NCBI GenBank assembly: GCA_012521705.1
Contig: JAAYLX010000057.1
Location: 1 to 64,000 of the forward strand
Origin: Clostridiaceae bacterium
GTDB taxonomy: Bacteria; Bacillota; Clostridia; DSM-8532
DNA length: 64,000 bases
Direction of reading: 5' to 3'
The position numbers were made by a program, and so were the translations under genes. Within the stretch, counting starts at the first letter, position 1, and every line of letters starts with the position of its first letter. The notes beneath the pieces were generated by a model that saw only the letters and a program-made list of their open reading frames with translations, did no database searches and was not told where the DNA came from. Of the stretch, positions 1 through 64,000 are shown one piece after another.

Positions 1-201
1 ATGCTTTACGATATGGATACCGTCCTTAGTTATCCTGATTCAGACAGTATTTCGGATTACGCGAAGAATGCAGCCCTCTACTGCCAGACCACGGGAATCA
101 TCGCAGGACGCGCAGGCGGAGTATTCGCCCCGCAGGAGACAGCCACCCGAGCTGAGGTCTCAGCAATTATTCAAAGGTTTGTCGAGTTCGTGCTTGACTG
201 A
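1..201 (+). CDS. C-terminal end of an SLH-domain surface protein (5' truncated by window)
   Basis: The reading frame is open from base 1 and stops with TGA at 199-201, so only the last ~66 residues are seen. They form one S-layer-homology domain: a hydrophobic IS-YA-AA helix, the GII-GR turn, an F-P loop and the closing TATRAEVSAIIQRF helix. Such domains anchor exported proteins to secondary cell-wall polymers at the cell surface and normally come in threes at the C-terminus. The ending (IQRFVE) is very like that of the SLH protein ending at 36044. The apparent ATG at base 1 need not be a start. The domain call is firm; the identity of the whole protein is unknown. Confidence 0.8.
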   Translation: MLYDMDTVLSYPDSDSISDYAKNAALYCQTTGIIAGRAGGVFAPQETATRAEVSAIIQRFVEFVLD

Positions 202-240
202 CTCCCGTAATAGCAAGATATTGTGATCATAATTTAAGCA

Positions 241-318
241 AATAAAGGGTTTCTGTACTTTTGGCTTCCCCCCCCAAGCCGTTTTGCCGGATGAGGCATT
301 TTCAGGAGCCCTTTATTA
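241..318 (+). terminator. Long imperfect hairpin after the SLH gene
   Basis: The 361-base gap 202-562 has no convincing gene. It holds AATAAAGGG (241-249) complementary to CCCTTTATT (310-318), an inner GGCTT/AAGCC pair around a run of eight C, and a U-rich tail. It probably ends the SLH transcript. A similar outer stem (AATAAAGGGTTT) is seen at 14352. The stem is not GC-rich, so efficiency is uncertain. Confidence 0.4.
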
Positions 319-490
319 TTTGTTGTTCGATCTTGGTACATTCCCCTTCCTCCTCCCCCAAATGGGATTGCTGAGGCGACAGAAGAAAAGGAGGAAATAA
401 ACAACTCAAATAAGTAAGAAAAAGGAATCGTAATTTTTGCCTTTCGAATGGATGGCGGCTCCGGGCTTTCTTTTATTAGGATAACCACTT

Positions 491-516
491 ATAAAAAAGC
501 AGGGGACCGCCTGCTT
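491..516 (-). terminator. Rho-independent terminator of rlmI
   Basis: On the minus strand a perfect 7-bp stem AAGCAGG/CCTGCTT (497-516) with a 6-base loop is followed by a run of T (491-498 region). It lies about 45 bases past the minus-strand methyltransferase stop. Confidence 0.8.
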
Positions 517-562
517 AATTTATAGAGGGATATGATGTATTTTCAATTGTAAAAGATACAGA

Positions 563-1792
563 TCATACCACCTGGAAGATATAAAACTTAAGGTAGTCGG
601 TCTCCGGAACATTCCACAAGATGGGATGGTCCGGGGCCTGCTGGCGGGCTTCAATCTGCCTGAGGGATACAGCAGCATCCTTTGCAGCGCTTGCCAGCAT
701 CTTTCGGAATAATTCATCGGTCATGAAGTGGCTGCAACTGCAAGTTGCAAGATACCCGCCCCGGGGCAGCAGCTTCATGGCCTTCAGGTTAATCTCTTTG
801 TACCCGCGGGCAGCGGACTGAATTGTTTGGCGGGATTTTGTAAAGGCAGGCGGATCAAGGATGATATAGTCATAGTCCTTGCATTTCCGGTTTACAAGCT
901 CTGTCAGCAGGTCAAACACGTTCTCACACAAAAAATCCATTTTTCCGTCCAGTCCGTTACGTACTGCATTTTCTTTAGCCATGTCAATGGCGGACTGTGA
1001 GATATCCACGCTGGTCACATGTTCTGCCCCGCCCAATGCCGCATTCAGACCGAATGAACCGGTATGGGTAAAACAGTCCAGTACCCGTTTGCCTTTGGCA
1101 ATCCTGGCAACAGCAGCGCGGTTATATTTCTGGTCAAGGAAAAAGCCGGTTTTCTGCCCGTTTTCAACATCTACCAGATACCTTACTCCGTTTTCACATA
1201 TCTCAGTTACGGCCGATTCTGGAACAGGTATGCCATCCGACCGGTACCAACCCTTATACTCCGAAAGCCCTTCCAGTGTTCGAAGGGCAAGGTCATTGCG
1301 TTCATAAATGCCATTAATGGTTTCCCCCATTTCAGTAAGCACATCCCAAAGGGCTCGGTAAACTGTATCCTTGACGATTTCCATACCAAGACTGGCTATC
1401 TGTACGGACAGAATGCCGCCGTAGCGGTCCACTGTCAGTCCCGGCATCTGGTCAGCCTCACCATGAATCAGGCGGCAACATTCGAAATCTGCACCGGGCA
1501 TGACGGTTTTGCGATAACGAACGGCGTACTCCACACGGCGGCGCCAAAAGCGGGCGTCAAAAACATCGTTGGCATTGCGTGAAATAAGACGGACGGTAAT
1601 CTTGCTGGTACTGTTGTAGAATCCCGTTCCCATAAAAGCGTTTCCGGCAAAAACATCCACCAGCTCACCATTTTGAGGGTTACCTTCTGTTTTGCGGATC
1701 TCTTCTCCGTATATCCAGGGATGCCCATCCTTGACACTGCGCTCCGCCTTGGGGGATATAATGACTTTAGGGTACTGCCGTTCCTGTTTCAT
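563..1792 (-). CDS. rlmI: 23S rRNA m5C methyltransferase, RlmI family
   Basis: About 409 residues. The N-terminus is a PUA-like RNA-binding domain (KAERSVKDGHPWIYGEEI) and the C-terminal half a SAM-dependent Rossmann methyltransferase with motif I VLDCFTHTGSF, motif IV DPPAFTKS and the cysteine motif ATCSCSHF. The family methylates C5 of cytosine 1962 (E. coli numbering) in 23S rRNA. The frame stays open up to 1975, but the ATG at 1790-1792 is preferred because AAAGGTGA lies 6 bases upstream and the protein then begins at the conserved domain. It is monocistronic, has its own terminator and is divergent from the flavoenzyme at 2015. Confidence 0.88.
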   Translation of the reverse strand: MKQERQYPKVIISPKAERSVKDGHPWIYGEEIRKTEGNPQNGELVDVFAGNAFMGTGFYNSTSKITVRLISRNANDVFDARFWRRRVEYAVRYRKTVMPGADFECCRLIHGEADQMPGLTVDRYGGILSVQIASLGMEIVKDTVYRALWDVLTEMGETINGIYERNDLALRTLEGLSEYKGWYRSDGIPVPESAVTEICENGVRYLVDVENGQKTGFFLDQKYNRAAVARIAKGKRVLDCFTHTGSFGLNAALGGAEHVTSVDISQSAIDMAKENAVRNGLDGKMDFLCENVFDLLTELVNRKCKDYDYIILDPPAFTKSRQTIQSAARGYKEINLKAMKLLPRGGYLATCSCSHFMTDELFRKMLASAAKDAAVSLRQIEARQQAPDHPILWNVPETDYLKFYIFQVV

Positions 1793-2014
1793 TTGTGTCA
1801 CCTTTCGAAATAGTTTTTTTACTGCGCTGATTGTACCAGATTTATCGTTCTCCTTCAACGCAGGCTTTATTATACTATCTTGCAAAGCGTTTCTGACCTT
1901 AGTGAAAGGTTTGGGTTGGATTAAACTTCCTAATATTTTTCTCAATATTATCTTGATTGTGATAAAATAATACAATAAGGACTTGTATATTGTTTTTTAC
2001 GGAGGCCATGAGTT

Positions 2015-3241
2015 ATGAGTACAAATAATTTTTCCAGATCAAGAAAAATTCTGATTGTCGGAAACGGGGCTGCAGGCTTCTCGGCAGCAAAGGCGGCAAG
2101 AAGCCAGGATCCTGATGCAGGCATAATTGTGTTTGGCAAGGAAAACAGATTACCATACTACAGGCTTCGCTTATGTGAGCACATTGGTAAAAGTGTAAAC
2201 TATGATGAGCTTAAGATCAGCAATGAGGAATGGTTCGAAAAAAACAGGATACGAGTTGAGCTTTCCTCAGAAGTAACAGCAATAGATGCCTCCAGTAAGA
2301 AAATTATTGCAAATGGTAAAGAGTATAGCTATGACAGCTTGGTCCTGACAACCGGAAGTACGCCAATAATGCCTCCATTTAAGGGTAAGGAACTTACCGG
2401 AGTCCATACCATATGGACCATAGAGGATATTGAAAAAATAAATAAGGACCTTTTAAATGCGAAGAAGGCAGTTGTTATTGGTGGCGGTCTTCTTGGGCTT
2501 GAGGCTGCACACAAAATCTCTGAAATGGGCATTAAAGTAGCGTTGATAGAAGGTATGCCAAGACTTCTGCCCAAACAGCTTGACGAAGAAGGCTCTGAAG
2601 TTTTCAGAGATAAGGTGCAAAGTTTGGGTATATCAGTTTATTGCGGCAATTCTGTTGCAGGGTTTGAAGGTGAAAATGGACATGTCACAAAAGTGAAAAT
2701 GGCCGATGACACTGTGCTTGAAGCAGATGTTGTTATTGTATCGGTCGGTGTTGCTCCTAATGTTGCTGTATTCCAGAATAGCGGAATAGAGATGAACCGC
2801 TTTATAACCGTAAATGAAAAAATGGAGACCAGAATTAAAGACATATATGCGGCAGGTGATGTGGCCAGCGTCAACGGCAGATGGTTTGGACAGTGGTCAG
2901 TAGCCAACAAACAGGGACAGGTTGCCGGAACAAATGCTGCGGGCGGAAATGATGTCTATAAAATAACTGAAGTTCCTTATATACTTTCCACCATGGGAAC
3001 AAGAGTGGTTTGTTCAGGTGATACAGGTGTTACCCAACAAGATAATTTGGAAGTGACTTATGAAATAGCTCAGAAGATTGACAAAGAGCAATTCATCTAT
3101 TCAAAGCTTGTATTCCATAAAGGATTATTTGTTGGGTATATTCTCGTTGGTGAACATGCAAAAGCTTTCAATAAACTCCAGCCACTCATAAATACCGACG
3201 TAAGTATTGAGACCATAAATAATATTCTTTCGGTTGGTTAG
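2015..3241 (+). CDS. FAD/NAD(P)H oxidoreductase, NADH:rubredoxin reductase-like
   Basis: 408 residues of the pyridine nucleotide-disulfide oxidoreductase fold. An FAD dinucleotide-binding motif GNGAAGFSAAK lies near residue 12, a central NAD(P)H-binding motif GGGLLGLEAA near residue 154, and the second FAD motif IYAAGDVA near residue 285. There is no CxxxxC redox disulfide, which fits rubredoxin reductase or related nitrite-reductase-type flavoproteins. In clostridia such enzymes pass NADH electrons to rubredoxin and so to flavodiiron proteins; an FprA gene lies at 18433. GGAGG at 2001-2005 sets the ATG. The exact electron acceptor is inferred. Confidence 0.75.
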   Translation: MSTNNFSRSRKILIVGNGAAGFSAAKAARSQDPDAGIIVFGKENRLPYYRLRLCEHIGKSVNYDELKISNEEWFEKNRIRVELSSEVTAIDASSKKIIANGKEYSYDSLVLTTGSTPIMPPFKGKELTGVHTIWTIEDIEKINKDLLNAKKAVVIGGGLLGLEAAHKISEMGIKVALIEGMPRLLPKQLDEEGSEVFRDKVQSLGISVYCGNSVAGFEGENGHVTKVKMADDTVLEADVVIVSVGVAPNVAVFQNSGIEMNRFITVNEKMETRIKDIYAAGDVASVNGRWFGQWSVANKQGQVAGTNAAGGNDVYKITEVPYILSTMGTRVVCSGDTGVTQQDNLEVTYEIAQKIDKEQFIYSKLVFHKGLFVGYILVGEHAKAFNKLQPLINTDVSIETINNILSVG

Positions 3242-3267
3242 CCCCCTGCCAAATACATGCGTAATAA

Positions 3268-3714
3268 TCAATAGTTTTCTGACCATTCGGTATAGAACTT
3301 GATTATTTCATCTTCAGGAAGAGGCTTGCTGATCAAGTAACCCTGAATCTTATGGCAACCATTTGCCCGCAGGTAGTCCATTTGATCCTGCTCTTCAACA
3401 CCCTCAGCCACAACGGTCAGGCCGAGATTTTGACCCAGCTTTACTATCATTCCAGTAAGGTCGGCATCATCCTTGTCCGGATGTATATTGTCAATAAAGG
3501 ACTTGTCTATTTTTAAGGTATCGATCGGGAGATGCTTTAAGTAGCTTAATGAAGAGTACCCTTTCCCGAAGTCATCAAGGGCTATTTTTACTCCTAACTT
3601 TTTCAACCTGTTGAGATTGGCGCTTATTACTTTATACGAATCCATCAGAATTGATTCTGTAATCTCCAGCTCCAGATACTGGGGAGCAAGGCCTGTTGCA
3701 GTAAGCAAAATCAA
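3268..3714 (-). pseudogene. C-terminal part of EAL domain, out of frame with 3632-5758
   Basis: These 148 codons continue the EAL phosphodiesterase domain of the upstream reading frame: LEITESIL, the metal-binding DDFGKGYSSL, LKIDKSFI and the catalytic-region AEGVE are all intact. It lacks the EAL motif itself, which is in the other frame, and has no ribosome site of its own. It is therefore read as the tail of the GGDEF-EAL gene separated by a frame break near 3700-3730, not as an independent protein. Confidence 0.7.
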
Positions 3715-5758
3715 CGAAGTCTTCCTGTAACAACTGGAAAATAGAGATATTTACAGCAATTGAGATATTGGAATTCTGTGTTTCATGCATTTTTCTGAGG
3801 AAAGAGCATGCTTCGCGAAGCACCCATTTGCCTATGGGATTTATAAGCCTTGTTTCTTCAGCAACACCAATAAACTTTAACGGAGACACAAATCCAAGTT
3901 CACTGTTATTCCAGCGCAGCAATGCTTCAAAGCCTGAAATAGCACCTGACTTAACATCTAACTGGGGCTGATAATAAACATGCAGTTCCTTATTGTCAAT
4001 GGCATTTCTAAGGTGCTTTTCAATAAGCATTCTTTCCTTGACTTTTTCATGCATATCATCGCTGAAAAGTACATAACAGTTCTTGCCGGATTCCTTTGCC
4101 TTATACAAGGCAATGTCGGCATTCCTGATAAGTTCTTCAATATTATTTCCGTTGGTCGGATATACTGCAATACTTATGCTAACTGTAATGCAAAGAGTGT
4201 TGTCATCAATATCCAAAGGCAAGTTAAAACTGCTTCTTATTTCCTGGGCATATCTGCACACTTCATCTATATCATCATACTCAGCGATAAGGACGAACTC
4301 ATCCCCGCCCAGTCTGTATACCGAACCATGGCGGTCTTCTAACAATGAAGCTAATTTTTCACCCATTTTCTTTATCAGAAGGTCACCAATGGAATGTCCC
4401 ATAGTATCATTTATAAGCTTGAAATTATCTGAATCAATAAAGAACATGGCAACGGGTTTTTGGGGATATGCGCTTATCTGCTTTTCGAATTCCTCATATA
4501 GTGCAAGTCTGTTTGGCAAACCAGTTAAGGAATCATGGTATGCATTTTCTTTAAGTTGATTCTCATGTTCTTTTCTGTCATTTATATCGGTAAATGACCC
4601 TGCGATTCTCACAACTTTGCCTTTTTCATCAAATAAAGCTTTTCCTCTGATTAAGAACCATTTATAGCTTCCGTTTTTACAAAGCATTCTGCACTCGCAT
4701 TTAAGATAATCTGATTTGCCTTGCAAATGCTGTTCGAAGAGGTTCATAACATATTGGTATTCTTCAGGATGGATTAAAGAGAGCCATTTACCAAACAAGT
4801 TCTCAGTTCCACTTATATCGTGTCCCAAAAGTTCATACCATCTGTCGGAGAAATACTGCTCTCCGTTCTCTAAATCTATGTCCCAAATCATGTCGTTGGA
4901 ACCTTCCGCAGAAAGTCGGAAACGTTCTTCACTGATCTTAAGAAGGTTCTGTTGATATATGAGCTCTTCAAACTGCTGACGAAGTTCCTCTTCTGAAGCT
5001 GTCAGCTCTTCATAGAGAGCGGTTAGCTCTTCGTGCTTTTCTCTTATCTCAGCTTCACTCTTCTTTAACTCAGTTATGTCACTAAAAACTGTTATAAAGT
5101 AATATTTTTTTGGAGAGTAGGCATTTACAGTCACCCATTTGTCAAAAGCGGAAGTGTAGCTTTCAAAAGATACGGGTTCGCCTGTAAGGGCAACTTTCCC
5201 ATATATTCCAACCCAATCAGTATTTTCTTCCGCTCTGCTTTCTACTTCTTCTTTGTATCGTTTACCGATTATTTCTTCTTTGGAGATGCCCGTAAATTGT
5301 TCAAAGGAGGGGTTAACGTCAATAAATTCATAATCGCAGGGATTGCCGTTTTCGTCCAGAATTATTCTGTGAAGCGCATAGGCATTAATCATCTTATTGA
5401 TAATTGCCTTGCTGAAGTCTTCTGATTCAGCTAACCTTTTATTGGTCTGCTCCAATTCTAAATAATTCTTCTTCACAATTTCATTGACTTCATTTAAAGC
5501 CCTGAGTGCAAAATAAACCATGAAGAAAATTACTAATGCAGACAATGTAACATAGACTACACCTTTGATAGAACTTAAGAAAACATAGACTTCTTTCTCT
5601 CTTGCCCACATTGCAAGCAGCCTGTCTGAGAATACAATCCAGCAGACACCGAGAAAAGAATAAATACCGGCTATGCTAAGCGCTACTTTTAAGGGTATGT
5701 ATTTTTTAACTCCTTTGGTAAAGTCAAGATTTTTCGGGAAAATACCAAACTTCAACAT
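3632..5758 (-). CDS. Membrane PAS-GGDEF-EAL cyclic-di-GMP protein (frame-broken in EAL)
   Basis: 708 residues as read. Order: two membrane segments (about 25-45 and 60-85), a PAS domain (about 115-235), a coiled coil rich in EEL repeats, a second PAS (about 280-400), GGDEF with an intact LGGDEF site and no RxxD inhibitory site, then the start of an EAL domain (GFEALLRW). Near 3715 the frame leaves the family and ends in unrelated residues; the rest of EAL is in the adjacent frame (3268-3714). If the break is real, diguanylate cyclase activity could survive while phosphodiesterase activity is lost. GGGGG upstream of 5758 supports the ATG. The gene stands alone. Confidence 0.8.
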   Translation of the reverse strand: MLKFGIFPKNLDFTKGVKKYIPLKVALSIAGIYSFLGVCWIVFSDRLLAMWAREKEVYVFLSSIKGVVYVTLSALVIFFMVYFALRALNEVNEIVKKNYLELEQTNKRLAESEDFSKAIINKMINAYALHRIILDENGNPCDYEFIDVNPSFEQFTGISKEEIIGKRYKEEVESRAEENTDWVGIYGKVALTGEPVSFESYTSAFDKWVTVNAYSPKKYYFITVFSDITELKKSEAEIREKHEELTALYEELTASEEELRQQFEELIYQQNLLKISEERFRLSAEGSNDMIWDIDLENGEQYFSDRWYELLGHDISGTENLFGKWLSLIHPEEYQYVMNLFEQHLQGKSDYLKCECRMLCKNGSYKWFLIRGKALFDEKGKVVRIAGSFTDINDRKEHENQLKENAYHDSLTGLPNRLALYEEFEKQISAYPQKPVAMFFIDSDNFKLINDTMGHSIGDLLIKKMGEKLASLLEDRHGSVYRLGGDEFVLIAEYDDIDEVCRYAQEIRSSFNLPLDIDDNTLCITVSISIAVYPTNGNNIEELIRNADIALYKAKESGKNCYVLFSDDMHEKVKERMLIEKHLRNAIDNKELHVYYQPQLDVKSGAISGFEALLRWNNSELGFVSPLKFIGVAEETRLINPIGKWVLREACSFLRKMHETQNSNISIAVNISIFQLLQEDFVDFAYCNRPCSPVSGAGDYRINSDGFV

Positions 5759-6070
5759 TCAGTTACCCCCATAATCTTATTTCTGTATAAATTACTTACT
5801 TTTTTGTAGAACAGTTAATTTTAAGCACATAAATTGTCGATTATTTTAGAATATTTACCCAATTGTTGAACAAAAGTAACAAAAGTTTGAGGAGGAGTAG
5901 TACACTTTACCCGGATATTTATTCCGAGGTGATAATAAGCATTTTTAGCGGAGATGAGGAAAATTACCTGAATCCAAAAATCATGTCCTTGAGAGAAATA
6001 TGCTAAGATAGGACTGGCTTTCTAAGAAACAATTATTGAGGCATTGCATAAAAATAAGTATACCGGTGAC

Positions 6071-6104
6071 AAAGGCGTCATTTATAATGGCGCCTTTATT
6101 TTTT
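6071..6104 (+). terminator. Intrinsic terminator inside the asnB leader
   Basis: A 12-bp stem AAAGGCGTCATT/AATGGCGCCTTT (one G-U pair) with a 3-base loop is followed by a T-rich run, ending 24 bases before the asnB ATG. The preceding 5759-6070 stretch has no gene. A strong terminator just upstream of a start codon suggests either the end of an upstream transcript or attenuation of asnB. Confidence 0.65.
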
Positions 6105-6128
6105 GTTAATTGTACAAGGAGGGTGCTT

Positions 6129-7970
6129 ATGTGCGGAATTGCAGGGTGGATAGATTTTAGCCGGGATCTCATAAACAGTAAGGATATCATAAATAAAATG
6201 ACGGGCACATTAGTGCGCAGAGGTCCTGATGCTCAAGGCATTTATCTTAGGGAAAACGTGTGCCTGATGCACCGAAGGCTCATTGTGATTGACCCTGAAA
6301 ACGGAATCCAGCCAATGACAATTAAAAAAGGAGATGCAAGCTATACCATCGTATATAACGGAGAGCTTTATAATACAAAGGAACTCAGAGACGAGCTTAT
6401 AAAATTCGGATACTGCTTCAAAGGACATTCGGACACCGAGGTTCTTCTTACAGCATATGTGCATTGGGGTGAAATGTGCCTTGAGAAGCTGAACGGTATT
6501 TACGCTTTCGGAGTCTGGAACGATGAAAGCAAAACTTTGTTTTTGGCCAGAGACAGGATGGGAGTAAAACCGTTATTTGTATATAGCTACCCCGATGGCA
6601 TTATTTTTGGCTCAGAATTGAAAACCTTGCTGGCAAATCCTCTGGTCAGGCCCAGGGTTGACAATGATGGCCTTAAAGAGATTTTCCTCTTAGGCCCGGG
6701 TAGAACAAGCGGAAAAGGCGTTATTAAGGGAGTAACAGAATTAAAACCCGCAGAGTTCCTGACCTTTGAACAGAAAACAGGAGTGCAAGTTCGCAGGTAT
6801 TGGAGTTTGAAGGCCTTTGAACATACCGATGATGTCAAAACAACCATTGAAAAGACCCGCTTTTTAATAACCGATGCAGTTAAGCGGCAATTGGTATCAG
6901 ATGTGCCGTTGTGCTGCTTTTTGTCCGGAGGACTTGATTCAAGCATTATTTCAAAAATAGCCTCGGATGAGTATTTATCTGATAATAAAGGAAGGCTTCA
7001 TACTTATTCGGTCAACTATGTTGACAATAAAAAGTATTTTGAAAAAAGTGTTTTTCAGCCTGATTCCGATGAAGAATATATTGAGCTGATGGTAAACGAT
7101 ATAGGATCACAGCACCATGAAGTTTTGCTGGACAATGAATATTTGGAAAAGTATTTGGATGAAGCTGTTCTTGCCCGTGATTTGCCCGGTATGGCTGATG
7201 TAGATTCCTCATTACTCATGTTTTGCAGAGAAATTAAAAAGGAATTTACCGTTGCTGTCTCCGGCGAATGTGCGGACGAAATATTTGGCGGGTATCCGTG
7301 GTATCACAACAAAGAGATATTGTTCAAAGAAACCTTTCCATGGTCACATTCTCTGGAATTAAGACTCGGCATTTTAAAGCGGGGTCTGCTGACGGATGGA
7401 GAAGAGTATGTAAAACAGCAGTACAGTGATACCGTAAACGCGACCGATACTTTGCCGGGTGAAGGAGAGTTTGAGGTTCGCATGAGGCAAATGTTTATGC
7501 TGAACCTAAATTGGTTCATGCAGACATTGTTGGACAGAAAGGACAAAATGAGCATGTACAGCGGGCTTGAGGTGAGAGTACCTTTTTGCGACCACCGCCT
7601 GGTAGAGTATGCATATAATATGCCCTGGAGCATCAAGGCTCTTAACGGCAGGGAAAAAGGAATTGTCAGAGAGGCAATGAAGGGCATCTTACCGGATGAA
7701 ATTATTTGGCGCAAAAAAAGTCCATATCCAAAAACTCACAACCCCAAATATCTGAAAGCAGTTAAGATAAGACTGCAGAATATACTTAATGATTCCAGTT
7801 CTCCATTGGTGCAGATAGTAGACAAACAAAAGGTGCAGGAGATTATAGATTCCGGTGGAAAGGCACTTTCTTCGCCCTGGTATGGTCAGCTAATGACAGG
7901 TCCTCAGTTAATGGCGTATTTGATTCAGGTGGATAGCTGGATGAGAGCGTATAATATTGAGATTGTATAA
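6129..7970 (+). CDS. asnB: Glutamine-hydrolysing asparagine synthetase
   Basis: 613 residues. The start at 6129 is fixed by the family: the protein must begin Met-Cys-Gly-Ile-Ala-Gly so that Cys2 is the glutaminase nucleophile after Met removal, and AGGAGG lies 7 bases upstream. The N-terminal Ntn glutaminase domain holds the RGPDAQG and NGELYN signatures; the C-terminal synthetase domain carries the ATP-pyrophosphatase loop FLSGGLDSS and the CADEIFGGYP motif. It makes asparagine from aspartate, glutamine and ATP in the cytoplasm. Length matches Bacillus AsnB/AsnO types. It starts a run of three plus-strand genes with short overlaps and may be controlled by the leader terminator. Confidence 0.92.
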   Translation: MCGIAGWIDFSRDLINSKDIINKMTGTLVRRGPDAQGIYLRENVCLMHRRLIVIDPENGIQPMTIKKGDASYTIVYNGELYNTKELRDELIKFGYCFKGHSDTEVLLTAYVHWGEMCLEKLNGIYAFGVWNDESKTLFLARDRMGVKPLFVYSYPDGIIFGSELKTLLANPLVRPRVDNDGLKEIFLLGPGRTSGKGVIKGVTELKPAEFLTFEQKTGVQVRRYWSLKAFEHTDDVKTTIEKTRFLITDAVKRQLVSDVPLCCFLSGGLDSSIISKIASDEYLSDNKGRLHTYSVNYVDNKKYFEKSVFQPDSDEEYIELMVNDIGSQHHEVLLDNEYLEKYLDEAVLARDLPGMADVDSSLLMFCREIKKEFTVAVSGECADEIFGGYPWYHNKEILFKETFPWSHSLELRLGILKRGLLTDGEEYVKQQYSDTVNATDTLPGEGEFEVRMRQMFMLNLNWFMQTLLDRKDKMSMYSGLEVRVPFCDHRLVEYAYNMPWSIKALNGREKGIVREAMKGILPDEIIWRKKSPYPKTHNPKYLKAVKIRLQNILNDSSSPLVQIVDKQKVQEIIDSGGKALSSPWYGQLMTGPQLMAYLIQVDSWMRAYNIEIV

Positions 7971-8313
7971 GTACCGTATCAAAAGACTATATCTTTCAAA
8001 ACAAAACAGAAGGATTATAGAACCTGCCCGACGTGTTTTGGCCATAATGGACAGGCGCGTGGGGAAACGCACTCTGGAAGAAATAAAAAATACCGGGGAA
8101 TATAAATCATACCCTGAATGGGTTCAGCAGTTTTATAAACTTCGTTTAAACAAGTTATTTATATCAGACCGTATCAAATTAAATAATCAAAATTTAATAA
8201 GTTGTTTTAGTGATGTTTCAATTGGAAAAATAAAAAATAATAAAGTTAAAGGAAATGGGGGGGGAAGCCATGAATTTATACGACAAAGTCAGTACTGGAT
8301 TGAAAGGTTTTGA
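7957..8313 (+). CDS. Small basic protein of unknown function
   Basis: A TTG-started frame of 118 codons overlaps the asnB end by 14 bases and the next gene by 44. The middle (RRVGKRTLEEIKN through PEWVQQFYKLRLN) is charged and amphipathic like a real protein, while the C-terminal part over the overlap looks like fortuitous coding. An ATG at 8047 is an alternative start, but neither start has a good ribosome site. It crosses a run of eight G (8257-8264), so its C-terminus depends on that homopolymer length. I do not recognise the family. Confidence 0.35.
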   Translation: MRLYKYRIKRLYLSKQNRRIIEPARRVLAIMDRRVGKRTLEEIKNTGEYKSYPEWVQQFYKLRLNKLFISDRIKLNNQNLISCFSDVSIGKIKNNKVKGNGGGSHEFIRQSQYWIERF

Positions 8314-10819
8314 CCAGGTCATAGATTATTTGAGACTTGGCGATAACGTAGTATGGCAAGTGGATTCTGTTTCTGACTATAAGAAAATTGTTGATTATTA
8401 TGTGGAAAGTGCAAAGACAGAAAAGATGAGCATGGTTTATGTCCGCTTTGCCAATCATGACCCCATACTTGATGAGAGCAAGGATATCAGGATTTATAGC
8501 ATAGATCCGGGAAAAGGCTTTGAGAGTTTTGCCACCGAAATACACAATCTAATTAAAAACGAGGGCAAAGGGGTACTTTATGTTTTTGATTGCCTGACTG
8601 ACTTATTGGAATATTGGCATTCGGATTTGATGATAGGTAACTTTTTCAAGGCTACCTGCCCGTACTTATACGAACTGGATACGGTTGCGTATTTTGCAAT
8701 TAAGAGAAATTATCATACCTACAGTACTATTGCCGGAATACGTGAAACAACCCAGCTTCTTTTGGATTTATATCAAATCAATGATAAAACTTATATTCAT
8801 CCACTGAAGGTATGGCAGCGCTACTCACCCACCATGTTTTTCCCGCATTTAATTCAAGGTCAGGAGGCTGTTTGTATTACGTCCAGTTCAGATGCTTCCG
8901 AACTTTTTAACCGAATTAATCGCGGAGAAATGAGACTGGATTACTGGAACACAATATTTAATGACGCAAAAAGAATGCTGAGCTTTCCCCGTAGTCAGCA
9001 GGAAGCAGTAAAGAAGCGTCTCATGTATATGCTTATAGGCAATGATTCCAGGATGTTTCAGTTGTGTGACCGGTATTTCACCTTGAAAGATATTCTGAGC
9101 ATTGCATCCAGAGAAATTGGAACAGGCTTTATTGGCGGTAAAAGCGTTGGTATGCTTCTGGCAAGAAAAATAATGGAGGCAGAAGGCGGCGACCGCTTTA
9201 AATCATATCTGGAGCCCCATGATTCTTTTTATATAGGTTCAGATGTTTTCTACACTTACATTGTACAAAATGGCTGGTGGAAACTACGGACCAGGCAAAA
9301 AACCCCTGAGGGTTATTATAAATATGCGGCAGAGCTTAAAGAGAAGCTTTTGCATGGAACCTTTCCAAAGGATATTCAGGAACAGTTTATTCAAATGCTG
9401 GAGTATTTCGGCCAGTCGCCAATTATCATACGTTCCAGTTCCTTGTTGGAGGATAACTTTGGAAATGCATTTGCCGGTAAATATGAGAGTGTTTTCTGCG
9501 TTAATCAGGGAACACCCCAGGAACGCTATGAAGCCTTTGAACAGGCTGTGCGGATTGTATATGCAAGCACCATGAACGAAGATGCACTAAACTACCGGAT
9601 GAATCGTGGACTGGCACAACAGGATGAACAGATGGCCATATTAGTACAACGTGTTTCAGGAGACCGGCATGGGGACTATTTCTTCCCGCACATCGCAGGC
9701 GTAGGGAATTCTTCAAACCTATATGTATGGGATGAAAGTATTGATATGAATGCAGGGATGCTCCGCCTCGTATTCGGGTTGGGTACCAGAGCGGTGGACC
9801 GAACCGATGGAGATTACGTGAAGGTAGTATGCCTTGACAACCCGCTAAGGATTCCTCCCATGAATTTAGAAGACCAGAAGAAGTTTTCCCAGCACCGACT
9901 TGACCTTCTTTCGCTTAAAGAAAATGTCCTGGAAAGCAAGGACCTGGATGAGGCTTTATCTCTTCCCTTAAAAACAGACAAGAATTTGTTTGTAAGCCCT
10001 GACTATGCAACTGCTGCCCGGTTGCGTGAATTGGGCTATACGAACCGGAAGACTCCTTATCTGTTGGATTTCAAAAAACTTTTTACCGATACCAGGTTTG
10101 CCGTCATAATGAGAGAAATGTTGGCTTTACTTTCAAAGGCATACGATTATCCTGTAGATATTGAATTTACTGCAAACTTTAATAAAGATAACGGCTTTAA
10201 AATAAATCTCCTTCAATGCCGTCCGTTGCAAACCAAGGGCTTGGGCAAGACCGTAAAGATACCTGAATTAAAGGATGTAAAGGATTGCTTCTTCGCAAGT
10301 AAAGGTAACTTCATGGGTGGAAGTGTACGCCTTCCCATCGATTATGTAATTTTAATCAGTGCGAAATCATACTTAAAACTTAGTGAACAGGACAAATATG
10401 AAGTGGCAAGACAAATCGGCTTAATTAACAGAGACATGAAAGCGAAAAATGCCATGCTTGTGGGCCCGGGCAGGTGGGGAAGCACTACACCGTCCCTCGG
10501 GGTGCCGGTGCACTTTACGGAATTATGCAATATGAAGGTTCTTTGCGAGTATTCTTCAAAAAGAGAAGGTTTTATGCCGGAGCTGTCCTATGGCAGCCAT
10601 TTCTTTCAAGATATTGTTGAGTCAGATATCTTCTATGTTGCGATTTTTGATGGATATCAGGATGTAATCTTCAACACTGACCATATTCTGAGGAAAGAGA
10701 ATCTGCTTTCTTCTTTCCTGCCCGAAAGCGATAAATTTAAAGATGTGATTCATATTGCAAATACCCATGGCATGGAGATATATTCCGATATAGTCACGCA
10801 AAGACTATTATGCAAATAG
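8270..10819 (+). CDS. PEP/pyruvate-binding domain protein with RecA/KaiC-like N-terminus
   Basis: 849 residues. The first ~250 resemble a degraded RecA/KaiC-type nucleotide-binding fold (STGLKGFDQVI, then strands such as VLYVFDCLTD) without a clear Walker A. From about residue 280 comes the ATP-grasp PEP/pyruvate-binding domain of PPDK/PEP synthase: GGKSVGMLLA, the IIRSSSLLED arginine motif, FAGKYESVF and GLGTRAVDRT. The swivelling phosphohistidine domain and the TIM-barrel PEP domain of true PEP synthase are absent, so it probably phosphorylates or binds something else. The ATG at 8270 is chosen over 8255 because the G-rich ribosome site is well placed for it. Cytoplasmic, co-directional with asnB. 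Confidence 0.7.
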   Translation: MNLYDKVSTGLKGFDQVIDYLRLGDNVVWQVDSVSDYKKIVDYYVESAKTEKMSMVYVRFANHDPILDESKDIRIYSIDPGKGFESFATEIHNLIKNEGKGVLYVFDCLTDLLEYWHSDLMIGNFFKATCPYLYELDTVAYFAIKRNYHTYSTIAGIRETTQLLLDLYQINDKTYIHPLKVWQRYSPTMFFPHLIQGQEAVCITSSSDASELFNRINRGEMRLDYWNTIFNDAKRMLSFPRSQQEAVKKRLMYMLIGNDSRMFQLCDRYFTLKDILSIASREIGTGFIGGKSVGMLLARKIMEAEGGDRFKSYLEPHDSFYIGSDVFYTYIVQNGWWKLRTRQKTPEGYYKYAAELKEKLLHGTFPKDIQEQFIQMLEYFGQSPIIIRSSSLLEDNFGNAFAGKYESVFCVNQGTPQERYEAFEQAVRIVYASTMNEDALNYRMNRGLAQQDEQMAILVQRVSGDRHGDYFFPHIAGVGNSSNLYVWDESIDMNAGMLRLVFGLGTRAVDRTDGDYVKVVCLDNPLRIPPMNLEDQKKFSQHRLDLLSLKENVLESKDLDEALSLPLKTDKNLFVSPDYATAARLRELGYTNRKTPYLLDFKKLFTDTRFAVIMREMLALLSKAYDYPVDIEFTANFNKDNGFKINLLQCRPLQTKGLGKTVKIPELKDVKDCFFASKGNFMGGSVRLPIDYVILISAKSYLKLSEQDKYEVARQIGLINRDMKAKNAMLVGPGRWGSTTPSLGVPVHFTELCNMKVLCEYSSKREGFMPELSYGSHFFQDIVESDIFYVAIFDGYQDVIFNTDHILRKENLLSSFLPESDKFKDVIHIANTHGMEIYSDIVTQRLLCK

Positions 10820-10948
10820 ATTTTGATATGCATATGCTGAGTTAAATAGGGAAAACCTTGGCGCAGAAAAATTGGTCTTCCGAAACTGGGAAGGCAAGGC
10901 CTTTGAGATTGACAACTAACAGGACAGTTTTTAGAGGGAGGCTGCAGA

Positions 10949-13402
10949 ATGCATATTCTCAACCTTGACAAGTCATGGAGACTAAAAAGAACAGACGATT
11001 CCGAATGGATACCTGCAACAGTGCCTGGTACAGTATTACACGATTTAATAAAAGCCGGAAGGCTTGAAGATCCCTACTGGAGGGATAATGAAGACAAGGT
11101 CCCGGAGTATGTCAAATACGATTATGATTACCAGTGCAGCTTTTATATTGATGAAAAGCTTTTGAATTATAAACACATCCGACTTGTGTGCGAGGGTATT
11201 GACACTCTCTCTGAAATCAGAATTAACGGAAAATTCGTGGCAAACACGGAGAATATGCATCGTATTTACGAGTTTGATATTAATAAATATCTTGTATCAG
11301 GAGATAACCTTTTTCAGGTAACAATTTTCTCGCCAACAAAATTTATTAAAAGGAAACATGCCGAATTCCCCGTTTATGGTGCGCCGGAGGCAATGGAGGG
11401 CTTTCCTCATATCAGAAAAGCGCATTATATGTTCGGATGGGACTGGGGCCCGACAATCCCGGATATGGGGATATGGAGAAAAATATATATCAAGGCTTTT
11501 GATGCGGAAATTGAAGATGTGCTTATAACTCAGAAGCATAATTCGGGAGAAGTTGAGCTGGATATAAAAATCAAAACCAATTTACCTGAAGAGACAGGTT
11601 TTTCGGTAAATGTTATTATAGTTTCCCCGGACGAAAATAATCTTACTGAAAATAAATCAGATATTTCAAAGGAAGAACATATAGCCATCAGAATTAATAA
11701 CCCTGAACTATGGTGGCCTAACGGGTATGGCAGCCAGCCTCTGTATGAAGTTAATGTTGTACTGCTGAGAAACGGGGCAGAACTCGACAGGAAGCAGTAT
11801 AAGATTGGGCTGAGGACATTGTATGTACGCAGGGAGAAGGACAGGTGGGGAGAAAGCTTTGAGTTCTGCGTCAACAATGTATCCATATTTGCCATGGGAG
11901 CAAATTATATTCCGGAAGACAGTATTCTTCCCAGGAACAACAGAGAAAGAACCGAAAAACTTGTGAAAGCCTGTATGAAAGCGAATTTCAACTGTTTACG
12001 TGTTTGGGGAGGCGGATATTATCCCGATGACTATTTTTATGATTTGTGCGATCAGTACGGCCTGATTGTGTGGCAGGATTTTATGTTTGCCTGTGCCGCA
12101 TATGTCATGACCGATGAATTTTCTGAAAATATCAGGAGAGAAGCCGAGGACAATATAAAACGAATAAGGCACCACGCCTGTCTCGGATTATGGTGCGGAA
12201 ACAATGAAATGGAATGGGCGTGGGTAGCCTGGGATTTTCCCAAGATCCCCAGGTTAAAAACTGATTATATAGAACAGTTTGAAATATTGTTAAGAGAAGC
12301 AGTCAAAAAACATGATCCCCAGACAAATTACTGGCCGTCATCTCCTTCGTCGGGCGGCAATTTTGATGAACCGAACGACGAAAACAGAGGAGATGTGCAT
12401 TTCTGGGAAGTATGGCACGGGCTTAAGCCTTTCACTGAATACAGAAAATACTTCTTCAGATTTGTGTCTGAATTCGGATTCCAGTCCTTCCCCTGTCTTA
12501 AAACTGTTGAAAGTTTTACACTGCCGGAGGACAGGAATATTTTCTCATACATTATGGAAAGACACCAGAAAAACGGTGCGGCTAACGGAAAGATACTGAC
12601 GTATCTTTCATATACCTTTAAGTATCCAAAGAACTTTGATTCCCTTTTATATGCATCACAACTGCTTCAGGCCGAGGCTATAAAATACGGAGTGGAGCAT
12701 TGGAGAAGAAACAGGGGAAGGTGTATGGGAGCGATATACTGGCAGCTGAATGACTGCTGGCCGGTGGCTTCCTGGTCAAGCATTGACTATTATGGAAGGT
12801 GGAAAGCCCTCCATTACTATGCAAAGCGCTTCTTTTCCCCGGTATTGCTGTCTGCATGCGAGGATGGGGAAAAAGTCAGCCTTCATGTTACCAATGAATT
12901 GCTTAGTCCCGTTAAGGGAAAAGTTGAATGGCGTTTAAGGGGAAAAGGTTCAAAGGTATTGCAGGAAGGTGATGTTGAAGTCAGAGCGAATCCCCTTTCT
13001 GCAGAGAAAGTGCTGGATTTTGATTTTGAAGGTATTATCAGCCCGTCAGATATAAGAAGCACATATCTGGAATATGCATGGATTCCGGAAGAAGACAGGG
13101 AGGTACGGTCAGCATTATTGTTTGTTCCTCCCAAACACTTTGAATTTGAGGAAGCCAGAATTACTTCAGATATCGAAGAATATGATGACAGGTTCCTTAT
13201 CACTCTGTCTTCAGATGTACTTGCAAAGTGTGTTGAGCTGGATATTAAGAATGCGGATGTTGTATTCAGCGACAACTATTTTGACATTCTTCCCGAAAGT
13301 GCGGTAATGGTTGAAATTATGAAGAAAGACCTGCCTGATTTCTGCAATTACCGTTTCATAAAGAAAAATCTTAAAATCAGAAGTTTACGGGATATTGAAT
13401 AA
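10949..13402 (+). CDS. Beta-mannosidase, glycoside hydrolase family 2
   Basis: 817 residues with no signal peptide, so an intracellular exo-enzyme that releases mannose from beta-manno-oligosaccharides taken up from mannan breakdown. N-terminal jelly-roll sugar-binding domain (VPGTVLHDL), immunoglobulin-like domain, then the TIM barrel. The acid/base glutamate sits in WCGNNEMEW (about residue 419) and the nucleophile in VSEFGFQ (about 508). [10 protein letters not shown] and LRVWGGGYY are typical of this subfamily rather than of beta-galactosidase or beta-glucuronidase. GGGAGG 8-13 bases upstream supports the ATG. The gap 10820-10948 contains imperfect repeats but no clear terminator. Confidence 0.88.
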
Positions 13403-13549
13403 AGAGTAATAGGACAAATCTGCAGTGTAAATCGGGCAACCTGTGTAATAATTCGCAGAGTGCCTTGCTTATTGCCAAACAGGTGTTATACTGGATAAAG
13501 AATTCAATAATTGTATATGCTTTGTGCATTATATACTCAGGAGGTTGTT

Positions 13550-14296
13550 ATGACCGGATTTTACACATTGATGTACCATGAAATAATTGACAGGCAAGGG
13601 TATGACAGAAATAAATACAAAGGGATTAAGGTAAAGCAGGACTATCATGATGTTCTACCCGAGCCCCTTTTCTGCTTTAAGGATGAGTTTGAAAAACATA
13701 TGACCTATCTGTATGAGAATGGATATACAACTCTTACAATACAGCAAGTGGTTGATTTTTATTATAATAACAGACCAATCCCTGAAAAGTCAGTCCTTCT
13801 GACTTTTGATGATGCTTACAAATCGGTGCTGCTGAATGCTTATACGGTTTTGAAAAAATATAATTTTCATGCAGTCAGTTTTGTAGTTTTAGGCTGGCTT
13901 TTTGATGAACCTCAGGAGTATACGCAGGAATACTCTGTTTGCATGTCCAGGGATGAGCTGTTAAGCATGAGCGACGTCTTTGAATATTGCAATCATACAA
14001 ATTTAATGCATACCAGAAAAGGTATGGAATCAGCTGTGATGACTGAAGGTAAAGAAAAATTCCTGGCAGACTTTAGAGAGTGTGAAGCCTTTGTTAATAC
14101 AAAGAAGGTGTTTGCATATCCTTTTGGACTTTATTCAAAGGAGAATGTTGACTGGTTAAAGGAATCCGGTACTCTTCTTGCTTTCACATCCAATGATGGT
14201 TTCAACACAAAGGATACAAATCCTCTTGAACTTCACAGAAATGCCTGCCTGCTCCAATATGGCATGGATGATTTTATAAAAATGCTCAAAGTGTAA
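13550..14296 (+). CDS. Polysaccharide deacetylase-like protein (CE4/NodB fold)
   Basis: 248 residues. YHEI near the N-terminus, LLTFDDAY (motif 1 with the metal-binding and catalytic aspartates), a His-x4-His segment in CNHTNLMH and FAYPFG are hallmarks of the NodB fold that deacetylates chitin, peptidoglycan or xylan. The histidine motif is one residue longer than the usual H-x3-H, so metal binding may be altered. No signal peptide is seen with this start, so a cytoplasmic substrate is possible. The ATG at 13550 has AGGAGG 6 bases upstream; the frame extends 13 codons further without support. Followed by a terminator at 14352. Confidence 0.7.
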   Translation: MTGFYTLMYHEIIDRQGYDRNKYKGIKVKQDYHDVLPEPLFCFKDEFEKHMTYLYENGYTTLTIQQVVDFYYNNRPIPEKSVLLTFDDAYKSVLLNAYTVLKKYNFHAVSFVVLGWLFDEPQEYTQEYSVCMSRDELLSMSDVFEYCNHTNLMHTRKGMESAVMTEGKEKFLADFRECEAFVNTKKVFAYPFGLYSKENVDWLKESGTLLAFTSNDGFNTKDTNPLELHRNACLLQYGMDDFIKMLKV

Positions 14297-14351
14297 ATTG
14301 CGATTTTTCTGCAATGACATAAATAGGGGAATTAAAGACTGAAAGAATATG

Positions 14352-14413
14352 AATAAAGGGTTTTCTGGCTTTGCTCAGCTTAGGGGTGTCAATGTCGGAA
14401 ACCCTTATTTTTA
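14352..14413 (+). terminator. Terminator after the deacetylase gene
   Basis: AATAAAGGGTTTTC pairs with GGAAACCCTTATT across a ~35-base loop region and is followed by TTTTTATG. The outer stem resembles that at 241-318. Confidence 0.55.
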
Positions 14414-14513
14414 TGCGTACTCCCTAAGTTTGTTAAACCTTTGTGGCAGATTGTCCCAAAAAGAATATATTGTACTATAAGCTTGTTCAATATCTTAGGA
14501 AGGAAGTGTCTGC

Positions 14514-15542
14514 ATGGCAGTAATAAATATAACGCCACTTACCGATATTACAGCGCTTATTGCCTCTGACAGTGTAAACGAAGGGGATGTGATCCTATTA
14601 GAGGAGGGCACTTATTTTCAGACTGTACTTATTCCAAAGAATAATATCCGTCTTGTAGCCAAGGGCCCGAAAGTCATCTTCGATGGAAGGAGCACTCTTG
14701 TCGCAGCTTTTATACTCACAAATGTAACGGGAGTGGCAATAGAAGGAATGCATATAAAGCATTACCGGGTAACTGGCATAGAAATTGACGGCGGATCCGG
14801 CAACAGATTAATTAAAAATAAAATCAGTAATATTTTAAACATCGGTATATTAATATCCGATTCCGGGAGAAACCTGATCTGGAATAACGAAATCTCAAGA
14901 TGCGGCGATGGTATCCTGTTGATATCAGAAGGGTCGTCCAACAACTGGATTATTGATAATACAGTAAAAGAGTGTTATGACGATGGATTTGAAGCCGTTT
15001 CCGCAACTTTAAGCAGCAATGCCTTTATAGCCAATAAAGCCATAAAAAATCGTTTCACAGGCTTTGATATATTTGGCAACAATAATTTATTTCTAAATAA
15101 TACTTCAACAGATAACAATCAGGGAATGTTATTAAATGCAGGCAGCAGCTCAGTGGCCATTGGAAATGAGATAAAAGGCAGCAAAGTGGACGGCTATGTT
15201 GTAAACTTTGGTTGTATCAATCACTTTGCGGGAGAGAACCGTAGTGAATGTAACCGCCTGGCAGGTATTTTCGATCAGGGCGAGAACGGAATGTTCCTAA
15301 ACAACGAAGTTTCTTACAATAGTAATTCAGGATTTTTCCTCGTATCCACCGGATCGTTGATTAAGGATAATAAACTTATATGCAATATTCCTCAAAATAT
15401 AAACGACATAGGCTCCGACAATAGTCTGATTAATAATAAGGAGAAACCATGTGAACCTTGTGAATCACCAGGTGAAGTTTGTGATACATGCTTTGACAAA
15501 AAGGCTGATAACTCCGATTGTTTAAAAGGCAGGTGTGAATAA
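14514..15542 (+). CDS. Right-handed parallel beta-helix repeat protein
   Basis: 342 residues made of ~22-residue turns with recurring N-x-I/L and G-I/F patterns (for example NRLIKNKIS, NLIWNNEIS, NWIIDNTVK), the signature of pectate-lyase-like or NosD-like beta-helices. No signal peptide or membrane segment is present. The last ~35 residues are cysteine-rich (CEPCESPGEVCDTC, then two more Cys) and may cross-link or bind metal. Beta-helix proteins in clostridia include polysaccharide-active enzymes and spore-surface proteins; nothing here decides between them. AGGAAGG upstream supports the start. Its stop overlaps the next gene's ATG (TAATG). Confidence 0.65.
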   Translation: MAVINITPLTDITALIASDSVNEGDVILLEEGTYFQTVLIPKNNIRLVAKGPKVIFDGRSTLVAAFILTNVTGVAIEGMHIKHYRVTGIEIDGGSGNRLIKNKISNILNIGILISDSGRNLIWNNEISRCGDGILLISEGSSNNWIIDNTVKECYDDGFEAVSATLSSNAFIANKAIKNRFTGFDIFGNNNLFLNNTSTDNNQGMLLNAGSSSVAIGNEIKGSKVDGYVVNFGCINHFAGENRSECNRLAGIFDQGENGMFLNNEVSYNSNSGFFLVSTGSLIKDNKLICNIPQNINDIGSDNSLINNKEKPCEPCESPGEVCDTCFDKKADNSDCLKGRCE

Positions 15543-15715
15543 TGGATAAGAAAGAAAAAATTAAAAAATTAATTGACAGGATGAGCGGACTAATTAAAGA
15601 AAGCGAAGATATAATGGAGCAGATACCGGAATACTTAAGACCGAATCAGGAATATGCCCTTAATCTTTGCAAAAAACAATTAGCTGCCCTCGAACTGGAA
15701 TATACGAAATTATAG
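15542..15715 (+). CDS. 57-residue helical small protein, translationally coupled
   Basis: Starts with ATG at 15542 overlapping the stop of the beta-helix gene by one base, which implies coupled translation. The product (MDKKEKIKKLIDRM then a helix ending ALELEYTKL) is charged, amphipathic and probably a two-helix coiled coil with a single cysteine. No family recognised. It ends 37 bases before a terminator, so it closes a two-gene operon and may partner the beta-helix protein. Confidence 0.6.
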   Translation: MDKKEKIKKLIDRMSGLIKESEDIMEQIPEYLRPNQEYALNLCKKQLAALELEYTKL

Positions 15716-15752
15716 AATTAATATTATCATTCATAAATGGCAGATTAGTGAA

Positions 15753-15790
15753 AAACCGGGCCTTAAAAGTTAATGGCTTGGTTTTTTATT
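15753..15790 (+). terminator. Terminator of the beta-helix operon
   Basis: AAACCGGGCC (15753-15762) pairs with GGCTTGGTTT (15775-15784) using two G-U pairs, followed by TTTTTTATT. Confidence 0.7.
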
Positions 15791-16003
15791 CTTACAAATC
15801 AATTTTCAGTCGAAAGAAATTTACATAGGGCATATCAAATGCTACACTGCTTATATAAGCTATTTGTATGAAGACTAACTTAAACATGAAATAAATTATC
15901 CGGAATATCAGTATTATCTTTTCAAGTAAGGTTGAAATTGAATTAATATAAAGAAATATGTAAAGAATCTGTGGAGTTATTGTTTCACGAAAGGAGAAGT
16001 GTT

Positions 16004-17104
16004 ATGGAATTTAAGTTTTCGATGACCACCGAAGTCCATTTTGGTGAAGGTGTTATTTTAAAGAATAAAGATTTATTCCGTTCCCTTGGCAGCAAAGCCC
16101 TGATTGTTACCGGAAGGAGATCAGCAAAAATAAATGGCTCATACGATGATGTCAAAAAGGCGCTTGATGAAGTGAATATCGATTATGTACTTTTTGATGA
16201 GGTGGAGGAAAACCCGTCACTGGAGACAATAGAAAAAGGAAGCGATATAGGAAAGAAACATAATGTGGATTTTGTTATAGGTATCGGTGGGGGCTCCCCC
16301 ATGGATGCTGCCAAAGCCATTGCGGTATTTATAAAAAATCCTGAAATAAATAAGGATAACATATTTGGTTCGGGAAAACTTGAAAGTATTCCAGTGGTTG
16401 CAGTGCCCACAACTTCAGGGACAGGTTCGGAAGTTACCCAGCACAGCATAGTGACTGTCAATAAGGAAAAGACCAAGAAAAACCTCGGGCAAAGAGTATT
16501 TCCCAAATATGCGTTTATTGATTGCAGATATACTAATGATTTGCCTTATGATATTACAGTGAATACAGCCATCGATGCTTTTACACATTTGGTTGAAGGT
16601 TATCTGAACACTAACAGTACTTTTATGTCGGATATTTATGGAGAAAAAGGCTTTGAGTTATTCAAATACTGCTTTGAAAAATTATTAAATAAAGATTTTA
16701 GCCCTGAGTTCAGAGAGAGAGTTATGCTTGCTTCAGTTATGGGAGGAATGCAAATTGCGCAGACTGGAACCTCCCTGCCCCATGGAATGGGATATCCGCT
16801 CACTTACTTTAAAGGACTTCATCATGGACTTGCCAATGGTGTTTTAACCATAGAATATCTGAAGACCTTTAAAAATCGAACCAAGATAAACAGGATGCTA
16901 AACATTTTAGGACTTTCGGACCTTGGGGAATTGGAGAAAATATTTAATAGTTTAATTAATATTAAACTTGATATTACAATGGATGAAATAAATGAGTATT
17001 CAAGAAGCATAATTGCCAATAAAGGAAAACTTAAAAATCACCCTGAAGAAGTAGAATTCGAAGATATTGTAAGGATTTATAGCAAGAGTCTATTAGAGAA
17101 ATAG
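16004..17104 (+). CDS. Iron-containing alcohol dehydrogenase
   Basis: 366 residues of the group III (Fe-type) alcohol dehydrogenase family. The NAD(P)-binding GIGGGSPMDAAKA motif and the phosphate-loop VPTTSGTGSEVT are clear. The four metal ligands are present: Asp and His in AIDAFTHLVEG, His in LPHGMGYPL and His in HHGLANG. It would interconvert aldehydes/ketones and alcohols with NAD(P)H in fermentation; the substrate cannot be told from sequence. The ATG at 16004 has AAGGAG 7 bases upstream; the frame extends 11 codons more without support. Monocistronic, with a terminator 19 bases after the stop. Confidence 0.85.
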   Translation: MEFKFSMTTEVHFGEGVILKNKDLFRSLGSKALIVTGRRSAKINGSYDDVKKALDEVNIDYVLFDEVEENPSLETIEKGSDIGKKHNVDFVIGIGGGSPMDAAKAIAVFIKNPEINKDNIFGSGKLESIPVVAVPTTSGTGSEVTQHSIVTVNKEKTKKNLGQRVFPKYAFIDCRYTNDLPYDITVNTAIDAFTHLVEGYLNTNSTFMSDIYGEKGFELFKYCFEKLLNKDFSPEFRERVMLASVMGGMQIAQTGTSLPHGMGYPLTYFKGLHHGLANGVLTIEYLKTFKNRTKINRMLNILGLSDLGELEKIFNSLINIKLDITMDEINEYSRSIIANKGKLKNHPEEVEFEDIVRIYSKSLLEK

Positions 17105-17122
17105 AAATAAGTTGCATAAGAG

Positions 17123-17152
17123 GCCAGGCCCAATACGAGCCTGGCTTTTTTG
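17123..17152 (+). terminator. Terminator of the alcohol dehydrogenase gene
   Basis: GCCAGGC/GCCTGGC perfect 7-bp stem (17123-17145) followed by six T. Confidence 0.85.
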
Positions 17153-17168
17153 TTGCTAATTGATATTA

Positions 17169-17226
17169 TTCTTACTAAATTTAAGCATATTTAAGCTATT
17201 CACCGGAAAAGCATGCGACATAGAAT
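17169..17226 (+). promoter_or_regulatory. Putative activator-dependent promoter, copy 1 of a shared element
   Basis: A 33-bp element (17169-17201) contains two direct TTTAAGC half-sites 10 bp apart, ends in CTATTC at the -35 position, and is followed after 19 bases by TAGAAT (17221-17226). Near-identical arrangements occur at 50998-51054 and 53169-53225. It lies 93 bases before the lipoprotein start. Confidence 0.55.
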
Positions 17227-17318
17227 GTTTATATCGAACAATTTTAGCTGCTCAATGTCATGCAGATCACATGAAATATCCGAAAAGCTCACCAAAAATA
17301 ATTTAAGGAGGATATTAA

Positions 17319-18182
17319 ATGTTAAAAAAAAAGAATAGTAAAACCATGCGATTCCTGTATCAGCTGACTGCCACCATTCTTATTATGATGATCCTTGTCA
17401 GTTGCGGCAGGAATACCCCTTCAGGTGGTGATAAGCCTGAAAACGAAGGAAAACCGGGAGTGACAGAACAGCAGAATAAACAGCAGGATTCAGACAAAAA
17501 ATCAGAAAAAGAAAATGATACAGGCAAATATGTTACTCCTGCAACTGCAGCACAATCTTACAGCCAATTTTTGGAGGCAAAAAGTAATATGGTCACCAGG
17601 CTTACTGATGCTTTGGCAAATAATCCGGATACCGGACTGACCTCTTTAAGTTTTATGGGCCTGGCTTTGGTGGATCTTGCGATGCTTCCTGCCACCAGTT
17701 TCGGCTTGGGTGATCAGGCAGCTGCATCTGCTCTTGGATTGTTTGGATTTCAAGATGTTGTTTATAGTGAAAACGGAGACCAATACAGCGTTAAGTATAA
17801 GAACGCTGAAGGTACTCCCTGTGAGTTGAAAGGCGAGTACAACAAAGCGGCAGATGCGCTCAAATGTACAGGATTGATAGAAGGCAAGGAAGAATTGGTT
17901 TATGAATATTGCAAAACTTCCTTCGGATATGTTGGTCAAATATATACCATTAAAGATGATGGAACATCATATGTTTATCAGATTGCAGTCAGCGGAAAGG
18001 ATGGAGTAGTCGGTATGGCTGATGCCACAGAAAATCCTGAGTCATTAACCGGAAATGAATCAATAGAATTCCCCAAACAATGCCCGGAGTGGTACTCCAT
18101 AAAGGGTGATGAGGTCACAGGACTTACCTCTGACGGTGAAAATATTTCATTCACATACACTCCAACTGAGGAAACAGAATAA
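17319..18182 (+). CDS. Lipoprotein of unknown function
   Basis: 287 residues. A lysine-rich start, a hydrophobic stretch and the lipobox LVSC place a lipidated cysteine near residue 29, followed by a low-complexity Gly/Pro/Glu/Lys linker (about 30-70) and a globular domain with no recognised motif. It should be anchored on the outside of the membrane. AAGGAGG upstream of the ATG is well spaced. It is monocistronic with its own terminator. Its promoter carries the element shared with genes at 51241 and 53288, so co-regulation with the PAS-AraC cluster is inferred. Confidence 0.75.
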   Translation: MLKKKNSKTMRFLYQLTATILIMMILVSCGRNTPSGGDKPENEGKPGVTEQQNKQQDSDKKSEKENDTGKYVTPATAAQSYSQFLEAKSNMVTRLTDALANNPDTGLTSLSFMGLALVDLAMLPATSFGLGDQAAASALGLFGFQDVVYSENGDQYSVKYKNAEGTPCELKGEYNKAADALKCTGLIEGKEELVYEYCKTSFGYVGQIYTIKDDGTSYVYQIAVSGKDGVVGMADATENPESLTGNESIEFPKQCPEWYSIKGDEVTGLTSDGENISFTYTPTEETE

Positions 18183-18240
18183 ATATATATATAACTTTTG
18201 ACAAACCTCCTGAATTGGTTTTATGGATTAATGCCCTATT

Positions 18241-18290
18241 AATCTCCTTCTTAGATTTATCTGAATCGTCCCGGGAAGGAGATTTTTTTC
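18241..18290 (+). terminator. Terminator of the lipoprotein gene
   Basis: AATCTCCTTC (18241-18250) is a perfect 10-bp complement of GAAGGAGATT (18275-18284), followed by seven T. Confidence 0.85.
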
Positions 18291-18315
18291 TTGCCTGTGA
18301 ATGTTGCAATTTAAT

Positions 18316-18324
18316 TGGTATAAT
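18316..18324 (+). promoter_or_regulatory. Extended -10 promoter for fprA
   Basis: TGGTATAAT matches the extended -10 form (TGnTATAAT) of a sigma-A promoter about 110 bases before the flavodiiron gene. No good -35 box is seen. Confidence 0.4.
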
Positions 18325-18432
18325 TATAGAGAAAAATTTCTTATTTAGTTAATGTATTCTAATAGACTTCGCAGAATAATGCGATAGAATATTTGTTAAT
18401 AAGGCAATACTATAAAACCAAGGAGGACGCAT

Positions 18433-19656
18433 ATGAAGAAATTGAAAATTGCAGATGGAATACATATGCTTACTATGAATGTTGAGGACATATTATTCGA
18501 AGGAATATGGGAGATTGCCAGCGGAGTAACTCTTAACTCCTATATAGTTCAGGGAGAAAAGACCGCAATAATTGATGGTGTAATTGGATGGGACGGAATA
18601 CCTGAAACCCTTTACAGAAACCTGGAGGAAATAGGAGTTGATCCAAAAACTATTGATTACTTGATAGTTAATCATATGGAACCGGACCATTCCGGCTGGA
18701 TTTCAAACTTCAGAAAAATCAAGGATGATTTCACAATAATATGTACCGATAAAGCTGCAAAGATGGTGGCTTCCTTTTATGGCGAAGACAAAATAAGGGT
18801 TGTTAAGGAAGGAGATACTTTAGATCTCGGAAACGGTAAAGTGTTGAGTTTCCACCCGGTACCGAACGTTCACTGGCCGGACACCATGTACACCTACGAA
18901 AGCGGTACAAAAACTCTCTTCTCCTGTGATATGTTCGGAGCATTCGGAAGAATGGAGGTTCATTGTTTTGATGATGAGCTCACACCGGAAGAAGTTGATT
19001 TCTTTGAAGCAGAAGGAATAAGATATTATTCCAATGTAATGGCAACATTTACGCCAATGGTGAAAAAGGCTATAGAAAAAGCAAAAACATTGGATATTAA
19101 AGTCATAGCACCCGGTCATGGCCCGGTTTACAGAACAAATCCCCAAAAAATAATTGATGACTATACCAGGTATACCCGCTATGCCGAAGGGGCAGGTAAG
19201 GATGAAATTACCATCCTGTGGGGATCCATGTATGGAATGACTGCAAAAGCAGTTGATTTTGTGGAAGGAATACTAAGAAGAGAAGGTGTAAAATACAGCA
19301 AGCTGGAAATGCCGCTGGAAAGTGAAAGTGAAATGGTCGCGACCGTATTCAAATCAGCAGGCATTATTATTGCAGCGCCCACATATGAGTACAAGCTATT
19401 CCCTCCGGTTGCCGAAGCGTTAAATGAGGTTGGAAGAAAGAAGATTACTGGTAAACAGGCATTCAGATTCGGGTCATACGGATGGTCCGGCGGTGCCGAA
19501 AAAGAACTGAGTGAGATAGTCGAAAGAAATAAGATGAATTGGAGTTTCATTGAATCAGTGGAATTTGAAGGCTGCCCGACTACGGAAGACCTCAATAAGG
19601 TGGAGACCGGAGTATTAGAGCTCATTAATAAAATGAAGGACAAAGTAGTGGAATAA
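18433..19656 (+). CDS. fprA: Flavodiiron protein (O2/NO reductase)
   Basis: 407 residues. The N-terminal metallo-beta-lactamase-like half has the diiron ligands: HMEPDH (near residue 80), His in PNVHWPD, Asp in SCDMFGAFG and His in PGHGPVY. The C-terminal half is a flavodoxin domain (ILWGSMYGMTAKAV for the FMN phosphate, then APTYEYKLFP). The family reduces O2 to water, or NO to N2O, with electrons from rubredoxin, protecting anaerobes from oxygen. The rubredoxin-reductase-like gene at 2015 could supply electrons. AAGGAGG upstream supports the start. Confidence 0.92.
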   Translation: MKKLKIADGIHMLTMNVEDILFEGIWEIASGVTLNSYIVQGEKTAIIDGVIGWDGIPETLYRNLEEIGVDPKTIDYLIVNHMEPDHSGWISNFRKIKDDFTIICTDKAAKMVASFYGEDKIRVVKEGDTLDLGNGKVLSFHPVPNVHWPDTMYTYESGTKTLFSCDMFGAFGRMEVHCFDDELTPEEVDFFEAEGIRYYSNVMATFTPMVKKAIEKAKTLDIKVIAPGHGPVYRTNPQKIIDDYTRYTRYAEGAGKDEITILWGSMYGMTAKAVDFVEGILRREGVKYSKLEMPLESESEMVATVFKSAGIIIAAPTYEYKLFPPVAEALNEVGRKKITGKQAFRFGSYGWSGGAEKELSEIVERNKMNWSFIESVEFEGCPTTEDLNKVETGVLELINKMKDKVVE

Positions 19657-19724
19657 TCTGAATAAGGGTCATATAATATTTTAATTGGATTTCAGAAATA
19701 GGTTTATAAAAGAGGTAAAAGACT

Positions 19725-20066
19725 ATGAACAAAAGCGCAAGACTTATAAGCAATATAGTTTACGGTATAGGTGTTGCAATTGTTTTACTTCTTTCCTGTA
19801 TTGCACTTTTCGGTCCGAACCGAATTACAAACCCTGATGCGATGATTCCTTTATCATGGAAAGAGCAGGCCTTTATTTGGCTTTCTTTTGGGACAATACC
19901 CATGCTCCTGGCATGTCTGGCGGTGTATAGGTTCAACGAAATAAAAAACAGCCGGCACAAGAAAAGAAATATTGTTATAATCTTTCTGCCCGGCTTTATT
20001 TGTGGAGCATGCGCACTTTTTATAATCGGTTTGATTATTACCGGAATGATTAACAGCTTTTTCTGA
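19725..20066 (+). CDS. Small integral membrane protein, unknown
   Basis: 113 residues with three predicted membrane helices (about 10-32, 45-65, 85-110) and short basic loops between the second and third (RFNEIKNSRHKKRN), so the loop is likely cytoplasmic. No family recognised. It follows fprA by 68 bases in the same direction without an intervening terminator, so it may be co-transcribed; a terminator follows it. Confidence 0.6.
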   Translation: MNKSARLISNIVYGIGVAIVLLLSCIALFGPNRITNPDAMIPLSWKEQAFIWLSFGTIPMLLACLAVYRFNEIKNSRHKKRNIVIIFLPGFICGACALFIIGLIITGMINSFF

Positions 20067-20089
20067 AATAGACTCCTCAATCTGAGAAA

Positions 20090-20125
20090 AGGCAGTTTGC
20101 TGAAAAAGTAAACTGCCTCTTTTTC
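20090..20125 (+). terminator. Terminator after the fprA-membrane protein unit
   Basis: AGGCAGTTT (20090-20098) pairs perfectly with AAACTGCCT (20110-20118), followed by CTTTTTCTTTT. Confidence 0.85.
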
Positions 20126-20171
20126 TTTTCTCCATATAAGGTTTTAAGAAAACCACATTTTGTTAAGGACC

Positions 20172-20208
20172 CTGTCAAAGAATAGAACTTCTGAAGGTAA
20201 TTTGACAG
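20172..20208. promoter_or_regulatory. Inverted repeat upstream of the sigma-factor operon
   Basis: CTGTCAAA (20172-20179) and TTTGACAG (20201-20208) form a perfect 8-bp inverted repeat with 21 bases between, 108 bases before the sigma gene. It could be an operator or a hairpin; nothing distinguishes them here. Confidence 0.35.
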
Positions 20209-20315
20209 TTGAGCAGTCGCGCCGGGTGTGACAATCTATTGACATAATATGGGATGTCGACGGTTTTTTTATAAGGCTACCAACCTACGCAATTCGCAAA
20301 ACTGGAGGTGTTGTT

Positions 20316-20882
20316 ACGGCATCAGCAGCGGTAACAAATGAAGAGCTTTTCTCTGCCTACCTTAGCGGTGATGGGAATGCCCTTCGTATTCTCATGGAAC
20401 GCCATGGGGATACTTTGACACTCTATATCAATGGGTACATACGCGATATTCATGAGGCTGAAGACTTGATGACAGAAGCCTTTTCACGCATGATACACGC
20501 CCGGCCACGCCTTTCAGACAACGGATTTAAGGCATATCTGTACAAAACCGCCAGAAATCTTGCCTTGCGGCATACTCAAAGGCGCCGCCGCCATGTTTTT
20601 TTTAGCCTTGAAGGTTTAGAGGATGAACCTGTAAGCGAGATGATGGTGGAAACGGTGGTTCACATCGAGGAACAAAACCGCATCCTGAAAAAATGTATTG
20701 AACAGCTTAATCCCGATTATTGCGAGGCTTTGTATCTGACATATTTTGAAAATATGAACTATGCGCAGGTGGCACAGGTGATGAGAAAAAGCATAAAACA
20801 AATCGATCATTTGCTGGAGCGTGGCAAAAAAAGACTGCGACCTTTATTGGAAAAGGAGGGAATCACCAATGCGAACTACTGA
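20316..20882 (+). CDS. RNA polymerase sigma-70 family (ECF-like) sigma factor
   Basis: Region 2 (HEAEDLMTEAFSRMIHARP) and region 4 (CEALYLTYFENMNYAQVAQ followed by IDHLLERGKKRL) mark an ECF-like sigma factor. The first ATG in frame is 20394, but the frame upstream encodes family-like residues (NEELFSAYLSGDGNAL), and GGAGG at 20304-20308 sits 7 bases before an ACG at 20316. I therefore infer that translation starts at 20316 (ACG start, or an ATG changed to ACG); with 20394 the protein would lose part of region 2.1. Heads a four-gene unit with overlapping genes ending in a PrsW-like protease. Confidence 0.75.
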   Translation, partial: TASAAVTNEELFSAYLSGDGNALRILMERHGDTLTLYINGYIRDIHEAEDLMTEAFSRMIHARPRLSDNGFKAYLYKTARNLALRHTQRRRRHVFFSLEGLEDEPVSEMMVETVVHIEEQNRILKKCIEQLNPDYCEALYLTYFENMNYAQVAQVMRKSIKQIDHLLERGKKRLRPLLEKEGITNANY

Positions 20883-21222
20883 TGAAAGGCTCGCCGCAGT
20901 TGAAAGTCGCGTGAGGGAATTGGAACAGCAAAAAAGACAGCGCCGGTACCATTATGTCAGTTTTGCGGCTGTTGCAGCTTGTCTTGCTTTTATAGTTGGT
21001 TTGGGATTTTCCATGCCCGGCATTATGGAAGGGCTTACCGCACAGGAATATAACAATTCCGGTTTTATGGCGAGCATTTTCCATGAGGGAAAAGCTCTGG
21101 GCTATGTACTGGTTGGGATTCTGGCATTTGCACTCGGTGTGTGCCTGACTATTCTTTGTTATATGTTGCAGCCTGAAAGACAGCGGAATAAGGAGGATCA
21201 TAAAAATGATAGAGATCATTGA
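20869..21222 (+). CDS. Two-helix membrane protein, candidate sigma regulator
   Basis: 117 residues: a cytoplasmic-type N-terminal coiled coil (ERLAAVESRVRELEQQKRQ), a membrane helix (about 28-48), an exposed ~35-residue loop and a second helix (about 75-100) with a basic/acidic tail. It overlaps the sigma stop by 14 bases, with AAGGAGG before the ATG, so it is coupled to sigma synthesis. Position and topology suit an anti-sigma or sensor role, but it lacks a recognisable zinc anti-sigma motif. It is related to the product of 22255-22578 in layout and in several positions. Confidence 0.65.
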   Translation: MRTTDERLAAVESRVRELEQQKRQRRYHYVSFAAVAACLAFIVGLGFSMPGIMEGLTAQEYNNSGFMASIFHEGKALGYVLVGILAFALGVCLTILCYMLQPERQRNKEDHKNDRDH

Positions 21223-21628
21223 CAATGCCATTCAGCTTGTGGTCCTTGCAGGCTGCTGTATATACTCCGCTGTTCTGTCAATAAAAAATAAAGGGCAGGT
21301 ATGGTTTTTGCTCACATGTTTCTATGGAGCTTTTGCCCTTGGACTGATTCATTGGCTTCTGTTCATGGTGTTTTACTCAGGGAATCCGAAACTTTCTCCT
21401 GTATCTGATTTAAGCTGGCTGGCAGGAGTGTCGTTTCTGCTGGTTCTGCAGGATACCCTGCGCTTGCCGGGAGAGAATACATACCGTCCGGTTTTGGCAC
21501 TGGCTGCCCCGGTATTCAGCGCCATTATGTGCCTTTTCTTTTTCAGATGGGGCCACTATTTTCTGAATATTCTGTATGCCTTGCTGATGGGGGCATGCGG
21601 ATATAATGCTCTCAGGGGGCTTATATGA
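21206..21628 (+). CDS. Multi-pass membrane protein, unknown
   Basis: 140 residues with four or five hydrophobic helices and few charged residues. It overlaps the previous gene by 17 bases and the PrsW-like gene by 23, so the four genes form one tightly coupled unit; GGAGG lies upstream of its ATG. No family recognised. It may complex with the protease or the two-helix protein. Confidence 0.6.
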   Translation: MIEIIDNAIQLVVLAGCCIYSAVLSIKNKGQVWFLLTCFYGAFALGLIHWLLFMVFYSGNPKLSPVSDLSWLAGVSFLLVLQDTLRLPGENTYRPVLALAAPVFSAIMCLFFFRWGHYFLNILYALLMGACGYNALRGLI

Positions 21629-22100
21629 TGCCGATTTGACACAGGCAACTGTGGAACTCGCTCCGGTGATAGAGGAAACTATGAAACTCCTGCCCGTACT
21701 TTTTCTTCTGCTGGTATTTGAACCAAAACGGCAGGAGGCGCAAAACGCCATTCTGTTTGTAGCGGCAGGCTTTGCAACTTTCGAAAATGTCTGTTACCTG
21801 ATTGAAAACGGCTCATCCCAGCTAATGTTTTTGCTCATGCGCGGCTTTGGCACGGGGGCGATGCATATTGTCTGCGGAGCCGTTGTGGGGCAGGGACTCC
21901 TGTATGTTTGGAAGCTTCCTTGGCTAAAAGTGGCGGGTACTTTTGGACTTTTGTGTATTTCCATTACTTTTCACGCAATCTACAATCTGCTTATAAGCGT
22001 AGGAGGAGTTGTGCAGACGGTGGGCTTGCTCATACCTGTACTGACTGCTTTCTTCGGAGTTCATATTACCGGATTTCTGAGATCGAAATTAACTGAATAA
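21606..22100 (+). CDS. PrsW-like intramembrane metalloprotease
   Basis: 164 residues, about five membrane helices. The PrsW motifs are visible: the double glutamate with lysine in PVIEETMKLLP (residues 21-30), the second-motif FENVCY (59-64), and histidines in GAMHIVCG (His87) and FHAIYNL (His123). In Bacillus PrsW performs the first cut of the anti-sigma RsiW and so frees a sigma factor. It is shorter than Bacillus PrsW (about 220) and lacks its first helices; these may be supplied by the preceding overlapping membrane protein. Start ATG 21606 has GGGGG upstream. A terminator follows. Confidence 0.72.
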   Translation: MLSGGLYDADLTQATVELAPVIEETMKLLPVLFLLLVFEPKRQEAQNAILFVAAGFATFENVCYLIENGSSQLMFLLMRGFGTGAMHIVCGAVVGQGLLYVWKLPWLKVAGTFGLLCISITFHAIYNLLISVGGVVQTVGLLIPVLTAFFGVHITGFLRSKLTE

Positions 22101-22117
22101 GGCAATTAAAGATTATA

Positions 22118-22147
22118 AGAGCTGCCGTTGAGGCAGCTCTTTTTTTG
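22118..22147 (+). terminator. Terminator of the sigma-PrsW operon
   Basis: AGAGCTGCC/GGCAGCTCT perfect 9-bp stem (22118-22140) with a 5-base loop and a run of T. Confidence 0.88.
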
Positions 22148-22254
22148 CCCAAAAGAGATAAATTATTTGATCTTTTGGTGGGGAGTTTTTGAATAATATG
22201 TATTTATGTTAATAAAAGTACTATTTTGCTTCACTTTTTGAGGAGGGGGAAACT

Positions 22255-22578
22255 GTGTACAGTACAGAAACACGGATAGCAATGGTGGAACAACGGGCGA
22301 ACCTGATTCGCAGGAAGAGCGAAAAAAAGCTTACCGCCATGCTGTGCGTTATTTGTCTTATAATAATGGTCAGTATCGCGGAAGTGGTAGGAGCATCGGG
22401 CAGAGGTGCTCATGGTTATGTGCCCGGGCTTTACGGTTCAACACTGCTTTCAGAGGACGCAGGGGGTTATGTTCTGACAGGAGTGCTGTCCTTCATTGTG
22501 GCGGTAGTGATTACAGTTCTGAGCATCCGCCATCGAGAAAAGAAAAAAGAAGTTAGTGAGGATTATGAAAATGAGTAA
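22255..22578 (+). CDS. Two-helix membrane protein, relative of 20869 product
   Basis: 107 residues starting at GTG with GAGGAGGGGG upstream. N-terminal charged helix (TRIAMVEQRANLIRRKSEKK), membrane helix, an exposed loop and a second membrane helix (GGYVLTGVLSFIVAVVITVL), then a charged tail. Layout and the Y-VL-G--F segment before helix 2 match the sigma-operon protein at 20869. It sits just upstream of the large SLH gene and may be co-transcribed with it. Confidence 0.6.
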   Translation: MYSTETRIAMVEQRANLIRRKSEKKLTAMLCVICLIIMVSIAEVVGASGRGAHGYVPGLYGSTLLSEDAGGYVLTGVLSFIVAVVITVLSIRHREKKKEVSEDYENE

Positions 22579-22632
22579 GCAGCAATCAAAAATTGATTTC
22601 AGTATTAGTTTCCTGAATAAGGGGGTATCTTG

Positions 22633-25600
22633 ATGAAAAAGAGAATCAAGTGGAGCGCAATACCTTTTGCGATGATATTTGTCCTTTTGGTATCCAATGT
22701 TATTAGCCCCTGTATTGTGAATGCCGAAGCTGACGTATCTGATTCTGTTTCAGTGATTTATGAGAGCAACGGCGCTGACTCGGGTTCGGTTCCTGAGGAT
22801 AAAAATACATACATTGAAGGGGATACGGTCCAGGTTCTGGATAACATCGGCGGTCTGACCAGGAATGGCTTTCAATTTGGAGGCTGGATGACGGAGAATA
22901 TCATTTTCCAGCCCGGAGACACCTTTATTATCGGAAACGGTGATATTGTCCTCAAGGCTGTATGGATTCCCGTTTACAGGGTCTATTACGACCCAAATGG
23001 CATGCACAGCGGCTACCCGCCTACAGACCCGGTAGAATACCCTAAAGGTGCCCATGTAATTGTGAAGGGCAACACTGGCGGCCTTGATAAACCTGGCTAT
23101 TATGGTTTGCAGAGTTGGAACACAAAACCGGACGGAAGCGGGACCACTTATTATCCAGGATCAACCCTCGTTATAGAGAATTCAGATATCACATTATATG
23201 CTCAGTACTCGACATTTCCGCCTCTTGTAAATCTGACCGTCTATGAAGTAACCTATTATGCCAATGGTGCAACCGACGGCTATACTCCCGAAAGAGTTTC
23301 TCAGTACTCCCCTGTAACCATGAGCGGCAATCCGGGAGGTCTGCGTAAGGATGGATACGCGTTTGCCGGATGGAACACGAAGCCGGATGGTACAGGAGAG
23401 TTGTACAAACCGGGAGATAAACACGATACACTTGGACATCTTTCGCTGTATGCTCATTGGACTCCGGTCTTTACCATTTCTTATATGGCTGACACCAACG
23501 CATCAGTTCCCAGTATTTCGAATCAGCATGCATCGGGGACCAATGTGAAGCTTTTAGAATATCACGAGGTAATAAATGGACCTGCACCTGCCACATTCAA
23601 GGGGTGGAACACCGAATCCGACGGGTCCGGTGAGACCTACATGCCAGGTGATGTAATTTCTCTGGATTCAGATTTAACATTATATCCCATATTTGAAACA
23701 AACCCCGGAGGATACATTGTAACCTTTGACGGCAACGGAAATACAGATGGCTTTTTACCCCAAAAACGTGTGATAGCCGCAGGTGAGGAAATTTATCTTC
23801 CCGAACAGGGAACACTTGCTAAGGAAGAACATGCCTTTACCGGATGGTTTGATAATGATGGCCGTGAATATGCTGCCGGTGAAGCTGTAAGAATTAATAA
23901 AAACACAACCTTTTATGCCAGATGGATAAAGATTTTCAGGGTTACCTATGATAAGAGAGGCGCTATAGGTGTTACAGCCCCGGAAGACAATACAGTTTAT
24001 CTGGAAGGTATGCCGGTTACAGTGAAGCCATTTAAAGTAACAAGCTTCAAGAACTGGAACACAAAGCCTGACGGCAGCGGAATATCTTATAATCCGGGAG
24101 ATGTTTTTTACATCACTGCTGATACTACGCTATATGCGACCTATTATGACTTAATAGTTATTGATCCTGAAGTTCCTCTTATTTTTATATTGCCCTTTAA
24201 CTACAATGGGAACCTGGCAGAAGGAGGGGGTCCACCGGAGCACGGATTCTATTCTCCAGGCTCAATAGTTGAAATTAAGGGCAATACCGGCAATTTCTAC
24301 AGGGAAGGCTATGTATTTGACTGCTGGAACACCAGACCTGATGGGAGTGGATTAACCTTCAGACCAGGGGATACTCTGACTATGCCAAGTCATGAGGTAA
24401 CATTATTCGCTATGTGGAAGACGCCTGATCCTTCGGTAATTATTAGTATCCGCGTAACAGAAACTGTAAAGAAGTATGTTGTTTCTTATCCGATTTTAAA
24501 CTCCTCTCAGAAGGTGCAAAAAGGAGATGTAATTCACGTTAAGGACTTTAGTGGTCTTTACAAAAAAGGTTACACATTTGGAGGCTGGAAAGACAGAAAC
24601 AGTGGAAAAGTATATGAGCCAGGTACACCAGTCACTATAACCCGTGCTTATACTTTTGATCCGGTTTGGCTTCCAGTTGTAACACATTATAGAATTAATT
24701 ATGTTCCCGGAGATTCTTACAGCGGAGCCAGCGGACTACCGGTCGACAATACCCTGTATGAGTCAGGGGACGTAGCTACAGTGAGTTCAGAAATACCGAC
24801 CTATCCGGGGCAGGAATTCCTGTGCTGGAGTACGAGCTTTTACGGTTATGGCAATATCTATTATCCAGGAGATAAAATCAGATTCGGGATGCAGGATATT
24901 ACCTTATATGCGCAATTTACTGTGAGCAATATCTCTTTTACATACAACGGGAATGGAGCAACTGAAGGAGAATCTCCGGCATCCAGGAGGTATAAGACAG
25001 GTCAAAAAATAACAGTTCAAAACCAGAACACCCTTAAAAAGAACGGATATTATTTCGATGGTTGGAGTACCATACCTGATGCAAGCAGTGGTGACTATCA
25101 GGCCGGGGATATTATCACTGCGGGGGTTGAGGATATAGTCCTGTATGCAGTATGGAAGGAGTTTCCGCCTGAAATAACACCGGAAACATATCCAATAACA
25201 TATAAGAGCTATGGTCATACAGGTGGAGAAGTTCCAGTAGACAATAACAGATATTTATCAGGAACAGCAGTAACTTTGAAAAATGGCGGAAGTCTCCAAA
25301 AGGACGGATATATCCTTTACGGCTGGTTAATCGATAATATGGTTTATTTGCCGGGTGACAACTTTATTATGAAAAATAGAGAAGTCACTGCAATTGCCAT
25401 CTGGGTGCCTGCCGACCGGGACAATGACGTTTTTATTACCATATCTTTCAACGGCAATGGAAGTACCGGTGGAACTGTACCGGAAAGTATATCCTGCCCT
25501 GCAGGACAAGGAGCGGTATTGCCGCATAATACAGGTAATCTGACAAGGCCTGGTTATGTGTTTGGAGGATGGACTGACAATGTTAAGCTGTACTTGCCAG

Positions 25601-26295
25601 GGCAGACATACTATATGGAGAACTCTGTGCAAAATACCACACTTTATGCCGTATGGGTACCTGCAAGAACCTTTTCATATAATGGCAACCTGAACACCGG
25701 AGGTTCTTTTCCGGTGGACCCCGTCCCCTATGGAATAGGAGAGACTGTTACCATACTCGACAATGTTAATAATCTTACCAGGGACAACCACCTGTTTGCC
25801 GGATGGTTTGTCAGAGACAGAATATATCAACCGGGTGAGACCTTCACAATGGGTGCTGAAAATACCGTAGCATCAGCAGTTTGGGTTGCTTTAAATGATA
25901 TTCCGGAAACACCTGTGCCTAACACTATGCCGAATCGTAAGGCGGAGGTACCGGGCATAACAACCGCTGATGCAATTAAAGGGGATATCTTCAGTCTGGA
26001 TCTGTCAGAAATATTCGAGGATAATGACGGAGACTCTCTTATCTATTACGTGTCAGTAAACGGTGGCCCTTACGAAGCAACAAGCGCTTTATATGACTAT
26101 GCTTTGACGGGAACGGGAACCATAACACTGATTTTCAGAGCAAGTGACGGAAAGTCCGAGTCTACAGATACATATACGGTAATAATAACCGTCCAAAAAG
26201 GTTCGGGAGATTCTTCCGGCGGCTCATCGGGAGGCGGAAGCAATCCATCAGGAGGCTCTTACCCTGTCAACTTCTGTTGCGGATATTACTTTTGA
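22633..26295 (+). CDS. Giant surface protein with Listeria-Bacteroides (InlB B-type) repeats; frame-broken before its SLH domains
   Basis: 1220 residues as read. A signal peptide (KKRIKWSAIPFAMIF to NAEA) is followed by more than a dozen ~75-residue repeats of the Flg_new/InlB B-repeat type: Y--NGA-G--P, then GF-F-GW---PDGSG--Y-PGD, then LYA-W. After these comes a cadherin-like segment (about 1110-1190) and a Gly/Ser linker. At about 26255-26275 the frame runs into unrelated residues and stops, while the SLH-bearing continuation lies in the next frame (26261-27197). If the break is real, a secreted protein without its wall anchor results. GGGGG before the ATG; a TTG at 22630 is an alternative. 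Confidence 0.8.
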   Translation: MKKRIKWSAIPFAMIFVLLVSNVISPCIVNAEADVSDSVSVIYESNGADSGSVPEDKNTYIEGDTVQVLDNIGGLTRNGFQFGGWMTENIIFQPGDTFIIGNGDIVLKAVWIPVYRVYYDPNGMHSGYPPTDPVEYPKGAHVIVKGNTGGLDKPGYYGLQSWNTKPDGSGTTYYPGSTLVIENSDITLYAQYSTFPPLVNLTVYEVTYYANGATDGYTPERVSQYSPVTMSGNPGGLRKDGYAFAGWNTKPDGTGELYKPGDKHDTLGHLSLYAHWTPVFTISYMADTNASVPSISNQHASGTNVKLLEYHEVINGPAPATFKGWNTESDGSGETYMPGDVISLDSDLTLYPIFETNPGGYIVTFDGNGNTDGFLPQKRVIAAGEEIYLPEQGTLAKEEHAFTGWFDNDGREYAAGEAVRINKNTTFYARWIKIFRVTYDKRGAIGVTAPEDNTVYLEGMPVTVKPFKVTSFKNWNTKPDGSGISYNPGDVFYITADTTLYATYYDLIVIDPEVPLIFILPFNYNGNLAEGGGPPEHGFYSPGSIVEIKGNTGNFYREGYVFDCWNTRPDGSGLTFRPGDTLTMPSHEVTLFAMWKTPDPSVIISIRVTETVKKYVVSYPILNSSQKVQKGDVIHVKDFSGLYKKGYTFGGWKDRNSGKVYEPGTPVTITRAYTFDPVWLPVVTHYRINYVPGDSYSGASGLPVDNTLYESGDVATVSSEIPTYPGQEFLCWSTSFYGYGNIYYPGDKIRFGMQDITLYAQFTVSNISFTYNGNGATEGESPASRRYKTGQKITVQNQNTLKKNGYYFDGWSTIPDASSGDYQAGDIITAGVEDIVLYAVWKEFPPEITPETYPITYKSYGHTGGEVPVDNNRYLSGTAVTLKNGGSLQKDGYILYGWLIDNMVYLPGDNFIMKNREVTAIAIWVPADRDNDVFITISFNGNGSTGGTVPESISCPAGQGAVLPHNTGNLTRPGYVFGGWTDNVKLYLPGQTYYMENSVQNTTLYAVWVPARTFSYNGNLNTGGSFPVDPVPYGIGETVTILDNVNNLTRDNHLFAGWFVRDRIYQPGETFTMGAENTVASAVWVALNDIPETPVPNTMPNRKAEVPGITTADAIKGDIFSLDLSEIFEDNDGDSLIYYVSVNGGPYEATSALYDYALTGTGTITLIFRASDGKSESTDTYTVIITVQKGSGDSSGGSSGGGSNPSGGSYPVNFCCGYYF

Positions 26296-27181
26296 CCGGA
26301 GTACTCTGAACACCATCGCAGGAGAAGCATCGGGCAACGTCAGAATTGAAGCTTCCAAGGTAAATACAGAAGTACTGAGAGATGATGTAAAGCAACTGGT
26401 TGGGAACAGACCTGTATTTGAATTCAGAATAACCAGTGGGGATAAGGTAATCTCTCAGTTCGGAGGAAATGTAACGGTGTCCGTTCCATATACTCCAAAG
26501 CCAGGAGAAGATATAAACGCTATAGTGATCTACTACATCAATGCGGAAGGGCAACCGGAGACAGTGACAAACTGTGTCTATGACCCTGAAACAGGTACCG
26601 TAAGATTTACCACAAACCACTTCTCAAAATATGCTGTGGGTTATAATAAAGTGAACTTTAAAGATGTGCCTGAATCGGCATGGTACAATAAAGCCGTGTC
26701 CTTCATAGCAGCACGGGGCATAACATCAGGTACAGGCAACGGAAATTACAGCCCCGAAGCGAAACTTACCAGAGCCCAGTTTATAGTAATGCTGATGAAG
26801 GCATATGGATTAGACCCCGATATGGATGCCCGGGATAATTTCGCAGATGCCGGAAATACCTATTATACTGGTTATCTTGCTACTGCAAAACGACTTGGCA
26901 TAACCAGTGGTATAGGAAACAACATGTTCGGACCTGACCTGGAGATTACTCGTCAGGAGATGTTCACCATGCTGTATAATGCCCTCAGGATAATCGGAAG
27001 ACTTCCCAAGGTAAACGGGGGGCAATCCCTGTCATCTTTCTCTGATGCGGGCGACATAGCAACTTGGGCTAAAGAGGCAATGACGTATCTTGTGGAATCA
27101 GGTTTCATCAGCGGCAGCAATGGCAGACTATTCCCGAACGATACTACTACCAGAGCTCAAGATGGCACAAATACTGTATAG
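26261..27181 (+). pseudogene. C-terminal part of the 22633 surface protein with three SLH domains
   Basis: In this frame the sequence continues the linker (TLSTSVADITFDRSTL), a beta-rich domain homologous to 35080-35520, then three SLH domains (VNFKDVPESAWY, DNFADAGNTYY, FSDAGDIATWA). The first ATG is at 26477, inside the beta domain, without a ribosome site. The third SLH domain breaks again near 27165: removing one base in GCTCAAGATGG would give the expected TTRAQMAQILYSIFAK ending at 27197. Two frame breaks in one gene point to decay or sequence error. Confidence 0.7.
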
Positions 27182-27242
27182 TATATTCGCGAAATGATAC
27201 ATTTTTCAGTGGTCAAAAAAAGTGTAAATATTAACATAAAAC

Positions 27243-27276
27243 AAAAAGCCAGGTATAAAAGCCTGGTTTTTTGTTT
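27243..27276. terminator. Terminator after the SLH gene
   Basis: CCAGG/CCTGG core stem extended by A-T pairs on both sides, with a T run after it on the plus strand (AAAAAGCC ... CCTGGTTTTTT). Confidence 0.7.
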
Positions 27277-27401
27277 TCACCTGCAGAGAATAATATAAAA
27301 AATTATTTTTACAGCAATAGAAATATCCGGTATCATTAAAGAAGAGGGTACACGGACCGAAGTGTATAACAAACCCCATTGGCGGGAGGTGCCAAAACCG
27401 T

Positions 27402-28100
27402 ATGAGAATCCTTATTGCTGACGATGAGGATGATATCAGAAATTTAATAAAGATTAGTCTTGAAGAAAACGGATATACAGTATTGACGGCGAAAAACGGC
27501 AAGGAAGCTTGGGATATATTTCAAACAGAAGAAGTCCATCTCGCAATCCTTGATGTGATGATGCCCGTAATGGACGGATTTAACGTCCTCCGGAAAATAC
27601 GGGAACAAAGCACACTCCCCGTCATATTCCTGACTGCAAGGGCGGATGACATGGACAAGGTTCTTGGCCTTGGATTGGGGGCGGACGACTATCTTGCAAA
27701 GCCCTTTTCTGTCGCTGAGCTGGTTGCCAGGGTAGGTGCACAGCTAAGAAGAAATAACGAGTATCTTTCCCGCAAGGGGAGAACAGAAAGCCTTACTTAC
27801 GGAAATTTGACCATAGACAAAGAAAAATGCTGCGCCTTTAAGGACGGCGAACCTATTGAACTTGGAGCAAAGGAATACAAGCTGCTTCTTCACTTTATCG
27901 AAAACCCGGAGAGAGTATTTACAAAAAGGCAGCTTTATCAGGCGGTTTGGGGCGAAGATTATTATTTTGACGACAATACGGTGATGGTGCACATCAGCCG
28001 CATCAGAAACCGGATAGAGGACGATCCGCAAAATCCTGAGTATCTGAAAACCATTCGAGGTATTGGATACAAGCTCCATTATACCGGAGATAAGCAATGA
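27402..28100 (+). CDS. OmpR/PhoB-family response regulator
   Basis: 232 residues. Receiver domain with the acidic pocket IADDEDD, the phospho-acceptor Asp in AILDVMMP (about residue 52), the switch Thr in FLTARAD and Lys in LAKPFS; then an OmpR winged helix (ELGAKEYKLLLHF to TIRGIGYKL). It would bind DNA upon phosphorylation by the kinase encoded next, whose ATG overlaps its stop (ATGA). The sequence is close to VanR/DrrA-like regulators of clostridia. GGGAGG lies upstream of the ATG. Confidence 0.88.
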   Translation: MRILIADDEDDIRNLIKISLEENGYTVLTAKNGKEAWDIFQTEEVHLAILDVMMPVMDGFNVLRKIREQSTLPVIFLTARADDMDKVLGLGLGADDYLAKPFSVAELVARVGAQLRRNNEYLSRKGRTESLTYGNLTIDKEKCCAFKDGEPIELGAKEYKLLLHFIENPERVFTKRQLYQAVWGEDYYFDDNTVMVHISRIRNRIEDDPQNPEYLKTIRGIGYKLHYTGDKQ

Positions 28101-29497
28101 AGAGTAAACTTTCCAATCAATTTCTCAGAAGTTTTCTGGTGATATTTCTTCTGACCATACTGGATACGGTACTTGCTTTTGTGCTCTTGTCTTATGCAAG
28201 CAGCCTGATTTCAGATTCACTGGCAAAAAACCAGTATCCCGCAAGTGCAATTATCAAAGAGGATTACAGTCAGATAGACGCCTCTTCAGTCATAGAACGC
28301 GGTGGGGGTGTACAGGTTGTGGACAGGGAATACCGCGTCGTATTTTCGGGGGGCATTGATACCATCGGTAAGAATGAACTTACTGCACAGGAATTTACAA
28401 GATTCCTGACCGAGAGCAGGAGCAAACCGTATCATTACGATATTATCTATCAACCGGAAGGCGAGTTTTGGCTGATTGTCACTTTTCCCACTTCTTTACG
28501 GCTGGATTTTTCACTGGTGCATAACAAAGAAGCAGCCACGGGTGATTTTATTCGGTCCGGTTTGGTTCTGACTTTTGTCGTACTGGTCTTTGTTCTTATA
28601 CTCGCGCTTTTTACCTATATCTATTCAAAGATTACGGCAGCAGGCATAACTGTACCTCTTAAAAAGCTCCGTGACGGAACAAGGCTGTTACGGGAGGGCG
28701 ACTATTCTGCAAGAGTGGATTTGCGCCTTAAAAATGAGTTTGCTGAACTTCAGGATACTTTTAACGATATGGCTGCCCGTATAGAGCAGGAAATCTCCCT
28801 TCGCAAAAAATCGGAGGAGGACAGGCGGCGCTTAATTCTGGACATCTCCCATGACCTGAAAAATCCTATGTCCAGTATACAAGGTTATGTGGAACTGATA
28901 ATGAATAAGGAAGATATGACCGCACAGAAACGTAATGAATATCTGGAGATTATTCTTAGTAACAGCATCAGGGCTAACAAACTCCTTACCGAATTGTTTG
29001 AACTTTCCCAGATGGACAGTCCGGAGTTTTCCCTTAAGCTTGAAAGAACAGATATCTGCGAATATATCCGGCAAATTTGCGCTGAGCTCGTACCTGTGCT
29101 TGAGAGTCAGGGATTCGAATATCAATTTGATATTAGCGAAGAAAGCGTTTTTGTGATGCTTGATGCTGACCGGTTTGGCCGGATTATCCAAAACCTTGCA
29201 AATAACGCGGTCAGATACAATCCGACAGGAACACTGATTTCGGTAAGGCTTACTGTACAGAATAATCAGGTGATTATAGATTTCAGGGACAATGGAATTG
29301 GGATACCATCCCACCTTAAAGAAAATATTTTCAATCCTTTTGTCCGGGTGGATGATTCCCGCAATTCAAAGTCAGGCGGCAGCGGGTTGGGACTGTCCAT
29401 TGCAAAAAAAATAGCTCTGGCCCATGCTGGAGATTTAACGCTGTGCCACGGTGAGAATGCGGGCAGCACCTTCCGGATAACTGTTCCCGCAATTTAA
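28097..29497 (+). CDS. Sensor histidine kinase
   Basis: 466 residues: membrane helix (about 13-35), extracellular sensor (about 36-150), second helix (about 155-178), HAMP, HisKA with the phosphorylated His in DISHDLKNPMSS, and HATPase with N box NLANNAVRYN, G1 DNGIGIP and G2 SGLGLSIAKK. Partner of the 27402 regulator, overlapping it by 4 bases. The sensed signal is unknown. A long-stem terminator follows. Confidence 0.88.
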   Translation: MKSKLSNQFLRSFLVIFLLTILDTVLAFVLLSYASSLISDSLAKNQYPASAIIKEDYSQIDASSVIERGGGVQVVDREYRVVFSGGIDTIGKNELTAQEFTRFLTESRSKPYHYDIIYQPEGEFWLIVTFPTSLRLDFSLVHNKEAATGDFIRSGLVLTFVVLVFVLILALFTYIYSKITAAGITVPLKKLRDGTRLLREGDYSARVDLRLKNEFAELQDTFNDMAARIEQEISLRKKSEEDRRRLILDISHDLKNPMSSIQGYVELIMNKEDMTAQKRNEYLEIILSNSIRANKLLTELFELSQMDSPEFSLKLERTDICEYIRQICAELVPVLESQGFEYQFDISEESVFVMLDADRFGRIIQNLANNAVRYNPTGTLISVRLTVQNNQVIIDFRDNGIGIPSHLKENIFNPFVRVDDSRNSKSGGSGLGLSIAKKIALAHAGDLTLCHGENAGSTFRITVPAI

Positions 29498-29517
29498 GGA
29501 AAATTTAAGGTTTATAT

Positions 29518-29580
29518 CAGCTGTATGACAGGTTCGGTTGCTAAGATAGTATTGAACCTGAATACAGCTGTTTTTTTTTT
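29518..29580 (+). terminator. Terminator of the two-component operon
   Basis: Nested stems CAGCTGTAT/ATACAGCTG (29518-29570) and AGGTTC/GAACCT, followed by ten T. Confidence 0.88.
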
Positions 29581-29591
29581 GAAGGGATATT

Positions 29592-29660
29592 ATGACACAT
29601 GAACTCATCAAAAAACGCATTCAGGTTGGATATGCCGAGGTGATGAGTAATGAAAAATGA
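29592..29660 (+). CDS. Possible 22-residue leader peptide before the methyltransferase
   Basis: ATG at 29592 with AAGGGAT a few bases upstream opens 22 codons ending in TGA at 29658-29660, overlapping the start of the methyltransferase at 29650. The ATG of the next gene lies in the last codons, an arrangement typical of translational coupling. It could also be the remnant of a longer gene. No homology recognised. Confidence 0.35.
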   Translation: MTHELIKKRIQVGYAEVMSNEK

Positions 29661-30201
29661 ACCGACCTTTTTAGAGATTTTACTCACAAAAATTGCGTTT
29701 TATTTTTACGGAAAGTCTGTGTACAAAAGCTTTGCCGACCGTCTGCCCCTTAACGGAGGGGAACGGGTACTTGATTTCGGATGCGGTATGGGAACAGTAG
29801 CGTACTATGCCGCGAAAAAACTTACACATGGACATCTGACCTGTATGGATATTTCCGGGCGCTGGTTAAATGCCTGCCGAAGTACTTTGCGGGATTATGA
29901 AAACATCAGTTATATCTTATGTGAATCCCCGGACCTTGAAGACGAATGCTTTGATATAGTGTACTGCCACTTTGTATTACACGATATCTCGAAAAGTGAA
30001 TTGGAAAAAACTGTTCCAGCCCTTATAAACTCGCTTCGGACCGGAGGTGTATTCGCTTTTCGTGAGCCACTGAATGAAGCTGACAAATTGAAGGTTATCA
30101 AAGATCTGACAGAAAAAAACAGGCTGATTCTTAAGGAAAGCCGCGTAACCGATATTCCGCTGATGGGAAATGCCCTTGAAAGTCTGTATGTTAAACAATA
30201 A
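29650..30201 (+). CDS. SAM-dependent methyltransferase, class I
   Basis: 183 residues with motif I VLDFGCGMGTVA, an acidic strand-2 end (CMDISGRWL) and the post-II/IV region FDIVYCHFVLHD, all standard for a class I Rossmann methyltransferase. Substrate unknown; small size fits a small-molecule methyltransferase. Start overlaps the short 29592 frame; the hydrolase gene begins 13 bases after its stop, so the two are probably one operon. Confidence 0.75.
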   Translation: MKNEPTFLEILLTKIAFYFYGKSVYKSFADRLPLNGGERVLDFGCGMGTVAYYAAKKLTHGHLTCMDISGRWLNACRSTLRDYENISYILCESPDLEDECFDIVYCHFVLHDISKSELEKTVPALINSLRTGGVFAFREPLNEADKLKVIKDLTEKNRLILKESRVTDIPLMGNALESLYVKQ

Positions 30202-30214
30202 AGGAGGTTTCTTT

Positions 30215-31420
30215 ATGACACAGATAATAGTTTTTATGGTTTTGACTGTTATATTGGTTGTTACCCTCGCATTTGTTATTCTTAAATCAGCTTATTACGC
30301 TATTGCTTTTATAATCGGAAAGACAAATCCTGCTTCTTTTTCCCGACTGAAGAAAACTGCGATACTCTTCGCAGTAATTATGATATTGAATGTTGGGTTG
30401 ATAACTGTTTCCCAGCTTACAGCATCAACACCTCCTATTGTCGATGAAAATGGAAACACTCCCAAAAACAGCATTGCAGAGCTAAGAAAAATTGAACTGA
30501 ATGGCAGGAAACAGTGGATCAGTATAAGAGGCTGGGACAAAAATGCTCCGGTACTTCTCTTTCTGGCAGGAGGCCCGGGTGGAACTCAGATGGCTGCGGT
30601 AAGGCATGAACTTTCTGAATTGGAAAAGCATTTTGTGGTCGTCAACTGGGACCAGCCCGGCTCCGGAAAGTCATACTACGCAGAAAAAATAAAGTTCATT
30701 ACTCCACAAACCTATATCCAGGATGGCCATGCCCTGACAGAATATTTAAAGGAGCGTTTTTCTAAAGATAAGATTTACCTTGTAGGGGAATCCTGGGGAA
30801 GCGCTCTGGGGATATTTCTTGCAGATAAGTATCCCGAGTCCTATCACGCATTTATTGGCACAGGGCAAATGGTTGACTTTGTTGAAACAGAACGGATTGA
30901 TTATGCAAAGGCTATGGAAATAGCACAATCCAAAGGAGATACGGCACTTATAGAACGCCTTAAAGCAAATGGCGAACCACCATATTACGGAAACGATGTA
31001 ACATGGAAAAGTGCGGCTTACCTTAACTATCTGAGCGCATATATGACAAGCAATCCCAGTATTCACAATCCCGGCTACAACACATTTCGGGACATTGCAT
31101 CCTCAGAATACGGGCTCCTTGATAAAATCAATTTTTTCCGTGGAATTATCAACACATACAATCAGGTGTATCAAAAACTATACACCATTGATTTGAGGAC
31201 TGATTATACCGAACTTGATGTTCCTGTATATTTCTTACTTGGACGGCATGATGTCAATGCACCTACCTCTCTGGCAGAGGAATATATGCAGGTTCTGAAT
31301 GCACCTGATAAAAAAATAGTTTGGTTTGAACATTCAGGCCACAACCCATGGATTAACGAACCTGCCAGGTTTGCAGAGGAGGTATTGGCATGTTTTTCGG
31401 AAAACAACACGCAAGAATAA
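30215..31420 (+). CDS. Membrane-anchored alpha/beta hydrolase, proline iminopeptidase-like
   Basis: 401 residues. Two N-terminal membrane helices (about 5-30 and 45-65) precede an alpha/beta-hydrolase domain with oxyanion-hole GGPGGTQM, nucleophile elbow GESWGSA, acid in GRHDVNAP and His in HSGHNPW. These fit the S33 family (prolyl aminopeptidases and relatives). The substrate is not predictable. The ATG at 30215 has AAAGGAGG upstream; the frame extends 15 codons earlier without support. Follows the methyltransferase closely. Confidence 0.75.
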   Translation: MTQIIVFMVLTVILVVTLAFVILKSAYYAIAFIIGKTNPASFSRLKKTAILFAVIMILNVGLITVSQLTASTPPIVDENGNTPKNSIAELRKIELNGRKQWISIRGWDKNAPVLLFLAGGPGGTQMAAVRHELSELEKHFVVVNWDQPGSGKSYYAEKIKFITPQTYIQDGHALTEYLKERFSKDKIYLVGESWGSALGIFLADKYPESYHAFIGTGQMVDFVETERIDYAKAMEIAQSKGDTALIERLKANGEPPYYGNDVTWKSAAYLNYLSAYMTSNPSIHNPGYNTFRDIASSEYGLLDKINFFRGIINTYNQVYQKLYTIDLRTDYTELDVPVYFLLGRHDVNAPTSLAEEYMQVLNAPDKKIVWFEHSGHNPWINEPARFAEEVLACFSENNTQE

Positions 31421-31422
31421 GG

Positions 31423-31821
31423 ATGAGATGTAATATGCATCCGATCGTTTTTCTGCCGCTTTTTATTGCCATTCTAATAGCCATCCAGGCGTACTCCGCT
31501 CCGAAGGACAGCATCATAATTCTTGAGAATCCGAATGGTACAGGTTTCACCATGGACTTCAAAGAATGGAGCTCAAAAAACAAATGTGAATTATACCTTA
31601 AAAAAGGAGATACACTGCAAATTGTAGCTGTCAGTGAAAGTGGGGAATATACGCTTTTAATCCTCGGGGAAAACGGAAGTGAACCTTATGCAGGAAATAT
31701 CAATAGGTCAATGGTATTCACTGTAACAGTGTCTGAAACGGATAAATATGAAATACGAATAACCGGTAAGAATGCAACCGGAAAAGTCACAGTCAGTAAT
31801 TTGAAAAAGATTGACAGGTAA
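31423..31821 (+). CDS. Small exported protein, unknown
   Basis: About 132 residues (128 from the ATG at 31435). A signal-peptide-like stretch HPIVFLPLFIAILIAI is followed by a beta-rich domain (YTLLILGENG, YEIRITGKNATGKVTVSNL) that looks like a small immunoglobulin- or PPC-like fold. It begins two bases after the hydrolase stop and shares its ribosome region, so it is probably co-expressed. No family named. Confidence 0.55.
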   Translation: MRCNMHPIVFLPLFIAILIAIQAYSAPKDSIIILENPNGTGFTMDFKEWSSKNKCELYLKKGDTLQIVAVSESGEYTLLILGENGSEPYAGNINRSMVFTVTVSETDKYEIRITGKNATGKVTVSNLKKIDR

Positions 31822-32028
31822 AACGTTGCAATACTTACTTATTTTACTCTCGCTCCCTGCGGAATTATGCAATTCAGGACGAAATCTCCTACATTTCAGG
31901 CAAAAGCAAACTTTTTTCGGTTATTTTAAGGCATAATTCTTTCAGATATACAAGAAAATAAGCCGGATTTAATACAGCTTTATCCGGCTCGTAGAATCGA
32001 AAGATATTGGGGAGCGGAGGGTAAATAG

Positions 32029-33288
32029 ATGAAAAAGAAAATGATCCTTTCAAGGATTCTGTCTGTGTTGCTGGCATTTGTACTGCTTATGGGCAATGTC
32101 CCAATGGCACAAATGCCAGTTTTTGCTGTGGAGGGAACCGAAAACGACGGGCTGCTGTCAGGAATAGGTAAGATTATTTCCTTTGAGGAATTGTCTCCCG
32201 ATATTATGGTTCAGAATGTGCCGACAGGCACTCAGGAATCAGAATTGAATCTTCCGGACATTCTGGTGGCGAAAGTAAGTTTTCCGGCAGAAGGAATTTC
32301 CACTGAAGGAACTTCCCCGGAGGAAACTTCCGTAGTTACGGATTCTGCAATTTCCCTGAATATTCAGGATGAACAGAACCAGATTATTGGCGGACAGATT
32401 GACACCGAAGAAGAAAAGACGGTATCAGAGCCTGTTACTATGAATATTCCTGTTCCTGTGACCTGGACATCCTCTCCCGCATATGACGGTGATGCCGCAG
32501 GTATATATATTTTCACTCCTTCGATTGAGGGCTTTACTGTTAGTGCAGAACTCCCGGTGATAACAGTTACAGTGGATGAAGCAATTAATACTAAGGCTGT
32601 TGAAGGAGAAATCACTGAGTTCAGGGAACTCCGCGAAGATATCCGCTGGCAGAATACCATGACTCCCGAATTACCGGAGACAGTTGAAGGTACCGTTGAT
32701 GGCACAACAACCCAAATCCCGGTAACATGGGAAGCGGATCATCGCTATGACGCTGATAACCCTCAACGGGGACTGTATGTATTTACAGCAGTTTTAGGTG
32801 ATGACTATGAAGCCGCATACGGTACAGAGCTTCCTCGTATAACTGTATATATTCCGCAAAATGCAGGCATGATGATGCGAATGGCAGGAAGCGGCACCGA
32901 TGGTAGCCCGCTGGAGATCTACACTGCCGCACAGCTTGCCGAGATTGCGACACTGGTCAATTCCAAGCCGAGCGGTCTGGAGCGGTTTTTATTTAATAAT
33001 TCAGGTACACAAGTCCATCTTAAGCTAATGAATGATATCGATTTATCGGACTATCAAAGCGGTGAAGGCTGGGTTTCTATAGGTAATTGGAATAACCCAT
33101 TTAAGAGCATATTTGACGGCAACAATAAAGTCATAATAGGCCTAAAGATCAACCGCAGTGGTAATGGATATTATGGATTGTTTGGCTATATAAATGGTGG
33201 AACTGTAAGGAATCTTGGAGTGATAAATGTTAATATTCAAGGTGGCGCATATGCAGGAGGAGTGGCCGGATATTTACTTGTTTTGTAG
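32029..33288 (+). CDS. SLH surface protein N-terminal part: signal peptide, Ig-like and GLUG regions (frame-broken)
   Basis: 419 residues as read. Signal peptide (ILSRILSVLLAFVLLM to VFAVEG), two related beta domains containing PVTWTSSPAYDGD and PVTWEADHRYD, then the first GLUG-type beta-solenoid repeats (NLGVINVNIQGGAYAGGVAGY). At about 33285 the frame stops, while the GLUG array continues in another frame at 33294. GGAG-containing ribosome site upstream of the ATG. Intact, this would be a ~1340-residue wall-anchored protein. Confidence 0.75.
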   Translation: MKKKMILSRILSVLLAFVLLMGNVPMAQMPVFAVEGTENDGLLSGIGKIISFEELSPDIMVQNVPTGTQESELNLPDILVAKVSFPAEGISTEGTSPEETSVVTDSAISLNIQDEQNQIIGGQIDTEEEKTVSEPVTMNIPVPVTWTSSPAYDGDAAGIYIFTPSIEGFTVSAELPVITVTVDEAINTKAVEGEITEFRELREDIRWQNTMTPELPETVEGTVDGTTTQIPVTWEADHRYDADNPQRGLYVFTAVLGDDYEAAYGTELPRITVYIPQNAGMMMRMAGSGTDGSPLEIYTAAQLAEIATLVNSKPSGLERFLFNNSGTQVHLKLMNDIDLSDYQSGEGWVSIGNWNNPFKSIFDGNNKVIIGLKINRSGNGYYGLFGYINGGTVRNLGVINVNIQGGAYAGGVAGYLLVL

Positions 33289-33293
33289 GCGGC

Positions 33294-36044
33294 GTGGTCG
33301 GAAGTTCTTTTGGTACAGTTAGAAACTGCTACAGCACCTGTAGTATAAGCGCTACTTCTTCTGACTCGTGCTATGTTGGCGGTGTGGCTGGAAGTTCAAA
33401 TGGAAGCATTGATAATTGTTACAGTACCAGCAGTGTAAGCGGAACTGCTTCTAATACGTGCTATGTTGGCGGTGTGGTAGGAAGTTCTAATGGGAACATT
33501 GTTAATTGCTACAGTATCGGCAGTGTAAGTGGCTCCGGTGGTAATTGTAATGTGGGCGGTGTGGTTGGAACTGCTAATAGTTCTTCTGTTATGAATTGCG
33601 CAGCACTTAACTCTTCGATTAGTGGTGGTGCGAGTAATGTGGGCCGTGTTGTGGGGAGTTCCTCTGGCACGTTATCAAGTAACTATGCATTTTCGGGTAT
33701 TCCGGGATCATGGAATGATAAGGTTCACGATAGAAAGAACGGTGCGGACAAGACAGCGGAAAGCCTGGTTCAAAGCGCTTTCTGGAAATCAACAACTAAC
33801 TGGAACAATAGTCCGTGGGACGAAGATATATGGAATATCGAAAATTACAAACTGCCCACACTCAAAGGCCTGAGCGGGCAAGACGGCGCTATTCCTGTCC
33901 ATATCAACGCTAAAGAATTCGCGGGTATGGGTACAAGTGGGGACCCCTATCTTATAAAAACAGCCGCAGACCTTGCAAATTTGGCTCAACTGGTGAATAC
34001 GTACAGAACGCCTTATAATGAAAGTAGTGTACATTTCAAACTGGAAAATAACATCGATCTTTCAGATTATCAAACCGGTGAGGGATGGACCCCCATAGGA
34101 ACAGGTTCATCACCATTCAGGGGCACATTTGACGGCAATAATAAAGTAATATCAGGCCTTAAAATAAATCGCCCCGATAATGAAAAACAAGGACTGTTTG
34201 GCAATATATATGGTGGAACGGTAAAAAATCTTGGTGTGACCAATATCGATATAACCGGCAAGGCTTATGTCGGAGGAGTGGCAGCATACATCAATAATAA
34301 TGGCAATGTGGAATACTGCTATACCACCGGAGATGTTACAGCAACAGGAACAGATAGTATCTATTGCGGAGGCGTGGCAGGATATGTCAGTCTAGGAACG
34401 ATACAAAATTGCTACAGCGCATGTGATATAAGCACCAGTAATAATAGGACCGGTGGTATAGTGGGTTATATAAATAATGGTACCGTTAAAAACTGTTACA
34501 GCACCGGTGATATAAGAAGTGGAGGAAGTTATCTCGGGGGTGTAGCAGGTTATTTATCTGGCAGCACAGTAGAAAATTGCTACACCACGGGAATTATAAG
34601 CAGTACAACAGGTGCTGCTGTCGGCGGTATAGCGGGGTATGTATATTCCAGCAGTACAATAATAAATTGTGTAGCGCTAAATTCATCTGTCAGTGGATCC
34701 TTTGGTTCAGGTGATTATGTTGGACGTATAGCAGGGTTAGCCAACAATGGCTGTACACTCTCAGATAACTATGCTTACTCGGGAATGACGGTAAAGGGTG
34801 ATGGGAAGGATAAAGCTATTATCAGCGATGCCGGTGGCGCTGACGGCGAATTGACCCAGACTGTCGCGGAAGGCAGTGCGGCAACAGCGCCTGTTCTTTC
34901 CCGCAGCGGCTATACTTTTGACAGATGGGACAAATCCTTTGATAATATGACATCTGATATGACAGTTACCGCAATATGGCGAGAGAACACAGGCGGCTCC
35001 GGCGGAGGAGGTTCTTCAGGCGGCAGTTCAGGAGGCTCATCTTCCGGCGGCGGTACTGCTCCTACACCGGTGACGCAAATCAACAATGGAAGCACTACTA
35101 CCGGCACAAACATTCAGAGACTTGTTTCAGAGAATAAAACGCTGACTGTGGTCGATGACGAAAAAGGCGCTCAGCTTGTGTTTGATACCGATGCCCTTGA
35201 GGGAATCAGCAGCCAGGCGACAGAAAACATTCAAGTGGAAATTAATGATGTTTCCGAAGAACATAAGGAGAATCTTCCCGGTAAAATGGTATTCTCCCTG
35301 ACGGTGAGTTCCAATGGCAGGACAATATCGAACTTTGGCGGAAAGGTAAAAGTTTCTCTTCCTTATGAGTTAAAGGAAGGAGAGCGGCCTGAAGACGTTA
35401 CCGTATGGCACATTGCAGAGGAGGGTACAATGACTGAAATCGCCTGTATATATGACCCTGTCACACAGCTGGCTACCTTTGAAGTCACCCACTTTTCCTT
35501 CTATGTAGTGGGAGTTGCCGGTTCAAAACAGGAACCGGGGACAGAGCCCTGGAGCAATCCTTTCAAAGATGTAAAAGAGAGCGACTGGTACTATGAAGCA
35601 GTGAAATTTGTAAAGCAGAAGGGGCTGTTTGCGGGAACCGGAGCGGACACCTTCTCATCGACAATGTCCATGACCAGGGCTATGTTCTGGACAGTACTGA
35701 GCCGGCTGGACGGACAGAAATTCACAGGAAAGAATGAATTTGAAGCTGCGCGTATATGGGCAATGGAGGCAGGGCTGACCGATGGAGCAACCCCCGACAA
35801 CACCATTACACGTGAGCAGATGATATCGATACTGTGGAGATATGCGGGCTCACCCAAGGTCAGCAGAGACATCAGCAGATTCACCGACGCAGGAAACGTA
35901 GCAGTATATGCTGTTGATGCCATGGCATGGGCAGTGGAGAACGGAATAATAGTTGGCTCAAACGGCGCTCTGATACCAAAGGAGAACGCCAACAGGGCAC
36001 AAACTGCGGCAATTCTGCAGAGGTTTGTGGAAAAAGCAAAATAA
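33294..36044 (+). CDS. SLH surface protein C-terminal part: GLUG repeats, InlB repeat, three SLH domains
   Basis: 916 codons with no real start (GTG at 33294 without ribosome site), so the continuation of 32029-33288. Order: GLUG solenoid repeats with recurring YVGGVAGSSNGSI-NCYSTS units (to about residue 500), one InlB-type repeat (GYTFDRWDKSF), a Gly/Ser linker, a beta domain homologous to the one at 26300-26640, then three SLH domains (FKDVKESDWYYEAV, then a degenerate second, then FTDAGNVAVYAVDAM). SLH domains attach it to the cell wall; the GLUG part may be adhesive. Terminator follows. Confidence 0.78.
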   Translation: MVGSSFGTVRNCYSTCSISATSSDSCYVGGVAGSSNGSIDNCYSTSSVSGTASNTCYVGGVVGSSNGNIVNCYSIGSVSGSGGNCNVGGVVGTANSSSVMNCAALNSSISGGASNVGRVVGSSSGTLSSNYAFSGIPGSWNDKVHDRKNGADKTAESLVQSAFWKSTTNWNNSPWDEDIWNIENYKLPTLKGLSGQDGAIPVHINAKEFAGMGTSGDPYLIKTAADLANLAQLVNTYRTPYNESSVHFKLENNIDLSDYQTGEGWTPIGTGSSPFRGTFDGNNKVISGLKINRPDNEKQGLFGNIYGGTVKNLGVTNIDITGKAYVGGVAAYINNNGNVEYCYTTGDVTATGTDSIYCGGVAGYVSLGTIQNCYSACDISTSNNRTGGIVGYINNGTVKNCYSTGDIRSGGSYLGGVAGYLSGSTVENCYTTGIISSTTGAAVGGIAGYVYSSSTIINCVALNSSVSGSFGSGDYVGRIAGLANNGCTLSDNYAYSGMTVKGDGKDKAIISDAGGADGELTQTVAEGSAATAPVLSRSGYTFDRWDKSFDNMTSDMTVTAIWRENTGGSGGGGSSGGSSGGSSSGGGTAPTPVTQINNGSTTTGTNIQRLVSENKTLTVVDDEKGAQLVFDTDALEGISSQATENIQVEINDVSEEHKENLPGKMVFSLTVSSNGRTISNFGGKVKVSLPYELKEGERPEDVTVWHIAEEGTMTEIACIYDPVTQLATFEVTHFSFYVVGVAGSKQEPGTEPWSNPFKDVKESDWYYEAVKFVKQKGLFAGTGADTFSSTMSMTRAMFWTVLSRLDGQKFTGKNEFEAARIWAMEAGLTDGATPDNTITREQMISILWRYAGSPKVSRDISRFTDAGNVAVYAVDAMAWAVENGIIVGSNGALIPKENANRAQTAAILQRFVEKAK

Positions 36045-36077
36045 CAAAAAGAGTGGAACATAAAGCATGATAAAAAG

Positions 36078-36115
36078 GAGAGCGCCTCTAAAAGCGGGGC
36101 ACTCTCGTTTTTTTT
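36078..36115 (+). terminator. Terminator of the GLUG-SLH gene
   Basis: GAGAGCGCC/GGCACTCTC stem with one mismatch (36078-36106) followed by GTTTTTTTT. Confidence 0.8.
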
Positions 36116-36128
36116 AAAATTATCTTTA

Positions 36129-37880
36129 TTAATCATCCTGTAATGCATCATATCCTTCTTCACCGGTACTTATCTTTATAACATTTTCAACATCGTAAAT
36201 AAAGATTTTGCCATCTCCCATTTTCCCTGTGTACAACGCTCTCTTTACTGTTTCCACTACCGTTTCGACAGGTATCTTACACACTACTATATCAATCTGA
36301 ACTTTTGGAAGTAGTCTTGTTTTGACAGGCGCACCGCGGTAGTACTCCTCATGTCCTTTCTGCATGCCGTAACCAAGAACATTCGTGACTGTAAGACCTG
36401 TGATGCCAATTTTGTCAAGGGCGTTCTGGAGCTGTGTCATCTTTTCCTGATTGGTTATAATGGTGACTTTTGTCATCTTAGGTCCGGTGCGGGTCACATT
36501 GATTATTGAAGTCGGAGTCTCAGGAGAAACATTATGGAAAGAAGGAGTTGTAGGTTCAAGCGGACTTATTTCAGTTATTCTGTCCCCGTTACCGTTGTCA
36601 GTAGCCATAATAGGAGCCACAATGGCAAAATCAGGATAAGCGGAGTTACCGTGTTCTCCGATATCAAGACCCTGAATTTCCTCCTCAAGACTGACACGGA
36701 TGCCGATGGTCTTATGAAGAATAAACCACACAAGGGCTGAAGCTGCAAACACGAATACTCCAACTGCAACAATACCGATTATTTCTGCCCAAAGTAATGA
36801 AAGACCTCCGCCGAAGAACAGGCCGTTGACTTCGGAAAGGCTGGTTACACCTTCCTGGGCGAAAAGTCCCACACATAATGTGCCGAAAATGCCGCAGACC
36901 AGGTGTACTGAGGTGGCACCGACGGGGTCATCAATCTTTTTTCTGTCAAAAAAGAGTACTGCGAACACAACGATAATACCCGCTATCGCACCAATAATAA
37001 GTGAACTTGTAACGCTTACATAGGCGCAGCTTCCGGTGATTCCGACAAGACCGGCAAGACAGCCATTTATGGTCATGCCAAGATCGGGTTTGCCAATAAA
37101 GATCCAGGAAGTAGCGGTAGCAGTGAGTACAGCAGCAATGGCGGCTGTATTTGTGGTCATAAAAATATGTGCGACATCGCCTGGATTCTGGAAACTCATT
37201 GTGGAACCGGGATTAAAGCCAAACCACCCAAGCCAGAGAACGAACAGCCCTATAACTGCCAGAGACATGTTATGACCCGGTATAGCCTTTGGTTTTCCGT
37301 CTTTATCATATTTTCCGTAACGTGGACCAAGTATAATGGCTCCTGACAGAGCAGCCCAGCCACCCACCGAGTGGACGACGGTATCACCTGCAAAATCCAG
37401 GAATCCAAGATTCGCAAGCCAGCCGCCACCCCATATCCAGTGACCGACTATGGGGTAGATGACAAGGGTCAGAGCGAAGGAAAACACTATAAATGCTATG
37501 TATTTAACGCGTTCTGCAACCGCACCCGATACAATGGTTGCTGCAGTTCCGCAGAATACCAGCTGGAAAAAGAATTTTCCCCAGAACGGGACGTCCGAAG
37601 TCAATGTATCTTTATAAAAGTCTAAACTGGAGTTGTTCAGGATAAAAAGTTGCTGGGTTCCGACAAACGGATTGTCTCCGCCAAACATAAGACCCCAGCC
37701 AAGGATCATGAAGCCGAGGGAGGAAACCGCAAATACAATAAAGTTCTTTGACAGGATGTTGACGGTGTTTTTTGATCTGGCAAATCCAGATTCAACCGCT
37801 GCAAAACCGAGGTTCATAAAAAACACCAGCACGGCTGCAAACATCACCCAAAAGGTATCAACTATCATAGTGGTAGTCAT
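36129..37880 (-). CDS. amt: Ammonium transporter fused to a P-II signalling domain
   Basis: 583 residues. The first ~420 form an Amt/Rh channel of 11-12 membrane helices with GHWIWGGGWL, the AGDTVVHSVGGW signature and pore histidines. A ~45-residue linker joins a full C-terminal P-II (GlnK/GlnB) domain (about 469-583) with the T-loop GYGMQKGHEEYYRGA and the KIFIYDVENVIKI and TGEEG motifs. P-II normally docks on Amt as a separate trimer to block it; here it is tethered. At the position of the modified Tyr51 (E. coli) there is Val, so uridylylation is unlikely. Start ATG has AAGGAGGAGAG. A structured leader precedes it. Confidence 0.88.
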   Translation of the reverse strand: MTTTMIVDTFWVMFAAVLVFFMNLGFAAVESGFARSKNTVNILSKNFIVFAVSSLGFMILGWGLMFGGDNPFVGTQQLFILNNSSLDFYKDTLTSDVPFWGKFFFQLVFCGTAATIVSGAVAERVKYIAFIVFSFALTLVIYPIVGHWIWGGGWLANLGFLDFAGDTVVHSVGGWAALSGAIILGPRYGKYDKDGKPKAIPGHNMSLAVIGLFVLWLGWFGFNPGSTMSFQNPGDVAHIFMTTNTAAIAAVLTATATSWIFIGKPDLGMTINGCLAGLVGITGSCAYVSVTSSLIIGAIAGIIVVFAVLFFDRKKIDDPVGATSVHLVCGIFGTLCVGLFAQEGVTSLSEVNGLFFGGGLSLLWAEIIGIVAVGVFVFAASALVWFILHKTIGIRVSLEEEIQGLDIGEHGNSAYPDFAIVAPIMATDNGNGDRITEISPLEPTTPSFHNVSPETPTSIINVTRTGPKMTKVTIITNQEKMTQLQNALDKIGITGLTVTNVLGYGMQKGHEEYYRGAPVKTRLLPKVQIDIVVCKIPVETVVETVKRALYTGKMGDGKIFIYDVENVIKISTGEEGYDALQDD

Positions 37881-37904
37881 AATTCTCTCCTCCTTGAAAA
37901 AATT

Positions 37905-37946
37905 AAGGCGTGTATTTTATTGAGACATCAATAAAACACACGCCTT
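37905..37946 (-). terminator. Leader hairpin with terminator features just upstream of amt
   Basis: An 18-bp stem with one mismatch (37905-37922 with 37929-37946) and a 6-base loop is followed on the minus strand by AATTTTTTC and then directly by the amt ribosome site. It is placed to act as an attenuator of amt. Confidence 0.65.
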
Positions 37947-38088
37947 TGTGCGCAATAAGTTCTGATTATTAATTTTAAACTTTTACGAGTTAATTGGCTG
38001 CCGGGTGGAGCTCCATGTGAAAAATCCCACTTCCGGGAAGCCCGGCATATCACTCAATATAATATTTACCTTTAACCCATAAAACAAA

Positions 38089-38124
38089 CAAAGGCGATGT
38101 TGGCTTTCGCCAGCAGCGCCTTTG
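38089..38124 (-). terminator. First leader hairpin upstream of amt / end of atp operon
   Basis: CAAAGGCG/CGCCTTTG outer stem with an inner TGGC/GCCA stem capped by GAAA, followed on the minus strand by TTTGTTTT. It lies just downstream of the amt promoter, so it may serve both as atp operon terminator and as part of the amt leader. Confidence 0.55.
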
Positions 38125-38137
38125 CTATTTGTACCAT

Positions 38138-38166
38138 ATAATAACTAAATCCGGTTTGTTTGTCAA
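38138..38166 (-). promoter_or_regulatory. Sigma-A promoter of amt
   Basis: On the minus strand TTGACA (38161-38166) and TATTAT (38138-38143) with a 17-bp spacer. Predicted start near 38130 gives a ~250-base leader before the amt ATG containing two strong hairpins. Confidence 0.7.
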
Positions 38167-38216
38167 TACAAAAATCAAGTAAAATTTTTCACCAAAATTC
38201 GTACATCATTTTTTGC

Positions 38217-38639
38217 TTAGTCAAGGTTATATCTCTTTTTTACTTTTAACCTGGACATTGCACGGGCCATTGCTGCTTTGGACTGGTAGTATTCCGTCAT
38301 GCTTCGGCGCTGGCGAATTCTCTCCTGAGCGCGTTCCAGGGCCGCCTGAGCGCGTCTGGTATCTATCTCTTCTGGCCATTCAACCGTATGGGAAAGAATA
38401 ATAGTCCTGTCGGGGAGCACTTCCATAAAACCTTCGTTGATGGCTGCTTCTTTCCACTTTCCGTTCTGTTTTATCTTAAGTGTACCAATGGCAATTGAAG
38501 CAACCATAGGAAGGTGCCCTTTCATAACACCCAATTCACCATCCAGACTGTCCACTATAATCATTTCAACGTTTCCCTGAAAAAAGGTTCTTTCAGGAGT
38601 TATTACTTCGAGATAAAATTCGCTGGCCACAAATACCAT
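38217..38639 (-). CDS. atpC: ATP synthase F1 subunit epsilon
   Basis: 140 residues. Beta-sandwich with [18 protein letters not shown] and [13 protein letters not shown], then the C-terminal two-helix region ([19 protein letters not shown]). It sits on the rotor with gamma and inhibits ATP hydrolysis. Last gene of the atp operon; its ATG is one base from the atpD stop. Confidence 0.92.
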
Positions 38640-38640
38640 C

Positions 38641-40937
<2,297 letters not shown>

Positions 40938-40950
40938 ATATTACACCTGT

Positions 40951-42732
40951 TTACTTTAAAAATAACCGCTTGAAATCTTTAACCGCATCTTCAATGCGGG
41001 TCATTTCGGCTTCAGTTATGTCCTCGGTTTCCCTTATGTTGTCTACCATGTCCATATGATACCGGTCAATATAGTCAATAAACTGCTGTTTGAAGTCCCT
41101 GATCTTGTTAACCGGTACGTCCAGAAGCAATTTACGGGAGGCCGCATACAGAAGGATAACCTGATGAGCCATATCCAGTGGCTGATATTGCTCCTGCTTC
41201 AATATTTCGGTAATTCTTTCACCTTGGGCGAGAAGTTCCTGGGTGGATTGATCCAGCTCCGAACCAAACTGTGAGAAAACCTGAAGTTCACGGTACTGTG
41301 CCAATTCCAGACGCAGGGTACCTGAAACTCTTGCCATTGCCCTGGTCTGTGCTGCCTTACCGACCCGGGAAACAGATAAACCAACATTTACTGCAGGACG
41401 AATACCGGCAAAAAACAGTTCATCCTCCAAGAAAAGCTGCCCATCGGTAATGGATATAATATTTGTAGGAATATATCCTGAAATATCACCGGCCTGTGTT
41501 TCAACAATGGGTAACGCCGTCATTGAGCCGCCGCCATTTTCCTTGTTCAATTTGGCCGAACGTTCCAGAAGCCTTGAATGAAGATAGAAAATATCTCCGG
41601 GATATGCTTCTCTTCCGGGTGGGCGCCTTAATAGCAATGACAGGGTTCTGTAGGCTATGGCATGCTTGGATAGGTCATCATAGACAATTAGGACATCCTT
41701 TCCGTTTTGCATGAAATATTCGCCCATGGCGCATCCTGTATAAGGCGCAATATACTGCATTGGAGCAGAGTCGCTGGCTGTAGCCGATACAACAATGGTA
41801 TAATCCATAGCACCTGTGCGTCTCAAAGTATTAATCACCTGGGAAACAGTAGACGCTTTTTGGCCGATGGCAACATAGATACAGATTACTCCGGTATCCT
41901 TCTGATTAAGTATTGTGTCCAAAGCAATAGCAGTCTTACCGGTTTGCCTGTCTCCAATAATCAACTGGCGCTGACCCCTTCCAATGGGAATCATTGAGTC
42001 AATTGCCAATAAACCGGTTTGCATTGGCTGGTTTACCGCTTCCCTCTCATATATGCCGGGAGCTTTCTGCTCGATCTCCCTGTACTGTGTAGCATGGATA
42101 TTGCCTTTTCCGTCCAATGGCTGTCCCAGAGGGTTGACCACTCTTCCCAGAAGTCCTTCACCAACCGGGACCTGGACAACTTGTCCTGTGCTGTATACCA
42201 TTGTTCCTTCTGAAACAGAATTCTGGTAATTAAGCAGAACTATACCTACAGTATCTTTTTCAAGGTTGAAGGCTATTCCGAATGCGTTCCCTTCAAACCT
42301 GAGAAGTTCTCCATATTTGCAGTTTTTTAGGCCGCTGGCCAAAACCACTCCGTCACCTGAACGAATTACACGGCCTACATTTTCAATACCGGGTTTCTGA
42401 TCAAATTCCTGGATCTTGCTTCGGATAAAATCTCCGACAGAATCTAAAGCGATATCATCATGGGAATGAATTCCGATCCCCATATTGATTTCGCCTTTTT
42501 TCAGGCCCAAAAGATGGCTTTTCATTCTGCTAAGCTGTCCAAATATGCTTCCATCATAGACTTTATCGCCTATGGATACAATGATACCGCCTATGATCTC
42601 AGGCTTGACCTTTAAGTCAAGTTTGACTTTTTTGCCATACAGTTCGGAGAACTTGTTTTCAATTTGTACTATTTCATCCTGTTCAAGCGGATAAGCAGAC
42701 CACAAGACTCCGGTTTCTATATTTTCTGTCAC
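40951..42732 (-). CDS. atpA: ATP synthase fusion: delta C-terminal domain + complete alpha subunit
   Basis: 593 residues, about 90 longer than usual alpha. Residues ~15-76 align with the C-terminal domain of delta (AtpH): [19 protein letters not shown] and [17 protein letters not shown] follow the E. coli delta end (RKVKLNCKI, then VIDGSVRGRLERL). Alpha proper starts near residue 90 ([17 protein letters not shown]) with Walker A GDRQTGKT at 260-267 and the [17 protein letters not shown] region. The N-terminal six-helix domain of delta, which binds the top of F1, is missing and no separate atpH exists between atpF and this gene. GTG start overlaps the atpF stop (GTGA), so the fusion is coupled to b-subunit translation. 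Confidence 0.92.
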
Positions 42733-43211
42733 TTCAATTCCACCTTCTCAAGGAATTTGTCAATAATCTCTTTATTCTCTTCAGCGGTAACATTGTTTGT
42801 TATTATTCTGGAAGCAATTTCAACAGCCAGTGAAGCAGCCTTATCTTTAAATGCCTCGATTGCCTGCATCCGCTCATTTTCAACTTTTTTCCTTGCTTGT
42901 TCTATTATTTCCTCGGCCTGCTTTTGCGCTTTTTCCTGAGCTTCTTTTATTCGCTCCTGTGCGGCTTTTTCAGCCTGCTCCGTAATAAGCTTTACCTGCT
43001 CACGCACATTTTCAAGCTCTTTTTCAGCCAATTTTTTATTGGTTTCAATTTCCTGCTGCATTTTTTCCAGTTCATCTTTTTTGGACTGGAATGCTTGGGT
43101 ACGCTTGTCAAGGAAGCCTTTAACAGGCTTGAACAGCAGCCACCTCAAAACAAAATACAGAACAACAAGGTTAATTATTTGGAAAATGAAGGTCCAAACA
43201 TACTCCTTCAT
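42729..43211 (-). CDS. atpF: ATP synthase F0 subunit b
   Basis: 160 residues: one N-terminal membrane helix ([20 protein letters not shown]) and a long charged coiled coil forming the peripheral stalk. It normally binds delta at its C-terminal end; here it must meet the fused delta domain. Normal length, so no b-delta fusion. Stop overlaps the GTG of the fused gene. Confidence 0.92.
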
Positions 43212-43265
43212 ATAAAGTTCACCATTTCCTTATTCATTCATTAATTCATAAAATATGTGTCTGAA

Positions 43266-43484
43266 TTATCTTGTAAAGATAATGAGCAATGCTGTTACGA
43301 ATCCGTAAATCGCGATTGATTCGGTCAATGCCAGACCCAACAGCAGAATCCTGTTAATCTGGTTTGCAGCTTCGGGTTGTCTTCCGGTTGCCTCAACAGC
43401 CTTTCCGGTAGCGATACCCATTCCTATTCCTGCTCCAAAGCCGGCCAATACAGCCAATCCGGCGCCAATAGCCGCTAATTCCAT
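43266..43484 (-). CDS. atpE: ATP synthase F0 subunit c
   Basis: 72 residues, two membrane helices joined by the RQPEA loop. The ion-binding glutamate is Glu55 in LTESIAIYGF. The glutamine of the Na+ type (one turn into helix 1, Q32 in Ilyobacter) is Met here, and Thr after ES is Ile, so proton coupling is favoured although Ser56 and Tyr60 are kept. GGGAGGTG upstream of the ATG. Confidence 0.93.
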   Translation of the reverse strand: MELAAIGAGLAVLAGFGAGIGMGIATGKAVEATGRQPEAANQINRILLLGLALTESIAIYGFVTALLIIFTR

Positions 43485-43524
43485 AATCTACACCTCCCGG
43501 TAAAAATAGTTTTAATATTCTCAC

Positions 43525-44202
43525 TTATTCTGTAGCTTCACCAATGAAAGCCAATGATAATGTGATAAAAATGAATGTCTGTATAAGTCCGTCAAACAGA
43601 ACAAAATAAAGTGACAAGAAGGATGGTACTACAACGGGTATCAGTTCACGCACCAGTTCCATTACAACCAGTCCACCCAGGATGTTTCCGAATAAACGGG
43701 AAGCAAGGGAGACGGGAATTGCCAGATCGGTGATGACTTTTACCGGGGCGATAACAGGCACAGGTTTCCCATAATCCTGTATTCTTCCCAGTAACCCCTT
43801 CTTTTTGATTCCATAGTAGTTTATAAGGACAAATGTAATAATTGAAAGCGCGAGAGTGATGACAATATAGGTCGTCGGAGGCCTTAGTCCCACAAGTTCA
43901 ATTATGTTGGCAAGACCAAGATAGAGTGCAAGAGTTCCTATATAGGGAGCAAGGCCATTACTGAATTCATGAACCGAGTCCCCGGTATATTTGTATATCC
44001 ATTCCACATAGAGCTCTATGATATTCTGGAAACCCCTTGGTATTTCATTGAACTTCGGCAAGCACCAAAACCTTATTATTACGGCGAAAATTATTAGACC
44101 GGCAACTACGACCCATGATACACACACGGCGTCGGTTACCGGTATTCCGCCTAAAATAGGGATTGTAAACCATACCTCGGGATTTATTTCAATAACTTTC
44201 AC
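43525..44202 (-). CDS. atpB: ATP synthase F0 subunit a
   Basis: 225 residues, five or six membrane helices. The essential arginine is in PVSLASRLFGNILGG and the last helix contains GLIQTFIFITLSLAFIGEA. Forms the ion half-channels against the c ring. GTG start with GGGAG upstream. Second gene of the operon. Confidence 0.92.
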   Translation of the reverse strand: MKVIEINPEVWFTIPILGGIPVTDAVCVSWVVVAGLIIFAVIIRFWCLPKFNEIPRGFQNIIELYVEWIYKYTGDSVHEFSNGLAPYIGTLALYLGLANIIELVGLRPPTTYIVITLALSIITFVLINYYGIKKKGLLGRIQDYGKPVPVIAPVKVITDLAIPVSLASRLFGNILGGLVVMELVRELIPVVVPSFLSLYFVLFDGLIQTFIFITLSLAFIGEATE

Positions 44203-44220
44203 TCAAATCACTCCCTGTTT

Positions 44221-44502
44221 TCATAAGGCCTTTTCATAACGCAGATTCTTCAGAATAATATATAAATGAATATAAAGTATGCTTCCGGCTCCCATCAGCA
44301 ACATCATTACAGTCGAATGCATTGCGGCTAATAACAAAACCACTAAAGTAATAATGGTTCTTGAAGTTATCAGCATCAGAAATCTGCTTTTAAAACTATC
44401 TGACCGTAGCAGTTGTCCTGTTAGCTTTTCTGTTAAATACATCAGCATCAGTTCCATAAAAAAACCACCGGCTATGCCGGTTAATATCTCGAAAACCTTC
44501 AA
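44221..44502 (-). CDS. AtpI-like small membrane protein heading the atp operon
   Basis: 93 residues with three or four hydrophobic helices, starting at TTG (44500-44502) with AAGGTGG 8 bases upstream. Position directly ahead of atpB matches atpI, a chaperone-like protein for c-ring assembly, but the sequence is too divergent for a firm call. Alternative starts inside the frame are poorer. Confidence 0.6.
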   Translation of the reverse strand: MKVFEILTGIAGGFFMELMLMYLTEKLTGQLLRSDSFKSRFLMLITSRTIITLVVLLLAAMHSTVMMLLMGAGSILYIHLYIILKNLRYEKAL

Positions 44503-44613
44503 GGTTTGCTACCACCTTTGTTATTCAGCTATCATGCTTCATTCTGCCTGACTCATAGCTTATTATGCATTCGTCGAACGTTAAAATATTCCACATGAAT
44601 CGTATAGAAATAA

Positions 44614-44642
44614 ATTATAAGAATTCGTAATTTAACTGTCAA
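44614..44642 (-). promoter_or_regulatory. Consensus sigma-A promoter of the atp operon
   Basis: On the minus strand TTGACA (44637-44642), 17-bp spacer, TATAAT (44614-44619): a perfect consensus, about 110 bases before the first operon gene. Confidence 0.85.
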
Positions 44643-44721
44643 TATTAGAAATTTGGATACTTTGCATTAAATTCTATATTATTCATCGTCATTTTGTATA
44701 AAGCTATTGCTGATCTATGGA

Positions 44722-44750
44722 TTGACAAAAAAATGTGACATTGATAAAAT
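44722..44750 (+). promoter_or_regulatory. Sigma-A promoter of the manganese-riboswitch transcript
   Basis: TTGACA (44722-44727), 17-bp spacer, TAAAAT (44745-44750), placing the start about ten bases before the riboswitch. Confidence 0.8.
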
Positions 44751-44759
44751 AACATCGAT

Positions 44760-44899
44760 TCTAAAAGGGAGTAGCTGTGGGAAACCGAGATAAGATCAAC
44801 ATACTGGAGAAATCCTGGTCTTATCTGCTTTAATGATTGTTAAAGTAAGCGAGACTTTTAGATTATCAGTACATGCCTGATAATCTAAAAGTCTTTTTT
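44760..44899 (+). promoter_or_regulatory. yybP-ykoY (Mn2+) riboswitch with terminator
   Basis: The conserved 5' block GGGAGTAGC, then GGGAAACCGA, and the second conserved block TCAACATACTGG are those of the yybP-ykoY manganese-sensing riboswitch, with pairing between ATAAGAT and GTCTTAT. It ends in a perfect 18-bp terminator stem (44852-44869 with 44877-44894) and a T run. Family knowledge: Mn2+ binding prevents terminator formation and turns on export. The downstream gene is an UPF0016 Mn exporter-type protein, in agreement. Confidence 0.85.
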
Positions 44900-44966
44900 A
44901 TTTGACATAAAGAAGGGAACTTTGTTCGAACAATAAGTGGGAATACATGAATAAGGGAGAGTCATC

Positions 44967-46115
44967 ATGATTCAAGAGATGATTAGGGCATTCTTATTAA
45001 TTTTTGTAGCAGAAATGGGGGACAAGACCCAAATATTAGCCATGGCATTTGCCACAAGATTCCCAGTGAGAAAAGTGCTTATGGGCATAGGCCTGGGAGC
45101 GTTTCTTAACCATGGTCTGGCAGTCGCTTTAGGAAGCTACTTGTCCCGAATGGTTCCGATCAACACCATACAGATGATAGCCGGCGCTGCATTTGTTGGA
45201 TTTGCCCTTTGGACACTGAAGCCTGAAAAAGAGGAAGATGACGAAAAAGAACCGGGATTTCAGTTTGGACCGACAGTTACGGTTGCATTTGCTTTCTTTT
45301 TAGGTGAACTTGGTGATAAGACTCAGCTTACGGCAATCACTCTGTCAGCGGATGCAAGGTATCCTTTAATGATCCTTGCAGGAACTGTTTCAGGTATGAT
45401 AGCAACCGGTGCTTTGGGAATTATAATCGGTAAAAAGTTAGGAGACAAGATTCCTGAATTGGGCATTAAAATACTGGCAGCTTCCATATTCATGTTCTTT
45501 GGACTTCAGAAACTGTATCAAACAGTGCCTGCCCAATTCTTAAGTATGTATATAGTAATTCCCTTTATATCTGTATTGGCGCTTATAGTATTTTTAATGA
45601 TAAACACATTAATTCGCAGAAAGCGCGCTGGAATCCAATCTGAGTTTCTTTCCAAATCAAAACTGCTTCATGATTATTATCTGCACATGAAAGAAGACCT
45701 GAATGATATTTGTCTGGGGCTTGAGCATTGCTGTGCTTGTCAGGGGAATCAGTGCCATATCGGGCAATCAAAAGAGATTATTCAGTCTGCATTGGTCAAT
45801 CAGAAGTACCATGAGTTACCACCTAATGCCGGGCCCAACAATCTGAATAAACCTTTTTCAAAAGAGAAAGTTTTAGACAGCCTGGTGGATACCCTTTGGT
45901 TAATCAATACTGTTAATGAAGAAGAGAACTTGACAAATGCTCACAGGATCAGAAATCAGATGGAAGAAATTTTACTGGGGAAACAGATAAGGGAATTTGA
46001 GAATATTGGGTCATACATCGAAGAAGTAAGAGAAATGGATGCGGAGTTATCCGATAAGATTGAAGACATGTTACGGATGAGAAAGCCAATGGATTGGAGT
46101 TCCAGACAGAAATAG
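44967..46115 (+). CDS. UPF0016/GDT1-family manganese exporter with C-terminal extension
   Basis: 382 residues. Six or seven membrane helices with the duplicated family motif EMGDKT (16-21) and ELGDKT (114-119), which bind the cation. Family members (MneA/MneP-like, TMEM165) export Mn2+ or Ca2+. Beyond residue ~220 is an unusual ~165-residue soluble extension with a cysteine-rich patch CCACQGNQCH (255-264) and acidic helices. Controlled by the manganese riboswitch just upstream. AGGGAGAG precedes the ATG. A terminator follows at 46222. Confidence 0.88.
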   Translation: MIQEMIRAFLLIFVAEMGDKTQILAMAFATRFPVRKVLMGIGLGAFLNHGLAVALGSYLSRMVPINTIQMIAGAAFVGFALWTLKPEKEEDDEKEPGFQFGPTVTVAFAFFLGELGDKTQLTAITLSADARYPLMILAGTVSGMIATGALGIIIGKKLGDKIPELGIKILAASIFMFFGLQKLYQTVPAQFLSMYIVIPFISVLALIVFLMINTLIRRKRAGIQSEFLSKSKLLHDYYLHMKEDLNDICLGLEHCCACQGNQCHIGQSKEIIQSALVNQKYHELPPNAGPNNLNKPFSKEKVLDSLVDTLWLINTVNEEENLTNAHRIRNQMEEILLGKQIREFENIGSYIEEVREMDAELSDKIEDMLRMRKPMDWSSRQK

Positions 46116-46221
46116 CCATGGCAGAAGAAGATAGGAACAAATTCTTAAAGATTTGAAAAAGAAGGAATGTGGAATAATATAAGTAATGATGAAATTAAAC
46201 AATTAAAAAAGGAGCGAAGAG

Positions 46222-46252
46222 CCTTCACGGATGATCCTGTGAAGGTTTTTTA
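46222..46252 (+). terminator. Terminator after the Mn exporter gene
   Basis: CCTTCAC/GTGAAGG 7-bp stem (46222-46245) followed by TTTTTTA. Confidence 0.82.
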
Positions 46253-46336
46253 TTCTTCAGATAAAGTTCAGATAACATACAATTGTGCTTCAGATTTGTG
46301 GTCTATCATTATATTATCCCGGGAAAAAGAGCGGGT

Positions 46337-46441
46337 ATGATGAGTCAGTCCCTGAGTAGATACGAACTGAAACATTATATTTATAACTACGATACATCCT
46401 TTATCCGGCTTGAAAAAAAGACCAGGAGAAAAGGAAATTGA
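46337..46441 (+). CDS. Possible 34-residue small protein
   Basis: In the 458-base gap between the Mn exporter and the response regulator, two tandem ATGs (46337, 46340) open 34 codons (MMSQSLSRYELKHYIYNYD and a basic end). The composition is protein-like, but the ribosome site (GAGCGGG) is poor. It may be a remnant. The rest of the gap shows nothing recognisable. Confidence 0.25.
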   Translation: MMSQSLSRYELKHYIYNYDTSFIRLEKKTRRKGN

Positions 46442-46573
46442 TTGATCAATAGTCGTAATACTTAATAGTTTTATGGCTTTCGGTCCGCTAATACTAACCG
46501 AAATTAGTGATATGATAGAATTAATGATCCTTATGTTTGGTTTTTTTGAATGTGAGGAGGGGGACGATTATAT

Positions 46574-47260
46574 ATGGCAAAAATCCTGATATGTGACGAT
46601 GAAGCAGGGCTTCGGACTGTGATAAAGAGATATGCCGTTTTTGAAGGCCATGAAGTTATGGAAGCCGGCGATGGCATGGAAGCTGTACAGCTATGCCGCA
46701 ATAACAATTTTGACATCATCATTATGGATATTATGATGCCGGAACTGGACGGTTTTTCAGCAGTAAAGGAAATCCGGAAGTTCTCGGATACTCCGATTAT
46801 CATGCTGTCTGCCCGGGGAGAGGAGTATGACAAGGTTCTGGGCTTTGAACTCGGTATTGATGATTATGTTGTAAAGCCGTTTTCGTCCAAAGAAATAATG
46901 CTCAGAATTAATGCCATCCTGCGAAGAGTTGGAAAGAGCAGGCAGGCAAAGTCGGATGACGAAGGCCATGTTATTTTTGAGAAGGAAGGGTTCAAGGCTG
47001 ATCTTACTGCATATAAAGTTTTCATAGACGGAAACGAAGTAGATCTGGCGCCAAAGGAGTATGACCTTTTGTTCTTTTTGATAAGAAATAACAATATTGC
47101 AGTTCCCCGGGAAAAGATAATGGCTGAAGTATGGGGATTTGACTACTTTGGCGATGACAGGACTTTGGATACGCATATAAAGCTGCTCAGAAAATCCCTG
47201 GGTCCCTATGCTCATTTCATTAAAACCTTGCGCGGGTTGGGGTATCGGTTCGATGGCTAA
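46574..47260 (+). CDS. OmpR-family response regulator
   Basis: 228 residues: receiver with ICDDEAG, phospho-acceptor Asp in IIMDIMMPE (about 52), Ser in MLSARGEE and Lys in VVKPFS; winged helix ending in TLRGLGYRF. GAGGAGGGGG upstream of the ATG. Overlaps the kinase gene by 8 bases. Confidence 0.88.
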   Translation: MAKILICDDEAGLRTVIKRYAVFEGHEVMEAGDGMEAVQLCRNNNFDIIIMDIMMPELDGFSAVKEIRKFSDTPIIMLSARGEEYDKVLGFELGIDDYVVKPFSSKEIMLRINAILRRVGKSRQAKSDDEGHVIFEKEGFKADLTAYKVFIDGNEVDLAPKEYDLLFFLIRNNNIAVPREKIMAEVWGFDYFGDDRTLDTHIKLLRKSLGPYAHFIKTLRGLGYRFDG

Positions 47261-48539
47261 AATGAAATTGCGAAGAAAAATCTTCTTATATCTCTTAGGG
47301 TTCTGCCTCTTGCTGCTGACCATCCTGTGGGTGTTTCAGACAATATGGCTTAGCGACATGTATAAAATTGTCCGCAAGGTTGAGATAGACAGAGCTATTT
47401 CTTTGGTGGGGAAAAACATAAATAAACCGGAACTTGAAGACATATTGGACGAACTTGAAACCACCAAAGGGATAACTGTATGGCCAACAAATGAATTTGA
47501 CCCTCCTCATCCACCGCAGCCGGACAGACATGGCCACCTGCCTGAAACCCTTACCAAGGTTCATGAGTATGTTCTGGATGACGGCAGCAAGTTGTCACTG
47601 ACATTTTATGCTATGATAACACCGGTTGAATCCACAATAACGACTTTGCAGTTGCAGCTTTTGATTATTACGGGAATAATGGTTGTTCTTGCGATCCTTC
47701 TTGCCGTAATAATATCCATGCGGATATCCAAACCAATTGTGAGGATAAATCAAAGCGCAAAGACGCTGGCCATGGGGAACTACGCAACTGAATTTCAAGG
47801 AAAGGGATATCTTGAAATTGAGGAACTGTCTGACACATTGAATGCCGCGGCTAAAGAGCTTTCCAAAGTGGATCAGTTCAGGCGCGAATTGATAGCGAAT
47901 ATCTCCCATGATTTACGCACGCCCCTTGCCTTTATTTACAGCTATGCAGAGATGATGCACGATTTTCCCGATGAAGTCACTCCTGAGCAATGCCAGATTA
48001 TTATGGATGAGGCAAAGTGTCTGACCTCCCTTGTAAACGATATGCTTGATATCTCACTCATTGAGGCGGGAGAAGCTAAACTTAACAAGACCAGTTATAA
48101 TCTTACAGAAAGTCTCGGAAAAACTATCAGCCGCATGAATGAACTTATAAAAAAGCAGGGTTATAAAATAGATTTCGAGTATGACGAAGAGATCTTTGTA
48201 ATTGCCGATGAAGTAAAGATTACCCAGGTTATCTATAACCTCTTGCTAAACGCGATTACTCACAGCGGTGATGATAAAAATGTACTTGTGCGACAAATCG
48301 CAAAAGATGATGCAGTGAAAATTGAGGTGATTGATCATGGGGAAGGCATAAGTCCGAGTGATTTGCCTCATATATGGGAGCGTTACTATAAGGTGGACAA
48401 AAAGCACAAAAGGCCTATAATGGGCACAGGCCTTGGCCTTTCGATTGTAAAAAAAGTTGTCGATATGCACGGCGGCATGTATGGGGTTGAATCAGAGGAA
48501 GGAAAAGGCAGCGTATTTTGGTTTCAGATTGGAAGATAA
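47253..48539 (+). CDS. Sensor histidine kinase
   Basis: 428 residues from ATG 47253 (in the regulator's last codons). Helix (about 10-30), a short extracellular domain with a His/Pro-rich segment (FDPPHPPQPDRHGH) that could bind metal, second helix, HAMP, HisKA with NISHDLRTPLA, and HATPase with NLLLNAITHS, DHGEGIS and GTGLGLSIVKK. Partner of the 46574 regulator. The His-rich loop next to a Mn-export locus hints at metal sensing, which is only inference. Confidence 0.86.
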   Translation: MAKMKLRRKIFLYLLGFCLLLLTILWVFQTIWLSDMYKIVRKVEIDRAISLVGKNINKPELEDILDELETTKGITVWPTNEFDPPHPPQPDRHGHLPETLTKVHEYVLDDGSKLSLTFYAMITPVESTITTLQLQLLIITGIMVVLAILLAVIISMRISKPIVRINQSAKTLAMGNYATEFQGKGYLEIEELSDTLNAAAKELSKVDQFRRELIANISHDLRTPLAFIYSYAEMMHDFPDEVTPEQCQIIMDEAKCLTSLVNDMLDISLIEAGEAKLNKTSYNLTESLGKTISRMNELIKKQGYKIDFEYDEEIFVIADEVKITQVIYNLLLNAITHSGDDKNVLVRQIAKDDAVKIEVIDHGEGISPSDLPHIWERYYKVDKKHKRPIMGTGLGLSIVKKVVDMHGGMYGVESEEGKGSVFWFQIGR

Positions 48540-48542
48540 AAT

Positions 48543-48574
48543 AAATCAAAGGGGGAAGTGGTATACCTTCCCCC
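48543..48574 (-). terminator. Terminator between convergent genes
   Basis: GGGGGAAG/CTTCCCCC perfect 8-bp stem (48551-48574); the T-rich tail is on the minus strand, so it mainly ends the DUF6485-like gene. Confidence 0.75.
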
Positions 48575-48594
48575 AGGCAAGTCAAACAGCAAGG

Positions 48595-48786
48595 TTAGCG
48601 ATTCTTTTTGTAGTCGTAGTATAGATTCTCAATTGATCTGTCATAAGTCCTTTCACCGGATGGTGAAAAGAAGCATCCTGGCACTTCGCCGCTTTTACGG
48701 TGATATGCTACGCATTGGCAGCATTTTCCGCGACGGGAACATGAGGTGTATGTACAGGTGCAATTGATGGTATTATTACAATTCAT
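48595..48786 (-). CDS. Cysteine-rich small protein, DUF6485-like
   Basis: 63 residues with six cysteines in its first 25 (MNCNNTINCTCTYTSC, then KCCQC), then YHRKSGEVPGCFF and a YDRSIENL end. This pattern fits the small clostridial DUF6485 family, presumably metal-binding; function unknown. GGAGGAG lies 6 bases before the ATG and a sigma-A promoter is found upstream (48822-48850), so it is an independent gene. Confidence 0.8.
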   Translation of the reverse strand: MNCNNTINCTCTYTSCSRRGKCCQCVAYHRKSGEVPGCFFSPSGERTYDRSIENLYYDYKKNR

Positions 48787-48821
48787 TAATTACTCCTCCG
48801 GAATATTAATTTGACATAACC

Positions 48822-48850
48822 ATTATAGTTAAATGCAAATTGCGTTTCAA
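48822..48850 (-). promoter_or_regulatory. Sigma-A promoter of the DUF6485-like gene
   Basis: On the minus strand TTGAAA (48845-48850), 17-bp spacer, TATAAT (48822-48827). Confidence 0.7.
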
Positions 48851-48882
48851 CAAATTAAAGTGTGGAACGCAATCTTTTTTTT
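48839..48882 (+). terminator. Plus-strand terminator-like hairpin
   Basis: ATTGCGTT/AACGCAAT perfect 8-bp stem (48839-48873) followed by CTTTTTTTT. No plus-strand gene ends nearby, so it may stop read-through from 48539 or end a short untranslated RNA. Confidence 0.5.
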
Positions 48883-49026
48883 GCGATGAAACTTTGAAGT
48901 GCTCAAAGGGATAATACAAATAAACCTTAGAAGCTTTTTGGACAAGTAATCCGGGATTAAGGCGTAAACATAATGGAACAAACCATTTACATACTATTTA
49001 CCATGAAAATTATGAAAGAGGTAAAT

Positions 49027-49872
49027 ATGGATACTGAATATGATAAATCAGTCAATGAAGTTAGTCAAAAAGAATGTGAATGTACATTGGAGACAGAAAA
49101 TTGCGAATGCAAAGATTTGGATGATTGCGGCAAAATCCGCTGTGTTGTCGGACCACAGGGTCCTCCAGGTCCGCAGGGCCCCAGAGGTTTTCAGGGGCCT
49201 CAAGGTCCAACCGGCCCTGCCGGTCTACAAGGCCCAACAGGCTCAACCGGGCCAACAGGTCCTACCGGACCAACCGGACCTACCGGCCTACAAGGTCCAA
49301 CAGGTTCAACCGGGCCAACAGGTCCTACCGGACCGACCGGACCAACAGGTCCCACGGGTCCCGGAGCACTCGGAGGAGTGATTCCCCTTGCATCTGGTGG
49401 CACAGTAAGATTAGTAACTGAACTGGGTGGAGCGCCGTTTTTTGTAAGCGCCATTGGTTTTGGTGCGAATGCTGAATTTCCGCTGTCAGGAGGGCAACTT
49501 GATATTACTTCGGCAAATAATGTAGCATTCTCGATGCCAAGAGATGGAACAATTACTTACATTGCGGCGTTTTTCAGTATTTCAGGAGCTTTGTCGCTGG
49601 GTAATACAGTATTAACAATTACCGCGTCGTTGTTTAGCTCAAGCACACCAAACAATGTCTTCACTCAGGTTCCCGGAACAGTTATATTTTTTCCGCCGCT
49701 TACAGGTGACGTATTACCGGGAACGGTTCTAAGAGGAGCATTGAATAATCTTTCCATTAATGTCACTGCCGAAACGCGGCTAATGATGGTGTTTTCAGCT
49801 AATGCCATAGGGGGATTGATAATTTTAGTATCAGTTGAAGGATATGCCAGCGGTGGAATAAACATAATTTGA
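49027..49872 (+). CDS. Collagen-like (Gly-X-Y) protein with BclA-type C-terminal domain
   Basis: 281 residues. A 40-residue acidic, Cys-containing N-terminus ([19 protein letters not shown]) leads into ~25 Gly-X-Y triplets, mostly GPT/GPQ, then a ~150-residue beta-rich domain ([28 protein letters not shown]) of the type ending exosporium filament proteins. Likely a spore-surface or exosporium component. GAAAGAGG before the ATG at 49027 decides the start; the frame extends 18 codons upstream. The coding DNA contains a near-identical ~60-bp tandem duplication (about 49221-49350). Confidence 0.82.
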
Positions 49873-49934
49873 CTTTCTGGACCTGGTTAATATGCTTTTG
49901 TTCACTGAAAAAGTACTGGCTCATCAAAAATTGC

Positions 49935-49962
49935 TGCCTCAAGTCCTTCGGGATTTGAGGCA
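49935..49962. terminator. Stable UUCG-loop hairpin after the collagen-like gene
   Basis: A 12-bp stem (TGCCTCAAGTCC with GGATTTGAGGCA, one G-U pair) closed by TTCG. No T run follows on the plus strand, so it may protect the 3' end or be a weak terminator. The remaining 49963-50203 contains nothing certain. Confidence 0.5.
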
Positions 49963-50203
49963 ACTGAATTGTTATGCCATTGGATTATGAGGGCGCATTA
50001 ACAATACACAGCGAAGCAACTTGGGTTGAATTTTGCCGTTTTTTGGGATATACTATATTTGGTAATATTGTTGTTTTTTGGTATAAGTTACTATCTGATG
50101 CGAGATTTGTCTGATTTCGTTTATAGTCTTGAATAATTCTTAAATGCGGCTACTACTTAAGGATTCGTAAATTGAAGACGATAGATATACAGGGTGGAAT
50201 AAT

Positions 50204-50977
50204 ATGGGAAATTATATAGAAAATAAGCAGGATGCCATTATCGAATCGTTCAAGTCACTTTTTGGGAAACAGGAGTTACTGGCTAAAGTAATCGAGTTCT
50301 TTCCCTATCCGGTGCAGTTATTCTCCCCGGACGGGACAGCGAGGCTAATTAACAAAGCGACACTGGACATGATTGGCATAAGAAGCGTCGAGGAACATGT
50401 TGGAAAATACAATGTTTTCGAAGACCCTATAGTGAGGAAGCTTGGAGTTTTGGATCAGGTCAGGCAGGTGTTGACAGGAAAAACCGTATATATAACCGAT
50501 TTTAATGTTCACTATCGGGATCTCATCCGGTATTTTAATGTGGTAGACAGGGATATTCAGATGATTAGTTCAGATATTACCTGTTTTCCCATATTAAACT
50601 CTTCCGGAGAAGTGGAGTTTTTTGCCGCAGTTTTTATATTCAAAACAGTTTACAGAGGAAAAGAAGAAATCGGTTTGGGCAGAAAGTATTTGGAAAGCCA
50701 CTGGCAGGAGCCTTTTGACCTGAACAAAACCGCAAAAGCGGCATGTCTCAGCAAGGCGCAGTTTTCAAAGCTGTTCAAGGAGCATACCGGGGTAACGCCT
50801 TATGAGTATTACATAAACTATAAAATCGGGAAACTGAAGGAAAAACTTCTTGATACCAACCTTTCCATTTCCCAGGCTTTTGCCGCCTGCAACATGGATT
50901 ATAACGGACATTCCGCGAAACTGTTCAGAAAGAAAGTAGGTGTTTCCCCGTCAGAATTCCGCAAAATGTCGTTTTAG
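50204..50977 (+). CDS. PAS-domain AraC-family transcription regulator
   Basis: 257 residues. N-terminal PAS-like sensor (about 20-160) with the EFFPYPVQLF core, then an AraC double helix-turn-helix (about 160-255): NKTAKAACLSKAQFSKLFK and a second HTH SISQAFAACNMDY ending in SPSEFRK. The same fusion recurs at 52301 and its PAS part at 53288. It probably senses a small ligand or redox state and activates nearby promoters carrying the shared element. The ribosome site (GGGTGG) is modest. Confidence 0.82.
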   Translation: MGNYIENKQDAIIESFKSLFGKQELLAKVIEFFPYPVQLFSPDGTARLINKATLDMIGIRSVEEHVGKYNVFEDPIVRKLGVLDQVRQVLTGKTVYITDFNVHYRDLIRYFNVVDRDIQMISSDITCFPILNSSGEVEFFAAVFIFKTVYRGKEEIGLGRKYLESHWQEPFDLNKTAKAACLSKAQFSKLFKEHTGVTPYEYYINYKIGKLKEKLLDTNLSISQAFAACNMDYNGHSAKLFRKKVGVSPSEFRKMSF

Positions 50978-50997
50978 ACAATTAAAAAATAACATTT

Positions 50998-51054
50998 TTC
51001 GTACTATATTTAAGCATATTCATCCTATCATACCAGCAAGGCCGTGAATAAAAT
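50998..51054 (+). promoter_or_regulatory. Putative activator-dependent promoter, copy 2 of the shared element
   Basis: Element 50998-51030 (TTC-TACT-ATTTAAGCATATT core, second half-site degenerate) ends in CCTATC at the -35 place, and TAAAAT (51049-51054) follows after 18 bases. It matches 17169-17201 at about 27 of 33 positions without gaps. Upstream of the DUF4870-like gene. Confidence 0.6.
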
Positions 51055-51240
51055 ACTAATAGTGACCAGTTGGTGAATATACTTATAGAAAGAAAAAGCG
51101 GCCGGTAAATATGGGAGTTGTTTATATTTTCAGCTTTTCAGGGCGCAACCGCTTTACAGCGTTCCCGGGGGAGATTTACCGGAACCTGGTCGGTACCCAC
51201 AATAACCAATAATCGAGATTTGAAATTAGGAGGTTGTGAA

Positions 51241-51579
51241 ATGTCAGAACAAATACAAGAACAAGTTGCCACTTTTGATCAGTCCGATATTGACAGTAAC
51301 AAGACCATGGCTGGCCTCGCCTATTTGATCTTCTTCCTGCCGCTTCTGGTTTGCCCTCAGTCCAAGTATGCTAAATTTCATGCTAACCAGGCACTTCTGC
51401 TCCTCATAGTCGCTGTTGTGGGAAATATCGTCTTAGGAATGATCCCGATAATCGGTTGGTTATTATTGCCTCTTTTTGGTCTTGCCATTTTTATTTTCGC
51501 AATCATTGGTCTTATAAACGGATTCAATGGAAAGGCAAAGCGTCTTCCGATATTTGGTAAGATTGATATTTTGAAATAA
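51241..51579 (+). CDS. DUF4870-like small membrane protein
   Basis: 112 residues. A short polar N-terminus, the motif MAGLAYLIFFLPLLV, then YAKFHANQALLLLIV and two more helices: the arrangement of the DUF4870/Tic20-like family of unknown function. AGGAGG 8 bases before the ATG at 51241 decides the start; the open frame upstream to 51118 lacks support. Followed by a lipoprotein gene 38 bases later, probably one operon under the shared promoter element. Confidence 0.75.
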   Translation: MSEQIQEQVATFDQSDIDSNKTMAGLAYLIFFLPLLVCPQSKYAKFHANQALLLLIVAVVGNIVLGMIPIIGWLLLPLFGLAIFIFAIIGLINGFNGKAKRLPIFGKIDILK

Positions 51580-51617
51580 TGTTTAAGTATCTGTTAGCAT
51601 GAAGGGAGAACAGGACG

Positions 51618-52121
51618 ATGAGGAAAATAACTCTTGCGCTTCTCATACTTTTATCTGTAAGTACTTTGGTAGCAGGCTGCGGAGTTAAGCAAAAAATCCA
51701 GCAAAAGATAGGCGAGTCGATTGTTGAGAAAGTTGTTGAAGATGCCCTCAGCGATGAAAATGCCAAAGTTGATATAGACGGAGGTAAAATCACCATTGAG
51801 GGCAAAGATGGGGAAAGCTTCTCATTTGGCGCCGGCAAATGGCCTGATGTTGATTACATACCCGAGTTTAAAAAAGGTAAAATCATCAGTACATCCAAAG
51901 ATGAAAAAGACTCTATAGCGGTAATATTTGAAGAAGTGGCAAAGAAAGATATCGAGGACTATGTGAAAAACATTAAAAAGGATTTTACAGAAGAGACATA
52001 TGAAGTTAACTCTGATGACTCCATTGTTTTTAATGGGAAAAACTCTGAAGGTGCGAGAGTGCATATTCAATATTTTATAAATGATAAGTCTCTTACAATT
52101 ATCGGCAGCAGGAGTGAGTAA
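51618..52121 (+). CDS. Lipoprotein of unknown function
   Basis: 167 residues. Signal sequence and lipobox (LSVSTLVAGC, lipidated Cys about residue 21), then a short helical segment (KQKIQQKIGESIVEKVVED) and a small alpha/beta domain. Anchored outside the membrane. Second gene of the small operon with the DUF4870-like protein; terminator at 52203. Confidence 0.75.
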   Translation: MRKITLALLILLSVSTLVAGCGVKQKIQQKIGESIVEKVVEDALSDENAKVDIDGGKITIEGKDGESFSFGAGKWPDVDYIPEFKKGKIISTSKDEKDSIAVIFEEVAKKDIEDYVKNIKKDFTEETYEVNSDDSIVFNGKNSEGARVHIQYFINDKSLTIIGSRSE

Positions 52122-52202
52122 GCTCTTCGTACCTGAGAAGGCGCCCTTGGGTATTCGCTCCCCCACCCTGTCAGACTGGCAGGGAAAAAATAAATAAACA
52201 AT

Positions 52203-52248
52203 AAAACGTCTGAGTCCGCTGAAAAAGGAGGTCAGACGTTTTATTTTA
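52203..52248 (+). terminator. Terminator of the DUF4870-lipoprotein operon
   Basis: AAAACGTCTGA (52203-52213) pairs perfectly with TCAGACGTTTT (52232-52242), followed by ATTTTA. Confidence 0.82.
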
Positions 52249-52300
52249 CAGGTTTGGCTATGGCGGTTTCATTTCAATTGATAAATTGAGGTGGATAAAT

Positions 52301-53077
52301 ATGCTGGATAACGTTGCAAATCTGCAAAATAATATTATTGAGTCACTTCAATCAATTTCCGAGAGACAGGAAATCATTGCCAAAATAATTGATTTCTTTC
52401 CTTACCCTATTCAGGTCTATGACCCGGAAGGGACATCTGTACTTGTCAATAAAGCAATGCTTGATGAGTACAATCTTACCACCCCGGAAATGATCATAGG
52501 CAAATACAATATATTTAAAGATCCCTATATTATTGAATTAAACGGAGTGGACACAGTAAAGCGGGCTTTCAGGGGAGAAACATTATATCTTACCGATATT
52601 AAAGTTCCGCTGGAAGATATTGTGGACCGGTATGGCATAAAAGATCTGGATGTGGTGGCAGCATATCAGGATATAACTCTTTTTCCCATCTTTGATGATA
52701 ACAAAAAGGTGATATATGTTGTAGCGCTTTTGATTAACAGGAGGGTTTACCGCGGCAAAAATGAAATAGAAAGGGCAAGAGAATATATCGAAACCAACTG
52801 GTTTAACAAATTTGACTTAAATGAAGCAGCAAAAACTGCATGCCTCAGTAAAGCACATTTTTCAAAGCTTTTCAAAAAGCATACCGGTGTCACTCCACTC
52901 GAATACTATACCAATTACAAAATCAGCAAATTGAAAGAAAAACTAAGAGACCCGAACCTTTCAATTACCCAGGCTTTCGCAGCCTGTAATATGGATTATA
53001 ACGGATACGCCGCAAGACTGTTCAGGGAAAAGACAGGGCTCACCCCTTCTGAATACCGGAAGGTCACAGTTAAGTAG
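52301..53077 (+). CDS. PAS-domain AraC-family transcription regulator (paralogue of 50204)
   Basis: 258 residues with the same plan: PAS-like sensor with DFFPYPIQVYDPEG, AraC HTH pair (NEAAKTACLSKAHFSKLFK; SITQAFAACNMDY) and end LTPSEYRK. It is close to the 50204 product over the whole length, with near-identical DNA-binding helices, so both may recognise the same sites while sensing different signals. GAGGTGG before the ATG at 52301 decides the start. Confidence 0.82.
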   Translation: MLDNVANLQNNIIESLQSISERQEIIAKIIDFFPYPIQVYDPEGTSVLVNKAMLDEYNLTTPEMIIGKYNIFKDPYIIELNGVDTVKRAFRGETLYLTDIKVPLEDIVDRYGIKDLDVVAAYQDITLFPIFDDNKKVIYVVALLINRRVYRGKNEIERAREYIETNWFNKFDLNEAAKTACLSKAHFSKLFKKHTGVTPLEYYTNYKISKLKEKLRDPNLSITQAFAACNMDYNGYAARLFREKTGLTPSEYRKVTVK

Positions 53078-53168
53078 AGAGTGAGGCTGATGAGCATTTA
53101 GTTTTAATCCGGCAGGAAGACCCGTCTTTGTATATTATCCCAGGACAGTAAATTCCAAGATAATTTTT

Positions 53169-53225
53169 TTCTTACTTTTTATAATCATATTTAATCTATT
53201 CTAAATTTTGGGAGGTTAATAAAAT
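53169..53225 (+). promoter_or_regulatory. Putative activator-dependent promoter, copy 3 of the shared element
   Basis: Element 53169-53201 starts TTCTTACT, has TATAATC and TTTAATC half-sites 10 bp apart and ends CTATTC; TAAAAT (53220-53225) follows after 18 bases. Upstream of the stand-alone PAS gene. Confidence 0.6.
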
Positions 53226-53287
53226 AAAGACATTAAAGTCGCCGTTTATTACAGCAATCTGAAATTCGGTTGGAAAGGAGAATTCGG

Positions 53288-53773
53288 ATGTGTGATAAGA
53301 CGAAGGAACAACTTCTTGAGGAATTGTCGGAAGTGCAGAGAATGCTTGAAGAAAGAACCGAGATTCATGGCCAGATGATCAGAAAATTTAAGATGTTCCT
53401 GGCTAATGACAGTTTGTTTACTCAAATTATCGATTATTTTCCGTATCCTATGGCAATGTTTACATCCCAATATACACTGTCCATGGTTAACAAAGCCTTT
53501 ACAGACGCAACAAATATTCGTCTTAAGGATACCAAAATAGAAGAAATTAAAATCCTCCGATACAAGGCCGAAGATATGCAACTGGCTGCAGCCATAACCA
53601 ATGTTTTCGACGGGAAGACCTCAATTTTAGAGAATTTAAAAAACCCGTTTTCAATTTTCTCGGGAATCGATCAACAAAATCTTAAATCAGACCGCTATAC
53701 CAAGGCCACAGTTTTTCCTGTATCTTCCGATGACTCGGTGACTACACATGGCGTAATTGTATTTATGACTTAA
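53288..53773 (+). CDS. Stand-alone PAS-domain protein related to the PAS-AraC regulators
   Basis: 161 residues: an N-terminal coiled coil (TKEQLLEELSEVQRMLEERT) and a PAS-like domain with the same DYFPYPMAMF core as the two PAS-AraC proteins, but no DNA-binding domain. It may modulate them by heterodimerisation (inference). AAAGGAG before the ATG at 53288. Preceded by a copy of the shared promoter element. Confidence 0.65.
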   Translation: MCDKTKEQLLEELSEVQRMLEERTEIHGQMIRKFKMFLANDSLFTQIIDYFPYPMAMFTSQYTLSMVNKAFTDATNIRLKDTKIEEIKILRYKAEDMQLAAAITNVFDGKTSILENLKNPFSIFSGIDQQNLKSDRYTKATVFPVSSDDSVTTHGVIVFMT

Positions 53774-53782
53774 AAAAACATG

Positions 53783-54532
53783 CTATTCTGCATATATCAT
53801 CTTTCTGGTCATTCCGCCATCCACTATCAGATTGATTCCTGTGGCAAAGTTATTCTCTTTTGCAGTAAGATAGAGGCATGCACGTGCAATATCATCCGGC
53901 TTTCCTACACGCATTGAAAAATGCTGTTCATGATCTTCTTTTCTTAGTTTTGAATAATCGCCAGTTTCAATCCAACCGGGGGATATGGTATTTACAGTAA
54001 TCCTGTACTGGCTGAACGAGGCTGCAAGAGCATGGGTGAGGGCGACAATCCCGCCTTTAGTTGCAGCATAAGCTTCTGAATTCGGCTCGGACATGATCGC
54101 CCGGGTGGAGGCAATATTAATAATTGCCCCGCCTTCCTTGTTATTCCGCATAAATCTGGCAGCTTCACGTGATGCCAGAAAAACGCTTCTTAAATTGGTA
54201 TTTATTATATCGTCCCATTCTTCTGTAGCTAATTCAAAAGGTGACTTAAAAACTGATTTACCGGCATTATTGATTAATACATCTATCTGTCCGAAAGTCC
54301 GGTTGACAGTTTCCATCAGCCTGACAATGTCTTGTTCAATCCTTACATCTGTTTGTACAAAAACTGCCTCCCTGCCTTGTTCTTTAATCAAGGAAACTGT
54401 TTGCTCTCCGCCTTTGGTATCTACATCTGCCACAACGACTTTGGCTCCTTTTTCAGCGTAAAGTAACGCGATCCCTTTTCCTATTCCATTCCCGGCGCCT
54501 GTCACAATTACGGTTTTATTTAAAAAATCCAA
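53783..54532 (-). CDS. Short-chain dehydrogenase/reductase
   Basis: 249 residues of the classical SDR fold: NAD(P)-binding TGAGNGIGKG, the Asp after strand 2 (VVADVD) that favours NAD, NNAG, the catalytic Ser in NIASTRA and YAATKGG, and a glycine-rich end IVDGGMTRK. Glucose-1-dehydrogenase/3-oxoacyl reductase-like; substrate unknown. Starts at TTG with AAAGGA just upstream. It converges with the PAS gene, with only 9 bases between stops. Confidence 0.85.
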   Translation of the reverse strand: MDFLNKTVIVTGAGNGIGKGIALLYAEKGAKVVVADVDTKGGEQTVSLIKEQGREAVFVQTDVRIEQDIVRLMETVNRTFGQIDVLINNAGKSVFKSPFELATEEWDDIINTNLRSVFLASREAARFMRNNKEGGAIINIASTRAIMSEPNSEAYAATKGGIVALTHALAASFSQYRITVNTISPGWIETGDYSKLRKEDHEQHFSMRVGKPDDIARACLYLTAKENNFATGINLIVDGGMTRKMIYAE

Positions 54533-54576
54533 ATCCTTTCACTTCCTTATCAATACTCTTAACTTTATATTAACAT

Positions 54577-54605
54577 AAAAAAAGGACAGGCTTATCGCCT
54601 TATCC
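54577..54605 (-). terminator. Terminator of the TM-HNH gene
   Basis: On the minus strand GGATAAGGC and GCCTGTCC form an imperfect stem that begins in the stop codon region and is followed by seven T. Confidence 0.6.
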
Positions 54606-55063
54606 TGTAACTTTTGCTCCTTTACTTCGATTACATTTCCAACAAAGAGTCTGAAGGTTGTCCACTTCTGTCATACCGCCCTTTGATAATGGAATGATAT
54701 GGTCAATCTCCAGCAACAAGTTGGGTTCTTTAGCGGTGGAGTTATGACAGTTGCGACATGTATAATTATCTCTCTCTTTTATTAACTCCCTTAACTTTGG
54801 AAGTCACTTTTTTCAAAAATCAAATCCGAATGTTTTAACTCTTCAATATGCCGGTTAAGTTCATTGCACTCATTGATATAAGTTTCAATTTCCTGTTTGA
54901 TATTGCGGAATTTCTTGCTTTTAAAATAAATATACTCGTAAATCTTAAAAGCAGTATACAGGATAGCATACAAGAAGAGTGCCACCGACAAAATAGGTAA
55001 AGATAATGAAAGTAGAGGGAAAAACAGTAATAATACTATTGCAGCTATAATAATTAATAGCAT
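54600..55063 (-). pseudogene. Membrane-anchored HNH endonuclease-like gene, frame-broken
   Basis: The first 90 codons (55063 to about 54795) give a two-helix hydrophobic N-terminus and a coiled coil (KQEIETYINECNELNRHIEEL), then stop. The next frame continues with KLRELIKERDNYTCRNC, LEIDHIIPLSKGG and LQTLCWKCNRSKG: a complete HNH nuclease domain with its zinc CxxC pairs, ending at 54600. Adding one A in CCAAAGTT near 54800 would join both into a ~153-residue protein. So it is either a recent pseudogene or a sequence error. HNH families with membrane anchors occur in restriction-like and phage-defence contexts; function here is open. Confidence 0.7.
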
Positions 55064-55207
55064 TTTATTCCTCCAGACAGTAAGAAATTGAAAATATATT
55101 ATAGACTGACATAAATTATAACATATATAAGTGCAGTTAATAAATTGACAAATAATGGGAACATTTGCATGGAAGTATTGGCTTCATGGGTTTTAGGCTA
55201 ATAGATA

Positions 55208-55304
55208 TTGACAATAAAAAAGTTCTCTGCGCACAATGTTTTATATATGGTAAGTGCCTAAGATTTATTTGAAGAGGAAAATCTATTTAAGCGCTTAGGT
55301 TTTT
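55208..55304 (+). promoter_or_regulatory. Attenuator-type leader with a 5-codon peptide upstream of the resistance-gene chimera
   Basis: After a TTGACA (55208-55213), ATG at 55236 opens MFYIW followed by TAA (55251-55253). Immediately after come CCTAAG (55257-55262) and CTTAGG (55294-55299) with an inner AGATTT/AAATCT stem and then TTTTTATTG: a terminator directly behind a tiny reading frame. This layout is that of ribosome-mediated attenuation, known for several antibiotic-resistance genes. An AAGGAG follows for the ATG at 55327. The -10 box is unclear. Confidence 0.55.
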
Positions 55305-55326
55305 ATTGTTAAAGGAGTGTCTCCCT

Positions 55327-55512
55327 ATGGTTAATACAATTATCGACTTAACAGCAAAGAAGTTATCCGCACTGCCATTTATAGAAGGCATTGTTTTGGG
55401 CGGTTCACGTGCAAGGGGCACCCGCGTATCATTTGTCCAGACAGCAGAAGAATACTTCAGACAAATTGAAGTGGCTGGAAACATCTTTGCAGTGTGCGCA
55501 AAATATAAATGA
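55327..55512 (+). pseudogene. 5' remnant of a nucleotidyltransferase gene
   Basis: ATG with AAGGAG upstream opens MVNTIIDLTAKKLSALPFIE then GIVLGGSRARGT, the characteristic start of an aminoglycoside-adenylyltransferase-like nucleotidyltransferase (GGSRARGT is the first half of the active site). After ~33 codons homology ends, and the frame runs into the sequence of a TPR-Arr gene read out of frame, stopping at 55512. Interpreted as a deletion junction. The rest of the nucleotidyltransferase is absent. Confidence 0.6.
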
Positions 55513-56023
55513 TGAAAATGTTAAGAGTGCATACCCGACTTTATATGAAAACATAGCAAAATGTTATGAGCAGCTAAGTGATTTCGACAATGCTAAAAGA
55601 TATTTTGAATTATCTGAGTTGTATAAAGGTGCGCCTACTGATAAAGGGCCGTTTTACCACGGAACAAAGGCAGATTTAAAGGTAGGTGATCTATTGACAC
55701 CGGGTGGTTTTTCAAATTACAAACCTGGACTTCAAATGAATCACATTTATTTCACTGCAAATATCAATGGCGCGGTTCTTGCAGCAGCATTGGCAAAGGG
55801 CGGGGGAAGGGAACGTGTTTATATAGTTGAGCCGACAGGCGAATTTGAGAATGACCCAAATGTTACAGACAAGAAGTTTCCGGGAAACTTAACACGTTCA
55901 TATCGCTCAAAGTATCCTTTAAAGATTATTGGCGAAGAAACAGGATATTCAAAGCTTTCAAATGACGAAGCGGGCAAATGGCGAGAAAAAGTAGAGCAAA
56001 ACGAAGGAGAAATTATTAACTGA
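55391..56023 (+). CDS. arr: Rifampin ADP-ribosyltransferase (Arr) with TPR-like N-terminal part, 5' disrupted
   Basis: From about 55650 to the stop the frame encodes a full Arr domain: FYHGTKADLKVGDLL, HIYFTANINGA, RVYIVEPTGEFENDP, KFPGNLTRSYRS. Arr transfers ADP-ribose from NAD to rifamycins and inactivates them. Before it lies a TPR-like helical pair (LYENIAKCYEQLSDFDNAKRYF). The 5' end is not genuine: the only early start is a TTG inside the nucleotidyltransferase remnant, and residues before about 55440 are non-homologous. Either expression comes from an internal start or through frameshift, or the gene is dead. No promoter directly upstream other than the attenuator leader. Confidence 0.7.
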   Translation: MFWAVHVQGAPAYHLSRQQKNTSDKLKWLETSLQCAQNINDENVKSAYPTLYENIAKCYEQLSDFDNAKRYFELSELYKGAPTDKGPFYHGTKADLKVGDLLTPGGFSNYKPGLQMNHIYFTANINGAVLAAALAKGGGRERVYIVEPTGEFENDPNVTDKKFPGNLTRSYRSKYPLKIIGEETGYSKLSNDEAGKWREKVEQNEGEIIN

Positions 56024-56202
56024 TTAATTTAACTGCCACAATTGATAATATGGGTCTGGGCAACAATAAAATAATGTTGTACCATAAAAAGGAAAGTGGT
56101 ATCCAATTAGCTCTAAGGCGGTATTAAGAGAAAGCTGAAAACTTAACAAAAGAGATTGCATAGTCTTTTCAATAAAGCAATATAAGCGGGTGGCAGTAGA
56201 AG

Positions 56203-57177
56203 ATGAAAAAAACCGGAAAAAGAGCAAAAACAATTCTGATAGCTGTTGTTTTGATAGTATTTATTTTGTTTATTGGATTATCTGGCTTTATTGGATTGCA
56301 GGTGTTTTCGGGGTCAACCCAGCTTACCACCAATGAAAAAACAAAAGATGTCCCCGGTGACTTTTGGGAAAAGCGTGGTCTGGATTATAAAAGCTTCTGC
56401 AGTACATATAAGGTGGAAAAGATAGAAATCACGTCTTCCTTTGGCGAACATATTATTCCTGGCGATTATATCTATTCGCAGGATTCAAATAACAGCAAGG
56501 ATCACAAAACCGTTATACTTATTCACGGCCTGGGAGGAAACCGGTATACTAATTATCCCATGGCCGAGTTTTTCCTTGAAGAAGGTTTCAATGTCATTAC
56601 TTACGATCAGCGAAGCTCAAATGAAAACACCGCTCAATACACAACCTTTGGCTATTGGGAAAAATACGACCTTATAGATTGGGTTAATTATGTGGAAGAA
56701 CAGGCACCAGGTCAGATAGTCGGAGTATGGGGAGAGTCTTTCGGAGGGGCTACAGCCGGTTTGGCATTGGGCTATGAAGATGTGGATGAAAAGGTTGATT
56801 TTCTGATTCTCGATTGCCCTATAAGCAGCATGGAATGGATGATTGAGCAGGAAATGAAAAGTATGGATGTCGGAATACCTGTGTCCTATATGACCTTGTG
56901 TGGCAATATCGTAAACAAGATAAAATTGGGCTTTTTCTATCAGGATGCCGACGTGGCAAAAGCAATGAAAAATGTGAAAACACCGGTACTTATTATAAAC
57001 AGCAAGCAGGATAAAGTGACTCCATATTTCATGGGCAAGGATATTTATGATGCAATTTCAGGAGGTAACAAAGAACTCTGGACGGTGGAAGACAGCGGGC
57101 ACTGTGAAATGTGGACAGATCATAAGTTTGAATATCGTTACAGGGTGGAAAACTTCTTGGCAAAATATATTGACTGA
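56203..57177 (+). CDS. Membrane-anchored alpha/beta hydrolase
   Basis: 324 residues. One N-terminal membrane helix (about 10-32), then an alpha/beta-hydrolase domain with HGLGGN near the oxyanion hole, nucleophile elbow GESFGGA, acid in NSKQDKVTP and His in DSGHCEMW. Similar to the clostridial YqkD/S9-like extracellular esterase group. Substrate unknown. The ATG at 56203 has GGGTGG about 12 bases upstream. The interval 56024-56202 before it shows no clear element. Confidence 0.78.
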   Translation: MKKTGKRAKTILIAVVLIVFILFIGLSGFIGLQVFSGSTQLTTNEKTKDVPGDFWEKRGLDYKSFCSTYKVEKIEITSSFGEHIIPGDYIYSQDSNNSKDHKTVILIHGLGGNRYTNYPMAEFFLEEGFNVITYDQRSSNENTAQYTTFGYWEKYDLIDWVNYVEEQAPGQIVGVWGESFGGATAGLALGYEDVDEKVDFLILDCPISSMEWMIEQEMKSMDVGIPVSYMTLCGNIVNKIKLGFFYQDADVAKAMKNVKTPVLIINSKQDKVTPYFMGKDIYDAISGGNKELWTVEDSGHCEMWTDHKFEYRYRVENFLAKYID

Positions 57178-57360
57178 GAATTTTCAGCCATAATGCAACG
57201 TAAAATGATATTTTTTCAGATTTCCGAGCTCTTTTTTACTGCGCGCCCGAAAAAGAGAAAGAGTATTCAGGTAAATCCCTATGAAAATAACTTAATAATA
57301 AATAGTAGAACGAGGCAGGCTTAAAATGTAACTAACGGTCAAAAAATTATAAAGTAACAT

Positions 57361-57381
57361 TGACCCTCAGGTCAGTATAAT
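57361..57381 (+). promoter_or_regulatory. Operator-like palindrome next to a -10 box upstream of the nitroreductase
   Basis: TGACC-CTCA-GGTCA (57361-57374) is a perfect 5-bp inverted repeat lying directly before TATAAT (57376-57381), where a repressor would block sigma binding. TetR- and MarR-type operators often look like this; the cognate regulator is not in view. Confidence 0.55.
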
Positions 57382-57417
57382 GTTTGAAGTTTTTTCAGAA
57401 TAGCAGGAGGTAAAGTT

Positions 57418-58263
57418 ATGATAATTCCTTTCCCTGTAAAGAGCACTATTGATTCCCGGAGATCTTCCCGTAGTTATAAAATGATAGATGTTGAAGATAA
57501 TGTTATGAAATCCATAAAGGACTTTGCAAAATCAATGGAAGTTCCTTTTGAACATGATGTGGAGATTAGGTTCTTTAAAGCTGATCCGACAAAAACGCTT
57601 TATACAGTAATGAAATCACCACCTGATAATGTAGCCTTTATAGCAGAAACTGATATTGTGTCAATTTCAAAGGTGGGGTTTATTGGAGAGTTACTAATAC
57701 TTTTTGCACAGAGTAAAGGCCTTGCAACGTGTTGGTACGGACATTATAAACTTGTGGAACTTGAGAGGCTGATGCCTCATTTGCAGTCTCCCGAGCAGTT
57801 AAAAGAGTCAAACATGGGTTATGGATATTCAAAAGGTGTAACAACCGGCCGAAGAGCAATCTGTATTACTCCCCTTGGGTATTATGAAGAAGGTGGACTA
57901 CGTCTTATGGACAGGTTTACTAAGAAAACCTCAAGCTTCAGACGCAAGGAAATTAAAGAATTGCTTGAGAATCCGGATGAATATGAAAAACTGTCAGAGG
58001 ATGTATTATATGCTCTTGATTTAGGCAGAAAAGCGCCTTCTGCTGCAAATTCCCAAATGTGGAGATTCGGATATGAAGATGATTTCAGGACGATTACTGT
58101 AGCCATGCCGGTGGGATACAAGCATTTTAAATGGGAACATCCAAACGTTGATATAGGAATCTGCGCAAGTCATATTTGGCTTGGATTAATTGATAGAGGT
58201 TATAATCCTTCAGTAACTGTTAACGACGAATCCGGCCGAGCGGTATGGAGGTTTTCTGTATAA
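57418..58263 (+). CDS. Nitroreductase-family protein
   Basis: 281 residues. The N-terminal SRRSSRSYKM is the FMN-phosphate-binding start of nitroreductases, and the later AQSKGLATCWYGHY and LGRKAPSAANSQMWRF (a second FMN-contact region) fit the putative TM/bi-domain nitroreductase group in which both halves are in one chain. It would be an FMN-dependent NAD(P)H oxidoreductase, possibly for nitro or quinone compounds. GCAGGAGG before the ATG. Its promoter has a repressor-type palindrome, so induction by a toxic substrate is plausible. Confidence 0.75.
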   Translation: MIIPFPVKSTIDSRRSSRSYKMIDVEDNVMKSIKDFAKSMEVPFEHDVEIRFFKADPTKTLYTVMKSPPDNVAFIAETDIVSISKVGFIGELLILFAQSKGLATCWYGHYKLVELERLMPHLQSPEQLKESNMGYGYSKGVTTGRRAICITPLGYYEEGGLRLMDRFTKKTSSFRRKEIKELLENPDEYEKLSEDVLYALDLGRKAPSAANSQMWRFGYEDDFRTITVAMPVGYKHFKWEHPNVDIGICASHIWLGLIDRGYNPSVTVNDESGRAVWRFSV

Positions 58264-58399
58264 ATCAAATCACAACCTCATTAAGATAATTATTATTTAT
58301 TCAGGGTTATTTTGTGAATTACTTTGGGTAATCTTACAGTATACTGGGAACATTTCTGCGTGTAAAGTCTCAAAAATATTTCACAAGGTTGTGACTAAT

Positions 58400-58780
58400 A
58401 TGAAAGATTTTAAAGCTTTTTTGGACACCATAGCTGAGCCTGAGAAAAAAGAGCGGATGAATGAAATTCTCGTGAAAATAAAAGAGAAGTTTCCCCAATT
58501 GAAAGAAGAAGTAAAGTGGAATCAGCCAATGTTCACTGACCACGGAACTTTTATTATTGCTTTCAGTATAGCTAAAGGACATATAGCTGTGGCACCTGAA
58601 GCAAAAGTTATAAAACAATTTGAAAAGGAGATAAAAAAAGCTGGATACTCCCTCACACAACAACTGTTCAGGATTAAATGGAATGATAAAGTGGATTATG
58701 ACTTATTGTTTAAAATCATTGCTTTCAACATTGAGGATAAAAAAGATTTCACCAAATTCTGGAGAACACCGGAAGATTAG
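58400..58780 (+). CDS. DUF1801 / YdhG-like protein
   Basis: 126 residues. EVKWNQPMFTDHGTFIIAFS and GHIAVAPEAK are typical of the DUF1801 family (YdhG/frataxin-like fold; Bacillus YdhG is described as an intracellular iron chaperone). The ATG at 58400 is chosen; a GTG three codons earlier (58391) lies too close to the AAGG ribosome site. Monocistronic by position. Confidence 0.75.
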   Translation: MKDFKAFLDTIAEPEKKERMNEILVKIKEKFPQLKEEVKWNQPMFTDHGTFIIAFSIAKGHIAVAPEAKVIKQFEKEIKKAGYSLTQQLFRIKWNDKVDYDLLFKIIAFNIEDKKDFTKFWRTPED

Positions 58781-58997
58781 AGGGGAGTGTGAAAGCAATT
58801 TTTATCCTTTGTTGTATGTACTCGGCGCATCGGATGAAGATGATAAGATAAGTGTTTTCAACAAATCCTGTGAATTAGGGTCGCTGACAATGACAGTTTA
58901 TCTTTTTGAATAACACTTCCTGTACCGAAAAAATCATAAGAATTAGTTTTTGTCTGTGCCAATAACATAAATGGAACTATTCAATAAATGGAAAGAC

Positions 58998-59006
58998 TGT
59001 TATAAT
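58998..59006 (+). promoter_or_regulatory. Extended -10 promoter in the gap before the GGDEF gene
   Basis: TGTTATAAT is a perfect extended -10 (TG-n-TATAAT). The 387-base gap 58781-59167 holds nothing else certain; a 76-codon frame at 58683-58913 has no support. It would give a ~155-base leader for the GGDEF gene. Confidence 0.55.
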
Positions 59007-59167
59007 TTATATAGTACCAGTAAAAACCGCAATTGAATTTTCTGTAGCAACTCTTATTTTAGAAAACTGTCGAACCGATAAAAAATACAGAAATTATAAT
59101 CATTGGATTCAGAAACAGTAGTCCGCTTTAGTAAAGCAATAGGTTCAGGAGATTCTGGGGGGTTAAC

Positions 59168-60742
59168 GTGGATTTAAGAACTGTAATGTTGCTGTTGGCA
59201 GTCGGTTCTTTTTTATTCGGACTGCTATTGCTGGTATTCAAATTCAATAAAGACAACCCACATGAAGTCCCTTTCTGGATCGCAGCCAAGCTTTTGCAGG
59301 CTGCAGGATCTCTTATGCTTTATTTCAGGACAATTCACTTTGAAAGCTTTACGGTACTGGCAAATACGGTTTTGCTGTTGGGCTTCGCCTATGAAGCCTG
59401 GGCTGTCAGGATTCTGGCCGGTCGACTTGTAAAACGCTGGATGCATATTACCACATCAGCCGGGATAGTACTGGCTTGCCTTATATCCTTGTTTCTGGCA
59501 AGTCATTACCGCACAGGACTTGTTTTTTTCCTGCAGAGTGTCTTTTTCTTATTGCCGGGAATGTTCCTGTTCCGTAAATCGGAGAAAATATCCTCGCTTC
59601 GCTCACTATTGGCCATATGCTATTGCGGAGCAGGTATTGTGTTTCTTATAGGCTCCTTTGTATGCTTTAGTTCCCCTGAATATGTCTTAAATCTTGAGAA
59701 AGGTGCTTTATTTGCCATCATACCATTTGTGAGTTATTGCATATTTCTGATAAGCGTATTTATTTTGCTGATGCTTGCCAAGGAAAGAAGCGAAATGCAG
59801 GCACTGCAAATTCAGAAAAATTTGGAGAAGAGTAAGATTCAATTCCAGATAATTGTGGAAACTGCTCTTGAAGGCATCCTAATATTCGACAATCAATACA
59901 GAATTACCTTTGCAAATAATAAAATGGCTTCGGTCCTTGGATATACGGTTGATGAGATGCTTGGAAGACCGTATTACTCCTTTTTCCCCGAAAGCGATAT
60001 GCAAATTTATAAACAGCAGGAGTCTCTCCGGAAAAAGGGCAAAGATTCTGTATACGAATGCTGCCTTTTACGAAAAGACGGGCAAAAGCATTGGTTCCTT
60101 GTCTCAGCAAAAGCAATTCTCGATGAGTCCGGCAGATTCGAAGGCTCTTTTGGCATGTTAACTGATATCAACCAGAGAAAAGAAATGGAACTCCAACTGG
60201 AAGAGTCAAACAGGCAGCTTACAGAATTAAGCAATAAGGACAGCCTTACGGGTATAGCAAACAGAAGATTGTTTGATGCAACGCTGGAACAGGAGTATTC
60301 CAGGCTTAGACGGACAAAGTCCCGGCTATCGGTGATTTTGTTTGATCTTGACTTTTTTAAAGCATACAATGATTATTATGGCCATGTCATGGGAGATGAA
60401 TGCCTGCGCCGGATTGGCGGGGTATTGAACGACTGTATAACCAGATCCATTGATCTGGCAGCCCGTTACGGGGGAGAAGAGTTTGCATGTATATTGCCTG
60501 ATACTGACCTTGAACCAGCAGTGAAAATAGCGGAAAAAATCAGGCAAAGAATTATGGATCTTAAAATCGAACACAAGAAATCTCCTGTTAGTGAGTATGT
60601 TACAGCAAGTTTTGGAGTTACAACAGTTCAGTATTCACCGGAAACTTCCCTTGAAGATATTATAGCCACGGCTGACAAACTGCTTTATAAAGCCAAGACT
60701 TCAGGCCGGAACCGTATAGAATACGGTGAATATAAGGCATAA
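59168..60742 (+). CDS. Membrane PAS-GGDEF diguanylate cyclase
   Basis: 524 residues starting at GTG with GGGGGG upstream. Seven or so membrane helices (1-210) form a sensor module, followed by a PAS domain (about 225-340) and a GGDEF domain with active site ARYGGEEF. The RSID five residues before it matches the RxxD inhibitory site, so product feedback by cyclic-di-GMP is expected, unlike the GGDEF protein at 3632-5758. It makes cyclic-di-GMP from two GTP at the inner face of the membrane. Confidence 0.88.
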   Translation: MDLRTVMLLLAVGSFLFGLLLLVFKFNKDNPHEVPFWIAAKLLQAAGSLMLYFRTIHFESFTVLANTVLLLGFAYEAWAVRILAGRLVKRWMHITTSAGIVLACLISLFLASHYRTGLVFFLQSVFFLLPGMFLFRKSEKISSLRSLLAICYCGAGIVFLIGSFVCFSSPEYVLNLEKGALFAIIPFVSYCIFLISVFILLMLAKERSEMQALQIQKNLEKSKIQFQIIVETALEGILIFDNQYRITFANNKMASVLGYTVDEMLGRPYYSFFPESDMQIYKQQESLRKKGKDSVYECCLLRKDGQKHWFLVSAKAILDESGRFEGSFGMLTDINQRKEMELQLEESNRQLTELSNKDSLTGIANRRLFDATLEQEYSRLRRTKSRLSVILFDLDFFKAYNDYYGHVMGDECLRRIGGVLNDCITRSIDLAARYGGEEFACILPDTDLEPAVKIAEKIRQRIMDLKIEHKKSPVSEYVTASFGVTTVQYSPETSLEDIIATADKLLYKAKTSGRNRIEYGEYKA

Positions 60743-60829
60743 CAAATCGACACGATTCATCATTCTTGTTTTATAATATATTCTGTGGCATAATACAGCA
60801 AAGCGTTGATTTACCGAGGTAATTATTTA

Positions 60830-61858
60830 ATGACTGAACACAGAATTTTGATTGGAGACAGCAAAAACATACCGGAAATCCCGAGCGGGTCGGTTCAACT
60901 GATTGTCACTTCCCCTCCATACCCGATGATAGAGATGTGGGATGAGATGTTTGGAAATCAGGACTCATCCATCAATGAAAGCCTGTCAAAGGGAGACGGG
61001 ATGAACGCATTTTATAAAATGCATAAACTTCTCAACCGGACATGGGAAGAGTGCGACCGTATCCTTGCCGATAACGGTTTTATCTGCATTAATATCGGGG
61101 ACGCAACAAGAACTATAAACGGAGACTTCAGACTATTCTCCAACCACACCCAGGTAATCAGCTTTTTTCTTGAGAAGGGATACAGTGTCCTGCCGGATAT
61201 TCACTGGCGCAAACAATCCAACGCGCCAAACAAGTTCATGGGTTCAGGGATGTATCCTGCCGGTGCTTATGTGACCTATGAGCATGAGTATATTTTGATT
61301 TTCAGAAAAGGCGGTAAAAGGGTATTTAAAGGCACAGGCAGGGAACGTAGACAGGAAAGCGCATTTTTCTGGGAAGAAAGAAATGTTTGGTTCTCTGATC
61401 TGTGGGACATAAAAGGTACTTCGCAGGTAATTACAGCTTCCAAAACAAGCCGGAGCCGGAGCGCAGCATATCCTTTCGAAATCCCGTACAGACTTGTTAA
61501 TATGTATTCGGTTAAAGGGGATACCGTGGTTGACCCCTTTATGGGGCTTGGAACGACCACCCTTGCGTGTATGGCTTCAAACAGAAATAGTATTGGAGTA
61601 GAGATAAATGAAGAAATCGCGGAACTTGCTGTAAAGAATATTGCTGCATCAGCAAACAATCTTAACGGCATTATTGATTCCCGCATTAACCGACATGTTG
61701 AGTTTATTGACTCTTTGCCTGCTGACAAACGGAAACGCTGTTATAAAAACATTCCCCACGGCTTTGAAGTAATAACAAAACAGGAAACTGCCATCAAAAT
61801 CGACCGATTAGCATCTGTTGACCAGAACGGATATATATTTACCTGTTCTTACGAATAA
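60830..61858 (+). CDS. DNA methyltransferase, beta class (N4-cytosine type)
   Basis: 342 residues. The catalytic motif IV TSPPYPM comes first and the SAM-binding motif I DPFMGLGTTTLA near the C-terminus: beta-class order, and SPPY indicates N4-cytosine (less often N6-adenine) methylation. It converges on a MjaI-like restriction gene, so it protects host DNA from that enzyme; M.MjaI, of the CTAG system, is of this type. The ATG at 60830 with CGAGGT upstream is preferred to 60806. Confidence 0.85.
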   Translation: MTEHRILIGDSKNIPEIPSGSVQLIVTSPPYPMIEMWDEMFGNQDSSINESLSKGDGMNAFYKMHKLLNRTWEECDRILADNGFICINIGDATRTINGDFRLFSNHTQVISFFLEKGYSVLPDIHWRKQSNAPNKFMGSGMYPAGAYVTYEHEYILIFRKGGKRVFKGTGRERRQESAFFWEERNVWFSDLWDIKGTSQVITASKTSRSRSAAYPFEIPYRLVNMYSVKGDTVVDPFMGLGTTTLACMASNRNSIGVEINEEIAELAVKNIAASANNLNGIIDSRINRHVEFIDSLPADKRKRCYKNIPHGFEVITKQETAIKIDRLASVDQNGYIFTCSYE

Positions 61859-61859
61859 A

Positions 61860-61895
61860 TAAAAACGCCGGTCCCCTTTAAGGGAATTCGGCGTC
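61860..61895. terminator. Bidirectional terminator between the restriction-modification genes
   Basis: ACGCCG/CGGCGT stem with an inner CCTT/AAGG pairing; on the minus strand it is followed by TTTTTATTTATT. It ends both convergent genes. Confidence 0.7.
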
Positions 61896-61896
61896 A

Positions 61897-62487
61897 TTAA
61901 TCCTCGACTTCAATTTTCAGACCGTTCTTTGTCTTTTCATAATATATCATTTTTACATCAATGGATTCTGAAAGGCGCCCCATGGTTTTGTAAGTATGGG
62001 GCTTTACTGAATATGGCACGTTTCCGACATACCCGTCTATTCCTTTTGATTCTTCTTCCGAAGTTGCAGTCCGGTACGTGGTTCCCTTTTTTTCAGCCAG
62101 GGAAGCAAGTATTGCCTTCTGGACATAGAGGCCGTTAAAGGTCTTGTTTATTACAAGATCCTCAACCCATTGGCCGACCATTTCTCTGTCAATGAGTTTT
62201 ATGGCCTTTTGGAGGTTAAGTACCTGGGTGTAGATTTTGTCTGTCGCCTTTTCGAATGCTTCCGGGTGTTTTTTTATATACCATTTTCTCCAGTTTTCTA
62301 TGGTTATGTCTTCACCGGAATCCAAAAATTCAAGGAATAACTCGGACATTTTCCCTACAACTGCGGGGCGGGTTCCCTGGGCATTCTGGTTAGCCCAGTT
62401 TATAAGCTGGGAAGTATATTTCGGAAAAGTGGAACTTTCGCCCTGATTGTAGGAAGCAATATCTTCGTTTTTCAGCGTGTATTTCAT
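61897..62487 (-). CDS. MjaI-family type II restriction endonuclease
   Basis: 196 residues. INWANQNAQGTRPAVVGKMS, WVEDLVINKTFNGL and ESKGIDGYVGNVPYSVKP follow the MjaI-family pattern as I know it; the GIDGYVG and SVKP segment is the probable PD-(D/E)xK centre (Asp and Lys). MjaI cuts CTAG; the site here is an inference. ATG at 62487 has AAGGGC 7 bases upstream, and the frame extends 36 codons further without support. Paired with the methyltransferase at 60830. Confidence 0.75.
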   Translation of the reverse strand: MKYTLKNEDIASYNQGESSTFPKYTSQLINWANQNAQGTRPAVVGKMSELFLEFLDSGEDITIENWRKWYIKKHPEAFEKATDKIYTQVLNLQKAIKLIDREMVGQWVEDLVINKTFNGLYVQKAILASLAEKKGTTYRTATSEEESKGIDGYVGNVPYSVKPHTYKTMGRLSESIDVKMIYYEKTKNGLKIEVED

Positions 62488-62688
62488 AACACTTGCCCTT
62501 TCAGAATATTTTTTGGACAAAATATCTCCGTTCTTTTGATTCCTAAGAGTATCATAAAGCCTGGCAAAACTCAACATGTAATTAAAAAGGAGCACCCATA
62601 TTTTATATCTTCATAAAATCTTCACAAAAATATGCTAAATTCTGTGACAAACAGTGAAAAGCAAGTAATCTGGCACAGGGGGCGTAAG

Positions 62689-64000
62689 ATGGAACAAAGA
62701 CTGATTCGAAAGGTTCTCCAGATAGAGGGAATGACTTGTTCAAGCTGTGAATTGAGAATAGAAAATGCTCTGAAAAAGCTTGAAGGAGTAAAGGAAGCCA
62801 AGGCGATATTGAGCAGTTCCAATGTTTATATTACTTTTGACGCAAATGCAATAAGCCTGGATAAAATTATTGAGACCATAGAAAAGATGGATTATGAAGT
62901 CAAGAATAATTCAGGCTCTGAAATTTTGCTAAAGTCAAACGACAGGAAAGCAGCCGGTGATAAAATGTCAGTCAAACAACTTCTGGGGATTGGCATCATT
63001 TTGTTTGCTCTCTATGTCATTATTAATAACACGGTGGGGTTTAACTTTATTCCTGAGATAAATCAGTCTATGGGGTATGGAATCCTGTTTGTTGTGGGAA
63101 TGCTTACTTCGCTTCATTGTGTTTCCATGTGCGGAGGCATAAACTTGACCCAGTGCATTTCATACAAGGATGAAAGCGGGGATTTAGGCAAGTTTTCAAA
63201 AATTAAGCCAAGTCTTCTTTATAACAGCGGAAGGGTGGTATCCTATACCGTCATCGGAGGGATTGCCGGAGCTCTGGGTTCCGGTATAGGTTTTTCAGGT
63301 CCCGCCAAGGGATTTGTGGCTGTAATATCGGGTATTTTTATGGTCATTATGGGGTTAAATATGCTCAACATATTCCCCTGGCTAAGAAAGCTGAATCCCA
63401 GGATGCCAAAAATCTTCGGAAGAAAAATATACATTAACGGAGGAAAGCACGGTCCATTTTATATCGGACTTTTAAATGGCTTGATGCCCTGCGGTCCCCT
63501 TCAGGCAATGCAGATTTATGCTTTGGGAACAGGAAGTTTCGTTGTCGGCGCATTATCAATGTTCATGTTCAGCATGGGCACAGTGCCTTTGATGTTTGGT
63601 CTTGGCGCGTTAAGTACCATACTTAGCGGCAAGTTCACCCATAAGATGATGAAAGTAAGTGCTGTTTTGGTAATCGTGCTTGGAGTGGTTATGACAAACC
63701 GTGGCTTGGCATTGTCAGGTATTTCTTTTTCCTCCTTGTCCTTTGAAACAAAAAATGATGACCGGGAAAACGGTGTTGCGCAGATCCGGAATGGAGTTCA
63801 GACAGTAACCACGGAGCTTTCATCTGGCAGATATGAGCCAATTATAGTTCAGAAGGGTATACCTGTAAAATGGACAATTAAGGCCGAAAAAAGCAATCTG
63901 AACGGATGCAACAATGAGATTATAATACCAAAATTCAATACTTCCAAAAAACTTGCTGCAGGTGACAATGTAATAGAGTTCACACCCACCGAAACAGGCA
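62689..64000 (+). CDS. Heavy-metal-domain / SafE-type membrane protein with cupredoxin-like tail (3' truncated by window)
   Basis: 437 codons visible, open to the window end. Residues 1-75 are a heavy-metal-associated (HMA) domain with GMTCSSC, binding Cu+ or similar. From about 95 to 345 comes a six-helix SafE/UreH-like transporter module (GMLTSLHCVSMCGGINL and GLLNGLMPCGPLQAMQIY, the duplicated C-G motifs). From about 355 a beta domain (YEPIIVQKGIPVKWTI, GCNNEIIIP) resembles a cupredoxin-type copper-binding fold. Likely copper handling or delivery. GGGGGCG lies before the ATG. Confidence 0.8.
   Translation, partial: MEQRLIRKVLQIEGMTCSSCELRIENALKKLEGVKEAKAILSSSNVYITFDANAISLDKIIETIEKMDYEVKNNSGSEILLKSNDRKAAGDKMSVKQLLGIGIILFALYVIINNTVGFNFIPEINQSMGYGILFVVGMLTSLHCVSMCGGINLTQCISYKDESGDLGKFSKIKPSLLYNSGRVVSYTVIGGIAGALGSGIGFSGPAKGFVAVISGIFMVIMGLNMLNIFPWLRKLNPRMPKIFGRKIYINGGKHGPFYIGLLNGLMPCGPLQAMQIYALGTGSFVVGALSMFMFSMGTVPLMFGLGALSTILSGKFTHKMMKVSAVLVIVLGVVMTNRGLALSGISFSSLSFETKNDDRENGVAQIRNGVQTVTTELSSGRYEPIIVQKGIPVKWTIKAEKSNLNGCNNEIIIPKFNTSKKLAAGDNVIEFTPTETG

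Follow-up and report, generated by a model that had tools for sequence, protein, structure and literature searches.

The element found in three copies in the 64-kb stretch of Clostridiaceae bacterium DNA analysed here (the window; 64,000 nucleotides) is very probably the operator and core promoter of a small regulon, which would be governed, through class-II activation, by two adjacent proteins that combine a PAS domain with an AraC-type DNA-binding domain (PAS-AraC). The copies begin at 50998, 53169 and 17169, where the initial annotation had placed them, and align without gaps; the -10-like hexamers 18, 18 and 19 bases past them, respectively, agree exactly with that description. A degenerate 31-mer matched three times in the window and 0 times in 100 shuffles, and a scan of the 2.25-Mb genome with up to three mismatches recovered the same three elements only, with 0 matches to a reversed control pattern. 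Because the pattern was derived from the three copies, their recovery alone proves nothing; the real test lies in other genomes. A loose 14-mer core occurred at background level in the organism's own genome (23 + 26 matches versus 20 + 24 for the control), and a consensus promoter and terminator scan also gave a background level.

Two of the copies lie next to the regulator genes. Regulator 1 (257 aa; 50204-50977, + strand) joins an N-terminal PAS fold to a C-terminal AraC double helix-turn-helix (HTH), as assigned by Pfam, AlphaFold and Foldseek; regulator 2 (258 aa; 52301-53077, + strand) was assigned by Pfam and by homology to regulator 1. Pfam HTH_18 was matched above its gathering score in both (1.7e-17 and 2.6e-17), and in each protein the double HTH is C-terminal and spans ~100 residues, as in the AraC/XylS family. 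No PAS family was returned by Pfam for these proteins at 1e-3. The AlphaFold model of regulator 1 has a mean pLDDT of 84, and Foldseek matched the N-terminal domain of the regulator models to the PAS domains of NifL, BvgS, LOV and VqmA, and the C-terminal domain to AraC DNA-binding domains, indicating that the modelled N-terminal domain has a PAS fold. Identity between the two regulators is 41% over the PAS half and 69% over the HTH half, and the recognition helices hardly differ between both homologue groups. Across 29 homologues, Cys, His or Trp reaches 60% at no position of the PAS half, a result that disfavours sensing by heme or a flavin adduct. What the PAS domains detect is presumably a small molecule or the state of the cell. 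Homologues of regulator 1 are present in many Clostridia, tandem regulators occur in L058, L106, L112 and other loci, and the order regulator 2, regulator 1, motif and stand-alone PAS gene is common to many genomes. In the window this block is rearranged, with the motif in both halves: regulator 1, motif, DUF4870 gene, lipoprotein gene and terminator-like hairpin form the first half, and regulator 2, motif and PAS gene the second. A collagen-like triple-helix repeat protein is encoded directly 5' of regulator 1 (48973-49872), and a strong terminator-like hairpin lies behind its gene (~49935-49962).

The motif is conserved well beyond this genome. The degenerate pattern matched in 9 of 32 genomes of the family, with many copies in several of them, and nearly all convincing matches have a TAAAAT, TAGAAT or TATAAT box at one distance. 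At loci retrieved by searching with the regulator protein, the motif adjoined the regulator, with PWM scores of 31-53 against a shuffled maximum of ~13. Four such loci from other genera (L058, L059, L064 and L071) were missed by the pattern, and the motif was recovered there, beside the regulator and with scores of 31-43, by a profile built from pattern matches only. Among public genomes, the motif (E < 1e-6) was found at 33 of 42 loci encoding relatives of the 50204 protein, a set that includes near-duplicates (e.g., L137, L138 and L139) and in which several of the remaining loci stop at or just beyond the regulator gene. All 33 motifs lie 3' of the regulator and on its strand. Syntrophomonas wolfei subsp. 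methylbutyratica (L139) is a named host; a near-identical regulator-motif-PAS locus also appears on a contig filed as a Micrarchaeota archaeon MAG (L137), which is most likely mis-binned. Loci L040-L042 were dropped for chance-like PWM scores of 7-16, and the borderline L035 (genome G007; PWM 13.5, model E 2.2e-4) was left out. Of five S. wolfei-type and other genomes scanned in full, each has one site apart from the g2 genomes, in which there are six or seven.

Comparison of these sites changed the description of the element. The initial annotation had proposed 33 bp with half-sites 10 bp apart. The element itself stands, but its conserved length is ~40-45 bp, beginning at least 9 bases before the TTC with which it had been taken to start. 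The 10-bp repeat is evident in the 17169 copy only, and no family-wide self-similarity was found at this shift (Z = -0.25 for a set of 25 sites and -0.58 for 34 independent, non-redundant ones). Self-similarity appeared instead at a shift of 21 bp, both in the profile of 25 sites (Z = 3.1; 0 of 500 permutations) and, again as the top shift, in the 34 non-redundant sites outside the first set (Z = 3.0; 5 of 2000 permutations). The conserved unit is thus a direct repeat, TAAn4TnTTCn3CTA, spaced by 21 bp; the repeat unit, TAAnnnnTnTTCnnnCTA, occupies positions -9 to +8 and +12 to +29 relative to the TTC, and the repeat is imperfect, with ~11 of 18 columns matching. In the 50998 element (+ strand), the promoter-distal half-site lies at 50989-51006 (ATAAnnnnTnTTCnnnCTA register) and the promoter-proximal half-site at 51010-51028, reaching into the -35 slot; the -10 box TAAAAT (51049-51054) begins 20 nt past CTAT, which is the conserved distance. 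The half-sites of the 53169 element (53160-53199, + strand) lie at 53160-53177 and 53181-53199, with the -10 box TAAAAT at 53220-53225 (+ strand), and those of the 17169 element (17160-17199, + strand) at 17160-17177 and 17181-17199, with the -10 box TAGAAT at 17221-17226 (+ strand). Inverted-repeat symmetry was considered and rejected, the best of 57 centres reaching Z = 2.4, below the 21-bp direct repeat. An RNA element or riboswitch was likewise rejected: no Rfam family was found in the window, and the conserved block precedes the -10 box.

The position of the -10 box is nearly invariant. Among 43 held-out sites, which were not used for building the profile, the box starts exactly 20 nt past CTAT in 36 and at 19-21 nt in 40. 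The held-out sites were recovered with the profile and are therefore biased toward it within the motif itself; the -10 box lies outside the scanned PWM columns. Its consensus, TA(A/G/T)AAT, is of the ordinary sigma-A TATAAT type. With the box at 20 nt and a spacer of 17-18 bp, the -35 slot consists of the last 3-4 bases of the proximal half-site and 2-3 further bases, and across the family this slot is unlike TTGACA. Direct-repeat half-sites ~21 bp apart, the proximal one over the -35 slot at a fixed distance from the -10 box, are the features of class-II promoters, and the layout as read from sequence is that of class-II AraC/XylS activation. The activator-type geometry first suggested from the window, in which the element overlaps the -35 slot, is backed by the fixed -10 distance across genomes.

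We infer from this layout that the PAS-AraC proteins bind the element and activate, rather than repress, transcription. A homodimer, or possibly regulator 1 together with regulator 2, would bind the two half-sites of the 21-bp direct repeat; the proximal half-site would then fill the poor -35 slot, and sigma-A polymerase would be recruited to the -10 box 20 nt on. It is unlikely that the element is instead a repressor operator, at which the PAS-AraC proteins block the polymerase until a signal releases them. Some AraC proteins do repress without ligand, and the right half-site reaches the -35 slot, so that protein bound there could keep the polymerase out; however, the fixed 20-nt distance to the -10 box, the lack of a TTGACA-like -35 across the family and the direct repeat speak against this reading, since a site in fixed helical phase with a weak core promoter is what activation would predict, and repression has no need of it.

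The distribution of the motif ties it to the regulators. In 391 genomes of the class, the regulator (E < 1e-40) and the motif (E < 1e-5) occurred together in 17, the regulator only in 5, the motif only in 5, and neither in 364 (Fisher P = 2.8e-21, a value that is only a guide because the genomes are mutually related). In two of the five regulator-only genomes, a weaker motif lies beside the gene (L193 and L194). This co-occurrence, together with the adjacency of motif and regulator in other genomes, supports the predicted link to PAS-AraC proteins made in the initial annotation. Three congeneric genomes with a completeness of 94-99% (G004, G006 and G009) carry the motif with its -10 box and no detectable PAS-AraC homologue; the motif precedes lipoprotein genes in G004 and G006 and lies near a contig end in G009 (sites L198-L201). 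With two more such genomes in the class sample, these cases could suggest that the element is the site of a different, unlinked regulator, under whose control the PAS-AraC neighbourhood would stand as well. We consider this highly improbable: 17 of the 22 motif genomes have a PAS-AraC gene, usually within ~200 bp, and in motif-only G117 the motif at L202, close to the end of a contig, is followed by a homologue of the window's PAS-only gene. In G004, G006 and G009 the regulator may have been lost, may fall into a draft gap or may have diverged, any of which would account for the finding; for the exceptions as a whole, draft assemblies and regulator loss are the simpler account. At a weak motif in G004, an open reading frame (L201:4637-5029, - strand) opens with a PAS-like stretch (PFPIAIFD) that runs on into a part akin to the G011 lipoprotein; it is possibly a fusion or a decayed remnant. 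Hardly any weight can be given to an alternative sigma factor promoter, in which the conserved block is an extended recognition region and the AraC link is incidental: the spacing from the upstream block to the -10 box is fixed, as this would require, but the -10 box is of the ordinary sigma-A type, the block of 40-45 bp with its repeated unit is much longer than a -35, and its distribution over the 391 genomes follows that of the PAS-AraC gene.

The genes behind the three copies point to the cell surface. The first gene after the 50998 element encodes a DUF4870-like membrane protein (51241-51579, + strand; Pfam DUF4870 8e-5, slightly below the curated cut-off), and the second a DUF6591-like lipoprotein of 167 aa (51618-52121, + strand); a terminator-like hairpin (52200-52245; fold -20.9 kcal/mol, z -4.8) separates this unit from regulator 2. 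A DUF4870 gene is also found behind the motif in L142, L147 and L177 (directly behind it in L177), a homologue of the 167-aa lipoprotein 3' of the motif in L132, L142 and L147, and the two as a pair in L142 and L147. The 53169 element is followed by the gene of a stand-alone PAS protein of 161 aa without an HTH (53288-53773, + strand). This protein shares homology with the regulators over their PAS half (E of ~1e-7 to 1e-9), and its model gives Foldseek matches to PAS domains. Slightly 3' of this cluster, a rifampin ADP-ribosyltransferase is encoded (55391-56023; Arr-ms, 6.8e-43). The 17169 element lies behind a terminator-like hairpin with a T-rich tail at the end of the upstream alcohol dehydrogenase gene (17120-17152, + strand; fold -21.6 kcal/mol, z -4.3) and is followed by the gene of a 287-aa lipoprotein (17319-18182, + strand). 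Homologues of this lipoprotein (45-56% identical) are encoded directly behind an AraC-motif pair in L118-L120 and L124, and relatives are the second gene behind such a pair in L117 and L123. The presence of these relatives behind regulator-motif pairs elsewhere ties in the third copy, which is 33 kb away from the others. The motif-linked lipoprotein gene is followed in L118, L119 (7861-9240) and L120 by one whose product contains TPR-like and RCC1 repeats.

All four target genes of the window have relatives that stand behind the motif elsewhere. Among 61 distinct sites with sufficient sequence, near relatives included, the first called gene most often encodes a PAS-only protein (21 sites), followed by signal-peptide or membrane proteins (16), lipoproteins (15) and others (4); at 5 sites none was called (signal peptides and lipoboxes were called by simple patterns). 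SLH, Fn3 and bacterial Ig-like domains are present in the targets. In S. wolfei, which has one motif in its genome, the order is regulator 2, motif, PAS protein, SLH protein and lipoprotein. The small regulon of surface lipoproteins, a DUF4870 protein and a PAS protein envisaged in the window is supported by the recurrence of the same downstream families elsewhere. Its output would be cell-surface material, namely lipoproteins, SLH, Fn3 and other secreted proteins and the DUF4870 membrane protein, together with the stand-alone PAS protein. Because this last protein is homologous to the sensor half of the regulators, has no DNA-binding domain and is the commonest first target, it may feed back on the regulators; a role as co-sensor fits equally. 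A more elaborate scheme, which we put forward only tentatively and hold to be rather doubtful, is that one operator serves two activators with diverged PAS sensors and shared DNA-reading heads, which maybe form a heterodimer, and that the PAS-only protein, as the product of the first gene switched on, pairs with the activators and shuts them off. If true, the surface coats of anaerobes, syntrophs among them, would be under a self-limiting switch with two inputs.

The proposed mechanism is of a kind already known, whereas the regulon is new; no published description of this regulator or motif was found in a search of the open-access literature. The spacing of araI and its overlap with the -35 region are characteristic of AraC class-II activation. 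AraC (at araI1-araI2) and XylS (at Pm) share with the present regulators a double HTH and direct-repeat half-sites about two helical turns apart, the proximal one at -35; they differ in half-site sequence, in having a cupin or XylS-type sensor rather than PAS, and in controlling catabolic rather than surface-protein genes. VqmA, the receptor of DPO, has a PAS domain and a LuxR-type HTH, which belongs to a different HTH family from AraC. It was the top Foldseek match and, like the regulators here, combines a PAS sensor and an HTH in one short protein; at 14% identity and a TM-score of only 0.34-0.38, the likeness is one of domain folds and not of the whole arrangement. The repeats of XylS have been described with A and B boxes (PMC5481539). 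YSIRK-targeted surface antigen transcriptional regulators (TIGR04094), e.g., Spy1337 of Streptococcus, are likewise encoded by an AraC-family gene beside the surface-protein genes that it is proposed to control (PMC7098570). Their HTH is similar (1e-9 to 3e-10), but the regulators here have a different N-terminal domain; membership, for which the cut-off is 200 bits, was rejected at scores of 37.7 and 39.5. PocR-type proteins (NF047788), the best NCBIfam match of regulator 2 (1e-13), likewise carry an AraC HTH behind a sensory domain; membership was rejected here too, the scores being 40.2 and 51.2 where 500 bits are required, and the match covers the HTH part without the sensor. The ANR family (AraC negative regulators) offers a precedent, in idea only, for feedback by a small protein on an AraC-type regulator, although the PAS-only protein differs in being paralogous to the regulator through its PAS domain.

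In sum, for a regulator family spread across Clostridia that are mostly known from metagenomes, this study describes the predicted operator with its promoter geometry, the regulator and a list of targets. The regulator and its predicted targets can be read directly from sequence, and the operator is so well conserved that a simple scan is enough to list the regulon in any related genome. The regulator family includes the cultured syntroph Syntrophomonas wolfei, in which the switching-on of an SLH surface protein and its neighbours is predicted; this may bear on cell contact in methanogenic consortia.
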